The position numbers were made by a program, and so were the translations under genes. From Candidatus Fermentibacterota bacterium (GTDB taxonomy: Bacteria; JAFGKV01), in the NCBI GenBank assembly GCA_016928395.1, contig JAFGKV010000036.1, positions 51,034 through 115,033 of the forward strand: a stretch of DNA of 64,000 bases, given 5' to 3'. Positions 1 through 64,000 of the stretch are shown here, piece by piece. A model generated the notes under the pieces. That model searched no databases. It was not told where the DNA came from and saw only the letters and a list, made by a program, of their open reading frames with translations. Position 1 is the first letter of the stretch; every line of letters starts with the position of its first letter.

Positions 1-1055
1 TCATAGGCGGTGAAGTAGTAGAAGACGCCAACGGCGCAACCAGCCATCAGCAGGGCGGAACTTGCCCACCGGATAGCCCTTCCGGCGCGACGCCACCCCG
101 CGGCCAGCACCAGCAGGAAGGAGGGCAGCACCACGATGTCGTACCGCCCCGGCACCAGAGCCGGTACCATCCGAGACACGATCCATGCCAAGGCCAGGGT
201 GCCTCCGCACAAGGTGGCCAGCATCCTGCCCATCGAATCGCGCAGACCATGCATCAGTAGGGGAAGTGCACCCAGCACCACCGTCGCCAAGCCCATGGGG
301 ATGCCCAGGATGCACGAGTGCTCGGCAGCATCGATTCCGGCGAGCCACAGGCCGATGCTGCGCAGCGGCGCATCCAGGGACGGCGGCGGAAGCCAGGTGC
401 CCGTGCGAAACACGAACACCTGCCTCCAAAGAAGCACTGCCGCCGGCAGCCACCCCACCGCTACTACCAGAGCAAATGCCAGCAGCCTGCGCCAGGGCAC
501 CGTGCGTGCCGCCCCGATGATGCACCATGATACGGCGATGGCGAAGGAGGAAAAGTGGTGGGTCCACAGGAGGAGGATCTGCACGGCGGCCAAGGCAGCC
601 AGCCCCCGGCCTTCGCGCCGTGATCTGATGGTGAGGCATGCCAGTGCCACTCCCAGGAGACACACCAAGGCATACATCCGCGCTTCCTGGCTATGCCACA
701 GATGCAACGGCGACACCGCCAGCAAGGCGCCCGCAACGACGCCGGGAGGCCCCATCAACCATGCCCCGCACAGGCCCAGCAGTGGAGGCGTCAATAGCCC
801 GAAGGCCGCGGACAATGCTCTCGTGCGGGCCTCGCCCGGATCATCCCCCGCAACACTGCCAAGCAACCAGTAGTACAGGGGAGGAGAGCAGTCATGCTCC
901 AGGGCATGCCAGGCCGCCGCAGGCTTCAGGCGGGCAATGGCCAGGCAGTTGGCCTCATCCGTCCACAATGGCTGGGAGCCCAACCCCGGCATCCGGATGA
1001 TGGCGGACGCCACGAAAATGCCCGCCAGGGCCCCGGCTACGTACCGACGATCCAT
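1..1055 (-). CDS. GT39/ArnT-like membrane glycosyltransferase, 3' end outside window
   Basis: This gene reads off the left edge, and 351 residues are visible. It is a multi-spanning inner-membrane protein of the PMT/ArnT (GT39-like) fold, which transfers sugars from polyprenyl-phosphate donors on the periplasmic side. The N-terminal helix is followed by the family acidic pair in WTDEANC (Asp33-Glu34), then SPPLYYWLL near residues 57-65 and HSQEARMYAL near 121-130, all hallmarks of the family. The ATG start overlaps the last 19 nt of the upstream gene, which suggests translational coupling. It is the last visible member of a run of sugar transferases (three GT39-like and one GT2). The acceptor and sugar cannot be told from sequence. 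The family is clear; the specific role is inferred. Confidence 0.85.
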   Translation of the reverse strand, partial: MDRRYVAGALAGIFVASAIIRMPGLGSQPLWTDEANCLAIARLKPAAAWHALEHDCSPPLYYWLLGSVAGDDPGEARTRALSAAFGLLTPPLLGLCGAWLMGPPGVVAGALLAVSPLHLWHSQEARMYALVCLLGVALACLTIRSRREGRGLAALAAVQILLLWTHHFSSFAIAVSWCIIGAARTVPWRRLLAFALVVAVGWLPAAVLLWRQVFVFRTGTWLPPPSLDAPLRSIGLWLAGIDAAEHSCILGIPMGLATVVLGALPLLMHGLRDSMGRMLATLCGGTLALAWIVSRMVPALVPGRYDIVVLPSFLLVLAAGWRRAGRAIRWASSALLMAGCAVGVFYYFTAY

Positions 1056-2710
1056 ATGGTCGGACAGTGGTAGCGCATGTCGTGCGGTAAGAGAACCCTA
1101 CCCCAGGATACGATGAGCGGGGGCGTGGGGGCGGAAGAGAACGTCATGACCGAATGCGAAGCACCGAGCAGATTGCTGAGTGCCTCATGGGCAACGGGCA
1201 ATGCCTGGGGAAAGCGGAACACGGGCTCGGTGTCATAGTCGCTGAGAATCACCCATTGAGGGCTCGCTTTCTTTAGAGCATCGAGATCCAAAGGCGCGAT
1301 CACGATGCCGAACCGTTTCTGAGACAGTGGCGGTGTGGCAAAGTAGGGCTTTCCGAACACTGCTACCACATCGCCGGGTGCGCCATGAGATGCAAGCCAT
1401 GCCGACGCCCTGTCGCGCACGTCGGGCTCCCGGAACACCCCGGCATGCCCCGCCGCCAGCATGGCTTCAGACGCCAGCGCCGCCAGCAAGAGCCCAATGC
1501 CAGCTCGCTGAACGAGCCTTGACCGCGCCTCCGCCAGGAGCCAGGCGACCAGAAGAAGCTGCAGGGGAATGATCGGCAAGGCGTATCGAGCGAATTTCAA
1601 CGGTGAACGCGCCAGTTGCAGCCAGAAGAGCCCCAGGAATGCCACGACGGGTAGCCTCGCCGAACGCCAGCGCACCAGCGCACCAGCCAGGGCCAAAGCC
1701 ATGATCACCGTGGTGAGAGGGGAAGTCGCGGCCGGCAAGGTCTCAAGCCAGTGATGGAGAAAGCCGGGCCGCGTGCCCAGAAAGGCCATTCCATGCCCCT
1801 GGTGCATGTGATTCCACTGCCAGGCAAGATCGGCCCTGAATGTCGGCCAGTCTAAGATCACATAGGGCGACCCCGCCACAAAGGCCAGCCCGGCGCATAG
1901 CAACCCCGGCAGCAAGGCGCTCCGTGACCGTACCGCCTGGACAAAGGGAAACGCTATCGCCGCTCCTCCATACAGCTTCACGGAACCTGCCGCTCCTGCC
2001 GCCGCGAATGCCAGGAGCAGCCCGAGGCGGCCGGGCTGCCTCTCATGCCCGACACCGGCCAGTACCGCCGAAACCAGCACCCAGAAGACAATCGCCATGT
2101 CGGGTGTCCCGAAAGCTCCGTAGAGGACTACCAACGGGGAGACCGCAAACATGAGCAGCGTTGCCGCAAAAAGTGCGAGGCTTCGGGTGACCCTTCGCAG
2201 GAGCACGGCACACAACACCAGCGATGCCAGGCCCAGTGCCCAGCTTACCCAGCGCACGATGAGATAGACCGTGGCCAGCTCTTCGGGATTGCCGAGGTAG
2301 AACTGCCTGCTGGCCGTCAAGGTTACCACGCCCAAGAGCTGTGCGGCCCACAGTACCACGCCTATGACATAGATATGCAGTGTGCCCCAGTGGAACCATT
2401 TGGGGTTCAGTTGCAGCCGACGGGGATCCATGCGCGAGAGCGGAATGAGCACCGAGCATTCGTCCACCTGGTAGCTCTGGAGCGGCCCGGTCACGAAGAG
2501 GCGATCCTCGCCGCTGCCCACCACCTCACCGTAGGACGCATCGTACAAGGCCAGACGTTCCCGGGAGGGAAGGCCCCACTGTATGCCAGCCAGACTCAGC
2601 ACGGCGTACACCGTCATCGACGCGAGCACTACACCCATCACGGCGCGGCAGCTGGGCTGCGGGACCTCTCGTCTTCCCGTCTCGCGTCCTGCGGCACTGT
2701 CGGGAACCAT
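1037..2710 (-). CDS. GT39-like polytopic membrane glycosyltransferase
   Basis: A 557-residue membrane protein with about 10-12 hydrophobic segments. Its N-terminal helix is followed by a loop with QVDECSVL (Asp83-Glu84), equivalent to the catalytic acidic pair of GT39/ArnT-type lipid-linked sugar transferases. The loop region is longer than in its two relatives in this window. The start was chosen at the ATG that shares its A with the TGA of the upstream GT2 gene (TGATG), giving tight coupling; a longer in-frame reading would run deep into that gene. It sits between a GT2 enzyme and another GT39-like gene, so a role in building or decorating a cell-surface glycan or protein glycan is likely. 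The substrate is unknown. Confidence 0.8.
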   Translation of the reverse strand: MVPDSAAGRETGRREVPQPSCRAVMGVVLASMTVYAVLSLAGIQWGLPSRERLALYDASYGEVVGSGEDRLFVTGPLQSYQVDECSVLIPLSRMDPRRLQLNPKWFHWGTLHIYVIGVVLWAAQLLGVVTLTASRQFYLGNPEELATVYLIVRWVSWALGLASLVLCAVLLRRVTRSLALFAATLLMFAVSPLVVLYGAFGTPDMAIVFWVLVSAVLAGVGHERQPGRLGLLLAFAAAGAAGSVKLYGGAAIAFPFVQAVRSRSALLPGLLCAGLAFVAGSPYVILDWPTFRADLAWQWNHMHQGHGMAFLGTRPGFLHHWLETLPAATSPLTTVIMALALAGALVRWRSARLPVVAFLGLFWLQLARSPLKFARYALPIIPLQLLLVAWLLAEARSRLVQRAGIGLLLAALASEAMLAAGHAGVFREPDVRDRASAWLASHGAPGDVVAVFGKPYFATPPLSQKRFGIVIAPLDLDALKKASPQWVILSDYDTEPVFRFPQALPVAHEALSNLLGASHSVMTFSSAPTPPLIVSWGRVLLPHDMRYHCPTIWIVGT

Positions 2711-3552
2711 CACGACGACCCGGCCACTGGTTCGAGGAGGCGGAAGGTGTCGGGCCTGCGCCACAGCAGAGCCCAACCATGTTTGTCATGGAACGCAACG
2801 AAACTGGCCAGATGCGCCAGTTTCTGACGGTTCAACCCGCTAACCGCGCTGTCTCGCTTGTGAAGGTGGATCATGGTGGCGCCCGGGAAATAGACGACAT
2901 CCCACCCCCCCTTGTGCATCCGATAGCACCAGTCCACATCTTCGAAGTAGAGAAAGAAACGCTCATCCATCGGCCCAATGTCGGCCACTGCCGTTGCGCG
3001 AACCAGCATGCAGGACCCCAGGACCCAGTCCACATTGGCAGAGGCGCTGTGATCGTAGTCTTCCATGAGATGATCCGCATTGATCGTCGTGGCCGGCAGC
3101 ACCCTCCCCAGGAAGGTTCGACGGACCAGTGCGTGCTTCAGGGTATAGAAACGGCGACAGGAAAGCTGCAGCGTTCTATCTCCGTTCTCCAGACGGGCAG
3201 CTACAATGCCACTGTGGGGATGGCTATCGGCGAAACAGACGAGGGAGCGAATGGACTGGGGCGTGGCCACCACATCGGGGTTGAGGCAGAGGTAGTAACG
3301 CCCCGTGCATCTTCTGAGCGCGAAATTGGTTGCCCGGGCCAAACCGGCATTGCGCCCCAGGGAGACGACCGATCCCGCAGGCATGTCGGGCAAAGGGGAC
3401 GATACCAGCTCCTGCGACGGGGAATTGTCGACCAGGACAATCTCGTAGACCAGGCCCGCGCACCCGCTGCCCAACGATGCGACACACCGGGCCGTTTCTG
3501 CGACGTCTTTGTAGTGTACGACAATGATGGAGACATCGGACCCGGCGCTCAT
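2710..3552 (-). CDS. GT2-family glycosyltransferase (rhamnosyltransferase-like)
   Basis: A 280-residue cytosolic GT-A fold enzyme. Seen in order: an N-terminal beta strand VSIIVVHYK, a VDNS motif (41-44) for nucleotide-sugar binding, GRNAGLARATN (67-77), and LNPDV (90-94) in the place of the DXD metal site. The C-terminal half has a GSCMLVR segment and an FFLYFEDVDWCYR motif carrying the probable catalytic acidic residues. This layout is typical of WbbL-like rhamnosyltransferases and relatives. The gene lies 7 nt after one GT39-like gene and overlaps the start of another, so all probably act on the same polyprenyl-linked glycan. Sugar specificity cannot be read from the sequence. Confidence 0.88.
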   Translation of the reverse strand: MSAGSDVSIIVVHYKDVAETARCVASLGSGCAGLVYEIVLVDNSPSQELVSSPLPDMPAGSVVSLGRNAGLARATNFALRRCTGRYYLCLNPDVVATPQSIRSLVCFADSHPHSGIVAARLENGDRTLQLSCRRFYTLKHALVRRTFLGRVLPATTINADHLMEDYDHSASANVDWVLGSCMLVRATAVADIGPMDERFFLYFEDVDWCYRMHKGGWDVVYFPGATMIHLHKRDSAVSGLNRQKLAHLASFVAFHDKHGWALLWRRPDTFRLLEPVAGSS

Positions 3553-3559
3553 GGGCTCA

Positions 3560-5020
3560 CTACCAGGGCCGGGTGAAGCGGGTCACGGTGAGGGCTGCTT
3601 CGGACGGCTCTCTGCGAAGCACAAGCCGACGGACCTGCCGCTCCAGAGAAGCAAGTCGCACGAACTCGTGCTCAGGTCCCGTGTCATAGTGCTCCCTCAA
3701 CCATGCCTCCGCATCAAAGGTGATGTCGTGCCGCTGCTGGTCGGCCCGGTCTCTCTGGACGAGCCACACGACGGCGGCAGCCTTCCCCGCCAGTTCCTCG
3801 GTGGTGCGTTCACCGGGGCGGACAAGCTGGAAACGTAATCCTTGGCCGTAGTGCAGCAGCGGATACTCCTCGGTGGTCACCACCAGCTTATCGGGTTCAG
3901 TGTCATCGCGGATAAGCTGCACTACTTGGCGCCACGGCACCACATAGGCAGGGTTGTGGAAATCGACACCTCTCACGAGATTCACAATCCCACCGGCGTA
4001 TCCCAACGCTACTCCCGCCAGAGCGACGACGCCCCACTTCCCCACCCGCTGGGCACCGGCAGCCAGCAGAACTGCCCACACCGGTGCCAGGAAGAGAAGC
4101 CTGCTGGGCAAATAGGCCAGGGGAAGAGACCGTGCTACGAGGGAAACAACCAGCAACGATACCACCACGCCGGAGGCCAGCGTTACCTGGAGCAAGGGTG
4201 GCCTGCGGGCTCGCAAAACCAGAAACCAGGATGAGGCCAACAGCGGCACGCTGAACCACCAGTGCCACGGCAGAATGGTTTCCGAGGCAGCCAGCACATA
4301 GAGCGGATAGCACGCTCCCCATACGGCCGTACGCCAATCGCCGAAAAACGATGCACGCTCCCCCCAGAGGATCATACCTCTGGTCTGGTGCAGCACCAAG
4401 GCCGCCAAGGGCGCCAGGAACACAGCAGCCAGCATGGTCGCGGCGGCCCATCGCAGAACGCATCGACGGTGGTACGCCACCACCCATACCATCTGCGTCA
4501 CGAACGCGGCAGCAAGCGTGAGGTAGTTGGTGTACCCGGCTAAGGCCAACATGAACCCGTTGAGCACCCACCGCGTTGCACTGTCACGGCGAAGGGCAAA
4601 GACAAAGGTCAGCAGCGTTGCAACAAAGACAAGTGCCGAGAGCCCGTAATACCGTGCCATGCCGCAGAACAGCAACCAGAATGGAGACAATCCCAGGAAC
4701 ACGGCCGCAGTCCCTGGACGGGTAACTCCCACCACCCGAGCCAATGACACGGTCAAGAGGATCGTGGCAGCGGCTGCCAAGACAGAAAGACTGCGCACCG
4801 CATATTCACCATAACCGAACAGCCGGATCCACCCGTGGAGTATGAGGAAGTACAACGGCGGATGGAAATCTGCGCCTTTGCCGCGGAGAATGTCGCCCGT
4901 GGATTCCGACGCACCCTCCAGGCTCCCGATCTCGTCACCCCAGTAGTCCAGGCGTCCTGCCTGGATACAGGTCAAGACAGTCCAGACCACCAGGAGAAGA
5001 AGACCACCGCGCACGTTCAC
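3560..5020 (-). CDS. GT39-like polytopic membrane glycosyltransferase
   Basis: A 486-residue membrane protein of the GT39/PMT-like group with about 10-12 predicted helices. The first loop carries DYWGDE (acidic pair at 29-30) and then FHPPLYFLILHGW (52-64), the hallmark of these polyprenyl-phosphate sugar transferases. The later SQEARMY-type segment appears as GMARYYG. The start is a GTG whose last bases overlap the TGA of the upstream radical SAM gene (GTGA). A longer upstream reading exists but would be an arginine/proline-rich stretch inside that gene, unlike a membrane protein N-terminus. The C-terminus is a soluble domain of about 90 residues. It is the first of four contiguous sugar-transferase genes. 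Confidence 0.82.
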   Translation of the reverse strand: MNVRGGLLLLVVWTVLTCIQAGRLDYWGDEIGSLEGASESTGDILRGKGADFHPPLYFLILHGWIRLFGYGEYAVRSLSVLAAAATILLTVSLARVVGVTRPGTAAVFLGLSPFWLLFCGMARYYGLSALVFVATLLTFVFALRRDSATRWVLNGFMLALAGYTNYLTLAAAFVTQMVWVVAYHRRCVLRWAAATMLAAVFLAPLAALVLHQTRGMILWGERASFFGDWRTAVWGACYPLYVLAASETILPWHWWFSVPLLASSWFLVLRARRPPLLQVTLASGVVVSLLVVSLVARSLPLAYLPSRLLFLAPVWAVLLAAGAQRVGKWGVVALAGVALGYAGGIVNLVRGVDFHNPAYVVPWRQVVQLIRDDTEPDKLVVTTEEYPLLHYGQGLRFQLVRPGERTTEELAGKAAAVVWLVQRDRADQQRHDITFDAEAWLREHYDTGPEHEFVRLASLERQVRRLVLRREPSEAALTVTRFTRPW

Positions 5021-6486
5021 CCGCCGCGAATCGCCCGCAGTTCGTTGATGATGATCTTGACGCCCTTTTTGGCCACGTAGCCCAGGTCGCCGAGGTTCAG
5101 GTGGCCCGACCGGAGCATGAGCTTGGCGCGCAGAAGGGATCCTCTGCTCTTGGCGTGGGCCATGTCGGCGTCGCTGACCCCTGGAAGCTGCATGACGAAG
5201 GAATCGTCGGTGAGCCACTTGGACCACGCTCCCCGGAGATCGGGCTTGATCAAGTTATGGCGCAGAGCGATATCGTAGAGCTTCGATCCGGGGTACGGCG
5301 TGGTCACCGACCAACCGATGTAGTCAAGCAGTCTGTCGTCTGCCAGGCGTGACACAAAGTCCAGCGTGGCCTGTGTCTCCCTGACACCCTCATAGCACAG
5401 GCGCCCGTGTTCCTCCCACACATTGAACAGCATGAACAGGCCGTGAACCCTGATGCCGTGATCCTTGAGAACCGAGCATGCTGCTCTGACCTGGTCCAGG
5501 GTAATGCCCTTTCCGATACCCTGAAGGGTCCGCTCGTTGCCGCTCTCTATGCCAAGATGCACATACCAGCATCCCGCCCGCGCCATAGCGGCCACCAAGT
5601 CGGGCGGGAGTGGGTGGGCTCGCACCTGGGTCTTCCAGGTCATCCCCAGGCGTCGGTCCGCCAGCGCGGAAGCGATGCCCATGGCCGCGGGTATGTTGGC
5701 ATTGAACTCGTCGGCATGGTCGAAGGTCTCGCGGATGCCAAAATCCTCGGAGAGCCGCTGAAACTCTTTCACCACATTGTCCGGAGATCGAGTTCGGACA
5801 GAGGGACGGCCGAGCTTCCAGACCATGTTGGAACAGAATGTGCACGAGAAGGGACACCCCCTGCTCAGCACCATCGAGGTCTCCGGCCTCTGCTTGGCCA
5901 GATAGAACCCCCGATAGCGGCGGAGGTCGACCAGATCGCGGGCCGGCGTGGCGACGTCGTCCAGCGGCGTGATATGGGCCCTGGGCTGGTTCACCACCGC
6001 AATCCCGTCTTGACGCCACGCGATACCGTCTATGCGTGGCGCCACCGTGCCCCACGGGGCGCCCGACAACCAGGCCTCGGTAACCTCCACCAGTGTTCTC
6101 TCGCCCTCGCCCCGTACGACAACGTCGATGCTGCCGGTGCCCAATGCCTCTTCAGGAAGGGCCGTGACGTGGGGACCACCGGCGGCTATCTTCACGTAGG
6201 GAAACGCCTCCTTGGTGCATCGAGCCATCGCGTAGGCACCCTCGGCAGCCGTTGTGTAGAAGGACAATCCCAAGAAGTCAGGCCTGAAATCCTCCACCGC
6301 TCGCCACGTGTCATCGTAACCTTCCCGGAGACCGTCGATCACGGCAACCTCCAGGTCGGGAAACGCGGCCCTTAAGGCCGATGCAAGATACAAGACTCCA
6401 AGGGGAGGGGCCATTTCCTCGCCCAGCTCGCCCAGCCGGGGGATCTTCACCGGCGGAGCGAACAGCAGCAAGAAACGTTTCGCCAC
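5017..6486 (-). CDS. B12-binding-domain radical SAM protein
   Basis: A 489-residue protein. Residues 1 to about 150 form a Rossmann-like cobalamin-binding domain of the kind fused to radical SAM enzymes. The position of the DXHXXG motif reads DGLREG (51-56), so the axial His is Leu, as in many base-off B12 radical SAM proteins. The radical SAM core begins with the 4Fe-4S motif CPFSCTFC (Cys211, 215, 218). SAM-binding elements follow, including DEFNANIP and the GIESGNERTL segment. Start: GTG preceded by GGAGG with 6-7 nt spacing. It overlaps the next sugar-transferase gene by 4 nt, so its substrate is probably a lipid or glycan in the same pathway. Hopanoid or lipid methylation is one possibility, but no substrate is visible. 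Confidence 0.88.
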   Translation of the reverse strand: MAKRFLLLFAPPVKIPRLGELGEEMAPPLGVLYLASALRAAFPDLEVAVIDGLREGYDDTWRAVEDFRPDFLGLSFYTTAAEGAYAMARCTKEAFPYVKIAAGGPHVTALPEEALGTGSIDVVVRGEGERTLVEVTEAWLSGAPWGTVAPRIDGIAWRQDGIAVVNQPRAHITPLDDVATPARDLVDLRRYRGFYLAKQRPETSMVLSRGCPFSCTFCSNMVWKLGRPSVRTRSPDNVVKEFQRLSEDFGIRETFDHADEFNANIPAAMGIASALADRRLGMTWKTQVRAHPLPPDLVAAMARAGCWYVHLGIESGNERTLQGIGKGITLDQVRAACSVLKDHGIRVHGLFMLFNVWEEHGRLCYEGVRETQATLDFVSRLADDRLLDYIGWSVTTPYPGSKLYDIALRHNLIKPDLRGAWSKWLTDDSFVMQLPGVSDADMAHAKSRGSLLRAKLMLRSGHLNLGDLGYVAKKGVKIIINELRAIRGG

Positions 6487-6499
6487 AGCGGACCTCCTG

Positions 6500-6532
6500 C
6501 ACGGGGACCCCTCGAAAGGAGGGGTCCGCGTG
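6500..6532 (-). terminator. Strong hairpin between cyclophilin and radical SAM genes
   Basis: A 9-bp perfect stem (6505-6513 with 6519-6527, 5-nt loop) is extended across one G-G mismatch by a further 4 bp (6500-6503 with 6529-6532). It lies just after the cyclophilin stop and ends 13 nt before the radical SAM start. No T-run follows on the minus strand, so it may be an mRNA-stabilising or attenuating structure and not a full intrinsic terminator. Confidence 0.5.
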
Positions 6533-6533
6533 C

Positions 6534-7148
6534 CTATTGGGCGACTACCGTCGCCTTCTCGATCACCACAGGTGTCACCGGCACATCCCTGTGTCCGCCC
6601 ACGCCATGAGTCGGCACGGCCCGAATGGCGTCGACCACGTCCATGCCGTCCTTCACCCTGCCAAACACGGCGTAACCGTACTGGTCCGGCCCCTGGTAGT
6701 CGAGATTTGGATTGTCCACAACATTGATGAAGAACTGACTCGTAGCGCTGTCGACGACATTGGTGCGGGCCATGGCGAGGGTCCCCCGCACATTCGACAG
6801 GCCATTGGTCGCCTCGTTCCGAATCGGAGGCCGGGTCGGCTTCTGGCTCATGTCTGAAGTGAAGCCACCTCCCTGGATCATGAAATCTCTGATGACGCGG
6901 TGGAATACCGTGCCGTCGTAGTGGCCGCTGGCGACGTAACTCAGGAAGTTCTCGACGCAAAGCGGTGCTTTCTGGCGATCCAGTTCGATGGTAATGACCC
7001 CCATGGTGGTAGCCAAGGTCACCACCGGACGTGACACACCGGCAGCCAACGGCTCCGGGGCAGGACGATCGGCGGTCGCCGGGGGTTGATCCTTCGGACA
7101 GGCGGTCACCAGAACCACCAGAATGAGCGCGTACCAAAGGTGTCGCAT
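6534..7148 (-). CDS. Cyclophilin-type peptidyl-prolyl isomerase, lipoprotein
   Basis: A 204-residue PPIase of the cyclophilin family, which catalyses cis-trans isomerisation of X-Pro bonds in exported proteins. The N-terminus is a lipoprotein signal ending LVTAC (Cys17), followed by a Pro/Ala linker, so it should be anchored on the periplasmic face of a membrane. Family motifs are present: [23 protein letters not shown] (the catalytic Arg lies in FHRV), and [14 protein letters not shown]. The active-site Trp of eukaryotic cyclophilins is absent, as is usual in bacterial PpiA/B proteins. A GAGGAGG Shine-Dalgarno sits 5 nt before the ATG. A hairpin follows the stop, which may separate it from the radical SAM gene. 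Confidence 0.93.
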
Positions 7149-7199
7149 ACGACCTCCTCTGTCATGTGAGTGCCACGCACCACGATTCTCGTGTGCATA

Positions 7200-8426
7200 C
7201 TATGTCCCGCCGGCATACCGGCGAGTTGCCAGGACAAACGTCTCGAGATCCGCCAGACTCGGTGCCTCAATGCCCCGATGGCCAAGCGCCGTGAGGTCGG
7301 GCACCGTGCCCTGGAACACACCGGGACACCCGAAATGTGCCAACCACTCGCTGAGGGTCCGGTCCCATGCGCCGACCCGCCACAGGAGGGTTGCCGAACT
7401 GAGCAGCGCCGGGCCGTGCAATCCTGCGGCCATGCTCTCACCGGCATGGCGTGCCCAGCGGGTCAGCGTCACACAGGAACCGCGCCTCGTGAGAGAATCC
7501 ACATCAGCCATGGCGCCGACCAGGAGGGCCGCCGCCTGGGGACGCAGATGCTCACCCAGGGTATCCACCATCGTCAGTACCGTTGCCGTCATGGCCTGGG
7601 GAGACGACAGCCAGGACAGCAGATCGCTGTCCTTGTTCCAACCCACGGCCAAACGGTACGTGGTCAGAATGTCCATGCCCGTCCCATCACGGCAGCGGTA
7701 CCCTCCCGTTGCCGCGTCCAGGAGATGCTCATCACAGACGAGACGAAACTCCCTGTCCCATTCGGGCTCCCACCCGATGAGATCGTGGGTGATGAACCGA
7801 AGCCACGGCAGCCAGGCCGCATCTCGAACGGGCCACGCAAGGCCTGCGCGAGATGCGGCGTCATAGGTCGCAGCCATGACCGATCGGGCCGCTTCCTTTC
7901 GATGCACGATGGTCAGGAAGATCAGCGGATGAACATCCTCCAAGAGGGAACGGTCCCACCTCAGAATGCGAAGGGCTTCCGCAGTCTCACCCACGGCAAG
8001 CCACAACGGTGCCTCGGGGTGAACCCATGCTCCTGTAACATCATTCTGGCGTGCGGCCAGCCATGCGGCCAAATCCTCCAGTGTCTGGGGCTGTCGCCGC
8101 CGCGCCGTGCGCGCCCTAGAATACTCCTTTCGCCACAGTGTCAGGACATGTTCGGTCATGACCGGATCATCATCCGCCAGGCGGGACCATTCCGCCCACC
8201 GGCCGAATTGCCTTGCTGCCAAGTCGCCGTGCACCGTACCCAGCGCTACGCATGACGCATGGAGCCGATGCGCCCGGCGTCCTTGCGCGTGAAGATACTC
8301 ACTCCTGAGCACTTCCCGTTCCTCGGGGGGGAGCTTTAGGAATGCCTCGGTACCGAACCGCGCTCTCTCAGTGGAGCACCCCATGGCCAAGGTTGCAGCC
8401 AAAACTCCCGTGGCAATCGCTCTCAC
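7200..8426 (-). CDS. Hypothetical lipoprotein of unknown function
   Basis: A 408-residue protein that matches no family I can name. It starts at GTG after GGGGAG. It has a lipoprotein signal with lipobox LAMGC (Cys17), followed by the ordered sequence STERARFGTEAFLKL. The mature part is rich in Trp, Leu and Ala and looks mostly alpha-helical. It carries repeated W-x-L/aromatic patterns (WLAVGETAEALRILRW, WLPWLRFITHDL), suggesting an alpha/alpha-toroid or solenoid. It lies between leuS (61 nt upstream) and the cyclophilin lipoprotein (52 nt downstream) on the same strand, so co-transcription is likely. Membrane anchoring is well supported; function is unknown. Confidence 0.7.
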   Translation of the reverse strand: MRAIATGVLAATLAMGCSTERARFGTEAFLKLPPEEREVLRSEYLHAQGRRAHRLHASCVALGTVHGDLAARQFGRWAEWSRLADDDPVMTEHVLTLWRKEYSRARTARRRQPQTLEDLAAWLAARQNDVTGAWVHPEAPLWLAVGETAEALRILRWDRSLLEDVHPLIFLTIVHRKEAARSVMAATYDAASRAGLAWPVRDAAWLPWLRFITHDLIGWEPEWDREFRLVCDEHLLDAATGGYRCRDGTGMDILTTYRLAVGWNKDSDLLSWLSSPQAMTATVLTMVDTLGEHLRPQAAALLVGAMADVDSLTRRGSCVTLTRWARHAGESMAAGLHGPALLSSATLLWRVGAWDRTLSEWLAHFGCPGVFQGTVPDLTALGHRGIEAPSLADLETFVLATRRYAGGT

Positions 8427-8486
8427 CGGGTTCTCCCCACGCGTGCCATTGTCTCTCGGAAAGCGGTGCCGCGACAGACGAGAAGC

Positions 8487-10991
8487 CTATGCGCTGACAA
8501 GGCTCAAGAGCCTGTCCTGAACGTAGACCACCCGTGCCGGGAGCGCACCGCCCATGTAGCGCGCCACCGTGGGGAGAAGCAGTGCCTGGGCCACCACCTC
8601 CTCCTGTGACGCGCCGGCGGGAACCTGCAGCTTGTCACGGATCTTGCCGTTGACCTGCACCATCACCAGCGTCATGGCCCTGACCAAGGCATCTTCGTCC
8701 CACTTTGGCCACGCCTGGCGGTGAACACTGCCGGACCTGCCCATGTACTCCCAAAGCTCCTCGGAGATGAATGGCGTCATGGGAGAGAGCAACCTGACCA
8801 AAGACTCGATGGCGAAACCCCACGTCGAGCCCAGGGCCGTTCGTCGTTCTCTCAGGGAGTAGAGATAGTTCAAGAACTCCATCAAGGCTGCCACCGCGGT
8901 ATTGAACTCGAAGTTGTCGATATCGAGGCTCACCTTCCTGATGGTCTTGTGAACATGGTAGGCCAAATCCCGTGCGTGTTCGTCGTAGGGTTCCGGCCCT
9001 GGCACGCCGTCATCTGCAGATTCCACCACTAAGGACCACACCCGTTTGAGAAACCGGTGCACACCCGCAATACCGCTCTCCTGCCATGCCACATCGGTTT
9101 CAAAAGGCCCGATGAAGAGCAGGAACAGACGCAGCGCATCCGCTCCGTAGCGCTGGGCCATCTGGTCCGGCGTGACCACGTTGCCCAGAGATTTGGACAT
9201 CTTCCGGCCGTCCTCCCCGAGCATCATTCCCTGATTCTTCAGCACCGTGAAAGGCTCATCAAAATCGACCAGTCCCGCATCGTACATGACTTTTGTCCAG
9301 AACCTGGCATACAACAGGTGCATGACGGCATGCTCGGCCCCGCCCACATACAGATCAACCGGGAGCCAGTAGGCCAGGGCCTCTGGGTCAACCGGGCCCT
9401 CGCTGTACCCGGGGGAGGCAAAGCGGAGGAAATACCACGATGAACAGGCGAAACCGTCCATGGTGTCGGTCTCGCGAGCCGCGGGACCCCCGCACGACGG
9501 ACACGGGGTGCGCACCCATTCCTCGCACCGGGCCAGAGGAGAACGCCCGCTCTCGTCGGGCTCGAAGTCTACGAGGTCAGGCAGGTGCACGGGAAGCTGC
9601 TCTTCGGGAACCGGGACAGCGCCGCAGGATGGGCAGTGGACGATCGGGATGGGCGCGCCCCAGTAGCGCTGGCGGCTTATGAGCCAGTCGTGAATCCGGT
9701 AGTCCGTGGTCAAGCACCCGAACCCCTCATGCTCGGCATAAACCCCCATGCGCTGCATGGCCTCATGGGATTCTAGGCCGCTGAAAGGGCCGCTGTTCAC
9801 CAGGACTCCCGGCTCCTCGCTGGCGTGATCCAGATCGCCGTGGACCACTCCGTCCGGCGAGATGACCTCTCGAATGGGGAGAGTGTAACGGCGAGCAAAG
9901 GCGAAATCACGACGATCATGGGCAGGCACCGCCATGATCGCACCGGTGCCATAGTCGGGAAGCACATAGTCGGCCACGAAGAGGGGAATCCCCTCCTGGT
10001 TAAAGGGGTTTATCGCGTAGGCACCGGTGAAGACGCCGGTCTTCTCCCTGTCATCCGCAGCCTTGCGCTCGGTGTCGGTCTTCTTGACTGCCTGGGCCAC
10101 ATAGCTGCGCACGGCAGCGTCTTGATCAGCGGTGGTGGCAATCTCCACGACCGGGTGCTCAGGAGCCACGACGCAGAAGGTCGCGCCGTAGATTGTGTCA
10201 ATCCTTGTGGTGAACACGGGCAGGTCGTGCTGCCTACCGTGCACATCGACAACCGTGAAGACGATCCGTGCGCCCTCCGACTTGCCGATCCAGTTCCGCT
10301 GCATGGCCTTGATGCCTTCAGGCCAGACCACGCGATCAAGCCCTTCCAGCAACCGGTCGGCGTAGCCCGTGATCTTGAAGTACCACTGCTTCAATTGCTT
10401 GCGCGTGAGCTCTGTCTCACAGCGCCAGCACTGACCCGACGATGCCTGCTCGTTGGACAGCACGATCCTACACCGGGGGCACCACCATTGCGGATGAACA
10501 TCTTGGTATGCCAGCCCGCGCTTGAACAGGAGCAGGAAAAACCACTGCGTCCAGCGGTAGTAGGCCGGATCACTGCTGAAGACCTCCCGGCTCCAGTCGT
10601 ATGAAAGCTCGAAAACGTCCATCTGGCGGCGGTAGTTGGCCGCGTTCCGTGCGGTGGTGACCGCAGGATGCTGGTGTACGCGTATGGCATATTCCTCAGC
10701 CGGCTGCCCAAAGGCATCCCACCCCATGGGATGCAACACATTGTAGCCCTCCAGGCGCCGTTTCCGGCAGACCACATCGGTGGGCACATAGTTCTTTCCG
10801 TGGCCAACCGACAGCCCCGATCCCGAAGGGTAGGGGAAGAAGTCCAGGCAGTACAGCTTCGGCCGGTCTGGCTCGCACGGGGTCGAGTAGAGTCCGGCTT
10901 CTCGCCACCGCGGGCGCCACTTGGCCTCCATGGCCGCGAAGTCATAACGCGGGGACACTACGCTAGGCCTCGTTTGATCTGCACAGTTCAT
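8487..10991 (-). CDS. leuS: Leucyl-tRNA synthetase
   Basis: An 834-residue class Ia synthetase that charges tRNA-Leu in the cytosol. Evidence: FFPYPSGSGLSVGH at the HIGH site (51-64), HPMGWDAFGQPAE, a zinc-knuckle-like CPRCRIVLSNEQ segment, an inserted CP1 editing domain, a second CPSC...CPSC zinc pair, DTMDGFACSSWY, and KMSKS in GRKMSKSLGN near residues 592-602. A C-terminal anticodon-binding domain follows. The start was set at the ATG 10 nt after the upstream stop, preceded by a G-rich Shine-Dalgarno; a longer in-frame reading would lie within the upstream gene. The oddity is that the first His of the HIGH signature is Ser (Ser61-Val-Gly-His64). Apart from that, the enzyme looks complete. 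Confidence 0.96.
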   Translation of the reverse strand: MNCADQTRPSVVSPRYDFAAMEAKWRPRWREAGLYSTPCEPDRPKLYCLDFFPYPSGSGLSVGHGKNYVPTDVVCRKRRLEGYNVLHPMGWDAFGQPAEEYAIRVHQHPAVTTARNAANYRRQMDVFELSYDWSREVFSSDPAYYRWTQWFFLLLFKRGLAYQDVHPQWWCPRCRIVLSNEQASSGQCWRCETELTRKQLKQWYFKITGYADRLLEGLDRVVWPEGIKAMQRNWIGKSEGARIVFTVVDVHGRQHDLPVFTTRIDTIYGATFCVVAPEHPVVEIATTADQDAAVRSYVAQAVKKTDTERKAADDREKTGVFTGAYAINPFNQEGIPLFVADYVLPDYGTGAIMAVPAHDRRDFAFARRYTLPIREVISPDGVVHGDLDHASEEPGVLVNSGPFSGLESHEAMQRMGVYAEHEGFGCLTTDYRIHDWLISRQRYWGAPIPIVHCPSCGAVPVPEEQLPVHLPDLVDFEPDESGRSPLARCEEWVRTPCPSCGGPAARETDTMDGFACSSWYFLRFASPGYSEGPVDPEALAYWLPVDLYVGGAEHAVMHLLYARFWTKVMYDAGLVDFDEPFTVLKNQGMMLGEDGRKMSKSLGNVVTPDQMAQRYGADALRLFLLFIGPFETDVAWQESGIAGVHRFLKRVWSLVVESADDGVPGPEPYDEHARDLAYHVHKTIRKVSLDIDNFEFNTAVAALMEFLNYLYSLRERRTALGSTWGFAIESLVRLLSPMTPFISEELWEYMGRSGSVHRQAWPKWDEDALVRAMTLVMVQVNGKIRDKLQVPAGASQEEVVAQALLLPTVARYMGGALPARVVYVQDRLLSLVSA

Positions 10992-11001
10992 ACCCCCCAC
11001 G

Positions 11002-12768
11002 CTATTCACCAGCATAGATAACGGCGATCTTTGTCGCCTCAAGACGTTCAACCTCCGAGTCCATCTGCTTGGACTTTTTCTCGACATACTGGGCACGTTC
11101 GGTATCATTGCCGGCGCGGAAGAGCTGACGGGCCCTCTCGAAGTAGTCCTTCGCCTGCCGCACCATGACGATGGCTTCGTCGAACATCTTCTCGGCTTGG
11201 TCATACCTCAAAACGTAGTCGATGTTCTTGTCCTTCACATGGTCCCTGGCGGCCTGTTCCTTCCTTTCGGACTCGCGCTCCTTGATCTCTCCCGCGGCCA
11301 TGAGCACGATGGGTTCGGAGGGGCCTTTCCGGAGAGCGTCTCCGATCTGATTCCGCGCCTGGTCCAGCCTTCCTACATCCGCCAGGGCCAAGGCCAAAAA
11401 CGCCATGGCATTCACGTTGTCCGGGCTGCGCTTGACCACGTCGTGCAGCCGCTTGATGGCCTGTTCCTGCCTGCCTGCCCGGGCAAAGATGGGAACCTGG
11501 AGCTGAATGGGCTCGATGTTCTCAGGATCGAGCCGCTCCCATTCCTGGTAGATTTCCAATGCCCCCCTATCGTCACCGGTGTCTTCCAGAGCCTTGCCCA
11601 GGTACTTGTACACCGATGCGCCGGCCACGCCGGTCTCGTCTATCACCACGCCAATGCCCCGGCGAACAAGATCAACAATCTGCGGCCGGGTGAATCCCAT
11701 GGTATCCTGTCCTGCCCTGCCGAAATCACCAACCACAAGGTAGTCGGAGCCGGTGGCGACTATCCGGCGCCACGCAAAGGAATAGGTCGAATCCCTTTCG
11801 ACCACCGACACATAGATCTTGAACGCGTCACCGATCATGCCCAAGTCTTCATACAGCCTGGCCAACGACGCGACATACGCAATATCGTCAGTATAGGTCA
11901 TGGCCTGGTGAAGCAAGTCGGTGGCCTCATCCGAACGGCCGAGGGACCTCAGGCACTGCGCCCAGTTGAAGTAGACCGGCGTGTAGCTGCTGTCCGCGGC
12001 CAAGGCCTTGCTGAAAAACGGCAGGGCCTCTTCGCAGCGATCGCGCTTCTGCAACAGCACGGCCTTGTAGTAGAACGACTGGCCAAAGGACGGATCCATG
12101 GCGATGGCGGAGTCAACCAGTGCCTCGGCCTGCGTCAGGCTGTCGAGGCTGTAGTGGCAGGTCACCTCGCCAACCAACGCCGCGACATAGCTTGGATCTA
12201 TGGCCGAAGACTGCTGAAACCCCCGCAGTGCATTGACATAATCACCCGACTGGAGGTACTGCAGTGCCATCTGGTAATGCCGTTCCGCCTGGAATCTGGT
12301 GAAACCACGATACTCGTCCGCCACCTGCTGGGCGAACTGCGCCTTGGACTTCTTGCTGTCCTCGACATCCCCCTTCGTCGTCCCCGATTGGGCGGTGCCC
12401 ACCTGCAAGAAACGAACGGTAACCTTGTGGATCTTCCCCACCCGCACGGCATTGCCCATGACGAGGAAGTCCACCTCAATCTTCTTGCCCAGCTCCGCAG
12501 CGGCGGTATCCACGTCGGCATATGCGGGGTCGAAACCCATGCTCTTGGCCGATGCGGCCAGCTGCTTGTCAGTCAGCACCGCGGTGCTTGGGAGACGGCC
12601 CAGCGAAACTCTGATCTCCTGGGCCAGTTTCTTGGCAAATGACCCACTCTGCGGAGTCGAAACCTGCATCTCCATCACGGCGATGCGCGTGGGCTCGTCT
12701 GCCGATACGAACAAGGGAACAGCGACGAGAACACACAGAGTCAAGAGCCCACGGAAATGCCGATTCAT
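11002..12768 (-). CDS. CsgG/LpoB-like N-terminal domain plus TPR repeats, exported
   Basis: A 588-residue protein with a cleavable signal peptide (MNRHFRGLLTLCVLVAVPLF, then SADEP). Residues 25 to about 130 resemble the nucleotide-fold domain of CsgG/FlgO/LpoB-like periplasmic proteins (TRIAVMEMQ, KKLAQEIRVSL, DFLVMGNAVRVG). They are followed by at least eight TPR units (for example YQMALQYLQSGDYVNALRGF and YFNWAQCLRSLGRSDEATDL) and a charged helical C-terminus. TPR arrays scaffold protein complexes, so a periplasmic envelope-assembly role is plausible. The ATG follows AGAAGGAGG with ideal spacing. It is 10 nt upstream of leuS, and 218 nt without a gene separates it from the activator operon. 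The specific partner is unknown. Confidence 0.8.
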   Translation of the reverse strand: MNRHFRGLLTLCVLVAVPLFVSADEPTRIAVMEMQVSTPQSGSFAKKLAQEIRVSLGRLPSTAVLTDKQLAASAKSMGFDPAYADVDTAAAELGKKIEVDFLVMGNAVRVGKIHKVTVRFLQVGTAQSGTTKGDVEDSKKSKAQFAQQVADEYRGFTRFQAERHYQMALQYLQSGDYVNALRGFQQSSAIDPSYVAALVGEVTCHYSLDSLTQAEALVDSAIAMDPSFGQSFYYKAVLLQKRDRCEEALPFFSKALAADSSYTPVYFNWAQCLRSLGRSDEATDLLHQAMTYTDDIAYVASLARLYEDLGMIGDAFKIYVSVVERDSTYSFAWRRIVATGSDYLVVGDFGRAGQDTMGFTRPQIVDLVRRGIGVVIDETGVAGASVYKYLGKALEDTGDDRGALEIYQEWERLDPENIEPIQLQVPIFARAGRQEQAIKRLHDVVKRSPDNVNAMAFLALALADVGRLDQARNQIGDALRKGPSEPIVLMAAGEIKERESERKEQAARDHVKDKNIDYVLRYDQAEKMFDEAIVMVRQAKDYFERARQLFRAGNDTERAQYVEKKSKQMDSEVERLEATKIAVIYAGE

Positions 12769-12986
12769 GATTCCTCCTTCTGAGGGAAAGACTCTTTGAA
12801 AACCGTTCACAACTCGCCCCGTGGGGAGCCGTAGATCCGTGCACTACATACACATCCAGGACCGCTGAACGGGCCCATCCTCAATGATGCACCCCGGTTT
12901 CCACCCGGTGTACACCGAGAGACGGCGCGCAACAGTGTTCCTTTGCAGCGGCCCTTCACGGATGTATCTCTCACGTCATACTACCC

Positions 12987-14252
12987 TCAAGTCTTACATG
13001 CCGCTGCAATGGGTCGAGGCAGACCCGCTCCTGAGTGTCCCACCGCGTACGACCGCGCCAGTTGAAGAAAAACGCCCACATCGCGGTCGAGGTTCGCCTG
13101 CGTGCCGTCAAAATAGAATGTGCGGATGGGAATCCCGTCACAATCGCGGCTGATCGACGGGTACACAGCCTCAGCAACGATGGCATTCATGCACGTGAAC
13201 GGGGAGATGTCAACTATGCCGGATGCTCCGCAGCGATGCAGGTAGACCGCTCTGGCAACACTCAGCGCCATCTCACCCAAGGCGGCCTCGCTGGGGAGAT
13301 ACGGAGAGCCCAATGCAAGCATCGAGGCCACGGCGGGTTCCGGACGATCTGCCAGGTCATCGCGAAACAAGGCCTCGATCGTGGATTCATCATGTTCCTG
13401 AATGCGATGCCGGAGCCCGGTCTTGACAAGACGAAGGGTCGGCCGGGTGCCAAAGCGTCGTAGTCGCCTCTTCTCCTCGAGATTGGTATAGTGGACCCAC
13501 TCGGTCAAGCCGGGAAGCCAGCATTCCGCGCCATGGCGCTCAAGGCATCGGATGATCTCCATGTTGCTGAACTCGTTGTTCCGGCAGAAGATCTCCCCGA
13601 CAATGCCGATGAGGACCCGAGGCGCGGGCCGAGTCCTCACGCCGCGCAACCGGTCCCTCGCTATCCGAAGCCCCTTCAGGAAAGACCGCATGTTCAGGGT
13701 GCGGCGGGGATCTGCCAACACGTCGCACAGCGCGTCGATGGCATACTCGAACGCCGTGTCGGCTTCTCCCGGAACCGCTTCATGGGGCCTGATCTTCAGG
13801 AGCATCGCAACCAGATAGTCCGCGGCCACAAAGCCCCTCCACGCCGACCGGAGCAACCGTGTCGAATCCGCGCCCAGACCGTCGTATGCATTCTCGCTGG
13901 TGGGCGACACTACTAAGGCATCGCCGTAGCCACGATTCGCGAGCGATGTTCGGATGAAATCCGCATACTGTCCGAACCTACAGGGGCCCGAAGATGTAGG
14001 CATGAAAAACGCCGCGGCATGGGCGGGATGCCCTTCGTCCACCAAGATGCGCAGGAAATCGCCCAAAGTGACGATCAGCGGATAGCACTCCTCCCCTGAG
14101 CAGCACGATCGGGCCAGGGAGAGCGTACGGTCATTTGATTCGGGAACCAGCCGTGCATCGATCCCACACCCCCGAAAGGCGGCTGCCGTGAGCATGGCAT
14201 GGGACGCAGGCATACGCGGGATGAAGACAGTCCTGCCGGCCAGTCCGCTCAT
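12987..14252 (-). CDS. HgdB/DUF2229-like acyl-CoA dehydratase activase C-terminal module
   Basis: A 421-residue protein related to the C-terminal part of large acyl-CoA-dehydratase-activase-related proteins, where an HgdB-like Fe-S domain is fused to the ASKHA ATPase. Conserved cysteine sites are visible: SCCSGEECYP (near 49-58), SSGPCRFGQY, GEIFCRNNEFSN, HGAECWLP and SPFTCMN. They are spaced as expected for a bridging 4Fe-4S cluster. Its ATG overlaps the TGA of the upstream activase gene (ATGA), and together the two products total about 1,425 residues, close to the usual length of the fused form as I recall it. The two proteins should therefore form one complex. No 2-hydroxyacyl-CoA dehydratase HgdA/B pair lies nearby, so the target enzyme is unknown. 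Confidence 0.75.
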   Translation of the reverse strand: MSGLAGRTVFIPRMPASHAMLTAAAFRGCGIDARLVPESNDRTLSLARSCCSGEECYPLIVTLGDFLRILVDEGHPAHAAAFFMPTSSGPCRFGQYADFIRTSLANRGYGDALVVSPTSENAYDGLGADSTRLLRSAWRGFVAADYLVAMLLKIRPHEAVPGEADTAFEYAIDALCDVLADPRRTLNMRSFLKGLRIARDRLRGVRTRPAPRVLIGIVGEIFCRNNEFSNMEIIRCLERHGAECWLPGLTEWVHYTNLEEKRRLRRFGTRPTLRLVKTGLRHRIQEHDESTIEALFRDDLADRPEPAVASMLALGSPYLPSEAALGEMALSVARAVYLHRCGASGIVDISPFTCMNAIVAEAVYPSISRDCDGIPIRTFYFDGTQANLDRDVGVFLQLARSYAVGHSGAGLPRPIAAACKT

Positions 14253-17200
14253 GCCGCCTCACAGGATGCGTGAGCCTGATTCTCGCGCCGCAGCATTCCC
14301 TTTGACTCCAGGAATGCCTCACACCTGGTCATGATGCCTGCATCGTTGGCATGGCCGTCGAAATGCAGGGTGAGAAATGGTTTTCCGCCCGCCCGGTAGA
14401 GATAGTGCTTGATGAACGAGTCAGGTCCGCACTTGAAGTTGCTGACATGGATGAGGTTCAGGTTTTCCCCCGCCGTCACTCTCGCGGCCGCGACGATTCT
14501 CCGGCCGTAGTTCCAGTACATACGCGGCACGATACCCCGGATATCGACGGCGTCCACATCGAGAAAGTCCATGGGAATGACATCGATGCCATAGGTATCA
14601 CGCAGCTTCCGCGGCACATCGAGGCACACCATGCCATCATAGACATTGTACGGCCTTCCGACCAACACGATACCGGGCCTTCCCTCCCTCGCCAGAGCCT
14701 GCATGGCGTCCCGCCCCGCAGCGCGGAGCTTTGCTGCGAAATCGGCGTGATGCTGTCGCGCCTCCCCCAGAGCTCCCTCCACCATTCTTCGCGATACACC
14801 AAAGCGGGCCAGGCTGAGCGCGAGCTCGTGCATCACTGCGGCATTGCCGGATCGAAACCTCAGCGTGGGAGCTATGAGGCGTTGGGCAAGACGGTCGAGA
14901 CCAGGGGCACATCGAAGCACATACGGAAGTGTCTGTCCCCATACGCACACAAAGCTTTCGGTGTGAGCGTGGGAGGTGGCCCGATCGATGATGGCCGGCA
15001 TGAACACGTGGTCGACCCCTTGCTCCAGAAGCCAGGAAACGTGACCGTGGGCGACCTTGACGGGAAAGCATGGTTCAGCCACCGTAGCTTCGACACCTCT
15101 GTCGGCCAGAGTCTTATTGGTCCACGGGCTCGTCAGGGTGGACCAGCCGAGGTGCCCGAAGAATGCGTGCCAGAAGGGCAAGAGTTCGATGGCGTGCATA
15201 GTGCGTGGGATCCCCACCGTCGGCCCGTGGGAAGAGGAAATATCACCCGGAAGCAGATCATGGTACAGCCGGTAGAGATCCTCAGTCACCGGCTGGATCT
15301 CTGTTCGTTGACGCTTTCGGAACCGATCCGAGCACTGATCGCCCCAATAGCTGCGTTCTCCCTCCACCGTAAACTCTTGGATACTGCAGTAGTTCTGGCA
15401 ACCCTGGCAGGTGAACTCCCTGAGACCGTATTTCAGCCGCTTTAGCGCCGTACCTCGAAACGTGGTCTTTCGCGCCGTGGTCTGTGCCCACTCGCGAGCC
15501 AGCAAAGCTGCCCCAATGGCGCCGATGACGCCATTGTAGGGCGGAACGATGACGGTCGTATCCAGTACCTGGCTGAATGCCGCCGCAACGGCATCGTTGT
15601 ACGCCGTACCGCCCTGGAAGAAGATCACCCCGTCGATGGGGCGGCCTCGCACCACGCGATGCACGTAGTTCTGCACTACAGAATAGGCCAAGCCAGCGGC
15701 GATGTCCGGCACTGGCGCCCCCTGGCCAAGACACGCATAGACGTCGCGCTCCATGAATACCGTGCAACGCTCTCCCAATCGTACGGGACGATTCGAGGAC
15801 AAAGCCATACTCGCGAACTCGTCTACTATGGAGACATTCAGTTCGCCTGCCCGCTCCTCCAGAAACGATCCCGTTCCCGCCGCGCAGGCATCGTTCATGG
15901 TGAAGTCCACCACCACTCCGTCCTGCAGTCGGATGTACTTGGCATCCTGGCCGCCTATCTCCAGAATGGTGTCCACGTCGCTGTGGAGATACTTCTCCGC
16001 AACGAAACGGGCACCCCTGGTATGCGCGGTGATCTCATCCTTCACCGTGTCGGCACCGACCAGCGTACCGATGAGTTCCCTGCCGGATCCTGTGGTGCCG
16101 ACTCCATTGATGACCACTCGGTCCCCCAGTTCCTCCGCCATCTGCTGCAGGGCATCGCGAACGACCTCGATAGGCCTGGCCTTCGTACGCACATAAAGCT
16201 CCCATAACACATTTCCGTCGGCGTCGATTACTGCCAGATTAGTGCTCACACTGCCGACATCGATACCCAAGAAGGCAACCCTTCCCTCGATGCAGGGCTG
16301 CGTGAGAACATGCGAGACTCGATCTCTGAGGAGTACCACACGCTCCATCGTAAGCCTCGGCATGCCACCCCAAGGCGATGCGTCGATCCGCATTTCCCGT
16401 GGCAAACGATGGGTGGCCGCCTCACGCTCAATGACTGCCGCGCCCAAGGCTGCGCTGTGGGCATGATGGTCGGGAACCAGAAGCTCTTCCTCAACGCCGA
16501 ACGCACGCCGCAGGGCTCCCAGTACCGCAGAATTAGCTGCCAAACCACCGACAAACACGGCCGGTGCGACAATACGGCGGCTCTTCGCGACGGAAGCGCG
16601 GAAATTCCTGGCAACCGCATCGCACAGACCGGCCAGAACCTCCTCCGGCCTGAATCCCCTCTGCTGGGCGTGGATCATGTCGGACTTGGCGAAGACGGAG
16701 CAACGGCCAGCGATTTTGGGAATGCGTGTGACCCCGGCGACCATGTCCGCCACCTCCTCAACCGCGCAACCCAATCGCGTGGCTTGCTGGTCGATGAACG
16801 AACCGGTGCCGGCGGCGCAGTCGCCATTGGCGTCATAGTCTACCAAGGTGGGGCGACCCGACGGGTCGGGATCGAGCCTTAGGAACTTGGAGGTTTCTCC
16901 TCCCATCTCGAGCACGGTCCTGACACCTGGGAACACCACCCCCGCGCCGCGGGCCAATGCAAGGAATTCGTTTTCATGGGGCAAATCCCATTCTGAAGCG
17001 ATGGGTTGGGCTGCCGATCCCGTGAGGCGGATACCCGCTAGTGCCCTTCCAGCACTCTGCCGCAACGCGTCGAGGACAGCATTCGCCGCGTCCCGCGGCC
17101 GGCCCTGAGTTCTGGTGTACGGCCCGAACCAGGCGTATACGTCTCCAGCTCTCCGGGGACCAAGGAAATCACCCGGCAATGCCGCCTCGTCGGATGAGGA

Positions 17201-17263
17201 TACCACCACCGTCTTCAGGGACACCGAGCCAATGTCGATACCCACGTACAACTGCGAAGGCAC
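14249..17263 (-). CDS. Tandem BadF/BadG/HgdC-type ASKHA ATPase, acyl-CoA dehydratase activator-like
   Basis: A 1,004-residue protein with two ASKHA nucleotide-binding domains. The first begins YVGIDIGSVSLK and has the Cys-containing loop GDCAAGTGSF and GRCSVFAKSD. The second begins FLGIDVGSVSTN (about residue 330) and has NDACAAGTGSF and GERCTVFMERD. Both keep the two Cys that hold the shared 4Fe-4S cluster in HgdC dimers, so one chain could mimic the homodimer. A Cys cluster (FTCQGCQNYCS) and a DUF2229-like domain follow. Family role: ATP-driven one-electron reduction of a dehydratase or related enzyme. The GTG start follows GGAG by 6 nt. It overlaps the next gene by 4 nt. The target enzyme is unknown. 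Confidence 0.85.
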   Translation of the reverse strand: MPSQLYVGIDIGSVSLKTVVVSSSDEAALPGDFLGPRRAGDVYAWFGPYTRTQGRPRDAANAVLDALRQSAGRALAGIRLTGSAAQPIASEWDLPHENEFLALARGAGVVFPGVRTVLEMGGETSKFLRLDPDPSGRPTLVDYDANGDCAAGTGSFIDQQATRLGCAVEEVADMVAGVTRIPKIAGRCSVFAKSDMIHAQQRGFRPEEVLAGLCDAVARNFRASVAKSRRIVAPAVFVGGLAANSAVLGALRRAFGVEEELLVPDHHAHSAALGAAVIEREAATHRLPREMRIDASPWGGMPRLTMERVVLLRDRVSHVLTQPCIEGRVAFLGIDVGSVSTNLAVIDADGNVLWELYVRTKARPIEVVRDALQQMAEELGDRVVINGVGTTGSGRELIGTLVGADTVKDEITAHTRGARFVAEKYLHSDVDTILEIGGQDAKYIRLQDGVVVDFTMNDACAAGTGSFLEERAGELNVSIVDEFASMALSSNRPVRLGERCTVFMERDVYACLGQGAPVPDIAAGLAYSVVQNYVHRVVRGRPIDGVIFFQGGTAYNDAVAAAFSQVLDTTVIVPPYNGVIGAIGAALLAREWAQTTARKTTFRGTALKRLKYGLREFTCQGCQNYCSIQEFTVEGERSYWGDQCSDRFRKRQRTEIQPVTEDLYRLYHDLLPGDISSSHGPTVGIPRTMHAIELLPFWHAFFGHLGWSTLTSPWTNKTLADRGVEATVAEPCFPVKVAHGHVSWLLEQGVDHVFMPAIIDRATSHAHTESFVCVWGQTLPYVLRCAPGLDRLAQRLIAPTLRFRSGNAAVMHELALSLARFGVSRRMVEGALGEARQHHADFAAKLRAAGRDAMQALAREGRPGIVLVGRPYNVYDGMVCLDVPRKLRDTYGIDVIPMDFLDVDAVDIRGIVPRMYWNYGRRIVAAARVTAGENLNLIHVSNFKCGPDSFIKHYLYRAGGKPFLTLHFDGHANDAGIMTRCEAFLESKGMLRRENQAHASCEAA

Positions 17264-17506
17264 TGCGAACTCCGTCTAGTGCGAGAAAGGCCGGTTTGGC
17301 TGCGCGGGCAGGCATCCCTTTTCATGAGAGGCGAACAGGTACCTAATGCGGAAACCAATCGCGAGAACGCCGCTGATGGGCGAACCGGTACCGGCAGGCT
17401 CACGACCCTGCGTGGGTCCCAAGCGTTTTAACCAGCCAGCGAAACCCCCGGTCGTCAAGCCCATTTTCCTTCTAGTCGGCAAAGACCTGGCAGGTCATGT
17501 CGAGCT

Positions 17507-18127
17507 TCAGCCAGAACCCGAATCTGGGCCCGGTGCGGGCGACGTCGCCTGGAGGATCGCTGCCATGGCTGCATCCGACCAGACCCGCGCCAAGGATGAC
17601 ATTGTGACCGCAAGCGCAGCGAACTCCTTGCCCTCCAAGGGCCGCTCCATGCGTAGATGCCGTTGAAGGCCGTCTGTCTTTGTCCCGGGCTTCACGATGC
17701 TCAGCGTCACATCGAGTACGGCGTACCACTCCTCTCCGATTTGGCGGGCGCCACACTCAGATAGATGCCCCTCAACCACTATCTCTCGACCCGTTCGACC
17801 TCGCCGGTAGGCGGCCTGGACCGCTTTGGAGACGACCAAGTCCCGCCAGAGGATGTCTGCACAGGCATCGGCCGGCCGGCTGGCCCAAAGGTTTCGGCCG
17901 GCCCGTACCACCGTACCATTGGCCGCCACCAAGATCATATCGTGGGTGTCATAGAGTGGTGATGCCCCGAAATCGTTGATCGCCACCGCCACTGGGTGTA
18001 ACGCAACCGCCGGCGCGGGCAAAGAAGGCTGCAAGAGGTAGACTGTTGGAGGCGGCGAGCCAGAACCTAGGTTAACCCTTACACACGCCATGGTGCACAG
18101 CGCAACGAGACACACACCGATCCTCAT
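17507..18127 (-). CDS. ABC-type transport auxiliary lipoprotein of the MCE operon
   Basis: A 206-residue lipoprotein (lipobox CTMAC) with the pattern of the PqiC/DUF330-like auxiliary lipoproteins that accompany MCE transporters. It has an early YLLQP strand, an alternating beta/alpha domain, and the conserved phrase W.SRPADACADIL preceding a helix. It should be anchored at the outer membrane, where it may receive lipid or dock the MCE ring. Its ATG overlaps the TGA of the MlaD-like gene (ATGA); an in-frame GTG 6 nt earlier is also possible. It is the last gene of the four-gene MCE operon and is followed by about 240 nt before the activase start. Assignment rests on operon context and overall pattern. 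Confidence 0.72.
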   Translation of the reverse strand: MRIGVCLVALCTMACVRVNLGSGSPPPTVYLLQPSLPAPAVALHPVAVAINDFGASPLYDTHDMILVAANGTVVRAGRNLWASRPADACADILWRDLVVSKAVQAAYRRGRTGREIVVEGHLSECGARQIGEEWYAVLDVTLSIVKPGTKTDGLQRHLRMERPLEGKEFAALAVTMSSLARVWSDAAMAAILQATSPAPGPDSGSG

Positions 18128-18987
18128 GGCCACTTGTCCTCGCCGCTGGGAGCCAAAGATGAAGAGGAGGCTCCCAGCCTATCTAGGGTTGAGCGTAACT
18201 CACGCAGCAGAAGGGTTGCCTCACCCGTGATCTGATCCAGGGACATCGGCACTCTCGCCATGGATTCGGTCAAGGCTTCGATCTGTACCACTAAGCTCCG
18301 AACACTGTCCGAGAACGGCCCGGCCTCCGCCTCAGCCCTGACTGCCAATCGGTTCAAGCGTTGAGCAACCTGACGGAAATCCACCATCAGGGAATCGGCC
18401 GTGCGTGCGGTCCTTCCCATCTGCGCGGTCAACGACTCCACCCATCCGCCGGCGGCGAGGCGGTCCAGATTCTCCAGAAGTGAGACGGCAGTGTCGCTGA
18501 TGCGGGCGAAATCCACCTCGCCCATGATCCTCAGCAGACCCTCAAGCCCCATGTCCAGCTTCTCAAGCTGCGACTCAACCACAGGGATCACCGGATGATC
18601 TGGTTTGAATGACAACGGGGGAAGCCTTGCCTCACCTTCCTGGACTGTGCGAAGGTTTATCACCCGTACCCCTGTGATGCCCACGAAGTCCAGACGAGCC
18701 GCAAGGTCTTCCTCTACTGGAAACACCGTCTCGATGGTTACTAGTACCTCCACCAGTCTCCCATCCGGGGCGACGGCAATGCTCTGGACCATGCCGACGG
18801 GGACACCGTTGTACCGAACAGCCGTGCCGTTCTCAAGGCCTTGTACCGACTCAGAAAAGTAACACACATACTCCCGGGACGCCTTGCCCCGAAACCACCC
18901 CGTGAGCCACACCAGAACCGCCACGATGAGGACCGCGCCCAGAAAGAAGAACACGCCCAAGCGAAAACGGTTTGCTTCAAGCGACAT
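18124..18987 (-). CDS. mlaD: MlaD-like MCE-domain protein
   Basis: A 287-residue periplasmic protein with one N-terminal transmembrane helix (about residues 11-30) followed by an MCE domain (about 38-115). Typical phrases are FSESVQGLENGTAVRYNGVPVGMV and DFVGITGVRVINL. The C-terminal 130 residues are helical with heptad-like spacing and probably form the tube above the hexameric MCE ring. Family role: binds and conveys phospholipids between the inner and outer membranes. The start ATG lies 11 nt inside the end of the ATPase gene and gives the expected short cytosolic tail before the helix. It overlaps the following lipoprotein gene by 4 nt. Confidence 0.88.
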   Translation of the reverse strand: MSLEANRFRLGVFFFLGAVLIVAVLVWLTGWFRGKASREYVCYFSESVQGLENGTAVRYNGVPVGMVQSIAVAPDGRLVEVLVTIETVFPVEEDLAARLDFVGITGVRVINLRTVQEGEARLPPLSFKPDHPVIPVVESQLEKLDMGLEGLLRIMGEVDFARISDTAVSLLENLDRLAAGGWVESLTAQMGRTARTADSLMVDFRQVAQRLNRLAVRAEAEAGPFSDSVRSLVVQIEALTESMARVPMSLDQITGEATLLLRELRSTLDRLGASSSSLAPSGEDKWP

Positions 18988-19750
18988 CGTTGGCCTGCCC
19001 TTGGGGGAGACGATGGAAGAATGCGTGCACGCGGAGATCCGAATGCTCCTTGAGCTGTTCGACCCGCCCCTGTGCGATGATGCCCTGAGACGAGGAATCA
19101 AGCATGATCACCCTGTCAGAGATCGCCAGGATGCTCGGCAATTCGTGGGTAACAATGACCATGGTGGTTCCCAGTGTTCGGTTGATGGAGCATACAAGCT
19201 GGTCCAATTCGGCGCTGGTCACCGGATCGAGGCCCGCCGAAGGCTCGTCAAAGAACACCATATCGGGATCCAATGCCAGTGCGCGGGCAAGACCGGCCCG
19301 CTTTTGCATCCCCCCCGAAATCTCCAGAGGATACGACGCCGCGAAGTCGGCGAGGCCCACCATATCGAGTTTGCGAAACGCCGCGAGCCGCAGCACGGCA
19401 GGGGACAGATCCCTGAATTCCGACAGCGGCAGCATGACGTTCTCCAACAGCGTCAGGCTTGCTAGCAAAGCGCCTGACTGGAACAGTACACCCCACCGCC
19501 GCCGAGCCGAGGATAACACACGCCCACTGTCCGACCAAATGTCAGAGCCCTCAAACAACACCGAACCGGCCCACGGGCGGGAGAGCCCAACCATGTAGCG
19601 AAGCAGTGTGCTCTTGCCGCACCCGCTCCGCCCCACGATGACCAGGATTTCACCCGGAGCTACCGTGAAGGAAATATCCCGCAGCACCCGGCTGCTCCCA
19701 TAACCGCCCTCCAGATCGCGAACCTCAAGGATGGGGATCGCGTCGCTCAC
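18977..19750 (-). CDS. mlaF: MlaF-like ABC transporter ATPase
   Basis: A 257-residue ABC ATPase that powers the MCE lipid-transport complex from the cytosolic side. The motifs are intact: Walker A GRSGCGKSTLL (about 40-50), Q-loop region VLFQSGALLASLTL, signature ISGGMQKRAGLARAL, Walker B MVFFDEPSAGLDP and the switch His in VTHE. The ISGGMxKR signature and SAGLDP are typical of MlaF proteins. The start is a GTG overlapping the stop of the permease gene (GTGA). Longer in-frame reading upstream would be an unlikely His/Gly/Arg-rich tail inside the permease gene. Confidence 0.93.
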   Translation of the reverse strand: MSDAIPILEVRDLEGGYGSSRVLRDISFTVAPGEILVIVGRSGCGKSTLLRYMVGLSRPWAGSVLFEGSDIWSDSGRVLSSARRRWGVLFQSGALLASLTLLENVMLPLSEFRDLSPAVLRLAAFRKLDMVGLADFAASYPLEISGGMQKRAGLARALALDPDMVFFDEPSAGLDPVTSAELDQLVCSINRTLGTTMVIVTHELPSILAISDRVIMLDSSSQGIIAQGRVEQLKEHSDLRVHAFFHRLPQGQANDVA

Positions 19751-20865
19751 ATGATCACCCCGGGGCGGATTCTCACGTACACAAGGGAGATCAGCGCATC
19801 GGCCACGATCACCAGGAACACCGCGGTGACCACCGCGGTCGTGGTTGCCTCCCCAACTTCGGAGGCGCCCCCGCGAACCCGCGTGCCCGTGAAGCACCCC
19901 ACCGTGGCGATGATCAGAGCGAACACCAGACCCTTCAGCATGCCCCAATAGAAGTCCAACGGCAGCATGACCAGGTGCAGCCGCGACATGTACACGCTGG
20001 CGGGCATATCAAGATACCATCCGCCTATGAGGAGACCGCCCAACAGACCGAAGAAATCCGCGATGAGCACCAAAACGGGCATCACGAGGATCAAGGCGAT
20101 GAGTTTGGGGATGACGAGAAACTGGAACACGTCAAAGCCCATGACTTCCAGGGCGTCCACCTCCTGCCGCACCTTCATCGTGCCGATCTCGGCCGCGAAT
20201 GCGGAACTGGACCTGCCCGCCACCAGAATCGCCGCAAGCAAAGGACCGATTTCCCACGTGACCATATATCCCACCAGATCGGGCATGAAGATCTCGGCCC
20301 CAAATGTCTTCAGTTGGTAGCCGGACTGGTATCCCAAAACCGTGCCCAGAAGCCAACAGAGAACGCCGATGATGGGCACTGCCTTGACGCCGGCTTGTTC
20401 CATGTAGTACAATGCCAACGAGAGACGAAGACTCGCGGGATACCGCAGAGTCCTGCCCATGGCTTCCAGCGATTGTCGCGAGAAACTAAGCAACCCTGCG
20501 ACCACATCCCAGGCAGTCAGGACATCTGCGCCAACTCCCTCGAAATGCGTCCGTAGCGAGCGGGGACGGCCCACAGACTCAAGGGCTTTGGCCCGAAGCC
20601 CAAACATCTCCCACACCTGTAGAAGCTCGGATGATGCGCCCCGAACCTCCACGGAAGTCGTATTCCGTGCCCGGCGGATAGCATCAAACACCGCAGCAGC
20701 CGCGGCAGTCTCCATGCCATCACAGGCTGAAAGATCAACAACCACCCCACCGCCGCGGGCAATTCGGCTCAGGGCCTCAGTGAGCGCGCCCACCGACGCC
20801 GCGCGCAGAAGACCTCGCACGGTGAGAACCGACCCCTCTACCGAGATCGACTCATCGGTCGTCAC
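19747..20865 (-). CDS. mlaE: STAS-MlaE fusion permease
   Basis: A 372-residue protein joining an N-terminal STAS domain (about 5-95; VVVDLSACDGMETAAAAAVF) to an MlaE permease domain (about 110-372). The permease part has the family signature around WEIGPLLAAILVAGRSSS, followed by EIGTMKVRQEVDALEVMG. In proteobacterial Mla systems the STAS protein (MlaB) is separate and controls assembly with the ATPase; here it is built in. Start: GTG with AAGGAG 6 nt upstream. About 105 nt separate it from the polysaccharide operon, so it may have its own promoter or be read through. It heads the operon mlaE-mlaF-mlaD-lipoprotein. Confidence 0.92.
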   Translation of the reverse strand: MTTDESISVEGSVLTVRGLLRAASVGALTEALSRIARGGGVVVDLSACDGMETAAAAAVFDAIRRARNTTSVEVRGASSELLQVWEMFGLRAKALESVGRPRSLRTHFEGVGADVLTAWDVVAGLLSFSRQSLEAMGRTLRYPASLRLSLALYYMEQAGVKAVPIIGVLCWLLGTVLGYQSGYQLKTFGAEIFMPDLVGYMVTWEIGPLLAAILVAGRSSSAFAAEIGTMKVRQEVDALEVMGFDVFQFLVIPKLIALILVMPVLVLIADFFGLLGGLLIGGWYLDMPASVYMSRLHLVMLPLDFYWGMLKGLVFALIIATVGCFTGTRVRGGASEVGEATTTAVVTAVFLVIVADALISLVYVRIRPGVIM

Positions 20866-20970
20866 ATAGTCTCCTTCCCACCGGCAGCCGAGCAGCGGGG
20901 AGCCAGGCGCCTCTGGCCGCACCAACGGTGCGAGTTGCCTTCCTCATCAACCCTTCGACTGAGGATGCAC

Positions 20971-22179
20971 TCAACTCCTGAGTCCTTCCTCGTATGTGCG
21001 CAGTACCTCCGGCGCCGTCTGGCGCCAGTCAAAGAGCCGCAGGGCAGCCTCCCGGCCCCGGCAGCCCAGTTCCCTCCCGGCCTGAGGATTGGCCAGCAGC
21101 GATATCACAGCCCGGGAAGCGCTAGCTGCGTCATCAGCCCGCAGGTAGTGCTGTCCCTCGAGAAGGGCCAGGCCTTCCACCGCCCTGGAGGACGCCACCA
21201 GCGGCATTCCTAGAGACAACAAGGTCAACACCTTCACGCTGGTGCCGGCTCCCATTCGCAAAGGCGCCACGGCCGCGCCGACGCCCTCCGCTGCAACCGC
21301 GAGATCAGGCATATGGCCGGCATAGTGAATCCACTGGTCCACCGGGAGCCCCCGAACTCCAGCCCGGTGTCCGACTACACGCAAGGCCGAACTGGGAACA
21401 GCAAGGCGTACGCCGGGCATGATCTCCCGGGCAAGAAACAGAAGGGCGTCGCGGTTGGGAAGATAGTCGAGGGCACCCAGAAAGAGGACAGTCTTCCCCA
21501 AAGGTACCCCGGACGGCGCCGGCAGAACCTCACAGGCGATGGGCACGGTGGATACGGGAACCGCTCCAAGGCAACTGCGGAGTCTCTCCGATTCCACCTC
21601 GTGCACAGTGAGCACCCGGCCGGCACTACGGTAGGCCGCCAATTCATTGGCCTGTATGACCTGCGCGCGACGGCGCAGAATCCACCGTCGCCAAGGATGT
21701 GCCTGAGTAGCCAGTTCCCGCTGCAGTCGCAGCCAATGAAGGTCATGGCTGTCGATCCACACCGGCACACCGGCTCTGGGCCGGATCGTCCATCGGCTGA
21801 ACCAGTACTCTCCCTGAACCAAGGAAGGCAACCATTCGGCCATCACCCGATCCACCGCTCTTTGCATCGCAGGCGACGAGTGGTAGATGCGCTCCCTGGG
21901 CAGCCCCCCCAGCGCGACGATCCGCGTGCCGGCGGCATAGGCCAGCCGGTGAAGGCGTGTGCGATGGGCGAAGGAGTCCACCGCCACGACCGGATCCAGC
22001 GCCGGAAACGCTCTTTGGAGATCGGCGACGGCCCGGCGCTCACCGGCGTCGAAACATTGCGTAACCAGCGCAACACGGTACTGCAGCGCCAGCTGGCGCA
22101 TAAGCCAAAAGGTGCGGACTCGATGACCACGATCCGGTGGAAACGGCACGAACGGAGAGACTATCAGGATCCTTGTCAT
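20971..22179 (-). CDS. GT4-family glycosyltransferase
   Basis: A 402-residue GT-B fold enzyme. The N-terminal half opens with ILIVSPFVPFPPDRGHRVR, the G-x-G-type acceptor loop of GT4 proteins. The C-terminal half has VLFLGALDYLPNRDALLF and APLRMGAGTSVKVLTLLSLGMPLVASSRAVEG, the nucleotide-sugar site with its conserved acidic position drifted in LRMGAGTS. It resembles the PEP-CTERM/sugar transferases found with exopolysaccharide loci. The ATG overlaps the stop of the flippase gene (ATGA). It is the last gene of the polysaccharide run, before the Mla operon. It likely adds a sugar to the repeat unit on the cytosolic side; donor and acceptor are unknown. Confidence 0.88.
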   Translation of the reverse strand: MTRILIVSPFVPFPPDRGHRVRTFWLMRQLALQYRVALVTQCFDAGERRAVADLQRAFPALDPVVAVDSFAHRTRLHRLAYAAGTRIVALGGLPRERIYHSSPAMQRAVDRVMAEWLPSLVQGEYWFSRWTIRPRAGVPVWIDSHDLHWLRLQRELATQAHPWRRWILRRRAQVIQANELAAYRSAGRVLTVHEVESERLRSCLGAVPVSTVPIACEVLPAPSGVPLGKTVLFLGALDYLPNRDALLFLAREIMPGVRLAVPSSALRVVGHRAGVRGLPVDQWIHYAGHMPDLAVAAEGVGAAVAPLRMGAGTSVKVLTLLSLGMPLVASSRAVEGLALLEGQHYLRADDAASASRAVISLLANPQAGRELGCRGREAALRLFDWRQTAPEVLRTYEEGLRS

Positions 22180-23393
22180 TTCGTCCTCAGCGCCGTGGCG
22201 TGCCCGCCGACTGAGACCGCCAGCGACAGTAGAGTCGCCGCGGCAGCACCCATGGCCCCGTACCGGGGTATCAGAATGATATTAAGCCACACATTGACGA
22301 CCGTGGCCACCGAGAGTACCGCCAGATCCCGCCCTTGGCGATTCCGGGCCACCAGTGCGCGGCCCTGGGCCTGATCAACACTGGCCAGGACCATGCCAAA
22401 GGCCAGTACGACCAGGACCGAGGCCGCCCTGTCGAATCCGGCCCCATACAGAAACCGGACCGCCACCGAGGCCCCTGCGCCCGCTGCCAGACCCAGCGCG
22501 ATCCCCATGGCCAGGGTATCGGCGATACCCCTCCTCAGAAGTCGTTCGCCCCCTGGCTTCATCATCCTCGGCAGCAGGATCTGCCCATAGCTCTGGGGGA
22601 CAAGGAGCAGTGTCGAGAAGATGCGAAATGCGGCCACGTAGAATCCGACTTCGGCCAATGACGCCAAGGCCGACAGCAAGAGCACATCGACGCGCCAGTA
22701 GAGCTGGAACATCGCTTCAAGCCCGAGGAACACGGGCACCTGCCGCGCCAGCGCCCGAAGGGTGTGGCGATTGGCCCTGCGAAAGCCAAAACCCTGGGGA
22801 GGTATCGCCAGCACCACTGCCACTGCCCGGCCCAAACCCAGCAACCCGACAAGGGCTTCCACGGGGGCATTGCCGCGCAACAAGGCCAGGCCAGCCAGGA
22901 GTCGTGCCGCCTGCTCGACCAGCAGCGTTGCGGCCAACCTCCCCGAGCGTTGCACCCCAATCCAGTATCCTTCCTCCGGCACCGCGAGGGCGGCGATCGG
23001 GATCGCAAGAGCCACCAGGACGAGCACGCGGCTGGTCTGCCCGACGGTCAGGCATACGGCCATTGCACCGGCAATCAACGCCAAGAGCGTGCCGACGCCG
23101 AGGCACGCCACCGCTGCCGATCCAAGAAGCGCCCGGTCTTCAACCCGGGCCATCTCCCGGGGCAGCAGATGTCGAAACCCCAGGGAGGACGCTGCCTCCA
23201 ACAGGGAGAAAACCGCAGCAGCCAAGCCGTAGAGCCCGACCTCCTCGGCGCCCCGTTGCCTGGCCAGAAGTGCCAGTAGGATTACCGTCACTGCAGGCCC
23301 GGCAGCGCGGGCTACCAGTAGTGTGACAGTATCCCGGTGGAGTGGAATGATCACGTCCGGCAGGTTCCGAGGAAAGACACGCCGCCAGATCAT
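22176..23393 (-). CDS. Wzx-like polysaccharide flippase
   Basis: A 405-residue integral membrane protein with about 12 helices and the general pattern of MATE/MOP-superfamily Wzx flippases (RDTVTLLVARAAGPAVTVILLALLARQRGAEEVGLYGLA near the N-terminus, here described only in part). It should move undecaprenyl-linked repeat units to the periplasmic face. The start was chosen at the ATG that overlaps the stop of the Wzy-like gene (ATGA); reading further upstream would give a Gly/Arg-rich tail in that gene. Its own stop overlaps the GT4 start. It lies between a polymerase-like gene and a glycosyltransferase, as expected in a Wzx/Wzy-type locus. Confidence 0.85.
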   Translation of the reverse strand: MIWRRVFPRNLPDVIIPLHRDTVTLLVARAAGPAVTVILLALLARQRGAEEVGLYGLAAAVFSLLEAASSLGFRHLLPREMARVEDRALLGSAAVACLGVGTLLALIAGAMAVCLTVGQTSRVLVLVALAIPIAALAVPEEGYWIGVQRSGRLAATLLVEQAARLLAGLALLRGNAPVEALVGLLGLGRAVAVVLAIPPQGFGFRRANRHTLRALARQVPVFLGLEAMFQLYWRVDVLLLSALASLAEVGFYVAAFRIFSTLLLVPQSYGQILLPRMMKPGGERLLRRGIADTLAMGIALGLAAGAGASVAVRFLYGAGFDRAASVLVVLAFGMVLASVDQAQGRALVARNRQGRDLAVLSVATVVNVWLNIILIPRYGAMGAAAATLLSLAVSVGGHATALRTK

Positions 23394-24841
23394 AGGCGGC
23401 CATCCTCGGGTGCGCCGCCCTGCGGATAAACCGGTTCTCTCTCCGCGATCTCCTCCGATGACGCCAGGGCCACCAGCACCCAAAACAGCAGAAGAATGGC
23501 CGGCTGCCGCAGCGTCCAGTCAAGGGCATTATGCAAGACAAGGGCAACGCAGCCCACCCACATGCCTGCAGCCTGCAATCGGCGTCTCCGGGCGCAGGCA
23601 TACGCATGGCAGAAGGCCAGCACCGCACCGCCTCCCCACATGGCCACGCTGGCGAAGCCGCCAGGGTACCCTGCCTCAGCCGCGTCGAGCATCACGATGC
23701 TGTGCACGGGATGACGGAACAGCTCGAGGGCAAGAACGGGATCGAACTCGGGCACTCGGACCGCGAACTGACTGAGCCCTACACCAGAAATCGGGTAGGC
23801 ACGCAGCATAGAACGGGCGACAGACACCAGCGCGACTCTCACGTCGGCAGCACTGGTTTCGGTTCGCTGCAGCCGGTGTCTGACCGCAGGCAGGGAGAGC
23901 ACCACCACCACGCCGGCGACCACACTCATGGCTATCACCCTGCGCGAAATGGCTCTGCGCCGGGAAAACGCCCGCATGGCCAAAGCCGCGAGTACCGCAA
24001 GGCTGATCAAGGCCACTGCCCAGGCCGCTCGGGAGTACGACCACACCAGCGAGGCCACCGATGCCACCGCAGACACAAGACCCAGGATCCGAAATGCCGC
24101 CGGCCTGCCCGCCACTGCGGTGATGACACAGACAGGAAGTAGTCCCACAACATAGCTGGCAAAGGAGTTGGGATGCCCTATCGTGCCTCCCGAGCGCCAG
24201 AGGCCTACCCCCTGGGCAATGTACTTGAAAAGCTGATCATCCCCGGCCTCACCCAGAAGCATAAGGCCCAGGGCGCCCTGCCGTATCTGCTGGGCGGCAG
24301 CCAGACCGGCCTGCACTATCACGACACCCAGGAGCACAGGAATCGCCTGACCCGCTCCGCGTAAGGAAAGACCGGCCACTACTGTCGCAGCCAGAATCGC
24401 GCGCACCGTCGCCAGCCATTGCATCCACGATTCCAGCGGGTGCGTTGACACCAGCGCTCCCGGAAGCAAGCCTACCAGGTATGCTCCTCCCAACAAGAGG
24501 AAACCCTTCAATGGTCCGCGGGGGAGGATGGGTTGGCCATGAATAGCGGCCAACGCCGCGGCCGCGAGCAGCAGGAGATCAGCGGGATAGTAGGCGAGGT
24601 TCCCCGGCGCGCCTCCGATGAAGCCGTGGCGTGGCGGAAGGAGATAATCCACCACAGGAAACGCCACCAGAGCGACATACGTCAGAGGGAGAAAAAGAGC
24701 CCGATCGCGAGCCGTGGCAGCGAGCGCGACGATGAGAAACACCGCCCAGATGGCCATCGTGATGTGCCAGGGCGCCCCCAGCATAGCGGGGAGCATGGAG
24801 GCGATCCATGCCCCCAGGGCTACCGCCGCGACTGCCGTCAC
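23390..24841 (-). CDS. O-antigen ligase / Wzy polymerase-like membrane protein
   Basis: A 483-residue protein with about 12 helices. It carries the Wzy_C/WaaL-type pattern: SGGTIGHPNSFASY in a periplasmic loop, WSYSRAAW next to a helix, and a large loop ending HPVHSIVMLDAAEAGYPGG before the last helices. These enzymes polymerise or ligate undecaprenyl-linked glycans in the periplasm. The GTG start overlaps the stop of the Wzz-like gene (GTGA). A second, larger ligase-like protein lies upstream in the same operon, so one may polymerise and the other ligate. Which does which cannot be decided from sequence. Confidence 0.83.
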   Translation of the reverse strand: MTAVAAVALGAWIASMLPAMLGAPWHITMAIWAVFLIVALAATARDRALFLPLTYVALVAFPVVDYLLPPRHGFIGGAPGNLAYYPADLLLLAAAALAAIHGQPILPRGPLKGFLLLGGAYLVGLLPGALVSTHPLESWMQWLATVRAILAATVVAGLSLRGAGQAIPVLLGVVIVQAGLAAAQQIRQGALGLMLLGEAGDDQLFKYIAQGVGLWRSGGTIGHPNSFASYVVGLLPVCVITAVAGRPAAFRILGLVSAVASVASLVWSYSRAAWAVALISLAVLAALAMRAFSRRRAISRRVIAMSVVAGVVVVLSLPAVRHRLQRTETSAADVRVALVSVARSMLRAYPISGVGLSQFAVRVPEFDPVLALELFRHPVHSIVMLDAAEAGYPGGFASVAMWGGGAVLAFCHAYACARRRRLQAAGMWVGCVALVLHNALDWTLRQPAILLLFWVLVALASSEEIAEREPVYPQGGAPEDGRL

Positions 24842-25572
24842 GCCGGGTGCTCTCGTCTCCTGCGCCGCGTCACCATGCCTACGGCAACCACAAGGGCGAC
24901 CACCGCCGCCGGGCCCAGTGCCACTATTGCCAGCGACGGTCGCTCCGCAACGGCAAGGCTTGGCTCCACTAGAACCTTTGTCGGCTTCTTCTGCGTCATG
25001 AGCTCGGCAGAGATCTCCGTCTCGACCTGAATCTCGGTGAAATGGGCCAAAGCGCGCATGGCCGTGGCTTTGGCGTCGTCGGGGGTTGACCGAGCTCGGA
25101 TCAGCGACTCGGCATCCGCGGATCGCACGCGGATCATCTCGATCTGACGGTCCGCCAGGTTTCGCTCCCGCTGGAAGGCCTCATTACCTTGGGCTACCAG
25201 CAAGGAGCAGGCAAGAACGGCTCCGCGGCGGGCGTCGGCGGGATCCACTGACCGCGCCTCTACCCGTATCAGGCCCTCTTCCAGCGGCGCGGCCCTGAAC
25301 GACAGCGCTCCCGGAGGCAACCCCGCCACCATGGAGGTCAACCGGTCAGAAAAGGCGGGATCGCTCACCATGGCGGCCAGGCCGCGGGTGGAGATTACCG
25401 GATGAGGCAGGTAATCCCTGGGATTGAAATAGCCGATCTCGACCACCCCCCGCGACACGTATGAAAAGGGCACGGCATGCCGGAGAACAGCCCATGAGCC
25501 AAGCCAGGCAATGACGAAGGAAGTAGCGACGATGGCCAGAAAGCGCGCGCTCCGGAGACTACTGTCGGGCAT
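24838..25572 (-). CDS. Wzz-like chain-length regulator / polysaccharide copolymerase
   Basis: A 244-residue protein with two transmembrane segments (about 9-31 and 211-233) flanking a periplasmic domain with a long charged helix (NEAFQRERNLADRQIEMIRVRSADA region). This is the PCP/Wzz plan, and the N-terminal domain after the first helix (FSYVSRGVVEIGYFNP) resembles the Wzz domain. There is no C-terminal tyrosine-kinase domain. The PxxP-type motif before the second helix is weak. It should set chain length together with the Wzy-like protein encoded 4 nt downstream. The ATG follows GAGGGATC and lies 14 nt inside the end of the upstream gene. Confidence 0.75.
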   Translation of the reverse strand: MPDSSLRSARFLAIVATSFVIAWLGSWAVLRHAVPFSYVSRGVVEIGYFNPRDYLPHPVISTRGLAAMVSDPAFSDRLTSMVAGLPPGALSFRAAPLEEGLIRVEARSVDPADARRGAVLACSLLVAQGNEAFQRERNLADRQIEMIRVRSADAESLIRARSTPDDAKATAMRALAHFTEIQVETEISAELMTQKKPTKVLVEPSLAVAERPSLAIVALGPAAVVALVVAVGMVTRRRRREHPA

Positions 25573-27304
25573 GATCCCTCGCTTGTGAAGGGTGAGCAAA
25601 CAGGCCTGCAATCCAGAGATTCCTGTCCTGCCCGGTGGCGGGATCCCAGAAATCGTTGACGAACCGGGCAGAGAGCACACCGGAGGAAGAAAGCTCCAAC
25701 GGCAGGCATGTCCACCCTTCGGCGTCGACTGCGTGACGCCGAATCGTTCCATTCCATGAAAGCTCCACGATCGGCCACCGGCCTACTGCGGGTTGACCGC
25801 GCACTACCAGCAGCGCGCTCCCCTCTCCCTGCAGGCGCCACTGGACAGAGCCCTCAGCGGGCAACATGACTCCTCTCTTCTCAGGGACCGCGGCGTCCAT
25901 CGCCACGGTCTGCACCTCGCTCCAGGTCTCCAGCACGTTCTCCGCCAGCGGATCCCGACCCCTACCGTCGCTCCACACCATCAGACGAGCAGCAAGCCTC
26001 TGCCGAAATCCCTCCATATCCGAGGGAGGATCCACGTACCCGATCTCATCCACTCCTTCGACGATCGAGATGAACGCATTCCGGTCTTCCCCCGGTGCGC
26101 GCAGATCATTCACGAGGGTTACCGAGCAGGTCGACTGGACATGGCGGGGCGTCAGGATCCATTCCTCAGACCATGCGGGCGTCTCTTCCGCCACCACGCC
26201 GTCGTCCAGCCGGTACACTGGCCACACACCCCGGGCGGGTTGCCCCCTCGTCAGAAGCCACGCTCCTGGCGCCAGGGGCTGGGGCAGCCGTCCCACCGCA
26301 AGGCCGTTGCGGGGTTCCTCCCACGCCTGTCTGGCCTTCCAGACGACATACCGTGACCAGCCTCTCTGGCGCCATGGTCGCAGCGAGGCCAGAGTGCAGG
26401 CCTGGGCATCCAGACCCGCATCCAATAGAAGCCGGGCCGCGTACTCCGCCGCCAATGAGTCGCGGCTCATGACCGCTGCCGTGGGCCACGACACTTCGTG
26501 AAGAGGCGGCCGCCCAGTGTGGAGGCTCGCGGCAAGTTCCCGCCAGGGAAGGCTGGCATCATTCCAGGCCGCCAGTGAATCCAAGGCTGCGGGCCGCCGA
26601 TAGACGGCTTCGGCCAGTAGCGCCCTTGCGTCAGTCCCTGCAACGGCCGATGCCGCGATTCGAAGCGCCAGACTGGCCGGCGTGGTTCCCGTACGCCTCT
26701 CAAGACTCGCCAGATCTTCCAGGGCCTCAGATGCGCCTCGGGAGTCACCACCCAACACCGCCGCATAGGATGTCCGGATAATTGCCTGCGGGTTCCGCGC
26801 ATTCAACACGGCGGCCCAGGCGTACCGTCGGAGAGTGCCGCTATCCCATCGGCCCAGCGCGTCGCCGCTGCTCAAGATGGAAGAGGCTGCGTACGCGAGC
26901 ATCCCGCAGACGGCGGCCCCTCCCAGGATGCGGGGCCGAAGATCCAGATTCGGGCGCACCAGAAGAGCCAAGGTCGCGAAAACGGCGGCCGGTTCCAGCC
27001 GCCCATCCACGAGATACCATCCTCCTCCCCCCAACAGCGCCACGATCCCCCATCCTTTGGCCGAGACCGCCATGGCTGCGATGGCCAGGGCTCGCGGTAT
27101 GACAAGCGAGGGGCAGTTCGGTACCCCCGCGATGATGCCCCCGCACAACACTATCAGTGCAAAACGGCCAACGCCCCCGCTCATTCGAAATGCCCACGCC
27201 AAGACCACCAGCATCCCGACACTCGCCACTGCGCGTTCGCCAGGAGTGGGAAGCAACCATAGGAGAGCGGCGGTGCCGCTGACGAGGAGGGCAACCGCCT
27301 TCAT
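25559..27304 (-). CDS. Membrane protein with two carbohydrate-binding-like ND...DRN repeats
   Basis: A 581-residue protein. Residues 1 to about 145 contain several hydrophobic helices, and residues 150-330 look like a helical solenoid. The C-terminal 240 residues hold an internal duplication. RGQPARGVWP (353-362) and RGQPAVGRWP (502-511) are each followed about 40 residues later by LVNDLRAPGEDRN (397-409) and FVNDFWDPATGQDRN (548-562). The ND...DRN pattern recalls the Ca-dependent carbohydrate-binding modules of families CBM36/60. It could hold the growing glycan in the periplasm or be a degenerate modifying enzyme. Its ATG overlaps the upstream stop (ATGA), and it overlaps the Wzz-like gene by 14 nt. 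Family assignment of the domain is by motif only. Confidence 0.65.
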   Translation of the reverse strand: MKAVALLVSGTAALLWLLPTPGERAVASVGMLVVLAWAFRMSGGVGRFALIVLCGGIIAGVPNCPSLVIPRALAIAAMAVSAKGWGIVALLGGGGWYLVDGRLEPAAVFATLALLVRPNLDLRPRILGGAAVCGMLAYAASSILSSGDALGRWDSGTLRRYAWAAVLNARNPQAIIRTSYAAVLGGDSRGASEALEDLASLERRTGTTPASLALRIAASAVAGTDARALLAEAVYRRPAALDSLAAWNDASLPWRELAASLHTGRPPLHEVSWPTAAVMSRDSLAAEYAARLLLDAGLDAQACTLASLRPWRQRGWSRYVVWKARQAWEEPRNGLAVGRLPQPLAPGAWLLTRGQPARGVWPVYRLDDGVVAEETPAWSEEWILTPRHVQSTCSVTLVNDLRAPGEDRNAFISIVEGVDEIGYVDPPSDMEGFRQRLAARLMVWSDGRGRDPLAENVLETWSEVQTVAMDAAVPEKRGVMLPAEGSVQWRLQGEGSALLVVRGQPAVGRWPIVELSWNGTIRRHAVDAEGWTCLPLELSSSGVLSARFVNDFWDPATGQDRNLWIAGLFAHPSQARDHARQ

Positions 27305-30102
27305 CCGTCCAGGCGACCCTTGAGCAGTTCCAGTTCATGCCGCGCGTCGGCCTGCCATCCCGGACCCGCGCGAGGATCGTCCGCCACCAGCTTGAGATGA
27401 TGCCAGGCCTCCTTGAGACGGCCGGTCTTGGCCAAGACTCTGCCTAACAACACCCGCGACCCATGGTCTCCCGGCGACCTCTCCAACGCCATCGTCGCCC
27501 ATCGGCCCGCCTCGCCCAGCCTTTCTTCCGATTCTGCCCAAGAAGCCAACTCCCACGCAGGCCAGGCCGTTTCAGGGTGACCATTCACGAGCCCTATGAG
27601 AAGACGACGGGCCTCAGTCCCCTTCCCCACCATACGAAACGCTTGGGAACGTGCTATCCCGCATGCCACCACGTCAGCGCCCAAGGATCGCGCTCTATCC
27701 AGATCTGCCAACGCCTCTGCGGCCCGCCCGGCATCCAGCAGTGTCTTCGCGCGAAGGAGCCACATCGCCGGATCCTCGGGTCGCCGTGCCAGGAGCCTGC
27801 CCGCTTCGACCAATGCTTCGGCGCTGCGGTTGCTCTGCGAAAGAATTCCCACCAGCTCCCATCGAGCCGCATCGGACCCTCCACTCTGGACCACGGCCCG
27901 TGACGCCAGAGCCACGGCCCTGGGCATGTCTCCCTCGGCCACGGCAACTTTGCTCCATAGCATGGTCTGCAGCCAGGGCTCCACGCTGGTATCGCGGGCC
28001 TCAAGCCTCACCTTTGCAGCCCCCACCAGACCACTGGCCAACATGCGCTCGATTTCCTCCTTGATGATATCCTGCGCGGACCGAACGCCCTGGTCGCGCT
28101 GACTCCATCGGCGCGCCTTCTCCCGGCTGAAGCGGGCAACCAGCTGGGGATCCTCCGATGTCCGAATTATGTAGGAGATGAGGCTATCCACCTTTGCAGA
28201 CCGGCGCCGCAGGGAGAAGAAGTCAAGGGCACCATAGGCTTGGATGGCTTCCGCCTCGGCCCAGTGGATCCCGGCCAGGGTCTCCTTGGATCGCGGACCC
28301 CTCCGCGTATGTCCCTGTATCATTGCCAGCAAAGCCCGAGCTCTCCCACCGCCACCGGGCACAACGCCCGTGGGATCGAGACGAATCGCTTCGACAAGAA
28401 GACTCTCCGCCGTGTCGGGCTGCCACCGGGCGATGTAGGGGCGGGCCTGCTCCACCAGGGCGGGCGTAAGGTAGGCGCAGCGGCCGTGAAACACTGTCGG
28501 CTCAGCAGTGCCGGTAGGACCTGGGCTCAGCACCACGGGATCCCACAGCGCGGCCAATATGGCTTTCACGGTGCCGGACGCAAGGCGTGATTCACCCATA
28601 CCACGGCTGGCCCGTTCCGCCGTGCTGGCAACGATGAGCGAGCTTAGCCACACCGCGCCGAAGGGCAGCGCCAGTATGGCCGGCCACAGCCCTCTTCTCG
28701 GCATGAGACCCTGTGCCATCCATACCCCCAGCATGACACCGCCTGCCAGCATCAGAGTCTCGGACAAAAGCGTCAAATCAGCTCCATTGTTGAGCCAGAG
28801 ATACAATAGGCCGAAACCGGCAGGATGAGGATTTTGCTCTCGGGCCAGCCTCAGGCACCACCACAGCGCCAGCACAGCCATCAGAAGAGCAGGGACAACC
28901 CCGCTTTGCTCTCCAATGTGTAGCAGGAGATGATGGGAGTGCTGCATCTGCACGCCGGGGATCGCAGAAAGCTCCGGCGGAGAAGAAACCAGATCCAGAG
29001 CCTGGGGATGCACGGGTCCCAACCCGCCTCCCCATGGAAAATGCGCCATGTAACGCAGCGCAGCCCTCCAGTGAAACTGCCGGGCCAGACAGGAAACCAG
29101 TAGGCGGTGGGGAAGCGCTGGCAAAGACACCATCACCGCCAGCGGGGTCACTATCGGAATCACGCCAAGGCCCAGTATGGCCCCCGATCGGACGCCGCGA
29201 GGCGCCACCGATGCCCCCACCACCAGAGCAAGGCACGCCAGGGCCCACACGCTCTGCGCGGCGGCCACCACCACCAACCCCGCCATGAGCACGATCCACG
29301 CTGTGATCCGATGTCTCGGCCGCAGCGAGAGATATATCAGCAGGACACCAATCGCGGTCTGGGCCGCCAGCGGGTTGCGGTTCACACCCCATCCGACGAC
29401 CGAGAGGGTTTCGTCGGTCGACACCGACGCGAGCCATCCCAGTAGCATGGGAGCCGCCAATGTCAACCCGAGCCAGCGCAGCCAGCTTTGGCTGCCCGAG
29501 AGGCTCCGCCCGCTCTGGAATCCCGCATACGCCAGGACCAAAGAGGCAACGGCCAGCGCGGCGTCGAGACGGCAAGGTGCCCTGGCCAGCTCGAAGCATA
29601 TCCAACCGGTGAATACAATGCACGCCCAGCGCAACCCACCGCTCGACCCGTCCACCAGGAGAAGGCATGCCACGGGAAAGGTCGCCCACACGTATCCAGC
29701 GGGCTGGGACGGGATTCCCACGATGAGCAGTGCCGCCAGAAGCCGTATACTCCGGGATGATCGGTGAGCACAACTCACCACCAGGCCTAAAAGAATGATG
29801 TCCGTGAGTCTCGCCCACAGCGGAGACAGCATGGACGGGTGCTGGTTCCACAAGGCCGTAGACACAACGCGGGTGTGGAAGGCTACCGCCGCGGCCAATG
29901 CCATCATGGGAATCCCGTCTGCCTCAGGGACCCGGCGGCGTAGGAAGAGCGTAGCCGCTACGGCGACACCCACAAACTGCGCGCCTGCCGGCGCCGAGGA
30001 GAACCCTGCGGCCAACGCGGACCCCGCCAGAAAGCAGGCCAGGGCTTCCACGGCCACGCCCTGCCGCAACCGCCGTGACCTCGTGTGGATGTCAGACGTC
30101 AT
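27301..30102 (-). CDS. O-antigen ligase-like membrane protein with C-terminal TPR domain
   Basis: A 933-residue two-part protein. The N-terminal ~540 residues are a 12-14 helix Wzy/WaaL-type unit, with GVNRNPLAAQTAIGVLLIYLS and the periplasmic loop ending MQHSHHLLLHIGEQSGVVPAL, the usual H-S-H-x-x-L-x-x-x-x-E-x-G signature. The last ~390 residues are TPR-like repeats (for example LVEAGRLLARRPEDPAMWLLRA and SEERLGEAGRWATMALERSPGD). TPR-bearing ligases often act on proteins or very long polymers. The start was set at the ATG with GGAG 6 nt upstream; an in-frame GTG 45 nt earlier is possible. It begins 57 nt after the TonB receptor gene and overlaps the next gene by 4 nt. Confidence 0.8.
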   Translation of the reverse strand: MTSDIHTRSRRLRQGVAVEALACFLAGSALAAGFSSAPAGAQFVGVAVAATLFLRRRVPEADGIPMMALAAAVAFHTRVVSTALWNQHPSMLSPLWARLTDIILLGLVVSCAHRSSRSIRLLAALLIVGIPSQPAGYVWATFPVACLLLVDGSSGGLRWACIVFTGWICFELARAPCRLDAALAVASLVLAYAGFQSGRSLSGSQSWLRWLGLTLAAPMLLGWLASVSTDETLSVVGWGVNRNPLAAQTAIGVLLIYLSLRPRHRITAWIVLMAGLVVVAAAQSVWALACLALVVGASVAPRGVRSGAILGLGVIPIVTPLAVMVSLPALPHRLLVSCLARQFHWRAALRYMAHFPWGGGLGPVHPQALDLVSSPPELSAIPGVQMQHSHHLLLHIGEQSGVVPALLMAVLALWWCLRLAREQNPHPAGFGLLYLWLNNGADLTLLSETLMLAGGVMLGVWMAQGLMPRRGLWPAILALPFGAVWLSSLIVASTAERASRGMGESRLASGTVKAILAALWDPVVLSPGPTGTAEPTVFHGRCAYLTPALVEQARPYIARWQPDTAESLLVEAIRLDPTGVVPGGGGRARALLAMIQGHTRRGPRSKETLAGIHWAEAEAIQAYGALDFFSLRRRSAKVDSLISYIIRTSEDPQLVARFSREKARRWSQRDQGVRSAQDIIKEEIERMLASGLVGAAKVRLEARDTSVEPWLQTMLWSKVAVAEGDMPRAVALASRAVVQSGGSDAARWELVGILSQSNRSAEALVEAGRLLARRPEDPAMWLLRAKTLLDAGRAAEALADLDRARSLGADVVACGIARSQAFRMVGKGTEARRLLIGLVNGHPETAWPAWELASWAESEERLGEAGRWATMALERSPGDHGSRVLLGRVLAKTGRLKEAWHHLKLVADDPRAGPGWQADARHELELLKGRLDG

Positions 30103-30159
30103 GGAGTGCTCCGAAACTGCCGTGGGCGCCAGCCTCAACCGGGCCACCGGCGGCGGGAA

Positions 30160-32340
30160 TCAGAACTGGTAGAAGACCCTTGTTCGCCAGCGTCGGCCGG
30201 GCTCGGGGTATCCCCAGCGATCAAAACCTTTCTGGTCGAACAGATTCTCCCCTGCGACGCCGAAGAGCAAGGTTCGCAGTAGGTGCACCTGGGCACCCGC
30301 ACCGACCTGGAACGCCGCATTGGACGAGCGGCGATTGGCGCGATCCACAAACACCTCGCCCCGGGCCCGGGCCTCCATGCTCATACTCCACCCATTCCGG
30401 ATGTGACTTACCGCTGTCGCACTCATGGTCCACACAGGCCAGCCTGGTAATCGATTACCGCGATAGTAGGGGGCCTGAGAGCGATCCTCCGTGCGCTGGA
30501 CGGCGCCTGCGAAATGCGCGATCAGCGCTCCGTGACCACGCAGTGTCGCGGCAAGCTCAAGGCCCCTCATGCGGGCCTCGCCAATGTTCTCCGGCATGAC
30601 GACCTTGGGAGATCTTAGCCAGAACTGAATCAGGTCGGTCACCGTCTTGTGATACAAGGCCAGGCGCAGGGTCTCGCCAGAGGACGCCAGGACCGCCTCG
30701 AACTGCAGGCTTCGCTCAGGTGTGAGGCCAGGGTTGCCTCGGATGCTTCCTGCATTGCCCAGCAGCTCGATCAAGGCGGGAGGACGCCCTTGGGCCGAGG
30801 CCGATACCAGGAGGGAACCGTACCCGGTCAACTCAAGTTCGCATGCCGCGCGGCCTGTCTTCAGCTCATGAAGCACACTCTGGTCTTCTCCCCAATTCCG
30901 AAAGCCTAGCACGCTTCCCTCGGCCCGCCAGCGTACCGGTAGCCCCGGGCACCAGGTGAGGCCAAGACCCTCGCTCAGGGTAACCCTCCCCTGGCTTTGC
31001 CGGTGCAAGCCCGGAGTCTCTGCGACAATTCCCTCAACTCTCATCTCCACACGGGCATCGGGCCGGATCGCCCCCTCCTCCCGGGCGCCGTACAAACTGA
31101 CTCCGCCTCCGCGGCTCCGATTGATGACGGAACCTGCCATGTGGGAAAGCTCCGCTTCCGGATCATCCACTTCACTGCACGTCCATTGGGCGAATCCCAG
31201 CAGGGATCCTTTCCAACCCCGAGCAACCGGACGCACATGCCGAAGCGCCAATCGCAGGGCCTGGCTCGTATGGCGCGCGTACCGGACGGGATCGGCCCCG
31301 GTCCCCGGGACCCCCTCCCGGCGGTCCGACGCAAGCGAGGTAAGCACCCAACGGGGGCCGTCCTCAAGCCCTATGGCCGACTTCACCAGGAGATTGAGGG
31401 TCTCGACCCTGCTGTTAGCGCGAACACGAAGGGTATCGTCACTATGGTTGAGAGGCGTGGCATTGTCGTCCATGTAGCCAAAGTCATTGTCTTGCACCAG
31501 GGCCTCCAGGCCCGTCCATATCCACCCGTCCGGCCACGGCACGGTGACTCCGAAACCGGCATCTCGTCGCCCCAGACTGCCAACACCCAGCCTCGCCCGA
31601 AGCCGTTCTTGGGGGCGCGGCGATATGGTCTCCAGGGCCAGGGCCCCTCCGAGGGCGCCACCCCCCAAAGAGAGGGGAGCCCACCCCTGATACACGATGA
31701 GTTGCTCCAGAACGCCCGGGAGAATCCCGCTCATGTCGGCCCCACCAAGGCGGGCGTCGGATAGGGGTATCCCGTCCAGCCAAGCCTCAGTCCCGGCGGA
31801 TCCGGAGCCCCGCAGTCCTACGAAAACGCCCCCACCGACCTTGTCGACCTCAACTCCCGCAATTCGACCCAGAGAGGAGGCCATGCTCTCGTCGTCCGCC
31901 GATGTGGAGCATACCACGGCGGCATGACACCATACTCCGGAAACTTCCCGGCTCTCCACGATCTGCACGGCGGGCAAGGGGAAGGGCGCCCGGGTGAGCA
32001 GCACACTGATGGTGTCAGACGCAGCCAGGATAGTATCAACAGCAGAATAGCCGGTCCTGACAATCCTCACAGGGACGGGCTGATCCAAAGCGGTAACCCA
32101 CGCATTCCCGGAGGAATCCGTCGTCGCGACGATGCCCTGGCCTGCCTCGATCAGGGCCATGGCCACGGGGGCGTGGGACTCACTCTCCCGCACCTGTATC
32201 AGTACCACGCGGGGCTCTGACAAGGCCCAGGTCGCTGCCACGGCCAGGCTACACCCCAGAGCACCCCATCGCCATACCCTCGACGCATTCGGGAGCCGGA
32301 GACGACTCGCGAAGCGGACGGGTAGGAACACAGATCGCAT
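30160..32340 (-). CDS. TonB-dependent receptor, probable cobalamin (BtuB-like) transporter
   Basis: A 726-residue outer-membrane receptor. After an N-terminal signal (about 1-41) comes a short carboxypeptidase-regulatory-like beta domain (about 45-120). A plug domain follows (about 120-235; IAGVEVDKVGGGVFVGLRGSGSAGTEAWLDGIPLSD in outline, including the LRGSGS and WLDGIP plug hallmarks). The rest is a beta-barrel ending in the aromatic-terminal RVFYQF, as outer-membrane barrels do. It begins 9 nt after the propeller gene, and both lie behind a cobalamin riboswitch. B12 or another corrinoid is therefore the best guess for the cargo. No BtuCDF ABC transporter genes are present in the window. Barrel identity is firm; substrate is inferred from the riboswitch. 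Confidence 0.88.
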   Translation of the reverse strand: MRSVFLPVRFASRLRLPNASRVWRWGALGCSLAVAATWALSEPRVVLIQVRESESHAPVAMALIEAGQGIVATTDSSGNAWVTALDQPVPVRIVRTGYSAVDTILAASDTISVLLTRAPFPLPAVQIVESREVSGVWCHAAVVCSTSADDESMASSLGRIAGVEVDKVGGGVFVGLRGSGSAGTEAWLDGIPLSDARLGGADMSGILPGVLEQLIVYQGWAPLSLGGGALGGALALETISPRPQERLRARLGVGSLGRRDAGFGVTVPWPDGWIWTGLEALVQDNDFGYMDDNATPLNHSDDTLRVRANSRVETLNLLVKSAIGLEDGPRWVLTSLASDRREGVPGTGADPVRYARHTSQALRLALRHVRPVARGWKGSLLGFAQWTCSEVDDPEAELSHMAGSVINRSRGGGVSLYGAREEGAIRPDARVEMRVEGIVAETPGLHRQSQGRVTLSEGLGLTWCPGLPVRWRAEGSVLGFRNWGEDQSVLHELKTGRAACELELTGYGSLLVSASAQGRPPALIELLGNAGSIRGNPGLTPERSLQFEAVLASSGETLRLALYHKTVTDLIQFWLRSPKVVMPENIGEARMRGLELAATLRGHGALIAHFAGAVQRTEDRSQAPYYRGNRLPGWPVWTMSATAVSHIRNGWSMSMEARARGEVFVDRANRRSSNAAFQVGAGAQVHLLRTLLFGVAGENLFDQKGFDRWGYPEPGRRWRTRVFYQF

Positions 32341-32349
32341 TGCGGTGCG

Positions 32350-33699
32350 CTAGTGGATGACCAACGGTGTCGTCCAATGGATGCCGGGGCCGCTGACCCG
32401 CACCACATAGGTGCCGGTCGAAAGCTCTCCACAGCATTCTCTGAGGTCAAAGCTGGCACTCAGGCTGTTCAGGGTCGCCCGAACCATGCGCCGTCCCGCG
32501 TGGTCATACAGGGCGAATGTCGCGTCTGCCGACGGTCGGTTCAGGCAAAGATGAATACGGCCCAAAGTCGGGTTGGGCCACACCCGTGCAATACTGTTGA
32601 CCGAAGGGCCGATGGCTGTGGCCGGTGTCACTACCGCACCACACATCGGGGGAAGACCAGTTGACACGGGGCCGCACACCGTCAGCCCAGTGGAAGCATC
32701 GATAAGCAGCACCCCTGCCTGGGATGGATCCGCCCACGTTCCTTGATCAGCCACATACAGGATGCCTTCGTGCACCAGCATATCAGGGATGTACCCGCCG
32801 CTAGGGCCGGGGAGCGGCAGACCTAAAATCCCAGTGGCGAGATCGCAGGGCACCACCGCATTGCTCCAATCGGGATAGCTGACCGCGAGGTACGCTGTCT
32901 GCCCAAATGCCGCGATGCCGCCCACATTGGCCCCCACGGCCTGCTCGTCCATGATCACCGTAACGTGGTTCAAGGCCAGATCAACGGCGACCACGGCACC
33001 GTCATCGTACGTGTTCCAGTTACCTGTGCACGGGAGGTACGCGGTTGATCCCACCTGCGTCACGGCGGTGGGATTGGCCGCGGGCAGCCACAACGGATCC
33101 GCCTCAGGAGTTGCCGGATCCATGTCAACCGGTTGCCCCGAGTAGGCATCTAGGACGGCCAGACACCCCGGCCCCGCCGGGTCCATCATCGGGGTGTTCC
33201 GGTCAAGGCGTTGGCAGACAATGTAAACCCGCTCACCATGTCGGATGATGCGCGTGGCCTCCGGGATGCCGTCGGCATCGGCGAAAGGGGAAAGATCCAC
33301 CGTATCCACGATCTCCCCGGTGATCGGGTTCACGATGAGCATCCACGACCTCTCGAACAGGGTGATGAACGCTCGGTCTGGAGCGACGGTGAGCATGTCT
33401 TGGGGGTTGGTGCCATTGCCCGTGGAGTACTGGTGAACGACGCTGGCAAGCCCCGTGGCATGCAACACCGTGACATTGTCATATCCGAGCCTGCCCACCA
33501 CGAAGACATACCCTTCCCCGCTGCGGACCACCGCATCTCCTGGAACGGGCACGGGGACTTCCCCGGCAGCGCATTCACCCGCGGTTTGGGCTGCAAGACC
33601 ACCGGTGGAGAAATCGGTAGTCACCCACACGATATCCGAGGCGTGTGCCGCCAAAGTGAAGGGAAGAATACAGCCGGTGAGGAGTCGGACTGGGCGCAC
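32350..33699 (-). CDS. YncE/BtuG-like beta-propeller with T9SS sorting domain
   Basis: A 449-residue exported protein with a signal peptide (about 1-20), then a beta-propeller (about 22-360). Repeated blade phrases are GYVFVVGRLGYDNVTVL, RSWMLIVNPITGEIV, GCLAVLDAYSGQPV, DDGAVVAVDLALNHV and AGVLLIDASTGLTV. The C-terminus (372-449) is a type A T9SS sorting domain: VWPNPTLGRIHL, FALYDHAGRRMV and STGTYVVRVSG. In Bacteroides, the surface propeller BtuG captures B12 for BtuB. This protein has the same fold and genetic position but a T9SS signal instead of a lipid anchor. The GTG start follows AGGAGG by 5 nt and is enclosed in a hairpin downstream of the riboswitch. B12 binding is inferred. Confidence 0.85.
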   Translation of the reverse strand: MRPVRLLTGCILPFTLAAHASDIVWVTTDFSTGGLAAQTAGECAAGEVPVPVPGDAVVRSGEGYVFVVGRLGYDNVTVLHATGLASVVHQYSTGNGTNPQDMLTVAPDRAFITLFERSWMLIVNPITGEIVDTVDLSPFADADGIPEATRIIRHGERVYIVCQRLDRNTPMMDPAGPGCLAVLDAYSGQPVDMDPATPEADPLWLPAANPTAVTQVGSTAYLPCTGNWNTYDDGAVVAVDLALNHVTVIMDEQAVGANVGGIAAFGQTAYLAVSYPDWSNAVVPCDLATGILGLPLPGPSGGYIPDMLVHEGILYVADQGTWADPSQAGVLLIDASTGLTVCGPVSTGLPPMCGAVVTPATAIGPSVNSIARVWPNPTLGRIHLCLNRPSADATFALYDHAGRRMVRATLNSLSASFDLRECCGELSTGTYVVRVSGPGIHWTTPLVIH

Positions 33700-33764
33700 G
33701 TGAACCTCCTGTGGCGCGAGGAGCCAAGTTTTCCCGAGGAGGGATCAGGAGGAGCCCACGTGCG
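33695..33764 (-). promoter_or_regulatory. SD/start-sequestering hairpin, riboswitch expression platform
   Basis: On the minus strand, the segment at 33746-33764 can pair with 33695-33711. CGCACGTG pairs with CACGTGCG (8 bp, covering the GTG start), and CCTCCTG pairs with CAGGAGG (7 bp, covering the Shine-Dalgarno), with a small internal loop between them. The structure would hide both the ribosome site and the start codon of the propeller gene. It sits directly downstream of the aptamer, so control is probably translational. Confidence 0.72.
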
Positions 33765-33819
33765 AGCATAGAGAGGGGGTCCCGCCTTCTCCCCGGCCTC
33801 GGGGGAAAGGATGCGGCTG

Positions 33820-33985
33820 CGCGACGCAGGCAGGTCTTCTGGCTCGTGGGTCATCCTAGTTGCCGCGCCTTCCCGTGGTTAGACAGTGGCATGTTGCGGC
33901 GTTCGTACCCACTCACAGCGGCGGCCCCGCGACGGATTCTCACCGTCTTCCCTCAAAAGGCCCTTGGGGCGCCTGTATCGCTACA
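33820..33985 (-). promoter_or_regulatory. Cobalamin riboswitch aptamer
   Basis: Read on the minus strand, the canonical elements occur in order: CAGGCGCC at the 5' stem, GAGGGAAG, the GGTGAGAATCC segment, CGCGGGGCCGCCGCTGTGAG, the invariant B12 box ATGCCACTG, CGGGAAGGCGCGG, and the closing GAGCCAGAAGACCTGCC. This is the consensus core of adenosyl/methyl-cobalamin riboswitches. It lies 120 nt upstream of the propeller-TonB receptor pair and in the same direction, so it should reduce their expression when cobalamin is plentiful. Confidence 0.95.
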
Positions 33986-34051
33986 CCAAATAGAACAGAT
34001 ATAGACAGATTAGAACGTGGACGCCCGAAAGTCAAGGGCGCCCAAGAGACG

Positions 34052-34309
34052 TTAGGCCGTCAGGCCTGCCACGTATTTGGACAGCCGCGACTTGTTCCGC
34101 ACGGCAGTACCCTGCTTTATCACGCCCTTCTTCGCCGCCTTGTCGATGGCGGACACGACCCGGGGCAATAGCACGGCGGCTTCCTCATGATCGGTGGTCT
34201 CCCGCAACTTCCGAACCAGACCGCGCATATTGGATTTGACACTCTTGTTTCGAAGGTGCTTCCGCGCATCGGAGCGCAAGCTCTTCGCCTGTGCCTTGTG
34301 ATGAGGCAC
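34052..34309 (-). CDS. rpsT: 30S ribosomal protein S20
   Basis: An 85-residue basic protein of typical S20 length and pattern. The N-terminal Lys/Arg/His-rich helix (PHHKAQAKSLRSDARKHLR) is followed by NKSVKSNMRGLVRKL, a variable middle, and the conserved AAKKGVIKQGTAVRNKSRLSK end that binds 16S rRNA. It starts at GTG after AGGAGGTGATGA, an almost complete Shine-Dalgarno; a GTG or weak start is common for S20, which is autoregulated in E. coli. It stands alone, with the riboswitch transcript beginning a short distance downstream. A GC-rich hairpin (34017-34042) after the stop may end transcription but lacks a T-run. Confidence 0.97.
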   Translation of the reverse strand: MPHHKAQAKSLRSDARKHLRNKSVKSNMRGLVRKLRETTDHEEAAVLLPRVVSAIDKAAKKGVIKQGTAVRNKSRLSKYVAGLTA

Positions 34310-34344
34310 TCATCACCTCCTGACGATGGTAGATGATCTGCATA

Positions 34345-34373
34345 CCCGCAAAAGCGGGCAAATAGCCCGTTTT
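34345..34373. promoter_or_regulatory. Two mutually exclusive hairpins in the rpsT leader
   Basis: CCCGC/GCGGG (34345-34349 with 34354-34358, AAAA loop) and CGGGC/GCCCG (34355-34359 with 34365-34369) share the same bases, so only one can form. The second is followed by TTTT on the plus strand and resembles a small intrinsic terminator in that direction. On the minus strand both lie in the untranslated region ahead of rpsT and could act as a switch. Confidence 0.4.
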
Positions 34374-34538
34374 CCTTCCATTGGTCAAGAATCACCTCGC
34401 ACGACTCTCTGGATGGACTTGACATCGCGGCCGACCCGTCTCATCCTACGACAAAGCCCGACACAGTCGGGCCCTGTGCAGAGTCCAGGGTCAGATTCAG
34501 GGTTGAGTCGGGCCTCGGCGTCGCTTCGCTCTCTACGA

Positions 34539-34570
34539 AGATAGGAGTGAGGAGATAGGAGTGAGGAGAT
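34539..34570. repeat. 14-bp tandem repeat (AGATAGGAGTGAGG)
   Basis: Two perfect adjacent copies of the 14-bp unit (34539-34552 and 34553-34566) and the start of a third (AGAT). The embedded word GAGTGAGGAG recurs at 41911-41920, on the far side of the plus-strand gene block. Confidence 0.85.
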
Positions 34571-35087
34571 GGCCGCTGCCTTCTTTTCTTCTGGGCACCC
34601 TGTGCGGCTTTGTATGAGACGCTCGCTTCGCTCGGCGCTGTCAACCCTTCGTGCCGGATTTCGTGTTTCGTGTTTCCCCGTGAGGTGGGCCGTTGCCCAC
34701 CAACGGGGGCTCACGGCCTGATCTCCCGCACAACTTGGCTTCGCACCCGCGGATGCGGGCTTGGTCCGGCGCCGTTGGAGGCTGGGGCGGGCCAATTGGC
34801 CCAGGTCGGTATCGCTGTCGCAATCGGAATTGACAATGCTGGCATTCGACTACAAGTACGAGTCCATGTGCTCTTACACACGGCAATCGCAGTAGCGGGC
34901 CCGGCGGCTCGTTCGGAACACGAACGCAGAAGGCTAAATGATGGAGGTGGAGCCTGACACGCGGGAGCATAGGGCTGAGAGCTAGACGCACTAGCCGATA
35001 GCTTGGGAGAAGCTCAGACTGTCAATTGCACACCGTGAACCCTGAGAGCAGTCACCCAAGAAGCCCGCGAGGCAACGGAGAGGGATT

Positions 35088-35741
35088 ATGGCTTCGGCAA
35101 GTATGCTATTCGGTCGAACACGGCAACTGGTGGCGCAGATCGACGTATTCCTTGATGCGGTGAGCCAGGGCGCCGTGGTGTTCCGACAGGGAGTGGGCGA
35201 CTACTTGTCCCGCAATCCTTCAGAATTCCAGTGCCGGCTGAACGCCATCGACGAGCTGGAAAGCAGAGCCGATACCATACGCCGCGAAGTAGAGAACCAA
35301 CTCTACAGCTATTCGTTGATTCCGGAAAACCGTGGTGACGTCCTGGCCCTACTGGAAACGCTGGACGACGTTATCGATACCGCAAAGCGAACCCTGTGCG
35401 AGTTTGCGGTGGAGACACCCGACATTCCGGAGGACCTTGCCTCCGGTTACCTGGCCCTGGCCGATGCATCCGTGCAGGCCGTCGAGGCGGTTGTCCTGGC
35501 AGCCAGGGCGTTCTTCCGGGATGTCCGCTCGGTGAAGGATCATCTCCACAAGGTGAAGTTCTGGGAGCGCGAGGCCGATCGCATAGGGGAGAGAGTCAAA
35601 CGACAGGCCTTTGGCCTGTCCGTCGACTTGAGCCGGAAGATCCATCTTCGCTACTTCGCGCTGCACGTGGGAAACCTCTCCGATGCCGCGGAACGGGTGG
35701 CGGACCGACTCGCCATTTACTCCATCAAACGAAGCCTGTAG
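35088..35741 (+). CDS. DUF47/PhoU-like phosphate transport accessory protein
   Basis: A 217-residue, almost wholly helical cytosolic protein of the DUF47 (PhoU-related) family. Typical elements are the N-terminal LFGRTRQLVAQIDVFLDAV helix, the E/D-rich helix RLNAIDELESRADTIRREV, LLETLDDVIDTAKRTL, and the end region LRYFALHVGNLSDAAERVADRLAIYSIKRSL in outline. These proteins are nearly always encoded next to Pit-type phosphate transporters, as here (10 nt between stop and start), and are thought to control them. It starts at ATG after a GGAGAGG site and is the first gene of the plus-strand block. Confidence 0.92.
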   Translation: MASASMLFGRTRQLVAQIDVFLDAVSQGAVVFRQGVGDYLSRNPSEFQCRLNAIDELESRADTIRREVENQLYSYSLIPENRGDVLALLETLDDVIDTAKRTLCEFAVETPDIPEDLASGYLALADASVQAVEAVVLAARAFFRDVRSVKDHLHKVKFWEREADRIGERVKRQAFGLSVDLSRKIHLRYFALHVGNLSDAAERVADRLAIYSIKRSL

Positions 35742-35751
35742 AGGTTCTCCG

Positions 35752-37116
35752 ATGCTGCTGCTTCTTCTGTCCGGCAGTATGCTCCTCGGCTGGTCTCTGG
35801 GCGCCAATCACGGCGGCAATCTCTTCGGTCCGGCCGTGGGCGCCCGGATGATCCGCTTCACCACCGCGGCGACAACTTGCAGCGTCCTAGTGGTGATGGG
35901 TGCCGTCCTGGGTGGTGCCGGCACTACGGCAACCTTGGGTTCGGTAGGCACAGTAACGGCAACCGGTGGCGCGTGTGTCGTAGCCCTGGCCGCTGCCGCT
36001 ACCATAACCCTCATGTCTAGATTTGGCCTGCCCATCTCGACGTCACAAGCCGTGGTCGGGGCCATCGTGGGATGGAATGCGTTCACCCATACTCCCACAG
36101 GCTTCACGTCGCTGAGCGCAATCATCGCGAGCTGGGTCATCGCGCCGTGCATTGCCGCGGCCGTTGCGGCAGCAGGATACGCTGCCGTGCGCGCCGCCTC
36201 GCAGCACTCCCGGCTCCATCTCCTCACCATCGACGCCATGACACGTGCGGGGTTGGTGGTGGTCAGTGCCTTTGGCGCCTATAGCCTCGGGGCCAACAAC
36301 ATCGCCAATGTGGTGGGAATGTTCGCGGGCGTTGTTCCCTTTCATCCCATTACCATAGCCGGCGTGCAGGTGTCGCCCTCCCATCAGTTGTTCTTCCTCG
36401 GCGGGTGTGCCATTGCCGTGGGGATTCTCACCTACTCCCATCGGGTGGTTCACACGGTGGGAAGCGACCTGCTCAAGCTGTCACCCGTGGCGGCCCTTGT
36501 CGTGCTTTTCGCACACGGACTCGTCCTCTTTGTGTTCTCATCCCAAGAGTTCAGCCGCGTCTTGCGCGGTCTCGGGCTGCCGGGGATTCCTCTGGTACCC
36601 ATATCCAGCTCCCAGGCGGTAACCGGGGCCGTCCTGGGGATCGGGCTGGTCAAGCGGGCGCGAGGACTGCGCCTCGGGGTCATGCGGGACATCGCGGCGG
36701 GCTGGGTCACTGCTCCGGTTCTTGCGGGTCTGGCTTGCTTTGTGGGGCTCTTCGTTGCCCAAAACGTGTTTGAGCTGGAGGTCAGCGTGCACTCTGGTCT
36801 CAATGGCGTCGGATCCTGTCGCCACCCTGCCCGAGACTTCGGGATACCGATCACTACGCCCGAATCGTATCGTCTTTTCTGCGCGGAGTCAGAGAGTCTC
36901 GGGGATCTGGCCCACTCGTCCCTCCCCCGCGGTGATACTGGCATCCATTCTGCGGTATGCGGTTCGTTTACTGCTCGCGCGGCACCCTGGGAAGCCGCAA
37001 TTCGTTCTCCGCAGAATTCGAAAGTAGTCCCGGGACTAAAGACTCGCGTGCGTCGCGTCCTCGCGGCGGCCACGGTGGCAGCCAAGACTGACGGGGCCGG
37101 GAGTCTGTTCGGGTGA
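35752..37116 (+). CDS. Pit-family inorganic anion (phosphate) transporter
   Basis: A 454-residue membrane protein. The two inverted Pit repeats are recognised by GANHGGNLFGPAVGAR (17-32) and GANNIANVVG (180-189), with STSQAVVGAIVGW and SSSQAVTGAVLGIG in the matching half-sites. About 10 helices span residues 1-345. In the usual GANDxAN motif the Asp is replaced by His20 in repeat 1 and Asn183 in repeat 2, so substrate or coupling ion may differ from PitA. Residues 346-454 are a hydrophilic, Ser/Arg-rich tail with no resemblance to the family. The tail ends in a 4-nt GTGA overlap with the sulfatase gene. Context with DUF47 favours phosphate. Confidence 0.85.
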   Translation: MLLLLLSGSMLLGWSLGANHGGNLFGPAVGARMIRFTTAATTCSVLVVMGAVLGGAGTTATLGSVGTVTATGGACVVALAAAATITLMSRFGLPISTSQAVVGAIVGWNAFTHTPTGFTSLSAIIASWVIAPCIAAAVAAAGYAAVRAASQHSRLHLLTIDAMTRAGLVVVSAFGAYSLGANNIANVVGMFAGVVPFHPITIAGVQVSPSHQLFFLGGCAIAVGILTYSHRVVHTVGSDLLKLSPVAALVVLFAHGLVLFVFSSQEFSRVLRGLGLPGIPLVPISSSQAVTGAVLGIGLVKRARGLRLGVMRDIAAGWVTAPVLAGLACFVGLFVAQNVFELEVSVHSGLNGVGSCRHPARDFGIPITTPESYRLFCAESESLGDLAHSSLPRGDTGIHSAVCGSFTARAAPWEAAIRSPQNSKVVPGLKTRVRRVLAAATVAAKTDGAGSLFG

Positions 37117-39371
37117 GGGCGTTTCTTTCTTCTCTTCTGCCCTTGTTCCTGGTTGGGTGCACGACCGTGAGTCCTCCGGGCATCCGCCCGGGTGATTCGG
37201 TCTTCGATATCCTCACATCCGGGGAGATCTCCGGCTTCCCTCGCACCAACCTGCCACCCGAGCTCGCCAGGATGGCCTCCGGGCCATTCACCTTGATCTC
37301 TCTTGAGCTGGCGCCTGACCAGTGGATGGAAGCGGGGCTCCCACCCGTTCGCCTGAGATCCGCGATAGCTGATAATGAGGTGCGGTACTGGAGTGCGCGC
37401 CCGTCCGTCCGCGGATGGGACAAGTCATCCCAAGTGCAGATATACCGGCAGGGTATACTCCACTCTCGATGGAGACCCGCCACTGAACCCTTTCCTGGAT
37501 GGGATGCGTGGTGGGATCCCTCGGCGGGCGGGCTTTTCGCCCTATCAAGATCGCAGCCTCAAGACGTGGCGGTGGCCTTCACGGTCCACCCGGGCCGCGA
37601 GCTCGCGGAGTATGAGCCGGTGCTCGCGGCCGAGGGAGCGCCCCTGTCGAGAGTGGGAAGCCTCGTGCGTACCGTCCAACTCGAACGAACCAGTCGCCGA
37701 GCGCTGTTCCTCCCTGCCCCGGGGTGTCTCACTCTTCCCCTGGGGAACCTCGCGAGCGACGAAGTGCGGGTGGTGGTGGGCATCGCGGATCATGCCTACG
37801 AATCCTCCGGCGGCGTGATGCGGCAGAGCACAGGTCGAAGCGACGGCGCGATCTTTGCCCTGGAGATGTCCACCGGGGGCCGTTGGAAGCGGATCTGGGA
37901 GCACACCGTTGGCCAGTCCGATTTGGGCACATGGCATGGTCCATACGCCGTGGACCTTGGCGGCTATTGCGGCAAGCGGGCAACCATGAGGCTCGTGACG
38001 GAGCCGGGGCCTTCAGACCAACCCTTCTTCGATTATGCCCTATGGGGGGAACTCCGGTTCGCGGGCCGGGCGAGACATGAACCCCAGCGCCCGCACATCA
38101 TAGTCATCGACCTGGATACCTTGCGACGAGACCGCGTGGGGTGCCATGGCGCCGCGCGCGGCTTGACCCCCAGGATCGACCGATGGGCCCGGCAGGCAAC
38201 CGTGTACGATGATTGCATCGCGGCCTCCAGCTGGACCTTGCCGTCCACTGTGTCCATGTTCACGGGCTTGGCGGTCCATCAGCATCGGGTTGACCGTTTT
38301 GGCGAAGTCATGACCGAACAGATGGCGCCCGTGCCACTCCAGCTCCAGAGGGCGGGCTACGAAACCATCGGCATCGCCGAAGGAGGCTATGTCTCGGCGG
38401 ATTTCGGATTCAGCCTCGGGTTCGACGTCTATGACTGCACCAGATTCAAGGATCCTCGCTGGTACGATGTCCTGGACATGCTTCGCCGGCGGAGAAGCGA
38501 ACGCCCAGTCTTTCTGTTCCTCCATACCTACATGGTTCACGCCCCCTATCCGTTCGACCCTCGGTTCGAAAGCCCCTCAAAACCCTACGCCAGCCGCCTG
38601 AGGGGCCAGGACATAGAGTATCCCACGGTCATCGAGCCCCACAGCCGGGGCATCATCACGCTCGTTGAGGAGGACAGGCAGTACATCGCCGACATGTACG
38701 ATGCCTTGGTCAACCGTGCAGACGAGCATGTCGGCGCGTTCATCGATTCCCTGGGGGAGGCCTTGCGTGGTCAGCCTTATGCGTTGATTCTGACCTCTGA
38801 TCATGGGGAGGAATTCCTGGAACACGGGCTCCTGGGGCATGCACAATCGCTGTTCCAGGAGTTGCTTGCCGTGCCGCTTATCGTGCGGTTCCCGGGCCAG
38901 ACCCACGGCATGGTGGAGAAACGACCCAGTTCCGGTTTGGATCTAGCTCCCACCATCCTGGACCTGGCGGGTCTTTCCTTTGATGGTCTGCCCGGATTCT
39001 CCCTGCGCTCCCTCCCGCACCCACCCAGGGAACGCATCGGATCCCAGTATCGTTCGGTGCATGCGCTGGTATTCGAGGGTCTGAAGCTCATCTCAGGACC
39101 AGTGGCCAGCCCAAGGGGCCCTTCAGCTCCCGTGCAGCTCTACGACTTGGTTCAGGATCCCGGAGAAAGGACCGACCTCTACCCCGCCGGGCATGACTCG
39201 ACCGCCATGTTGGAGGAGCGTCTGGTGGGGATACTTCGATCCAAAGGGCCCCGTGTTCAGCCAACGCGGCCGAGGCCCGGGTGGACGGGCGACTTGCCGC
39301 GCCTTGAGGCCCTCGGCTATGTCGGCCACGATTCGCCCAGGCCCGGGACAGTAGGGTCATCGGCTCCGTGA
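37113..39371 (+). CDS. Sulfatase/alkaline-phosphatase-superfamily lipoprotein
   Basis: A 752-residue lipoprotein (lipobox LVGC, Cys16). The first ~320 residues look like beta-sandwich material. The C-terminal ~420 residues are a sulfatase-fold hydrolase with metal sites IDLDTLRRDRVG and TSDHGEEF, plus the nucleophile region ASSWTLPST. There is no CxPxR formylglycine motif, so a Ser/Thr nucleophile is likely. This is the pattern of phosphotransferase or phosphodiesterase-like members and of the many bacterial membrane sulfatase-like proteins with SSWTxPS. Start: GTG overlapping the transporter stop. Its stop overlaps the next start (GTGA). It may remodel a surface phospho- or sulfo-glycan in the periplasm; the substrate is unknown. 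Confidence 0.85.
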   Translation: MRAFLSSLLPLFLVGCTTVSPPGIRPGDSVFDILTSGEISGFPRTNLPPELARMASGPFTLISLELAPDQWMEAGLPPVRLRSAIADNEVRYWSARPSVRGWDKSSQVQIYRQGILHSRWRPATEPFPGWDAWWDPSAGGLFALSRSQPQDVAVAFTVHPGRELAEYEPVLAAEGAPLSRVGSLVRTVQLERTSRRALFLPAPGCLTLPLGNLASDEVRVVVGIADHAYESSGGVMRQSTGRSDGAIFALEMSTGGRWKRIWEHTVGQSDLGTWHGPYAVDLGGYCGKRATMRLVTEPGPSDQPFFDYALWGELRFAGRARHEPQRPHIIVIDLDTLRRDRVGCHGAARGLTPRIDRWARQATVYDDCIAASSWTLPSTVSMFTGLAVHQHRVDRFGEVMTEQMAPVPLQLQRAGYETIGIAEGGYVSADFGFSLGFDVYDCTRFKDPRWYDVLDMLRRRRSERPVFLFLHTYMVHAPYPFDPRFESPSKPYASRLRGQDIEYPTVIEPHSRGIITLVEEDRQYIADMYDALVNRADEHVGAFIDSLGEALRGQPYALILTSDHGEEFLEHGLLGHAQSLFQELLAVPLIVRFPGQTHGMVEKRPSSGLDLAPTILDLAGLSFDGLPGFSLRSLPHPPRERIGSQYRSVHALVFEGLKLISGPVASPRGPSAPVQLYDLVQDPGERTDLYPAGHDSTAMLEERLVGILRSKGPRVQPTRPRPGWTGDLPRLEALGYVGHDSPRPGTVGSSAP

Positions 39372-40714
39372 CCGGTACCGCGGCCTTGGGTGCGCATCTG
39401 TCATCGCGATCTGGCACCCATCGACTCTGCCGGTCTCATTGCTCCCTTGCCGGGCCAGGCCTCGTGGTACGGGGCAGGGTTGGCAGAGTGGAAGGGACAA
39501 CGCTCATCATCGCCACGCAACAGGAGGTCGTGACGGTACAGGCCACTGCGGGAATCGACGTTCGCCCGGGCGACATTGTTGAACTCCTCGCCGACGAACG
39601 CAGCAGGGCCACCGACCTGCGCGTTCTGGTTCGGCCTGCCCTGCCGCCCGCGAACCACGACGCCTCCCCCGCGAGGCATCCCGATATCTCCGTAGTCTTG
39701 GCGGCCAGGAGCACCATGCACTCCCGCATCCGGGAGTTCTTTCATAGTCGCGGCTTCATTGAAGTCCCGACGCCGACTCTGGTCCCCTCGCCGGGCATGG
39801 AGTCGACCTTGACGGGCTTTTCCACCTCGTATGAGGATCACACCGGCTTCGTTCGCACCCTGTGGTTGCCAACCTCGCCGGAGTTCGCCCTGAAACGAGC
39901 ATTATGCGGCGGCATGGAGCGCATATTCGAGATCAGGCCCGTGTTCCGGAACCGGGGTGAGATGGGGCCCTTGCACCACCCCGAGTTCACCATGCTGGAG
40001 TGGTATCGCGCCTACGAAGACTATCATGCCATCATGCAGGATACGGAAGAACTGGTCTCGCGTATCGCCCGGAGCCTGTGCCCGCTGCGCGACACAACCT
40101 TCCGTGGCGTTTCCCTAAGGTGGGAACCGCCTTTCCCTCGCCTCAGCGTGGCGGAAGCCTTCATACGATACTCGGGGATAGACCTCTTGGCGGGCTTGGA
40201 GGATAAGGATGAGTTCAGCCGGTGCTGCGCTGGGCGGCTCTCCCATGTGTCCGCTGGCGATGACTTCTGTACCCTGTTCCATCGGATCATGGTTGAACTG
40301 ATCGAGCCACACCTCGGGCTTGAGGGCCCTTTGGTTCTCTATGATTACCCCCTGGAGCTGGCAGCTCTCTCGGTACCCAAAAGGAATGATCCCCGGCTCT
40401 GCGAGCGCTTTGAGCTCTACGTGGCGGGAGTGGAACTGGCCAATGCCTTCACCGAGGTCAATGATCCCCGTGAGATGGCGCTGCGCATCAGGCAGGCCAG
40501 AGCGGAACAAAAGAACCGCGGACTCGCCCCCACTCCCGTCGACGCGGCGCTCCTCCAGGCCATGCGCCGCGGCATGCCCCCCGCCGGGGGCATCGCCCTG
40601 GGGCTCGACCGCCTGCTGATGGTCATGCTGGGCGTGGAGCACATCTGTGGCATCGCGCCCTTCTCCCTCCACGACGAGCACTCGCTAAGTCAACGCACCG
40701 GTCGCCTGGCATGA
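39368..40714 (+). CDS. epmA: EpmA/GenX-like lysyl-tRNA synthetase paralogue
   Basis: A 448-residue class II synthetase-like enzyme. Residues 105-448 are the catalytic core: motif 1 around MHSRIREFFHSRGFIEVPTPTLV, motif 2 FRNRGEMGPLHHPEF (193-207), an ELANAFTEVNDP segment, and motif 3 GGIALGLDRLLMVMLG. The spacing matches EpmA (GenX/PoxA), which attaches beta-lysine to elongation factor P, more than full LysRS. Unlike E. coli EpmA (about 325 residues), there is an N-terminal ~100-residue extension with an OB-like strand pattern (about 30-90; VVRGRVGRVEGTTLIIAT). No efp or epmB gene lies in the window. Start: GTG in a GTGA overlap with the sulfatase stop. Confidence 0.8.
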   Translation: MTGTAALGAHLSSRSGTHRLCRSHCSLAGPGLVVRGRVGRVEGTTLIIATQQEVVTVQATAGIDVRPGDIVELLADERSRATDLRVLVRPALPPANHDASPARHPDISVVLAARSTMHSRIREFFHSRGFIEVPTPTLVPSPGMESTLTGFSTSYEDHTGFVRTLWLPTSPEFALKRALCGGMERIFEIRPVFRNRGEMGPLHHPEFTMLEWYRAYEDYHAIMQDTEELVSRIARSLCPLRDTTFRGVSLRWEPPFPRLSVAEAFIRYSGIDLLAGLEDKDEFSRCCAGRLSHVSAGDDFCTLFHRIMVELIEPHLGLEGPLVLYDYPLELAALSVPKRNDPRLCERFELYVAGVELANAFTEVNDPREMALRIRQARAEQKNRGLAPTPVDAALLQAMRRGMPPAGGIALGLDRLLMVMLGVEHICGIAPFSLHDEHSLSQRTGRLA

Positions 40715-40842
40715 TCCGGCCCGCCCGTTGACGGCCGGCCCTTTGATGGCCACTTTGTGGCGTCGTCCCGTAGTGTGCGGCGATGCCGGCTCCCTGTCTT
40801 TGGAGGGAATAGGCTAAGCCGAGATCACGCCATGGAGTAAGA

Positions 40843-41346
40843 GTGAACGCCGAGACGCAGAACAGCATAGAACAACCCACCGAGAATCTCTCGGGAGTCT
40901 GCGCACCCCCTTCGCCTCCGGCCGCCGGCACCCCCGCAGATCTGCCGGCGGACCCCCGATGGTGGATCCCATGGGTGGCTCTGGCGGCATTGGGCCTTGT
41001 CGCATTGGCCATCCCGGCAACCCACACCGACGTGGCCAAGGTGCGCCGTCAAATGGAGGCACAACGTTGCCGGGAGCAAATGCTGGCATTGGCTGAGGGG
41101 GAAGTTCAGCACTACCTGGACCACCAGTCCTTCACCACGGAACAAAGGGCCCTCACCCGGTATGTTCCCTTTGCCGAGCATGCCCAATGTCCTTCGTGCA
41201 GGACCAACTACCGCCTGGAGGTCTTCCAAAACCACGTGTGCGTTCGCTGCCCCTGTGAATCGGTTCGGCATGGCTGGGTGGAGCGCCCGGCTCCGGCCGG
41301 CACCGACTCGGGAGGCCCTGAGCGGCACTCGTCACCATCGCAATGA
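40843..41346 (+). CDS. Small membrane protein with zinc-ribbon-like Cys motif
   Basis: A 167-residue protein of unknown function. A Pro/Ala-rich N-terminus (about 1-40) precedes one transmembrane segment (about 46-62; WIPWVALAALGLVALAIPA). A helical stretch (VAKVRRQMEAQRCREQML) follows. A Cys-rich end has CPSC at about 110-113 and CVRCPC about 18 residues later, a likely four-Cys zinc-binding site. GTG start with GGAG 8 nt upstream. About 130 nt separate it from the EpmA-like gene on the same strand. The fold resembles small envelope proteins of uncultured FCB lineages, but no named family is claimed. Confidence 0.65.
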   Translation: MNAETQNSIEQPTENLSGVCAPPSPPAAGTPADLPADPRWWIPWVALAALGLVALAIPATHTDVAKVRRQMEAQRCREQMLALAEGEVQHYLDHQSFTTEQRALTRYVPFAEHAQCPSCRTNYRLEVFQNHVCVRCPCESVRHGWVERPAPAGTDSGGPERHSSPSQ

Positions 41347-42083
41347 GCCGGCACACGCGCCCAGAGATCCAGCACTGAGGTCACCAACCTCCTCTCCGAT
41401 TTCCACCCCGTTCCCTGGCCCACCGGCAGTGTGCGGCCAGTATCCGCGATTTCCTCGGGCAGGAGAGCCTTTGAGCCTCTCCGACTACTCAAGGCACCGT
41501 CCACGAATCGAGCGGGTCTCTGGAGACTCCGAAGGAGAACCTGATGGCCAGTGATGCGGTAGGAGGATGCAGAGGAACGCGGGAGTACGCCTCACCTGTC
41601 ACTTCACGCAGAACCACTCCAGCATTCCCGCCAGCGATGCCGGGCAGGTCCCACACGGTGTGGCGGAACGGAAGACCCAAGGTCATCACCCGGTGTAGCC
41701 GGGTGATCCAGAAACACGGCCTGGCGTGCCGGGACACGCCGGGCAATGACAGGGGCGCGGGTGCGAGGTACACCATGTGTCGCCAGGGCCGGCGCGGGGC
41801 CGAAACTCGAGTAAAAGAACATGCAGAGCTCGCACTCGTAGTCGTCGTACTCAACTCCCCGGCTCGTCAACTACGAGTGCGATTACGACAACGACAACGA
41901 GACCGACCCTGAGTGAGGAGTGAGCTGAGGGCTGACAGCCGATAGCCGATAGCCACCAGCGGGCCGTACTCTCAACCCCGAAGCATCTGAGTGCGCCCGC
42001 GTCCTCAGAGGCTCCACTGAACCCTGAGCCTTCGGACCCGTGGCCCGCGTTTCACCCACCCACGCCGTCCCGGCCGAAAACAC
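41347..42083. other. Intergenic region with degenerate repeats and an inverted repeat
   Basis: About 740 nt between two convergent ends (zinc-ribbon gene stop and groEL terminator) with no gene I can support. Short reading frames exist on both strands but have no ribosome site or recognisable domain. It holds a 12-bp inverted repeat (41830-41841 with 41871-41882, 29-nt spacer), GATTACGACAACGACAACGAG-type trinucleotide-like words, GAGTGAGGAG (41911-41920), GGGCTGACAGC (41929-41939) and a tandem AGCCGATAGCCGATAGCC (41937-41954). Several of these words match the region at 34.5-35.0 kb. Confidence 0.6.
41830..41882. repeat. 12-bp inverted repeat, 29-nt spacer
   Basis: Arms at 41830-41841 (TCGCACTCGTAG) and 41871-41882 (CTACGAGTGCGA) are perfect reverse complements. 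There is no T-run on either side, so this is probably not a simple terminator. It is part of the degenerate repeat patch to the right of the plus-strand block. Confidence 0.8.
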
Positions 42084-42118
42084 AGCGCCCAGGCTGCCTT
42101 TCGGCAACCTGGGCGCTG
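42083..42118 (-). terminator. groEL intrinsic terminator
   Basis: A strong hairpin lies about 20 nt after the groEL stop on the minus strand. The 16-nt arms are 42083-42098 and 42103-42118, with a single A-C mismatch and a 4-nt GAAA loop. TGTGTTTTC follows. This is a textbook rho-independent terminator for the groES-groEL transcript. Confidence 0.9.
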
Positions 42119-42138
42119 GCGGTCTCTTGGGAGACTAC

Positions 42139-43761
<1,623 letters not shown>

Positions 43762-43816
43762 CTATGTTCCTCCTTCTGTATACGTGCGATCCGAAAAAAC
43801 GCTTCCGCTGACGCGG

Positions 43817-44101
43817 CTAGATCACCGCGAGGATGTCACTTTCCCTCATGATGAGGTACTCGTCACCATCGATGGTAACCTCGGTTCCCGAGTACTTTCC
43901 GTACAGAACCTTGTCACCAACCTTGACCTCCATCGCCTGGCGGGCGCCCTTCTCATCGACCTTTCCAGGCCCCACGGCGATAACCTCTCCCTGCTGAGGC
44001 TTCTCCTTGGCGGTGTCGGGGATGATGATGCTCCCCTTCTTGACTTCTGCTGCCTCGAGGGGCTTCACGATTACACGGTCTGCCAACGGCTTGACGTTCA
44101 C
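43817..44101 (-). CDS. groES: Co-chaperonin GroES
   Basis: A 94-residue co-chaperonin of usual length that caps the GroEL ring. It has the family start [21 protein letters not shown], the mobile-loop region [24 protein letters not shown] and the end [13 protein letters not shown]. It starts at ATG after AGGAGG-type purines (GGAAAGGAGGCAGAGAAAGGTGAAC region). It is first in the groES-groEL operon and sits 114 nt downstream of a CIRCE operator on the minus strand. Confidence 0.98.
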
Positions 44102-44154
44102 CTTTCTCTGCCTCCTTTCCGTGACTGACCGAGAACAAACGAACTACGCCACGA

Positions 44155-44163
44155 GAGTGCTAA
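44155..44163 (-). promoter_or_regulatory. Extra CIRCE half-site
   Basis: GAGTGCTAA matches one CIRCE half perfectly. It lies 54 nt upstream of the groES start, between the full CIRCE and the gene. No partner half is present at the 9-nt spacing, so it may be a decayed second operator or a low-affinity HrcA contact. Confidence 0.45.
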
Positions 44164-44214
44164 TATTCTCTCGCGACGTCTCGCATTATGCGACAAACAG
44201 TTCAGTCGCCTTCG

Positions 44215-44241
44215 TTAGCACTCAGTATGTCTGATTGCTAA
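44215..44241 (-). promoter_or_regulatory. CIRCE operator (HrcA binding site)
   Basis: TTAGCACTC, 9 nt, then GATTGCTAA. This matches the CIRCE consensus TTAGCACTC-N9-GAGTGCTAA with one mismatch. It lies upstream of groES in the expected place, so heat-shock control by the HrcA repressor is likely. hrcA itself is not in the window. Confidence 0.92.
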
Positions 44242-44653
44242 CAAACACACCACAATATAGCATGGTTCCGGGATTCGCGCAATACCCTTCCATGGAGAGC
44301 CGGGGGCCTCCCGCGGAGAGGACAGCGTGGAGGTGCGAACGGCACATGCCTGGCACCGCTGATCACCACGGGCGACTCGTCGGAGATTCCCCGGCAGAGC
44401 ATCTGGAAACGAGGAGAAGACTGCAGGGCGTTCAGGTATAGACTGAGCCCGCTTCTCTCGAGGCACCCCGCCCCCGTCTCGATGCTCTTCGCGCTGCCTC
44501 CCACCGAACCCCGAAGCCTGCGAAGATGGTTCCCGCGCTATGGTCCTCCCAACCTTCCTCCTGTCATCCGCCTGCGCCTCCTGTCGATCGACAAAGAGCC
44601 CACGATACGTTACCTTGTCCTGTAGAGACTATACCCCAGCCGAAGAGGATCTC
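44242..44653. other. Intergenic region upstream of the small membrane protein gene
   Basis: About 410 nt between the divergent groES operator and the 90-residue membrane protein gene. I see no gene, tRNA or strong hairpin here. The promoters of both flanking genes must lie in it, but no confident -35/-10 pair could be assigned. Confidence 0.5.
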
Positions 44654-44926
44654 ATGTTGTGGGAAGAGTACGGTATCTACATTGTCGTCGGCATGGTCTT
44701 CGCATTGCTCATGATCGGCATGCTGATCGCTGAGGTGTTCATCGTCCGAGCCAACCGGAGACTCATCCGCGAGTCCACCCGAGAGATGGCCACCCTCCTT
44801 GCCCAGGCAGGCAAACCCGAAGACGGCCGCCGCCTGGCCAAGGCCATCGACGATGTGCTGGAGGAAGAACGCACACAGGTAATGAGCCGCCTGAAACGGC
44901 ATCGTCAACTTCGACACGAACGATAG
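44654..44926 (+). CDS. Small single-pass membrane protein
   Basis: A 90-residue protein with an N-terminal transmembrane segment (about 7-30; IYIVVGMVFALLMIGMLIAEVFIV) and a charged helical cytosolic tail. The tail contains NRRLIRESTREMATLLAQ and ends in basic residues (LKRHRQLRHER). The ATG follows GAGG with 5-nt spacing; upstream in-frame codons give a Cys/Ser-rich stretch unlike a protein N-terminus. The gene is convergent with the RNase E/G gene, with 23 nt between stops. The topology recalls small assembly or scaffold factors, but no family is recognised. Confidence 0.65.
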   Translation: MLWEEYGIYIVVGMVFALLMIGMLIAEVFIVRANRRLIRESTREMATLLAQAGKPEDGRRLAKAIDDVLEEERTQVMSRLKRHRQLRHER

Positions 44927-44949
44927 CGCGCGGAAGCGAAGTCGAAACG

Positions 44950-46740
44950 CTAGCCTGACCGTCTGCGAGGAAGAATCCGCTTCAGAATACCCCTCACCGC
45001 ACCTTCATCCTTTGCGCCAACGGTCTGCTCCTGCGGCGGTTGCCCCGTCACCACAGGTTTCTCCAGCGTCTCCTCAAGTACTGGCAGGCTGGCTGGCCTG
45101 CGCTTCCGGCGACGCCGTCGCGGAGGCCGTACCTGCCCCGAGGAATCCACAGACGATCCACCCTGCTCACGGTTTGGCTCGACGGCATGCCTATGTGGGC
45201 TCTCCGGCTTGCGGGGCAAGCCCCCGTGATCCTCAGTGTGTTCAGGCTCACGCTCCCGTCGCGGGGGCTCATCTCGCCGCATCTTGGCGTCGCGGACTTT
45301 CGGTTCCACCTCTGCGGCAGTGGCCAGTGCAATCCTGACTCTCAGTCCCCTCGATTGCTCCAGGTGGGAAATCAGAACACGGTGCTGGTTCATCAGAAGC
45401 AGGGCGGTATCCGGGTCGACCTCCAGGGTCACGTCCCTTCTCTCGGGCACATTCTCCAGGAGCTGCAGTGCCTGCGTGGCTCGCTGAACGGGATCGATGA
45501 TCCTCCCCCGTCCTCCGCAGCGAGGACATGGGGAAGTTCGCAGGCTGATAAGCGACCGACGGAGTCTCTGCCTGGACAGCTCCAGCATCCCGAAGGCACT
45601 GATATGTCCGAGCCTGATACGAGCCTTGTCGTCCTTCATCGCCGTCCGAAGCTGCCGTTCGACCTCGGCCCTGTGCTTCTCGTCTGCCATATCTATGAAA
45701 TCCACGACGATGAGCCCACCAAGGTCCCGCAGCCGCAGTTGCCGTGCCAATTCCTTGGCGGCCTCAATGTTTGTCGACAAGGCCGTTTGTTCGCTACCGG
45801 ATCCCTTGGTTGACTTGCCGGAGTTCACGTCGACGGCCACCAGAGCGGTCGTTACTTGGATAACCAAAGAACCACCGCTGGGCAAGGGCACCTCCGGTTG
45901 CAGACAGGCCAACACGAGCCGTTCGATCCCGCTGTCGACCATGAGCGGCGTCTGCTTCTGGTGCACCGAAAAGGCTACTTTGGCCCGTGGCATGACCGTT
46001 CGCACATAGGTTTTGACCCTGGCGGCGACGTGCTCGGAACCAAGTACTACTTCATCCACATCGGGAGTGAGATAGTCGCGCAATGCCCTGAATGCGGCGT
46101 CTTCTTCGCTGAAGAGCAGCGAAGGCGCGGGATCGCTGGCGAATTGGGCGCTAATCTTCTGCCACAGCCGTACAAGTCGTGCCAGGTCCCGGTCAATCTC
46201 TCGCTTGGTGGAAGCCTTGCCCACGGTGCGCACAATGACCGAGCAGTTCTTTGGCACGGAAAGGTTGGAGACCAGGTCTCGCAGCCGCGCGCGGTCCTCG
46301 GATGTTTCGATGCGGCGGGAGATGCCCCCCGACCCTTCCTCGTCCGGCATGAGTACGACATACCGCCCGGCCAGTGAGATGTGGGTCGTAAGATCCGCGC
46401 CCTTGCTGTCCAGCGGGTCCCTGGTCACCTGCACGAGAACGGTTTGCTTCCGCTTCAGCACATCTTGGATGGGTGGACGATCTGATGGCTTGATGCCTTC
46501 GGGGTAGTTGCGGGGATGAATATCCTTGATCTGAATAAAGCCATGACGGTCTTCACCTAGATCGATAAAGGCAGCCTGCAGGGACGGCTCGACCCTGGCT
46601 ACGACCCCCTTGTAGATATTTCCCTTCAGCTGTCCCCGCTCCGTCTCCTCTTCCGTGTAGTCGACAAGTACATTGTCGTGGAGAAGGGCAACCTTTACTC
46701 GCCCCCCGCTCTCTTCAATCAACATCTTGGTTTTACTCAT
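44950..46740 (-). CDS. rng: Ribonuclease E/G family endoribonuclease
   Basis: A 596-residue enzyme that cleaves single-stranded RNA during rRNA processing and mRNA decay. The N-terminus has the S1 RNA-binding domain (about 35-125; GNIYKGVVARVEPSLQAAFIDLGEDRHGFI in outline). The catalytic core has LGGLIVVDFIDMADEKHR with the metal-binding Asp pair, followed by the zinc-link CPRCGGRGRI that joins two protomers. Beyond about residue 480 is a charged, disordered tail with an Arg-rich patch (PPRRRRRKRRPAS), likely an RNA-binding site. The strong GAGGAGG lies about 20 nt before the chosen ATG, so the start could be slightly different. Confidence 0.93.
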   Translation of the reverse strand: MSKTKMLIEESGGRVKVALLHDNVLVDYTEEETERGQLKGNIYKGVVARVEPSLQAAFIDLGEDRHGFIQIKDIHPRNYPEGIKPSDRPPIQDVLKRKQTVLVQVTRDPLDSKGADLTTHISLAGRYVVLMPDEEGSGGISRRIETSEDRARLRDLVSNLSVPKNCSVIVRTVGKASTKREIDRDLARLVRLWQKISAQFASDPAPSLLFSEEDAAFRALRDYLTPDVDEVVLGSEHVAARVKTYVRTVMPRAKVAFSVHQKQTPLMVDSGIERLVLACLQPEVPLPSGGSLVIQVTTALVAVDVNSGKSTKGSGSEQTALSTNIEAAKELARQLRLRDLGGLIVVDFIDMADEKHRAEVERQLRTAMKDDKARIRLGHISAFGMLELSRQRLRRSLISLRTSPCPRCGGRGRIIDPVQRATQALQLLENVPERRDVTLEVDPDTALLLMNQHRVLISHLEQSRGLRVRIALATAAEVEPKVRDAKMRRDEPPRREREPEHTEDHGGLPRKPESPHRHAVEPNREQGGSSVDSSGQVRPPRRRRRKRRPASLPVLEETLEKPVVTGQPPQEQTVGAKDEGAVRGILKRILPRRRSG

Positions 46741-46895
46741 GAACGCAGTGCCTTTGTGGCCTCCTCTCAGATCATTTCAAACACACGAAACCCTCGCCCG
46801 CGCCCCGCTTCCTCAGCTGCATAGCAAGGGCACGATACCATACCGCAACGACGTCACGCACTGCAGTAGCCTCATCCCCAGACCCCAGCGCAGCG

Positions 46896-47921
46896 TCATC
46901 TCGTCAACCCTGCACCCAGCGGGCCGCCCTCCAATGCGCCGAGAAGCCCTACGAAGAACGCAAGATAGCCGCGCCACCGGGCTTCACCGTCGTCGGGATG
47001 TGACCACGCTGTGTGTCGTACAGAACCGACGAGCGGTAGAATCCAGAAGACAAGCACAACGACTCCCACGGGAGTCACCGGACCCCCCAGCCCTTCCACT
47101 AGGTTCATCCGCGCGGTAAACGCGCCTCCCAACGGGTAGCCAAGTGTCAGCATCCTGATACCGGTAGCACAGACACCCAGGAAACCCGCAGGATTGCCGA
47201 TGGCCTCCAGCGCACACCCTGAAACTGCCGTAGAGAACACGGCCATCCGCCCACCCTGCGCACCCAGGCCGCCACCAAACCAACCGCCGAGCGTGGCCAG
47301 CGCGCCGATGCCTGCGGCCACCGCCCCCACCACCCTGAGCCACTGCGTCGAACGGAATGCCCACACACCTGCCACGACGGCCACGCCAACGGCAAGAAGC
47401 GAGCATGGTTGCTGGCATCGTTCGAGAAGGTCTTGGGGGAGAATACCACCCCACCGGACCACCAGCACTGAGGCGGACCACCATGCGGGACCGATAACGG
47501 CCACCACACGCTTCGGGCCAAGAAGCGACAATGATGCAGGAAGGAAGGCCGTTCTTAACGCCAGCGCAACCCAAATGGTGACCAAAGCCCCTCGGCCAAT
47601 CCGCGGCGGCATGGCGCCCAGCGCCACTCGCAGCAGGCTGAGGGAATCCGTTTTGGAGAATGTCACCACTACGGATGCGCCGACGAGAAAAAGGAACAAG
47701 GATCCAAACGCCAGGTAGATGGCCGGCTGCTGACGCCCGGTAAGCAACCCGATCCCGACGGCAACGAGAGATCCTCCCGCAGCCATCATGATCACATTAT
47801 CGGCCATGAGTTCTACGACGGCTCCCGCCACCGTCAGGAGGATCCCCGGAGTATCCCGTCCGCGATGTCCCAGAATGCCCAGAACTCCCAACACCACCGC
47901 TGCCAGAATGTCTTCTCGCAT
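46896..47921 (-). CDS. Polytopic membrane protein, NuoN/MrpD-like pattern
   Basis: A 341-residue protein with about 10 hydrophobic helices and almost no soluble part. The order of segments resembles a shortened complex I antiporter-like subunit (NuoL/M/N or MrpD). These include FGSLFLFLVGASVVVTFSKTDS, then TIWVALALRTAFLPASLSLLGP (compare the helix before the broken helix), and GGRMAVFSTAVSGCALEAIG in the place of the usual KRLLAYSSIAHxG. Key Lys and Glu residues of the proton path are not evident, so it may be a degenerate or specialised relative. No other complex I genes are near. The gene lies between RNase E/G and thioredoxin reductase on the same strand. Function is uncertain. Confidence 0.55.
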   Translation of the reverse strand: MREDILAAVVLGVLGILGHRGRDTPGILLTVAGAVVELMADNVIMMAAGGSLVAVGIGLLTGRQQPAIYLAFGSLFLFLVGASVVVTFSKTDSLSLLRVALGAMPPRIGRGALVTIWVALALRTAFLPASLSLLGPKRVVAVIGPAWWSASVLVVRWGGILPQDLLERCQQPCSLLAVGVAVVAGVWAFRSTQWLRVVGAVAAGIGALATLGGWFGGGLGAQGGRMAVFSTAVSGCALEAIGNPAGFLGVCATGIRMLTLGYPLGGAFTARMNLVEGLGGPVTPVGVVVLVFWILPLVGSVRHTAWSHPDDGEARWRGYLAFFVGLLGALEGGPLGAGLTR

Positions 47922-47975
47922 GGGTTCAGCCTCGCCGGCCTCCTGCGGGATGCATGCCTACGTTGCCTCCGCCCC

Positions 47976-48908
47976 CTAACGACCTCGCTCGGCCAAGAAT
48001 CGTTCCGCCTCGATAGCGGCAATGCACCCCGACCCTGCCGCACTCACCGCCTGACGGTACACCGAATCCTGGCAGTCGCCCGCCGCGAAAACCCCTGGAA
48101 CCGCGGTCCTAGACGTGCCGGGGATGGTGCGGATATAGCCCTTGTCGTCGCGTTCCAGCGTTCCCTTGACGAAACCGGTGTTGGGGTCATGGCCGATCGC
48201 AAGGAAGACCCCGTGGCACGGGAGGGTCCGCTCTTGGCCGGTGTGAACATCCCGCAGGAGAAGGCCGGTGACGCCCACGGGCTCCTCACCTAGAACCTCC
48301 TTGACCACGCTGTCCCATACGATTTCCACCCGGGGCTCGGCCAACAGGCGCTTCTGCATGATCTTGGATGCTCTCAATTCGTCGCGCCGATGCACCAGCC
48401 ATACCCTCGTCGCAAAACGCGTGAGAAACAGGGCCTCCTCTACGGCGGAATCGCCCCCCCCGATCACCGCCACCTGCTTATCCTTGAAGAAGAATCCGTC
48501 GCAGGTCGCACACGCGGAGACTCCTCTGCCCTGCCACCGCCGTTCGGATTCCAGGCCGAGATACCTGGCCGAAGCGCCGGTGGCGACTATGAGGGCATCG
48601 GCAGTGATTCTCTCATCCCCGAGGAACAAGGAGAGGGTTGGCCCCTCGGATTGCACATCCGTTGCCTCCTCCATGCGGAAGCGAGCACCGAAGCGTTCGG
48701 CCTGCATCCGCATCCTCTGCATAAGTTCCGGACCCGGGATACCCTCAGGGAAGCCCGGGAAGTTCTCTATGTCGGTGGTGATCATAAGCTGCCCGCCCGG
48801 TTGCGTGCCTTCGATCACCAGCGGGGACAGCATGGCCCTTGCGGCGTAAACGGCTGCCGTGAGCCCCGCGGGGCCTGAGCCGACGATTATGAGACGCTCC
48901 TGGTTCAC
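47976..48908 (-). CDS. trxB: Thioredoxin reductase
   Basis: A 310-residue FAD/NADPH flavoprotein that reduces thioredoxin in the cytosol. Seen: the FAD site LIIVGSGPAGLTAAVYAAR near the N-terminus, the redox-active CATC in SACATCDGFF (about 133-142), the NADPH site VAVIGGGDSAVEEALFLT, and the second FAD motif GVFAAGDCQDSVYRQAVSAAGSG. The start was chosen at GTG (NQERL...), preceded by AGAGGAG; an ATG 48 nt upstream would add a charged tail not found in the family. It may share a transcript with the FG-GAP lipoprotein upstream. Confidence 0.96.
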   Translation of the reverse strand: MNQERLIIVGSGPAGLTAAVYAARAMLSPLVIEGTQPGGQLMITTDIENFPGFPEGIPGPELMQRMRMQAERFGARFRMEEATDVQSEGPTLSLFLGDERITADALIVATGASARYLGLESERRWQGRGVSACATCDGFFFKDKQVAVIGGGDSAVEEALFLTRFATRVWLVHRRDELRASKIMQKRLLAEPRVEIVWDSVVKEVLGEEPVGVTGLLLRDVHTGQERTLPCHGVFLAIGHDPNTGFVKGTLERDDKGYIRTIPGTSRTAVPGVFAAGDCQDSVYRQAVSAAGSGCIAAIEAERFLAERGR

Positions 48909-48986
48909 ACTGATTCTCCTCTCGCCCCGACCATCCCGGGACAAACGCGCATCCATCTCCTCTGTGCCATGGGCGCGGTCAGGGGT

Positions 48987-51617
48987 TCATTGAAAGACAT
49001 AGATGGTCTGATCCGGCGTGGTGCCGGGAATCACCCGGATGTCACCATCCGTGAACACAACTTCAACTTCCACGTACGTTGGTCGGCGGCCGAGACCAAA
49101 GTGCTGTACGAGTGAATTCTGGCTTGCGGTGCCCTTCCCTCCTTGCACTTCTCGGACTTGGGCACGGGCGCCGTCCGAGACCCGAACCTTGCAGCCTATG
49201 CAGTCCGCATTGGTGGTGATCCCGTTTCCCACACCGATAACACCCACGGATCGCCCCCAGGAATCGTTTCGAAACAAACGTATGCCGCTGCTGCTCCCCA
49301 CCACCAGATCCAGATCGCCGTCACGGTCGAAATCCGACACAGCGCAACCCCAGCCGTTAAGCGCGCGGACCCCTGCCAGGTAGGTGACATCATGAAAGCG
49401 CCCGTGCCTCTGCATCAGAAGGTACGAGCGACGCCCCTCGTACACTGATGTGATGTACAGGTCAAGATCACCGTCATTGTCGAAATCGGCCCAACAGGGA
49501 TCAGAGCTCGTTTCCTCGTAAGGGATTCCTCCCCGCCCCTCAAGCGGAACAAACTTACCCTCAGCCGCTGCACGGTTCTGCAGAAGCACGGTGGTGTTCG
49601 AGAGATGAATGTAGCGGGGATGGGCAAGATTCGCACTGATGAGATCGAGGTGACCGTCACCGTCGAAATCACCCCAATCACTGCCGATGGTATGGCCGAA
49701 CCATCCATCGCGTTCCTCACCGCGGACTCCGCGGAGACACGCGACATCGACAAACCGACCGCTGCCGTCATTCTCCCATAGAGAGTTGGGCTGCAGCCGG
49801 TAGTTGGAGACAAAGATATCCAGGTCCCCGTCGGCATCGTAATCGGCGCAGCCTACACCCCTACCGGCCCTGGGCTGCCCGGTGGCAATCCCCCTCAGAC
49901 CGCTCTCGTCAACGAAAAGCCCCTTGCCCTTGTTCATGAGCACACGGTCGGGCATCCCTGAACCCGGTGACTCGGCGCATTCATATTTCGCCAGGTAAAC
50001 ATCAAGAAGACCGTCACCGTCGAAATCACCCAATGCGGCGCCTTCCGTCGGCAGCCCATCCGCCGGGAAGCCCGCCACCTCTTCAAAGCGCTGGCCGTCA
50101 CCGAGAAAGAGACGGTCAGAGGAGTCGCCGGTTCCCATGACCAGCAGGTCCAGTGCCCCGTCGTTGTTCACATCGGCGAAGAGGCCCCCCGAGGAGACAA
50201 CCCCGTCGAGGCCAACCAGGGTGGTCACCTCATGAAACGTGACGCCGGCGACGTTGTGGAACAGTCTGTTCCCGCCCACGAGGAGATCATCGAATCCATC
50301 ACCATCGAAGTCACCCCACGCAACCCTGCCGCCCCCAACTTCTCCAAGCCCAGACCGGGAGGTGACATCCTCGAACAGCGGGCCATCGTATTCGAGCACG
50401 TTCCTGGAATACTCGACAGTCTTATCGGACGACCCCATCCGACGCAGCACGATGTTCAAGAGGGAATCGGCCCGAGCGGTCCACACATTGCGCACGTCAC
50501 CAGCCTCCAAGGCCCGGGCTAGAAACTCCCCTGCCTCCGCCAGCCTTCCACCGGATACTGCGCACTGTCCGAGCACAAAATACGCTGGAGCTGCCGTCGC
50601 CTCGCAGCGAATGCGCTCGGGGAGGTTCTCCACGACATCCGTCGCCATTCTTGCCGCAGTCTCGATGTCGCCACGGCGGAGCAGAGCCATGGCATAGCTC
50701 GCCTCGGCTTGCACGCGAAGAGAGCAGATCTCCAGCTCCCAGCGTTCTTCTGGATAGCCTGGCGGTGGTACACACTGGCCAACCGCATCAACGGCCCGCC
50801 TGGCGTACTGGAGGGCGCGGTAGTCTCCAAGGTTCTTTTCGAGATACCAGTAGGCCGCCGTAGTCAAGGCCCGTGGGTCATCCGGCGAGTCCCGCATCCA
50901 TGCATGTAAGACATCACTCAATTCAGCGGGCCGGTTCATGACCGCCAAGGTCGCCGAGAGTGTCGAAAAGGCCTCCCCCCTCATGACGCTCTCGGGGTTG
51001 TCGCGCAAGTATCGCCGCAAAAAGGCTGCCTTGCCTGCAGTGTCGTTCCACACCCCGTGAAGGCTGTCGTAGAAGCTCTCCATGGAGATGTCAAAGGCCA
51101 GCCGGGAACCGGGAAAGCGGAACGCCAGCATGGATCCCGCGGCATTGGCCAGGGAGTCTTCCCCCATGAGCCGATAGCCGTGATAGGCCAGTTCCAGGTC
51201 ACTCTCGGTTCGGGGCCGTATCAGGGCGCAGGCATCAACCTCCTGACGGACGAGACGCTGCAAGCTGTCGCCGTTGTCAGCACCCGCCATGGCCAGAAGT
51301 GCGCGCCACCTTCCCCTCACCGCATCCTTCTCCCTGGGCCTTACGGCTAGGATACGATCCCAGTGGTCTAGAGCCCGGCCGGGATCGCCGACCTTGTGAA
51401 AGCACTCCCCGAGCCGCAGCCAGGGGTCAATCTCGTGCGGCGCCGCATTCATGGCTCTCACAAACGCTGCCGCCGCATCATCGAAACGGCAGTACGCGGC
51501 CAGACTGTCTCCGCGGGCCATGAGAACCTCATACCGCTCCGAGATCAGCGGCACGGACCGGGCGCAGGATACCCCCAGCGCCACGAGCAGGAGCAGGTAG
51601 ATCTTCCGCGCGGACAC
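48987..51617 (-). CDS. TPR plus FG-GAP/VCBS and ASPIC/UnbV lipoprotein
   Basis: An 876-residue lipoprotein (LGVSC lipobox near residue 18). Residues 30-450 are TPR-like helical repeats. From about 460 onward there are at least seven calcium-binding FG-GAP/VCBS blades with D-x-D/N-x-D-G-x-x-D loops (DFDGDGFDDLL, DVNNDGALDLL, DFDGDGLLDVY, DYDADGDLDIF, DFDGDGHLDLI, DFDNDGDLDLY, DFDRDGDLDLV). It ends in an ASPIC/UnbV domain (GCKVRVSDG...). Such proteins form extracellular or periplasmic beta-propellers, often in FCB and related bacteria. Their ligands are seldom known. The GTG start was chosen because it yields a clean signal peptide; a second GTG lies 3 nt upstream. Confidence 0.88.
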   Translation of the reverse strand: MSARKIYLLLLVALGVSCARSVPLISERYEVLMARGDSLAAYCRFDDAAAAFVRAMNAAPHEIDPWLRLGECFHKVGDPGRALDHWDRILAVRPREKDAVRGRWRALLAMAGADNGDSLQRLVRQEVDACALIRPRTESDLELAYHGYRLMGEDSLANAAGSMLAFRFPGSRLAFDISMESFYDSLHGVWNDTAGKAAFLRRYLRDNPESVMRGEAFSTLSATLAVMNRPAELSDVLHAWMRDSPDDPRALTTAAYWYLEKNLGDYRALQYARRAVDAVGQCVPPPGYPEERWELEICSLRVQAEASYAMALLRRGDIETAARMATDVVENLPERIRCEATAAPAYFVLGQCAVSGGRLAEAGEFLARALEAGDVRNVWTARADSLLNIVLRRMGSSDKTVEYSRNVLEYDGPLFEDVTSRSGLGEVGGGRVAWGDFDGDGFDDLLVGGNRLFHNVAGVTFHEVTTLVGLDGVVSSGGLFADVNNDGALDLLVMGTGDSSDRLFLGDGQRFEEVAGFPADGLPTEGAALGDFDGDGLLDVYLAKYECAESPGSGMPDRVLMNKGKGLFVDESGLRGIATGQPRAGRGVGCADYDADGDLDIFVSNYRLQPNSLWENDGSGRFVDVACLRGVRGEERDGWFGHTIGSDWGDFDGDGHLDLISANLAHPRYIHLSNTTVLLQNRAAAEGKFVPLEGRGGIPYEETSSDPCWADFDNDGDLDLYITSVYEGRRSYLLMQRHGRFHDVTYLAGVRALNGWGCAVSDFDRDGDLDLVVGSSSGIRLFRNDSWGRSVGVIGVGNGITTNADCIGCKVRVSDGARAQVREVQGGKGTASQNSLVQHFGLGRRPTYVEVEVVFTDGDIRVIPGTTPDQTIYVFQ

Positions 51618-51811
51618 CACCCAGCTGCCGTAGCCTCCTCCCCCATCAAGTGTGTCGCGGCAGACCCTGGCTGCCGTGTACCCGGCCACGGGACTCGAGA
51701 CAGCCGGGACCATCCAAGAGTCGCCCGACAGAGCGCGGGCCATGAGACGGCGGCTAGGGCGCATGGGGGCGCATACCCTCCTCGGAGTGCGGTGAATGAG
51801 AACGAGAAAGG

Positions 51812-53590
51812 CTATGCGCTTCGGCCTGTGCTGTCAATCGGTGTGACTCGTCCAGCAGCGGCCGGTCCGAGAAGAACCCATCGATACTCGGGGTTAGTCT
51901 CCATAAGCCGCTCGTGGCTCCCCTGGTCGGCAATGCGCCCGTCTTTGATGAACAGCACCCAGTCAGCCTGTTCTACGGTAGCGACCCGATGCGAGACCAA
52001 AAGCATCGCCGCACCGCCAGGCCCTCGGGCCATTCCCTCCCAGAACCGTCGCTCGGTCTCCGCGTCGAGGCTGGCCGTGCAGTCGTCCAGCAGAAGAAGC
52101 TGGGGCCCCCCGACCAAAGCCCGGGCGATGGCCAACCGCTGCCGTTGCCCACCCGAGACCAGCGTTCCGCGATGGCCCAGCCTGGTGCCAAGGCCCTGTT
52201 CCATCGCGCGGACATCAAAGCCGATCTGGGCCCTGTCCAACACGGCTAGCACACTCTGATCATCGATTTCCCTTCCCACAAGAACATTGTCTCTGATGGT
52301 GTCCGAGAACAGCGCTCCCTCTTGGGGGACATAGCCGATGCCACTGCGGTACTGGTCGAGATTCAGATCGTCCAACCCGATCCCATTCAGCGCAATCCAC
52401 CCGGAGGTCGGAGAAAGAACACCGGCAGCCAGCTTCAAAACCGTGGTCTTGCCGCTGCCCACTTCCCCAACCAGGACGACCCGCTCCCCTGCCCTCACCT
52501 GGAACGACAAGTCCTTCAGCAGGGGATCGCTTTCCGCATAGGAGAAAGAGACATCGCTGAACTGCAGCGCGGACATCCGAGGAACCTCGGCTCTACCGGC
52601 GGGAACCTGCCTGGAGGGGAACTCGTCGATATCAGTGATTCGGTCCATGGACACGAATGCCTGCCTAGCCACGGCGGGAAGCCCCGGGAGTTCGGTCAGG
52701 GGCTGCATAAGTCGCTCAAGATACAGGTAGATCGCGTAGAGGCCCCCGATGCTCAGATCCCCCCGCACCACCAGCGCGCCGGAGGCAAGCAACGCAATAC
52801 CTTGGCACAACCGCCCAATGCCCGCATCGCCATACCATGTCAGCGCGAAGAGCCGCGCAACCCGGTACTGAACGCCTGCCCGTTCCCTGAGTATGTCCGC
52901 CAGCTTGCGTTCCTGGCCTTCCTCTGCGGTGAACGCCTTCACGATTCTGATCCCGCTGAACGTCGCCTCCAAGGCTTCATTCGTGCGCGAGATTGCCTTC
53001 TGTTGTGCATCGAATGCCCGGTGCAGCCGGTGGCGAATGACATAGTACAGGTAGATTCCGCCGGGAAGCGGAATGAGCGAGATCAAGGCAACACGCCATT
53101 CCAGCAGGAAAATGGCCGCCACGCAGAAAGCAAACCGGCCAAAGGCATCGATGCCCCGGAACACGCCGGAGCTGAGAAACCAGGCCAACTTCGGGTACTC
53201 CCGCAGATCATCGGTCAGCCGCGTTACCAGATCCCCGGTGGGGAAATGGAGAAAGAAGCGATAGTCCTTCTTGAGCAGGCGATCAAACGAATCCCCGCGG
53301 ATATCCAACTCGAATCGCATGTTCATCCATGCCCTGGCCACAGGATACAGCCCAGCAACAATCCTGGCCAACAGGAGGACGGCAAGCACCAGCATGGTGC
53401 CCATGCCGACTCCATCGCCGCCATGCTGCATGACGCTGGTCACCCTGTCGATCACATGCTTGAGTACCAGGGGGTATGCCAGAGTCACCGCGGTGGAGAG
53501 AACGGTGAAACAAGCCATGATGACAAGCCACCAGCGATGGTGCCGCCAGTGCGACCAGATCCACGCCGCCCGCCATCCCCGCCGGTTCAT
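51812..53590 (-). CDS. ABC exporter half-transporter with degenerate Walker B
   Basis: A 592-residue MsbA-type half-transporter: six helices (about 15-330) and one ATPase domain. Walker A is GEVGSGKTT (about 373-381) and the signature is VSGGQRQRLAIARAL (about 472-486). Walker B is LLLLDDCTASLD, so the catalytic Glu is Asp. The switch His is present (LLVSHRVAT). Its partner gene lies immediately upstream (ATGA overlap). Together they match a heterodimeric exporter, in which this subunit's Walker A/B forms the non-hydrolytic site. The substrate is unknown; drugs, lipids or peptides are all possible. Confidence 0.92.
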   Translation of the reverse strand: MNRRGWRAAWIWSHWRHHRWWLVIMACFTVLSTAVTLAYPLVLKHVIDRVTSVMQHGGDGVGMGTMLVLAVLLLARIVAGLYPVARAWMNMRFELDIRGDSFDRLLKKDYRFFLHFPTGDLVTRLTDDLREYPKLAWFLSSGVFRGIDAFGRFAFCVAAIFLLEWRVALISLIPLPGGIYLYYVIRHRLHRAFDAQQKAISRTNEALEATFSGIRIVKAFTAEEGQERKLADILRERAGVQYRVARLFALTWYGDAGIGRLCQGIALLASGALVVRGDLSIGGLYAIYLYLERLMQPLTELPGLPAVARQAFVSMDRITDIDEFPSRQVPAGRAEVPRMSALQFSDVSFSYAESDPLLKDLSFQVRAGERVVLVGEVGSGKTTVLKLAAGVLSPTSGWIALNGIGLDDLNLDQYRSGIGYVPQEGALFSDTIRDNVLVGREIDDQSVLAVLDRAQIGFDVRAMEQGLGTRLGHRGTLVSGGQRQRLAIARALVGGPQLLLLDDCTASLDAETERRFWEGMARGPGGAAMLLVSHRVATVEQADWVLFIKDGRIADQGSHERLMETNPEYRWVLLGPAAAGRVTPIDSTGRSA

Positions 53591-55395
53591 GCGTTCACCG
53601 CCCATGTCCGCCCGCGCTGTGCGGACTGCAGGTCATACAACTGGCGGTACATGCCCCTCTGGGTGTACAGCTCGTGGTGGCCGCCCTCCTGGGCCACACG
53701 GCCTTCGTGGATCACAAGGATGCGATCCACGCTCCGCAGAGTAGAGAGCCGGTGCGCCACGATGATGACGGTGCGGCCTTCAAATGCTCGAGCCATTGAT
53801 TCCTGGAGCCGCGTCTCGGTTGCGGCGTCAACCGAGGAAGTAGCTTCGTCAAGGATGAGGATATCCGGATCGCGCACCACTGCCCGGGCAATGGAAAGCA
53901 GCTGTCGCTCGCCCAGGGAGAGATTCATCCCACCTTCGGCTATCGCCGCAACCGGCCCTTTGGGCAGCCTGCACACAAACCGGTCGGCGCCTACCACCCT
54001 GAGTGCGTGGTCAACCTGGAGTCGCGAGATATCAGTGGCGAATGCCCTGACATTCTCCTCAATAGTACCCGGAAACAGGGTGATCTCTTGGAGCACCAAG
54101 CCCACTCTCCTCCGCCATTCCCGCAGCGGGAATCGGCGAATGTCTTGCCCATCCACCGTGATCGCTCCGTCCTGCGGCTCGTAGAAACGCAGCAGGAGGT
54201 TGGTGATAGTTGTCTTGCCTCCTCCCGAAAGCCCGACCAGCGCCACCTTCTCACCCCGTGCCAGGTCAAAAGACACAGATCTCAGCGCCGGGGCGCTGCC
54301 GTCGTAGCTGAAGCTCACATCCTCGAATCGAAGGCGATTCCACTGCCGGGGCACGGAGATGACCGAACCGTTGACGCCCTCATCGCATTCGGTTCCCTCC
54401 AGAAGGCCGAAGACACGGTCAGCCGACGCAAAGGCCCGGTTGATGAAACCCAGTTGCTCTCCGAACATCAGCAGTGGGAAGTAGATCTGTCGCGCATACT
54501 CCAGGAAGAGCACCAAGGTCCCCAAGCTCATCAGCGATTGCATTCTGTTCCCCGAGGCCAACCACACCACGGCACCGACCAGCACGACTTCGGTGCTGTG
54601 CAGAACACTCCAGAACGAATAGTCCAGTAGGGCGGCGTTCCGTTCACGATGGAACAGCTCGACGCCCGCGCGGGACAGCCGCGAGGATGCCCACCGAGTC
54701 GCCCCGAACACCTGCAAAATGGGTACTGCAGCAATGAATTCGCCCAGGACGCTTGAAAGGTCTGTATACGCGCAACGCGCCTTCCGGTAGAGGCGATAGG
54801 CAATACGGAAGAACAGGGGCATCACCACGAGCGGAGGCGCGAGGAAGACCATCACCAGAGCCGTGAGTCTCCAGTTCGTCCGCATCATGACCGCGAAGGT
54901 GCCGAGGAGCAGGAGGATATTGCGTGCCAGCTCTCCTGCAGCTTGGCTGCACAACGTCTGCACGCGATCGCCATCCGACTCCACTCGGGCCAACAACGCG
55001 CCGGGCGTCGTGGCGTCGAAGTACAAAAGCCCCTTGCGGAGCACCTTGCGGAACAGCCTCCGCTTCAACTCCGTCACGACGGCAAGCCCCATCTTGCTGG
55101 CCACCGATACCTGGAGGAAGAATGCCACGCTCAGCACCACGGCCAGGCCCATGTAGAGCAGCGCATCCTGGGCCATGCCGCCGATTCTCCCTTGGGGCAC
55201 ACGCACGTCGATGAGGTGGCGCAGAACCAGCGGCCCCGCGATCTCGGCACAGACCGAGACTACCATGAATACCATCACCAAGGCCAGTTGCCGCCCTCTG
55301 CCCGCCATAAGATCGCGCACATGGGCGATCCGGGCTCGAGCGGTCAGCCGCGCGGTTTCCTGGGTGTCGTCGTCATCAATGAAATCGTGAAACAT
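53587..55395 (-). CDS. ABC exporter half-transporter with degenerate signature motif
   Basis: A 602-residue half-transporter with an N-terminal cytosolic extension (DDDDTQETARLTARAR), six helices and an ATPase domain. Walker A is GLSGGGKTT (about 386-394). Walker B is canonical, ILILDEATSSVD (about 510-521), and the switch His is present. The signature reads NLSLGERQLLSIARA, differing from LSGGQ at the third and fifth positions. Read with its neighbour, this chain supplies the working Walker A/B and the other supplies the working signature. Its ATG lies 266 nt after the metallopeptidase stop, and it is first of the two-gene exporter operon. Confidence 0.92.
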   Translation of the reverse strand: MFHDFIDDDDTQETARLTARARIAHVRDLMAGRGRQLALVMVFMVVSVCAEIAGPLVLRHLIDVRVPQGRIGGMAQDALLYMGLAVVLSVAFFLQVSVASKMGLAVVTELKRRLFRKVLRKGLLYFDATTPGALLARVESDGDRVQTLCSQAAGELARNILLLLGTFAVMMRTNWRLTALVMVFLAPPLVVMPLFFRIAYRLYRKARCAYTDLSSVLGEFIAAVPILQVFGATRWASSRLSRAGVELFHRERNAALLDYSFWSVLHSTEVVLVGAVVWLASGNRMQSLMSLGTLVLFLEYARQIYFPLLMFGEQLGFINRAFASADRVFGLLEGTECDEGVNGSVISVPRQWNRLRFEDVSFSYDGSAPALRSVSFDLARGEKVALVGLSGGGKTTITNLLLRFYEPQDGAITVDGQDIRRFPLREWRRRVGLVLQEITLFPGTIEENVRAFATDISRLQVDHALRVVGADRFVCRLPKGPVAAIAEGGMNLSLGERQLLSIARAVVRDPDILILDEATSSVDAATETRLQESMARAFEGRTVIIVAHRLSTLRSVDRILVIHEGRVAQEGGHHELYTQRGMYRQLYDLQSAQRGRTWAVNA

Positions 55396-55661
55396 GATAC
55401 GCGCTTCCGGCTTCTATCCGGCAAGTCGTGCCGGTGCGTCCCGCCGAGGCGGTACACTGATATACCAAATGAAATCGAGGTGATAGAGGCGTCGTATGCG
55501 GGTCAGACGCCGAATCTGTGCGGGAAGAGACTCCTGATCACAGGTCACCTCCGGGTGCCGGAGTGGATTCGTTGAGGAGAAAAACAAGAAGTGCATAAAG
55601 GTATTTGCGCGCCCGGATAAACGCAAGAACCATGCGCGCCGTGCCGGCGCTCCACGACTGC

Positions 55662-57317
55662 TCAACCGGGAAGGTCAAGGCCACCCGTAGCGGCGCCTAC
55701 CCTGTTGGAATCGATTGATTCAGTAAAGAGGTTCTGCCCGCGTACCAGGTAGTACCAGGAGGCTCCCGGCAGCACTGCGTCCACGTGGGTGAAAGTCGTC
55801 GTCATCACCGTAGTAGGCGTCACACTGCCTGTCGCGAAGTAGGGTGCTTGCGCGGCGTACACCGAGTACCACTGGGCGAACGGTCGTGCCGACCAGGCAA
55901 GTACTATGCTGCCATTCACCGCCGTGCAGACAAGGTCGGTTATGGGAGGGATGCCCGGAGGCGATGCCGCAGCCTCGTACTGGTACGTTCCTGAGCCCGT
56001 GCTTGCGATACTGGTGATGATCACCACGGCGTCTTCGTAGGCGATTCCGAACTCAGGGAGGCTGAACGATGCGGCCTGGCCGGCTCCGGCTGGGTAGGCC
56101 TGTACCGAGAGTGTGGTCCCTGTATTGCGGGTGCAGGCCTGCAGCATGAACTGCTCGTTATCCGCACCATCGAAGGAGAACGAAAGGTCCGTCCCGTCGC
56201 GAAACACGACATAGTCGGCAGCCCAGTGATTTACGAAACGCGACAGGGGCTCCACGGGAAAGGCCGTGTGCAGGCTGTGAGCAAATCCTGGAAGATCCGT
56301 TAACGAGTACCCATAGATGCCATCCGCGAAGGAGGTATCATCTATGAAGTTGGCGACAACCCATCGGAGAAACACATCGGTGAACCGCTCCGAATAGCCC
56401 AGTTCCGCCAGCACAGTATCGTAGCCCGCGATCCCGTTGGCGGGCTCATGGACCAAGGCCCAGGTGAGATCGACGCCTCCGTGATGCTCAAACAGGTAGA
56501 GGCTCCAGAGGTAGACCTTGATGTAATCAGCCCACGATCCGTTCCACACCGTCAGATTGTTATCGGGATTGGATGGAAAGCCCGTAATGACATCCGGATG
56601 GCCATACAGGTACATGGCCAGCTCCGACATTCCCTCGTCAACCCATGAGGCCTCGTTGGCGTCATGGCGGAAATGGATCATATGTTGGAACTCGTGGGCG
56701 GCCACCGCAAGCAGGTAGTCGCCGCCCGGATCCGCAGCGGCGCTATTAAGATAGAGCACTTCACATTCGTTGGACGCAAAGGGCTGGGTCCCGTCGGGGA
56801 ACTGGTCGAACATCCAGAAGTACCCATCGGCTCCAATCTGGAAATCATAGTAGAGCAAGTAGATCCGAGGGTCATTGTCCAGCGCGTCGGGAGGGTCACC
56901 GAAGGCCTGCGTGCAGATATCGTAGATTCCCATGGTCGGGATGGGCCCCGGTGAGGACGAGTTAAACCGTTCCACGATGGCATCCACGTCGTCCTGGTTG
57001 ACTGTCACACCCCATTGGGAGTTTTCCACCACGACGTAGCAGTGCTCCCCCATTCCTCGAACCGTGCAGGGAAGCAGGGAAGCCTCGGGGTACCCTCCCA
57101 GATCCCATATGTACCAAAGCCACTCGTCGCCGAGCTGCGGATTCGGCGGCGGCCCCCGCCTGGCCTGCATCGAAGGGTCTGAAGCCTCCAGGGCAGAACG
57201 CGGATAGAAAGCATCCACCTGTCGCGTCAGGCAACGCGAGGGGGTATACCCGCCGGACTCAACCGTCGCCGTAGCGAGACAGACAAATGCCAGCCCGGCC
57301 GTCAAGTATGCCTGCAT
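55662..57317 (-). CDS. M30-like exported metallopeptidase with C-terminal Fn3 domain
   Basis: A 551-residue exported protein with a signal peptide (about 1-20). The catalytic region has HEFQHMIH (His208, Glu209, His212), followed by WVDEG with Glu228 as the third zinc ligand. This gluzincin arrangement, with an Asn/Gln-rich first half, resembles the hyicolysin (M30) family. After a beta-rich segment (about 360-450), a fibronectin type III-like domain (about 460-540) ends the protein. There is no T9SS sorting signal. It should act outside the cytosol as a protease. The ATG start has AGGGGG 9 nt upstream; a TTG 9 nt earlier is possible. Its stop is 266 nt from the ABC gene. Confidence 0.82.
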   Translation of the reverse strand: MQAYLTAGLAFVCLATATVESGGYTPSRCLTRQVDAFYPRSALEASDPSMQARRGPPPNPQLGDEWLWYIWDLGGYPEASLLPCTVRGMGEHCYVVVENSQWGVTVNQDDVDAIVERFNSSSPGPIPTMGIYDICTQAFGDPPDALDNDPRIYLLYYDFQIGADGYFWMFDQFPDGTQPFASNECEVLYLNSAAADPGGDYLLAVAAHEFQHMIHFRHDANEASWVDEGMSELAMYLYGHPDVITGFPSNPDNNLTVWNGSWADYIKVYLWSLYLFEHHGGVDLTWALVHEPANGIAGYDTVLAELGYSERFTDVFLRWVVANFIDDTSFADGIYGYSLTDLPGFAHSLHTAFPVEPLSRFVNHWAADYVVFRDGTDLSFSFDGADNEQFMLQACTRNTGTTLSVQAYPAGAGQAASFSLPEFGIAYEDAVVIITSIASTGSGTYQYEAAASPPGIPPITDLVCTAVNGSIVLAWSARPFAQWYSVYAAQAPYFATGSVTPTTVMTTTFTHVDAVLPGASWYYLVRGQNLFTESIDSNRVGAATGGLDLPG

Positions 57318-57330
57318 GGCCGACAACCCC

Positions 57331-58584
57331 CTATGTGCGGGAGTCAGAGGTCTGCCCCTCCTCCTCCTTCTTCATGGGCGCCATCCTGTGGAGTACCCAG
57401 GGGAGCAGGGCGTAGAATGCCGCGGCCGTTACCAGATGATCAATGGGACAACGATCTTCGGGCGTATGGGCATACTTCTCTTCTGAGGGGCCGAAGCCGA
57501 TGGTGGGTATCCCGAACATCCCCATAGTGGCGACACCGTTGGTGCTGAAGTTCCATGTACCCAATCGTGCTGCCGCTCCCAGGACCGTTTCCGCGGCCTG
57601 GAGTCCTGCCTTGACCAGAACATGCTCGCGATCCAGCACCCAGGGTGGGTAGTACTTCTTGACCATGTAGTGCAAGCCGCGATAGCTCGGCCGGGAGTAG
57701 TCAGGGATGGCTACTCCGGCATTGGCGGCACGCACCTCCGGAAGAGAGCGGATCTCGCCGACGGATGCCTCGTCAGTCTCTCCTGCGGTCAGGCGGCGGT
57801 CCAGGTGTATGCGGCAGAGGTCCGGGATGGCACAGAGTGACGGCGCCCGTGAAGTGATCTCAGTCACGGCCACCGAGCCTTTCCCCAGATACTCGTCGTC
57901 AGTCAACTTCGAACCCATCTTGCGGATCGCATTGATGATGGGCGTCATCAAATATACCGCGTTGGTGCCTTGTTCCGGTGAGGCGGCGTGGGCCGATCGG
58001 CCCAAGGTCGTGACATCGATCTCGACGCGCCCTCGCTGGCCATGGTTGACCGCCAGGTTGGTAGGCTCGGTAAGAACCACCCATGATGGCACGTACCGCT
58101 CCTCATTGACTATGTACTGCCAGCACAGACCGTCGGAATCCTCCTCCATGATACTGCCGACGAGCATCACGGTCATGCCCTCCGGAAGGCCGACATGGCG
58201 CCAGATATGTGCGGCCAGCATCATGGCGGCCATACCGCCCTTCTGATCCGAGGCGCCACGACCAAACACAAACCCGTCCTTGACCACGGCTTCGAAAGGC
58301 TTGATATCCCATGCATCCAAATCGCCGACGTCCACCGTGTCCATATGGGCATCAAACGCCAGGAGATTGGGCCCCGATCCCACCGTGCCTATGATATTAC
58401 CAAGCCGGTCGACCCGGATCTGTCGAATGCCGGCCTCCCGCATCTGTACACTGACCCGCTCGATTACCTCCCCCTCCTGCGTGCTCATCGAAGGAACGCC
58501 GATGAGCTCCTGAAGGTAGCGCACCACTGTGTCTTTCCCCTCTGCGGCAAGCTCCATGATCTTTGAGACTGGCAAATCAGACAT
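57331..58584 (-). CDS. M20 metallohydrolase, YgeY-like
   Basis: A 417-residue cytosolic zinc peptidase-family enzyme. The M20 metal ligands are visible: AFDAHMDTVD (first His and Asp), GRGASDQKGG (bridging Asp), IMEEDSDG (Glu pair) and a late AHTPED His. An inserted dimerisation domain is present. The C-terminal LGTWNFSTNGVATMGMFGIPTIGFGP segment (in outline) closely follows the pattern of YgeY, a hydrolase often found with selenium-dependent purine or amino-acid catabolism in anaerobes. None of those partner genes is in the window. GGGAGG precedes the ATG. It lies 13 nt upstream of the metallopeptidase gene, so the two may be co-transcribed. Confidence 0.88.
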   Translation of the reverse strand: MSDLPVSKIMELAAEGKDTVVRYLQELIGVPSMSTQEGEVIERVSVQMREAGIRQIRVDRLGNIIGTVGSGPNLLAFDAHMDTVDVGDLDAWDIKPFEAVVKDGFVFGRGASDQKGGMAAMMLAAHIWRHVGLPEGMTVMLVGSIMEEDSDGLCWQYIVNEERYVPSWVVLTEPTNLAVNHGQRGRVEIDVTTLGRSAHAASPEQGTNAVYLMTPIINAIRKMGSKLTDDEYLGKGSVAVTEITSRAPSLCAIPDLCRIHLDRRLTAGETDEASVGEIRSLPEVRAANAGVAIPDYSRPSYRGLHYMVKKYYPPWVLDREHVLVKAGLQAAETVLGAAARLGTWNFSTNGVATMGMFGIPTIGFGPSEEKYAHTPEDRCPIDHLVTAAAFYALLPWVLHRMAPMKKEEEGQTSDSRT

Positions 58585-58891
58585 TCCCGCAATCCTCCCT
58601 TACATGCAGAGTCGACCGACTCTCCTCTACGTCGTCCACGCAAAAGAACCGCCCGAGAGCGATGCAATCCGCTGGCGTGCCGTGTACTGGTGAAGTGCTT
58701 CATAATCGCTGGCCGATGTCCTCAACGCAAGGCTGGCGGGGGAAGGCTGCGCGTGACTCCTACGTCATGATCCACGGTGTAGGGAACGCCCTCGGCAGGG
58801 CCCTGGATTTCGACTCCCGCAGCGACCGGGCCTCAGGCGTTCCTGCGTGCCCCTCCGTGCCCACGCCTCACCAAACCCTGAACCGCATGGG
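58585..58891. other. Intergenic region, nothing recognised
   Basis: About 307 nt between two minus-strand genes. It presumably holds the promoter of the YgeY-like gene and the end of the small exported protein's transcript. No gene, tRNA or clear terminator is visible. Confidence 0.5.
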
Positions 58892-59428
58892 TCAAGAGCC
58901 ACCATGGATCAGGGCTTTCAGTGACTCAAGATCCGCAGTGAGGAGTGCTCGTCCCTCTCCATCGGTGACAAGCCCAAGTTGGGTCTCGGCATCAGCGAGG
59001 TGCGCGCGAGCCCCATCAGGATTCCCTGCCAGGATCTCGGCGCGGGCTAACGCCTCGTAGGCATAGCCCAGGTAAAAGGGGGGTAACGAGTCCTCCCGCG
59101 AGATCTGCAGGCATCGTTGGGCGAAATGTCGGGCCATCTCAGTATGCCCAGCAACGGCATGAACCCTCGATACCTGCCAGTAGCCTACCGAGAGATTCGC
59201 AGGCAGACAGTCACTCCGCTGCGTCCAGTGCCAGAGTGACGCATAGGCCAGGAGGATCATGTTTTCCGTATCCTCAACCGTACGCTCGGGTTTGTCGAGG
59301 TAATCCCAGCACTCGTTGAAACATGAGGCCGAGAGCTTCGTGTGAATGTCCTGCATCGCGACTCCTTCGGGTGTGGCGCCTGCGATTGCGCTCAAGACGA
59401 ACACGAGAGAAATCATCACCTTGGCCAT
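58892..59428 (-). CDS. Small exported protein with TPR-like helices
   Basis: A 178-residue protein with a cleavable signal peptide (about 1-19) and an all-helical mature part. Paired helices resemble TPR units (VGYWQVSRVHAVAGHTEMARHFAQRCL and YEALARAEILAGNPDGARAHLADA in outline). Three Cys (in ASCFNECW and RSDCLP) may form disulphides in the periplasm. AAAGGAGG is 8 nt before the ATG. It belongs to no family I recognise. In short form it resembles tetratricopeptide-like proteins of about 180 residues from FCB genomes, but the function is unknown. Confidence 0.7.
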   Translation of the reverse strand: MAKVMISLVFVLSAIAGATPEGVAMQDIHTKLSASCFNECWDYLDKPERTVEDTENMILLAYASLWHWTQRSDCLPANLSVGYWQVSRVHAVAGHTEMARHFAQRCLQISREDSLPPFYLGYAYEALARAEILAGNPDGARAHLADAETQLGLVTDGEGRALLTADLESLKALIHGGS

Positions 59429-59531
59429 GGGCGCTGCCTCCTTTGGGTTACGGTTCAGATGAGAAGCCTTGACGGGTTCTCAACCGGCTGATCTGAGGGT
59501 CGTAGGCCTCGACACGATGACAGACACTGCG

Positions 59532-60083
59532 TCACGGTGTCATCAAGTATAACTCCAGATGGCTGAGCGTCATATGCGCAACGTGAGTGAATCCAGCCAT
59601 GTTCGACATACCGATGATCGTCTCACGCTGCAGCCGGTGGGCCAGGCGCGGTCCCTGGTCTTCTTCGAGGTAGGGATGCTCCACGACCGCAACGCGATAC
59701 CGGGCAACCCGCCTCGCCTCTCCCAACGCTGCTACTCCATCATCTGTCTCGTGGAGCACGGCGCAGAGAAACGCCAGGTCAAACGCCTTGTTGCGAGAAG
59801 GCAGATCCTCCGCGACAGCCTGGAGGAACCGGGCCGCGGTCACCATGCGCAGAGCATCTCCCAGCAGTACGATGTTAGGGTCAATTCCCAGCACGGCGCA
59901 CCCTCGCGCCAGAAATGCCTCGGCAAACACCCCCGCACCGGTTCCCACATCAACTACCTGCTTCGCGGGAATCCCTTCGAGGCAAAGCATGACTATCCGG
60001 TCGACCTCAAGCCGGGCCAAGCGCTGCGCGGACCTCAGCCCGTCAGACCCTCCTTTGTATCGTCGCTCGTGGTCATGGCCCAT
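59532..60083 (-). CDS. Class I SAM-dependent methyltransferase
   Basis: A 183-residue methyltransferase of the Methyltransf_11 type. The SAM-binding motif I is VVDVGTGAGVFAEAFLARG (about 43-61), motif II follows as VLGIDPN, and FDLAFLCAVLHE is the post-II strand. The substrate-binding part is short. The ATG was chosen for its GAGGTGG site 5 nt upstream and because this yields the usual compact length; longer in-frame reading adds about 115 residues of unrelated Ser/Pro-rich sequence. Substrate unknown. Divergent from the C25 peptidase gene. Confidence 0.82.
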   Translation of the reverse strand: MGHDHERRYKGGSDGLRSAQRLARLEVDRIVMLCLEGIPAKQVVDVGTGAGVFAEAFLARGCAVLGIDPNIVLLGDALRMVTAARFLQAVAEDLPSRNKAFDLAFLCAVLHETDDGVAALGEARRVARYRVAVVEHPYLEEDQGPRLAHRLQRETIIGMSNMAGFTHVAHMTLSHLELYLMTP

Positions 60084-60506
60084 GTTCCACCTCAGTTGAA
60101 TCCCACAATCCTCTGCTGTCGAGGCGCCGGGGAGACACGCGGATAGCAAGAAGTCGTTCGGCAGCGCGCCGTCAAGAACATAGGTCCTTCGTGGCGAGGA
60201 AGCCCGCTGCTGGTGAAGACCCAGGCTAACCCCGCCGCACCGGGAAGGGCCGCTCGGTCCCGGTGTGTTGCCCGGGACAATCCCCGAATGGCTGGCAACA
60301 GGATGGCCCGCATCGTCTCTCCCAGCGGTGCAATCATTGGCCAGCAACTCCGAACGTCTCGCGAAGGGGGAACCCGAGCCCGTGCCGCGCGCAAAACTTA
60401 TGCTTGTATCCGGGTACTTGGAATGCAAATTGAAGAGGTTATCGATTTGCTACAGCTTTTCCCTGCGCCTACTATCTCCCCTACTCCATCCTTGGGAGGT
60501 CCTGCC
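60084..60506. other. Divergent intergenic region
   Basis: About 420 nt between the methyltransferase and C25 peptidase genes, which are transcribed away from each other. It must contain both promoters. The peptidase leader has GGGAGG 7 nt before its GTG. No gene, strong hairpin or clear -35/-10 pair was identified. Confidence 0.5.
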
Positions 60507-63500
60507 GTGCGTCTTCTTCTGGCACTCTCACTTCTCATTCTTCAATCCGCGTCTGTCCAGGCGATCTGGATGCCTCTCTCCTCTTCACTACCCCGGGCGG
60601 GGGATCTGGCGATACTCGAAGATACGGGCTCCCGGACGACGCTCTCATTGACGCTTTCCGGATATGAGAGTGAGGAGATCAACATCGACGGCACGCGGTG
60701 CGTGCGTATCACCATGCCAAGCACCGCACCGACGCTGGAGAAGGGTGAGCCCGAGCTCCCCATCTGGACCGGGAGCATCATCATTCCAGACCGGGGCAGC
60801 GCGTCCATGCGGGTAGTGGAGAGTCAGTGGGAAGAACTGCCCTCACTGCCGGTGGTGCCGTCAAAAGGGAACCTGTACCGCACTATAGATCCGGCAACGG
60901 TTCCGTACGAATTCGGTGTCTCATACGGGAGAGACACGTGGTTCCCAGGGCCTGAGGTGAGACTGAGCGAGCCGTTCATTCTGCGGGATTACCGCGGAGT
61001 GACGGTGATCGTGCATCCGGTGCAGTACAACGGCGCACGGGGTGTGCTGCGGGTGCTTCGGCGGCTGGTCGTCGAGGTGGAAACCGCGGGGTCGGGCGGT
61101 GTGAATGAACTGGAGCGGCGGAGTCTGGTGGCTGCACGCGAGTTCTCGGCGATCTATGAGGGAATGTTCGTGAACCTCCGAAGCCAGCGGCGCACGCTGA
61201 ATGAGCGGGCGGGGAAGATGCTGATCATCGCGGCGGATACATACCATGACGGCATGGCGGATCTGGTATCGTGGAAGCGCGAGAAGGGGATCGATACCAA
61301 GATCGTGGCCTACTCGGCGATCGGGGGTACGGGCGCAACGGCGGTGAAGAACTACATCCAGAACGAGTACAACGCGGGCGGGCTGGTGTTTGTGCTGCTC
61401 GTAGGAGACCTGGCCCATATCCCGACCCAGACCTACTCCGGGGGCGAGGCTGATCCGATGTACTCGCTGGTGGCGGGCAGCGATGTGTACCCCGACATCT
61501 TCGTGTCGCGGTTCAGCGCGCAGACCGTTGCAGACGTGAGCACTCAGGTGCTGCGATCGGTGGAGTATGAGCGGAGCCCGACCGCGGCGACTGCGTGGTA
61601 TCACAAGGCAACGGGGATCGCGAGCAATCAGTCGAATGGCGGGCTGATAGACTACGAGTGGATGAACGGATTCCGGACGAAGCTGTTGAACTACCACTAC
61701 ACCGAGATGGATCAGATCTACGATCCCTCGGCCAGCGCATCGCAGGTGACAACTGCCTTAAACGCCGGGCGGAGCCTGGTCTTGTACATGGGGCATGGAT
61801 CCGAGACGTCGTGGGGCACAACGGGCTTCTCGAATACGAACATCAATGCCTTATCCAACTACTGGATGCTGCCGGTGATTCACTCGGTGGCCTGCGTGAA
61901 CGGTGACTTCAGCACGACCACGTGTTTCGCAGAGGCGTGGCTTCGGGCGCAGAACGGAGGCGAGCCGCGGGGCGCCCTGGCAACATACATGTCCAGCATC
62001 AACCAGTCATGGGATCCGCCGCAAATCGCGCAGCAAGGGTTCGTTGACAGCCTCGTGAACAATCGATACAACACGGTGGGCGGCACGCTGTTCATCGGCT
62101 CGGTGCGGATGCTGGAGTACTACAGTGGAGGATCCGCGGGCACGGAGATGTTTAACACGTGGCACATCTTCGGAGACTGCTCGGTGCAAATGCGGACGGA
62201 CAGCCCCGCCTTCATGGCGGCTACCTACCCCTCCACGGTTCCCCTGGGAACCTCCTCGATTTCCGTCACAGTCGCCGGCCTTGAGGGCGCCTTGGTGGGG
62301 ATCTCGTCAGAAGGCCAGTTCCTGGGTTCGGGCTATACGAATGCCAGTGGGGCCGTGACCGTGATGCTGACCGAACCGCTGGACACACCGGGCACGGTGA
62401 AACTCACCATTACCGCCTACAACAAGACCCCCATCCAGGCCGACATCGAGGTCATCTCGACATCCGGCCCTCACGTGGTATACGCGGGCTCGACGATCCT
62501 GGGCGACGGGCAGGCGGATGTAGGGGAGACGGTGTTGGTGGATATTGAGCTGGAGAATGTGGGGAATGCGACGGCATACGCGGTGCAGGCCACGCTGAGC
62601 ACGGTGAATGCACAGATCACGGTGACGGTACCGACCCAAAGCTATGGGGACATGGGTGCCGGGGCGACGGCATTACCGGCGGCGCCGTTCCAGTTCTATG
62701 TGGGTTCCCTGCCGGACGGGACGGTGGTGCCGTTTGACGTAGCGATCACGTCGGGTATGGACTCATGGGAGGGGTCGTTTGACATCACGGTGCATGCGTC
62801 GCCGGAGATCGGGGTGACGCCGACGGTGGTGGAGGAATGGGCGGGGGTGGGCGAGACGGCGCAGCGGGCGGTGATGGTAAGCAACAGCGGGACGGGAGAC
62901 TTGACGTATACGGTGGGTGTCATGACGGACAGCCGGCAGGGCACGGCGGTACCGTTTCTGGAGCTGGGCAAGGGGGAGCCTGATCCGCGGGTGGGCGAGA
63001 CGCCTGCGCGGGGGAGTGGGGGTCCTGACGGGTATGGCTACCGGTGGATAGACAGCGATGAGCCGGGAGGGCCGGCGTTTTCGTGGTTAGACATCAGCAG
63101 CACGGGGACGTCGCCGGGGAGCGGGGATGATTCCAACTATGGCCCATTCAACCTGGGGTTCACGTTCCCGTTCTACGGGACAGACTACACCCAGGTTCGG
63201 ATCTGCACCAATGGGTGGTTGTCATTCACATCGACGTCGACGGCCTACACGAACCAGGGGATACCGAGCACGTCTGAGCCCAACTGTCTCATTGCGCCGT
63301 TCTGGGATGATTTAAGCCCGAACTATGGGGGGAGCGTGCGGTATCAGAGCGATGCGGGGAATGGGCGGTTCATCGCACAGTGGACGGAAGTACCGCGGTG
63401 GACGTCGACCGGAGGCACGGGATCGTACACATTCCAGGTGATCGTGTATGCAGACGGGCGGATCGTGTATCAGTACAACACTTTGGTGGGTGATCTGGAA

Positions 63501-64000
63501 AGCTGTACGGTGGGGATCGAGAATCAGGGGGGGACTGACGGGGTGCAGGTAGTATCCAACGCGGCGTATCTGCACAACGGGTTGGCGATACAGATCAGCA
63601 CGGTTCAGCCGTGGTTGACGGTGGCGCCGGTGGGGGGTACGGTGGTACCCGGAAGCAGTGCGGAGCTGACGGCGACGATGGATGCGGCGGACCTCGGCGC
63701 GGGGACGTACACGGGGACGATCACGATCACGTCCAATGACGCGGACGAGAGTTCCATCGAGATCCCGGTGACGTTTCATGTGGGGGCATTGATGCCGCCG
63801 GAACTGACGGTGGCGCCGGTAGGGAGCGAGGTGCAGTTGACGTGGACAGAGGTAACGGCGGCGACTGCATACTGGGTGTATGGGGCGAGCAACGAGGCGT
63901 ACTTCGTACCGGGGATGGGGCCTGGGTATGCGCACCGGGTGGCGGTGCTTCCCTCGGGGACGACGAGCTGGAGCAGCGCCGCGGGCATGGGCGATCCGGA
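60507..64000 (+). CDS. Gingipain-like C25 peptidase, multidomain, 3' end outside window
   Basis: 1,164 residues are visible before the right edge. A signal peptide (about 1-18) and a propeptide-like region precede the C25 catalytic domain (about 235-560). The catalytic pair is His430 in YMGHGSE and Cys463 in VACVNGD, 33 residues apart as in gingipain R. Then come an Ig-like C25_C domain (about 571-658), a CARDB-like segment, a nidogen-like domain (FGTDYTQ-type FPFYGTDYTQVRICTNGW), an abnormal-spindle/HYDIN-like repeat (TSNDADESSIEIPVTF) and a starting Fn3 domain. In Bacteroidetes such proteases are exported by T9SS; any sorting signal would lie outside the window. The GTG start follows GGGAGG. 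Third-position G use changes sharply between domains. Confidence 0.9.
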   Translation, partial: MRLLLALSLLILQSASVQAIWMPLSSSLPRAGDLAILEDTGSRTTLSLTLSGYESEEINIDGTRCVRITMPSTAPTLEKGEPELPIWTGSIIIPDRGSASMRVVESQWEELPSLPVVPSKGNLYRTIDPATVPYEFGVSYGRDTWFPGPEVRLSEPFILRDYRGVTVIVHPVQYNGARGVLRVLRRLVVEVETAGSGGVNELERRSLVAAREFSAIYEGMFVNLRSQRRTLNERAGKMLIIAADTYHDGMADLVSWKREKGIDTKIVAYSAIGGTGATAVKNYIQNEYNAGGLVFVLLVGDLAHIPTQTYSGGEADPMYSLVAGSDVYPDIFVSRFSAQTVADVSTQVLRSVEYERSPTAATAWYHKATGIASNQSNGGLIDYEWMNGFRTKLLNYHYTEMDQIYDPSASASQVTTALNAGRSLVLYMGHGSETSWGTTGFSNTNINALSNYWMLPVIHSVACVNGDFSTTTCFAEAWLRAQNGGEPRGALATYMSSINQSWDPPQIAQQGFVDSLVNNRYNTVGGTLFIGSVRMLEYYSGGSAGTEMFNTWHIFGDCSVQMRTDSPAFMAATYPSTVPLGTSSISVTVAGLEGALVGISSEGQFLGSGYTNASGAVTVMLTEPLDTPGTVKLTITAYNKTPIQADIEVISTSGPHVVYAGSTILGDGQADVGETVLVDIELENVGNATAYAVQATLSTVNAQITVTVPTQSYGDMGAGATALPAAPFQFYVGSLPDGTVVPFDVAITSGMDSWEGSFDITVHASPEIGVTPTVVEEWAGVGETAQRAVMVSNSGTGDLTYTVGVMTDSRQGTAVPFLELGKGEPDPRVGETPARGSGGPDGYGYRWIDSDEPGGPAFSWLDISSTGTSPGSGDDSNYGPFNLGFTFPFYGTDYTQVRICTNGWLSFTSTSTAYTNQGIPSTSEPNCLIAPFWDDLSPNYGGSVRYQSDAGNGRFIAQWTEVPRWTSTGGTGSYTFQVIVYADGRIVYQYNTLVGDLESCTVGIENQGGTDGVQVVSNAAYLHNGLAIQISTVQPWLTVAPVGGTVVPGSSAELTATMDAADLGAGTYTGTITITSNDADESSIEIPVTFHVGALMPPELTVAPVGSEVQLTWTEVTAATAYWVYGASNEAYFVPGMGPGYAHRVAVLPSGTTSWSSAAGMGDP

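Follow-up and report, generated by a model that had tools for sequence, protein, structure and literature searches.

A BtuG-like propeller with a type IX secretion tail behind a cobalamin riboswitch in a Candidatus Fermentibacterota bacterium

The propeller gene and its surroundings

The window (the whole stretch of 64,000 nucleotides analysed here, from a Candidatus Fermentibacterota bacterium) contains on its reverse strand a 449-residue open reading frame (32350–33699) with a GTG start, behind a Shine-Dalgarno sequence, AGGAGGT, read at 33704–33710 of the same strand. The encoded protein has three parts. By inspection, its N-terminus, MRPVRLLTGCILPFTLAAHA followed by SD, has the look of a signal peptidase I substrate, with a predicted signal peptide at residues 1–20 (33640–33699, reverse strand) and the cleavage site between AHA and SD. 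Residues 21–356 (32632–33639, reverse strand) form a seven-bladed beta-propeller according to the AlphaFold2 model and its VIA-align comparison. The C-terminal residues 373–447 (32359–32583, reverse strand) match the type A sorting domain of the type IX secretion system (T9SS), TIGR04183, at 23.7 bits (cut-off 23) and at 27.4 bits in the genome-wide search; the match to PF18962 (20.3 against a cut-off of 27) is marginal. The reading frame thus has the composition proposed in the first-pass annotation, in which a propeller stands between a signal peptide and a type A T9SS domain, with the predicted signal peptide recognized by inspection and the tail just above the TIGR04183 cut-off. The motif LTGC at residues 7–10 was considered as a lipobox and rejected, because too few residues precede it and because the counterpart in L022 has a signal peptide free of cysteine; inspection of the window protein found no lipobox or other lipoprotein export signal.

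Upstream of the propeller gene lies a cobalamin riboswitch aptamer (RF00174; 33812–33991, reverse strand; cmscan 103.1 bits, E 1.1e-24), the sole match to this model found in the 4.79-Mb assembly. Downstream, starting 9 nucleotides past the propeller stop codon, is the gene for a 726-residue BtuB-like TonB-dependent receptor (30160–32340, reverse strand; PF00593, 58.4 bits; PF07715, 30.8 bits). The order originally read from this DNA, with the propeller gene first behind the riboswitch and a TonB receptor directly behind it, is therefore borne out. A promoter and terminator scan found nothing. The gene that follows (27301–30147, reverse strand) encodes an O-antigen-ligase-like/TPR protein, starts 12 nucleotides past the receptor stop codon, and is possibly co-transcribed. 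We excluded it from the module because an opposite-strand reading frame separates its counterpart from the receptor in L013; this neighbourhood is not kept in G002, a genome of the same family (f1) as the host.

Three genomes of the host's phylum were present in our genome set, and the genome of the same genus, G001 (82% complete), gave no match to the propeller family. In the host, the BtuC, BtuD, and BtuF genes are clustered on another contig, and 32 B12-binding domains in the genome indicate corrinoid use; one of these domains (PF02310) lies within the window at 6082–6411 of the reverse strand, in a 706-residue reading frame.

Homology to BtuG and the ligand face

When the window protein alone was compared with the PDB, BtuG structures were the only matches, but with an E-value of 1.7. 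A profile of six sequences brought nine BtuG entries to the lead (E 7e-5 to 3e-4), and with a profile of 48 relatives the first ten places were all taken by BtuG (E 3e-10 to 3e-5), followed by eukaryotic RACK1 (8e-5), two more BtuG entries (2e-4), and YncE (9e-4). The AlphaFold2 model, with a pLDDT of about 95 across the propeller, led to the same ranking: the top nine rows of the VIA-align search were BtuG (Z 30.1–31.6, rmsd 2.9–3.4 over 301–307 residues), the best match being BtuG2 (8bai, Z 31.6), and below them came an archaeal S-layer propeller (Z 29.6), unrelated seven-bladed propellers (Z of 28 or less), and YncE (Z 25.9). Since other propellers reach Z-scores of 26–28, the fold match by itself is only mildly specific. 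A structural match to BtuG or YncE had been named as a check on the original proposal, and it was found, with BtuG ahead of YncE. In the family searches, BtuG came first and YncE lower by profile, and the window protein had no match to Pfam DUF5074 (PF16819). Only 3 of the 48 relatives matched DUF5074, and in a survey of 386 genomes its matches were mostly weak; the sole strong one, in G392, lies in a receptor-lipoprotein-BtuF-like operon.

The receptor ranks in a similar way. The first 11 PDB matches of its family profile are all of the B12-receptor type (8blw_A, E 4e-54), and PqqU comes after BtuB. The window receptor itself scores 35–42 bits against the BtuB equivalog models TIGR01779 and NF007926, far below their cut-offs of 600–836.

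Within the family, conservation is concentrated in the B-C and D-A loops of one face of the modelled propeller (1.85 versus 1.16 bits, per-loop P 0.001). This face is also the more acidic one family-wide (median charge −9 versus −5; more negative in 41 of the 48 relatives), and in the window protein itself both faces are equally charged, at −10 each. BtuG2 attracts B12 electrostatically (PMC10404256), and an acidic conserved face is as expected from this. The residues of the upper BtuG2 pocket are mostly replaced: Trp194 corresponds to Gln163, Trp272 to Asn258, Tyr316 to Pro305, and Tyr335 to Trp322, so that one of four aromatics is kept, in a comparison that covers these four named residues; BtuG2 also makes 13 hydrogen bonds from blades 1–4. 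Because BtuG3 already lacks an equivalent of Trp272, turnover of residues in the upper pocket is normal.

The window propeller and BtuG of Bacteroides are homologous but far diverged. We file the former as BtuG-like rather than BtuG, because it lacks the lipid anchor, the DUF5074 match, and three of the four pocket aromatics. There is a good probability that it works like BtuG.

Relatives and their anchors across phyla

Using protein patterns alone, without the riboswitch as a criterion, we gathered 51 loci from species genomes of Fermentibacteria, Latescibacterota, Handelsmanbacteria, Eisenbacteria, Krumholzibacteriota, UBP15, Binatota (Binatia), Myxococcota, and others. A cobalamin riboswitch lies upstream on the same strand in all 40 loci with uncut upstream DNA (in the remaining 11, the contig ends within the receptor or the propeller gene), and a receptor adjoins the propeller in 46 of the 51; many of these loci are near-duplicates, so the effective numbers are smaller. 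The conservation among the uncut relatives excludes placement behind the riboswitch by chance, and the survey of related genomes that had been proposed shows riboswitch, receptor, and propeller arranged together in many phyla. When 386 genomes were scanned with a profile in a second, separate search, the family was detected in 74 of them at E 1e-10, where the weaker matches may be other propellers. It added 19 loci, 14 of them with a riboswitch; of the others, L120 has a receptor upstream, L124 is cut, L125 and L126 match the profile most weakly, and L121 resembles a class represented by L067 and L069. This divergent class (L067, L069, and L121) has no recognizable TonB receptor near the propeller; in L067 and L069 the propeller directly follows the riboswitch and is itself followed by a second lipoprotein (Big_2-like), and in L121 an unassigned upstream reading frame has a similar C-terminus.

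Several loci contain more than one propeller. A 761-residue protein behind a riboswitch and receptor (L047:4675-6960), matched by the profile over about 700 residues, was read as tandem propellers. Two neighbouring propeller genes stand beside the receptor in one cobalamin-riboswitch locus (L017:2984-5198, reverse strand), and two adjacent propeller genes likewise lie by a receptor in G180:C138 and G314:C167.

The breadth of this arrangement bears on what the pair captures. The propeller and receptor could take up another ligand, such as a siderophore, PQQ, or a metal chelate, with the riboswitch reflecting cobalt or some other link; the structural neighbours XusB and YncE, the position of PqqU next after BtuB, and the lost pocket aromatics fit this reading. 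However, BtuG and BtuB rank first for the two proteins, the riboswitch does not vary from phylum to phylum, ABC-transporter genes resembling BtuF, BtuC, and BtuD were seen on inspection of reading frames in the same locus in L015–L017, and L131 has the order receptor-propeller-BtuF-like. We therefore regard a different ligand as improbable. The claim that this locus combines a BtuG-like fold with the genetic position of BtuG is supported by the fold and profile ranks together with the conserved riboswitch-receptor-propeller layout.

The propeller is the constant part among relatives, whereas its attachment varies between a T9SS tail, a lipobox, and a dockerin module (classes assigned by inspection and profile counts). 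Besides the window protein, 17 loci from 16 other genomes have a T9SS/FlgD-like tail. In six Latescibacterota loci (L027, L028, L030, L040, L041, and L045), the propeller is followed at its C-terminus by a dockerin-like pair of EF-hands, and L050–L052, which come from Binatia and a delta genome related to them, have their EF-hand/dockerin-like module at the opposite, N-terminal end; Dockerin_1 was matched by five members of the family. Lipoboxes occur in Myxococcota and UBP15 and in part of the Eisenbacteria and Latescibacterota. Cohesin domains were detected in eight of nine dockerin genomes (five of the six Latescibacterota genomes with the C-terminal module) and also in some other genomes; none were found in the host genome. 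The propeller tree requires at least six changes of anchor. Good support exists for swaps within the Fermentibacteria-Latescibacterota clade, where T9SS tail and dockerin replace each other, and within Eisenbacteria, where T9SS tail and lipobox do so.

Export of the window propeller by the T9SS is likely, because the host encodes SprA/Sov (463 bits against a cut-off of 200), about 89 proteins with TIGR04183 tails, and PorU-like peptidases, which are divergent (best score 218 bits against a cut-off of 420). These peptidases are located at G000:C87:32084-35053 (reverse strand) and on contigs C59, C327, and C262; G060, from Fermentibacteria, has a similar set. Each of the 17 genomes whose propeller has a T9SS tail, the host included, encodes an SprA that scores above the cut-off. 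SprA is likewise found in all six genomes with a C-terminal dockerin, in none of the three with an N-terminal one, and in 4 of the 25 with a lipoprotein or other form (the fragmented G071 counted as positive). If the tail were instead a FlgD/Ig-like domain with no role in export, the propeller would be periplasmic; the marginal Pfam score and the FlgD_ig matches in 12 of the 48 relatives lean this way. Yet TIGR04183 exceeds its cut-off here as one of 89 such matches genome-wide, and SprA, found in every genome with the tail, is missing from the three N-terminal dockerin genomes and from 21 of the 25 others (Fisher P 6e-7, uncorrected for kinship), which makes a periplasmic location very improbable.

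A further question is whether an exported propeller stays on the cell. It might be secreted untethered and act as a soluble, haemophore-like corrinoid shuttle between the medium and the receptor. A type A tail need not lead to attachment, the sortase candidates of the host are divergent, and one propeller in a riboswitch locus (L015:7885-9027, reverse strand, in G044) has an ordinary signal peptide, shows no recognizable anchor, and is possibly soluble. On the other hand, homologues in the same position are equipped with lipoboxes or dockerin modules, both of which serve as tethers, and BtuG acts as a lid bound to its receptor (PMC10404256). We regard a free shuttle as rather unlikely and favour a surface-held propeller.

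A putative corrinoid-uptake module and its place among known systems

Taken together, these observations make it probable that the propeller and receptor constitute a corrinoid-uptake module, in which a T9SS-exported, surface-held BtuG homologue hands corrinoids to a BtuB-like receptor; corrinoid binding, surface attachment, and lid-like handover are the steps that we infer for the window propeller. In the proposed sequence, low cellular cobalamin would lead to production of the pair. The propeller would be exported by Sec, moved over the outer membrane by the T9SS via its C-terminal domain, and retained at or near the cell surface, where its acidic conserved loop face would catch corrinoids and pass them to the receptor. 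The receptor would import them by means of TonB, and BtuF and BtuCD would complete import. The N-terminal lipid anchor of BtuG would thus have been replaced by a C-terminal T9SS signal. In BtuG2, an N-terminal linker serves as the hinge of the lid (PMC10404256); because the first and last strands of the propeller share blade 1, a C-terminal tether would be expected to exit near the site of this hinge.

The discoverers of BtuG described it as confined to Bacteroidetes and as having a lipoprotein export signal, and they raised the question of why no other phylum had added it (PMC6143338). We found no report of a T9SS-borne BtuG in the literature searched, to which subscription papers and preprints did not belong; in that literature, a single paper named both BtuG and type IX secretion, each twice and on another subject, and a T9SS review made no mention of cobalamin, vitamin, or B12. 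The spread of BtuG-like propellers beyond Bacteroidetes and the swaps of their anchors are the more interesting part of the finding. The balance of evidence leans towards BtuG-type surface corrinoid capture being an old and widespread Gram-negative module rather than a Bacteroidetes invention, with its attachment swapped repeatedly between T9SS, lipid, and C- or N-terminal dockerin, so that a TonB importer may have its lid put in place by the T9SS. Homologues occur in many phyla, and the record titles of several relatives name soil, sediment, groundwater, and lake samples; competition in the gut therefore cannot be the sole driver. If confirmed, the T9SS would gain a role in TonB-dependent nutrient import, the natural series of anchor swaps would offer a test of which tethers allow a lid to pass its ligand on to a transporter, and the annotation of B12 scavenging would extend to many uncultured lineages.

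Among known systems, the BtuB TonB-dependent cobalamin receptors share with the window receptor a plug and barrel, riboswitch control, and the top profile rank, but their equivalog cut-offs are not reached here. YncE of E. coli is also a seven-bladed propeller, and its gene adjoins that of the TonB receptor PqqU; it ranks below BtuG in both sequence and fold, and has another ligand and regulation. BtuG1, BtuG2, and BtuG3 of Bacteroides thetaiotaomicron (PDB 8bmy, 8bai, 8blw, and 8p97; PMC6143338, PMC10404256) have in common with the window protein the seven-bladed propeller, the cobalamin-riboswitch operon, and the BtuB partner; the window protein differs in its identity of only about 17%, its T9SS C-terminal domain in place of a lipid anchor, its mostly replaced pocket aromatics, and its non-Bacteroidota host. 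XusB, a xenosiderophore-binding lipoprotein of Bacteroides fragilis (PDB 9hqk), is a propeller from a Bacteroides lipoprotein system as well (Foldseek E 2e-10), but it matches the window protein less well than BtuG does, binds a siderophore, and is lipid-anchored, whereas the window protein has no lipobox. Finally, the DUF4465/BtuJ B12 binders (PMC13398666) are likewise accessory surface B12 binders in riboswitch loci of several clades, but they belong to a different domain family.
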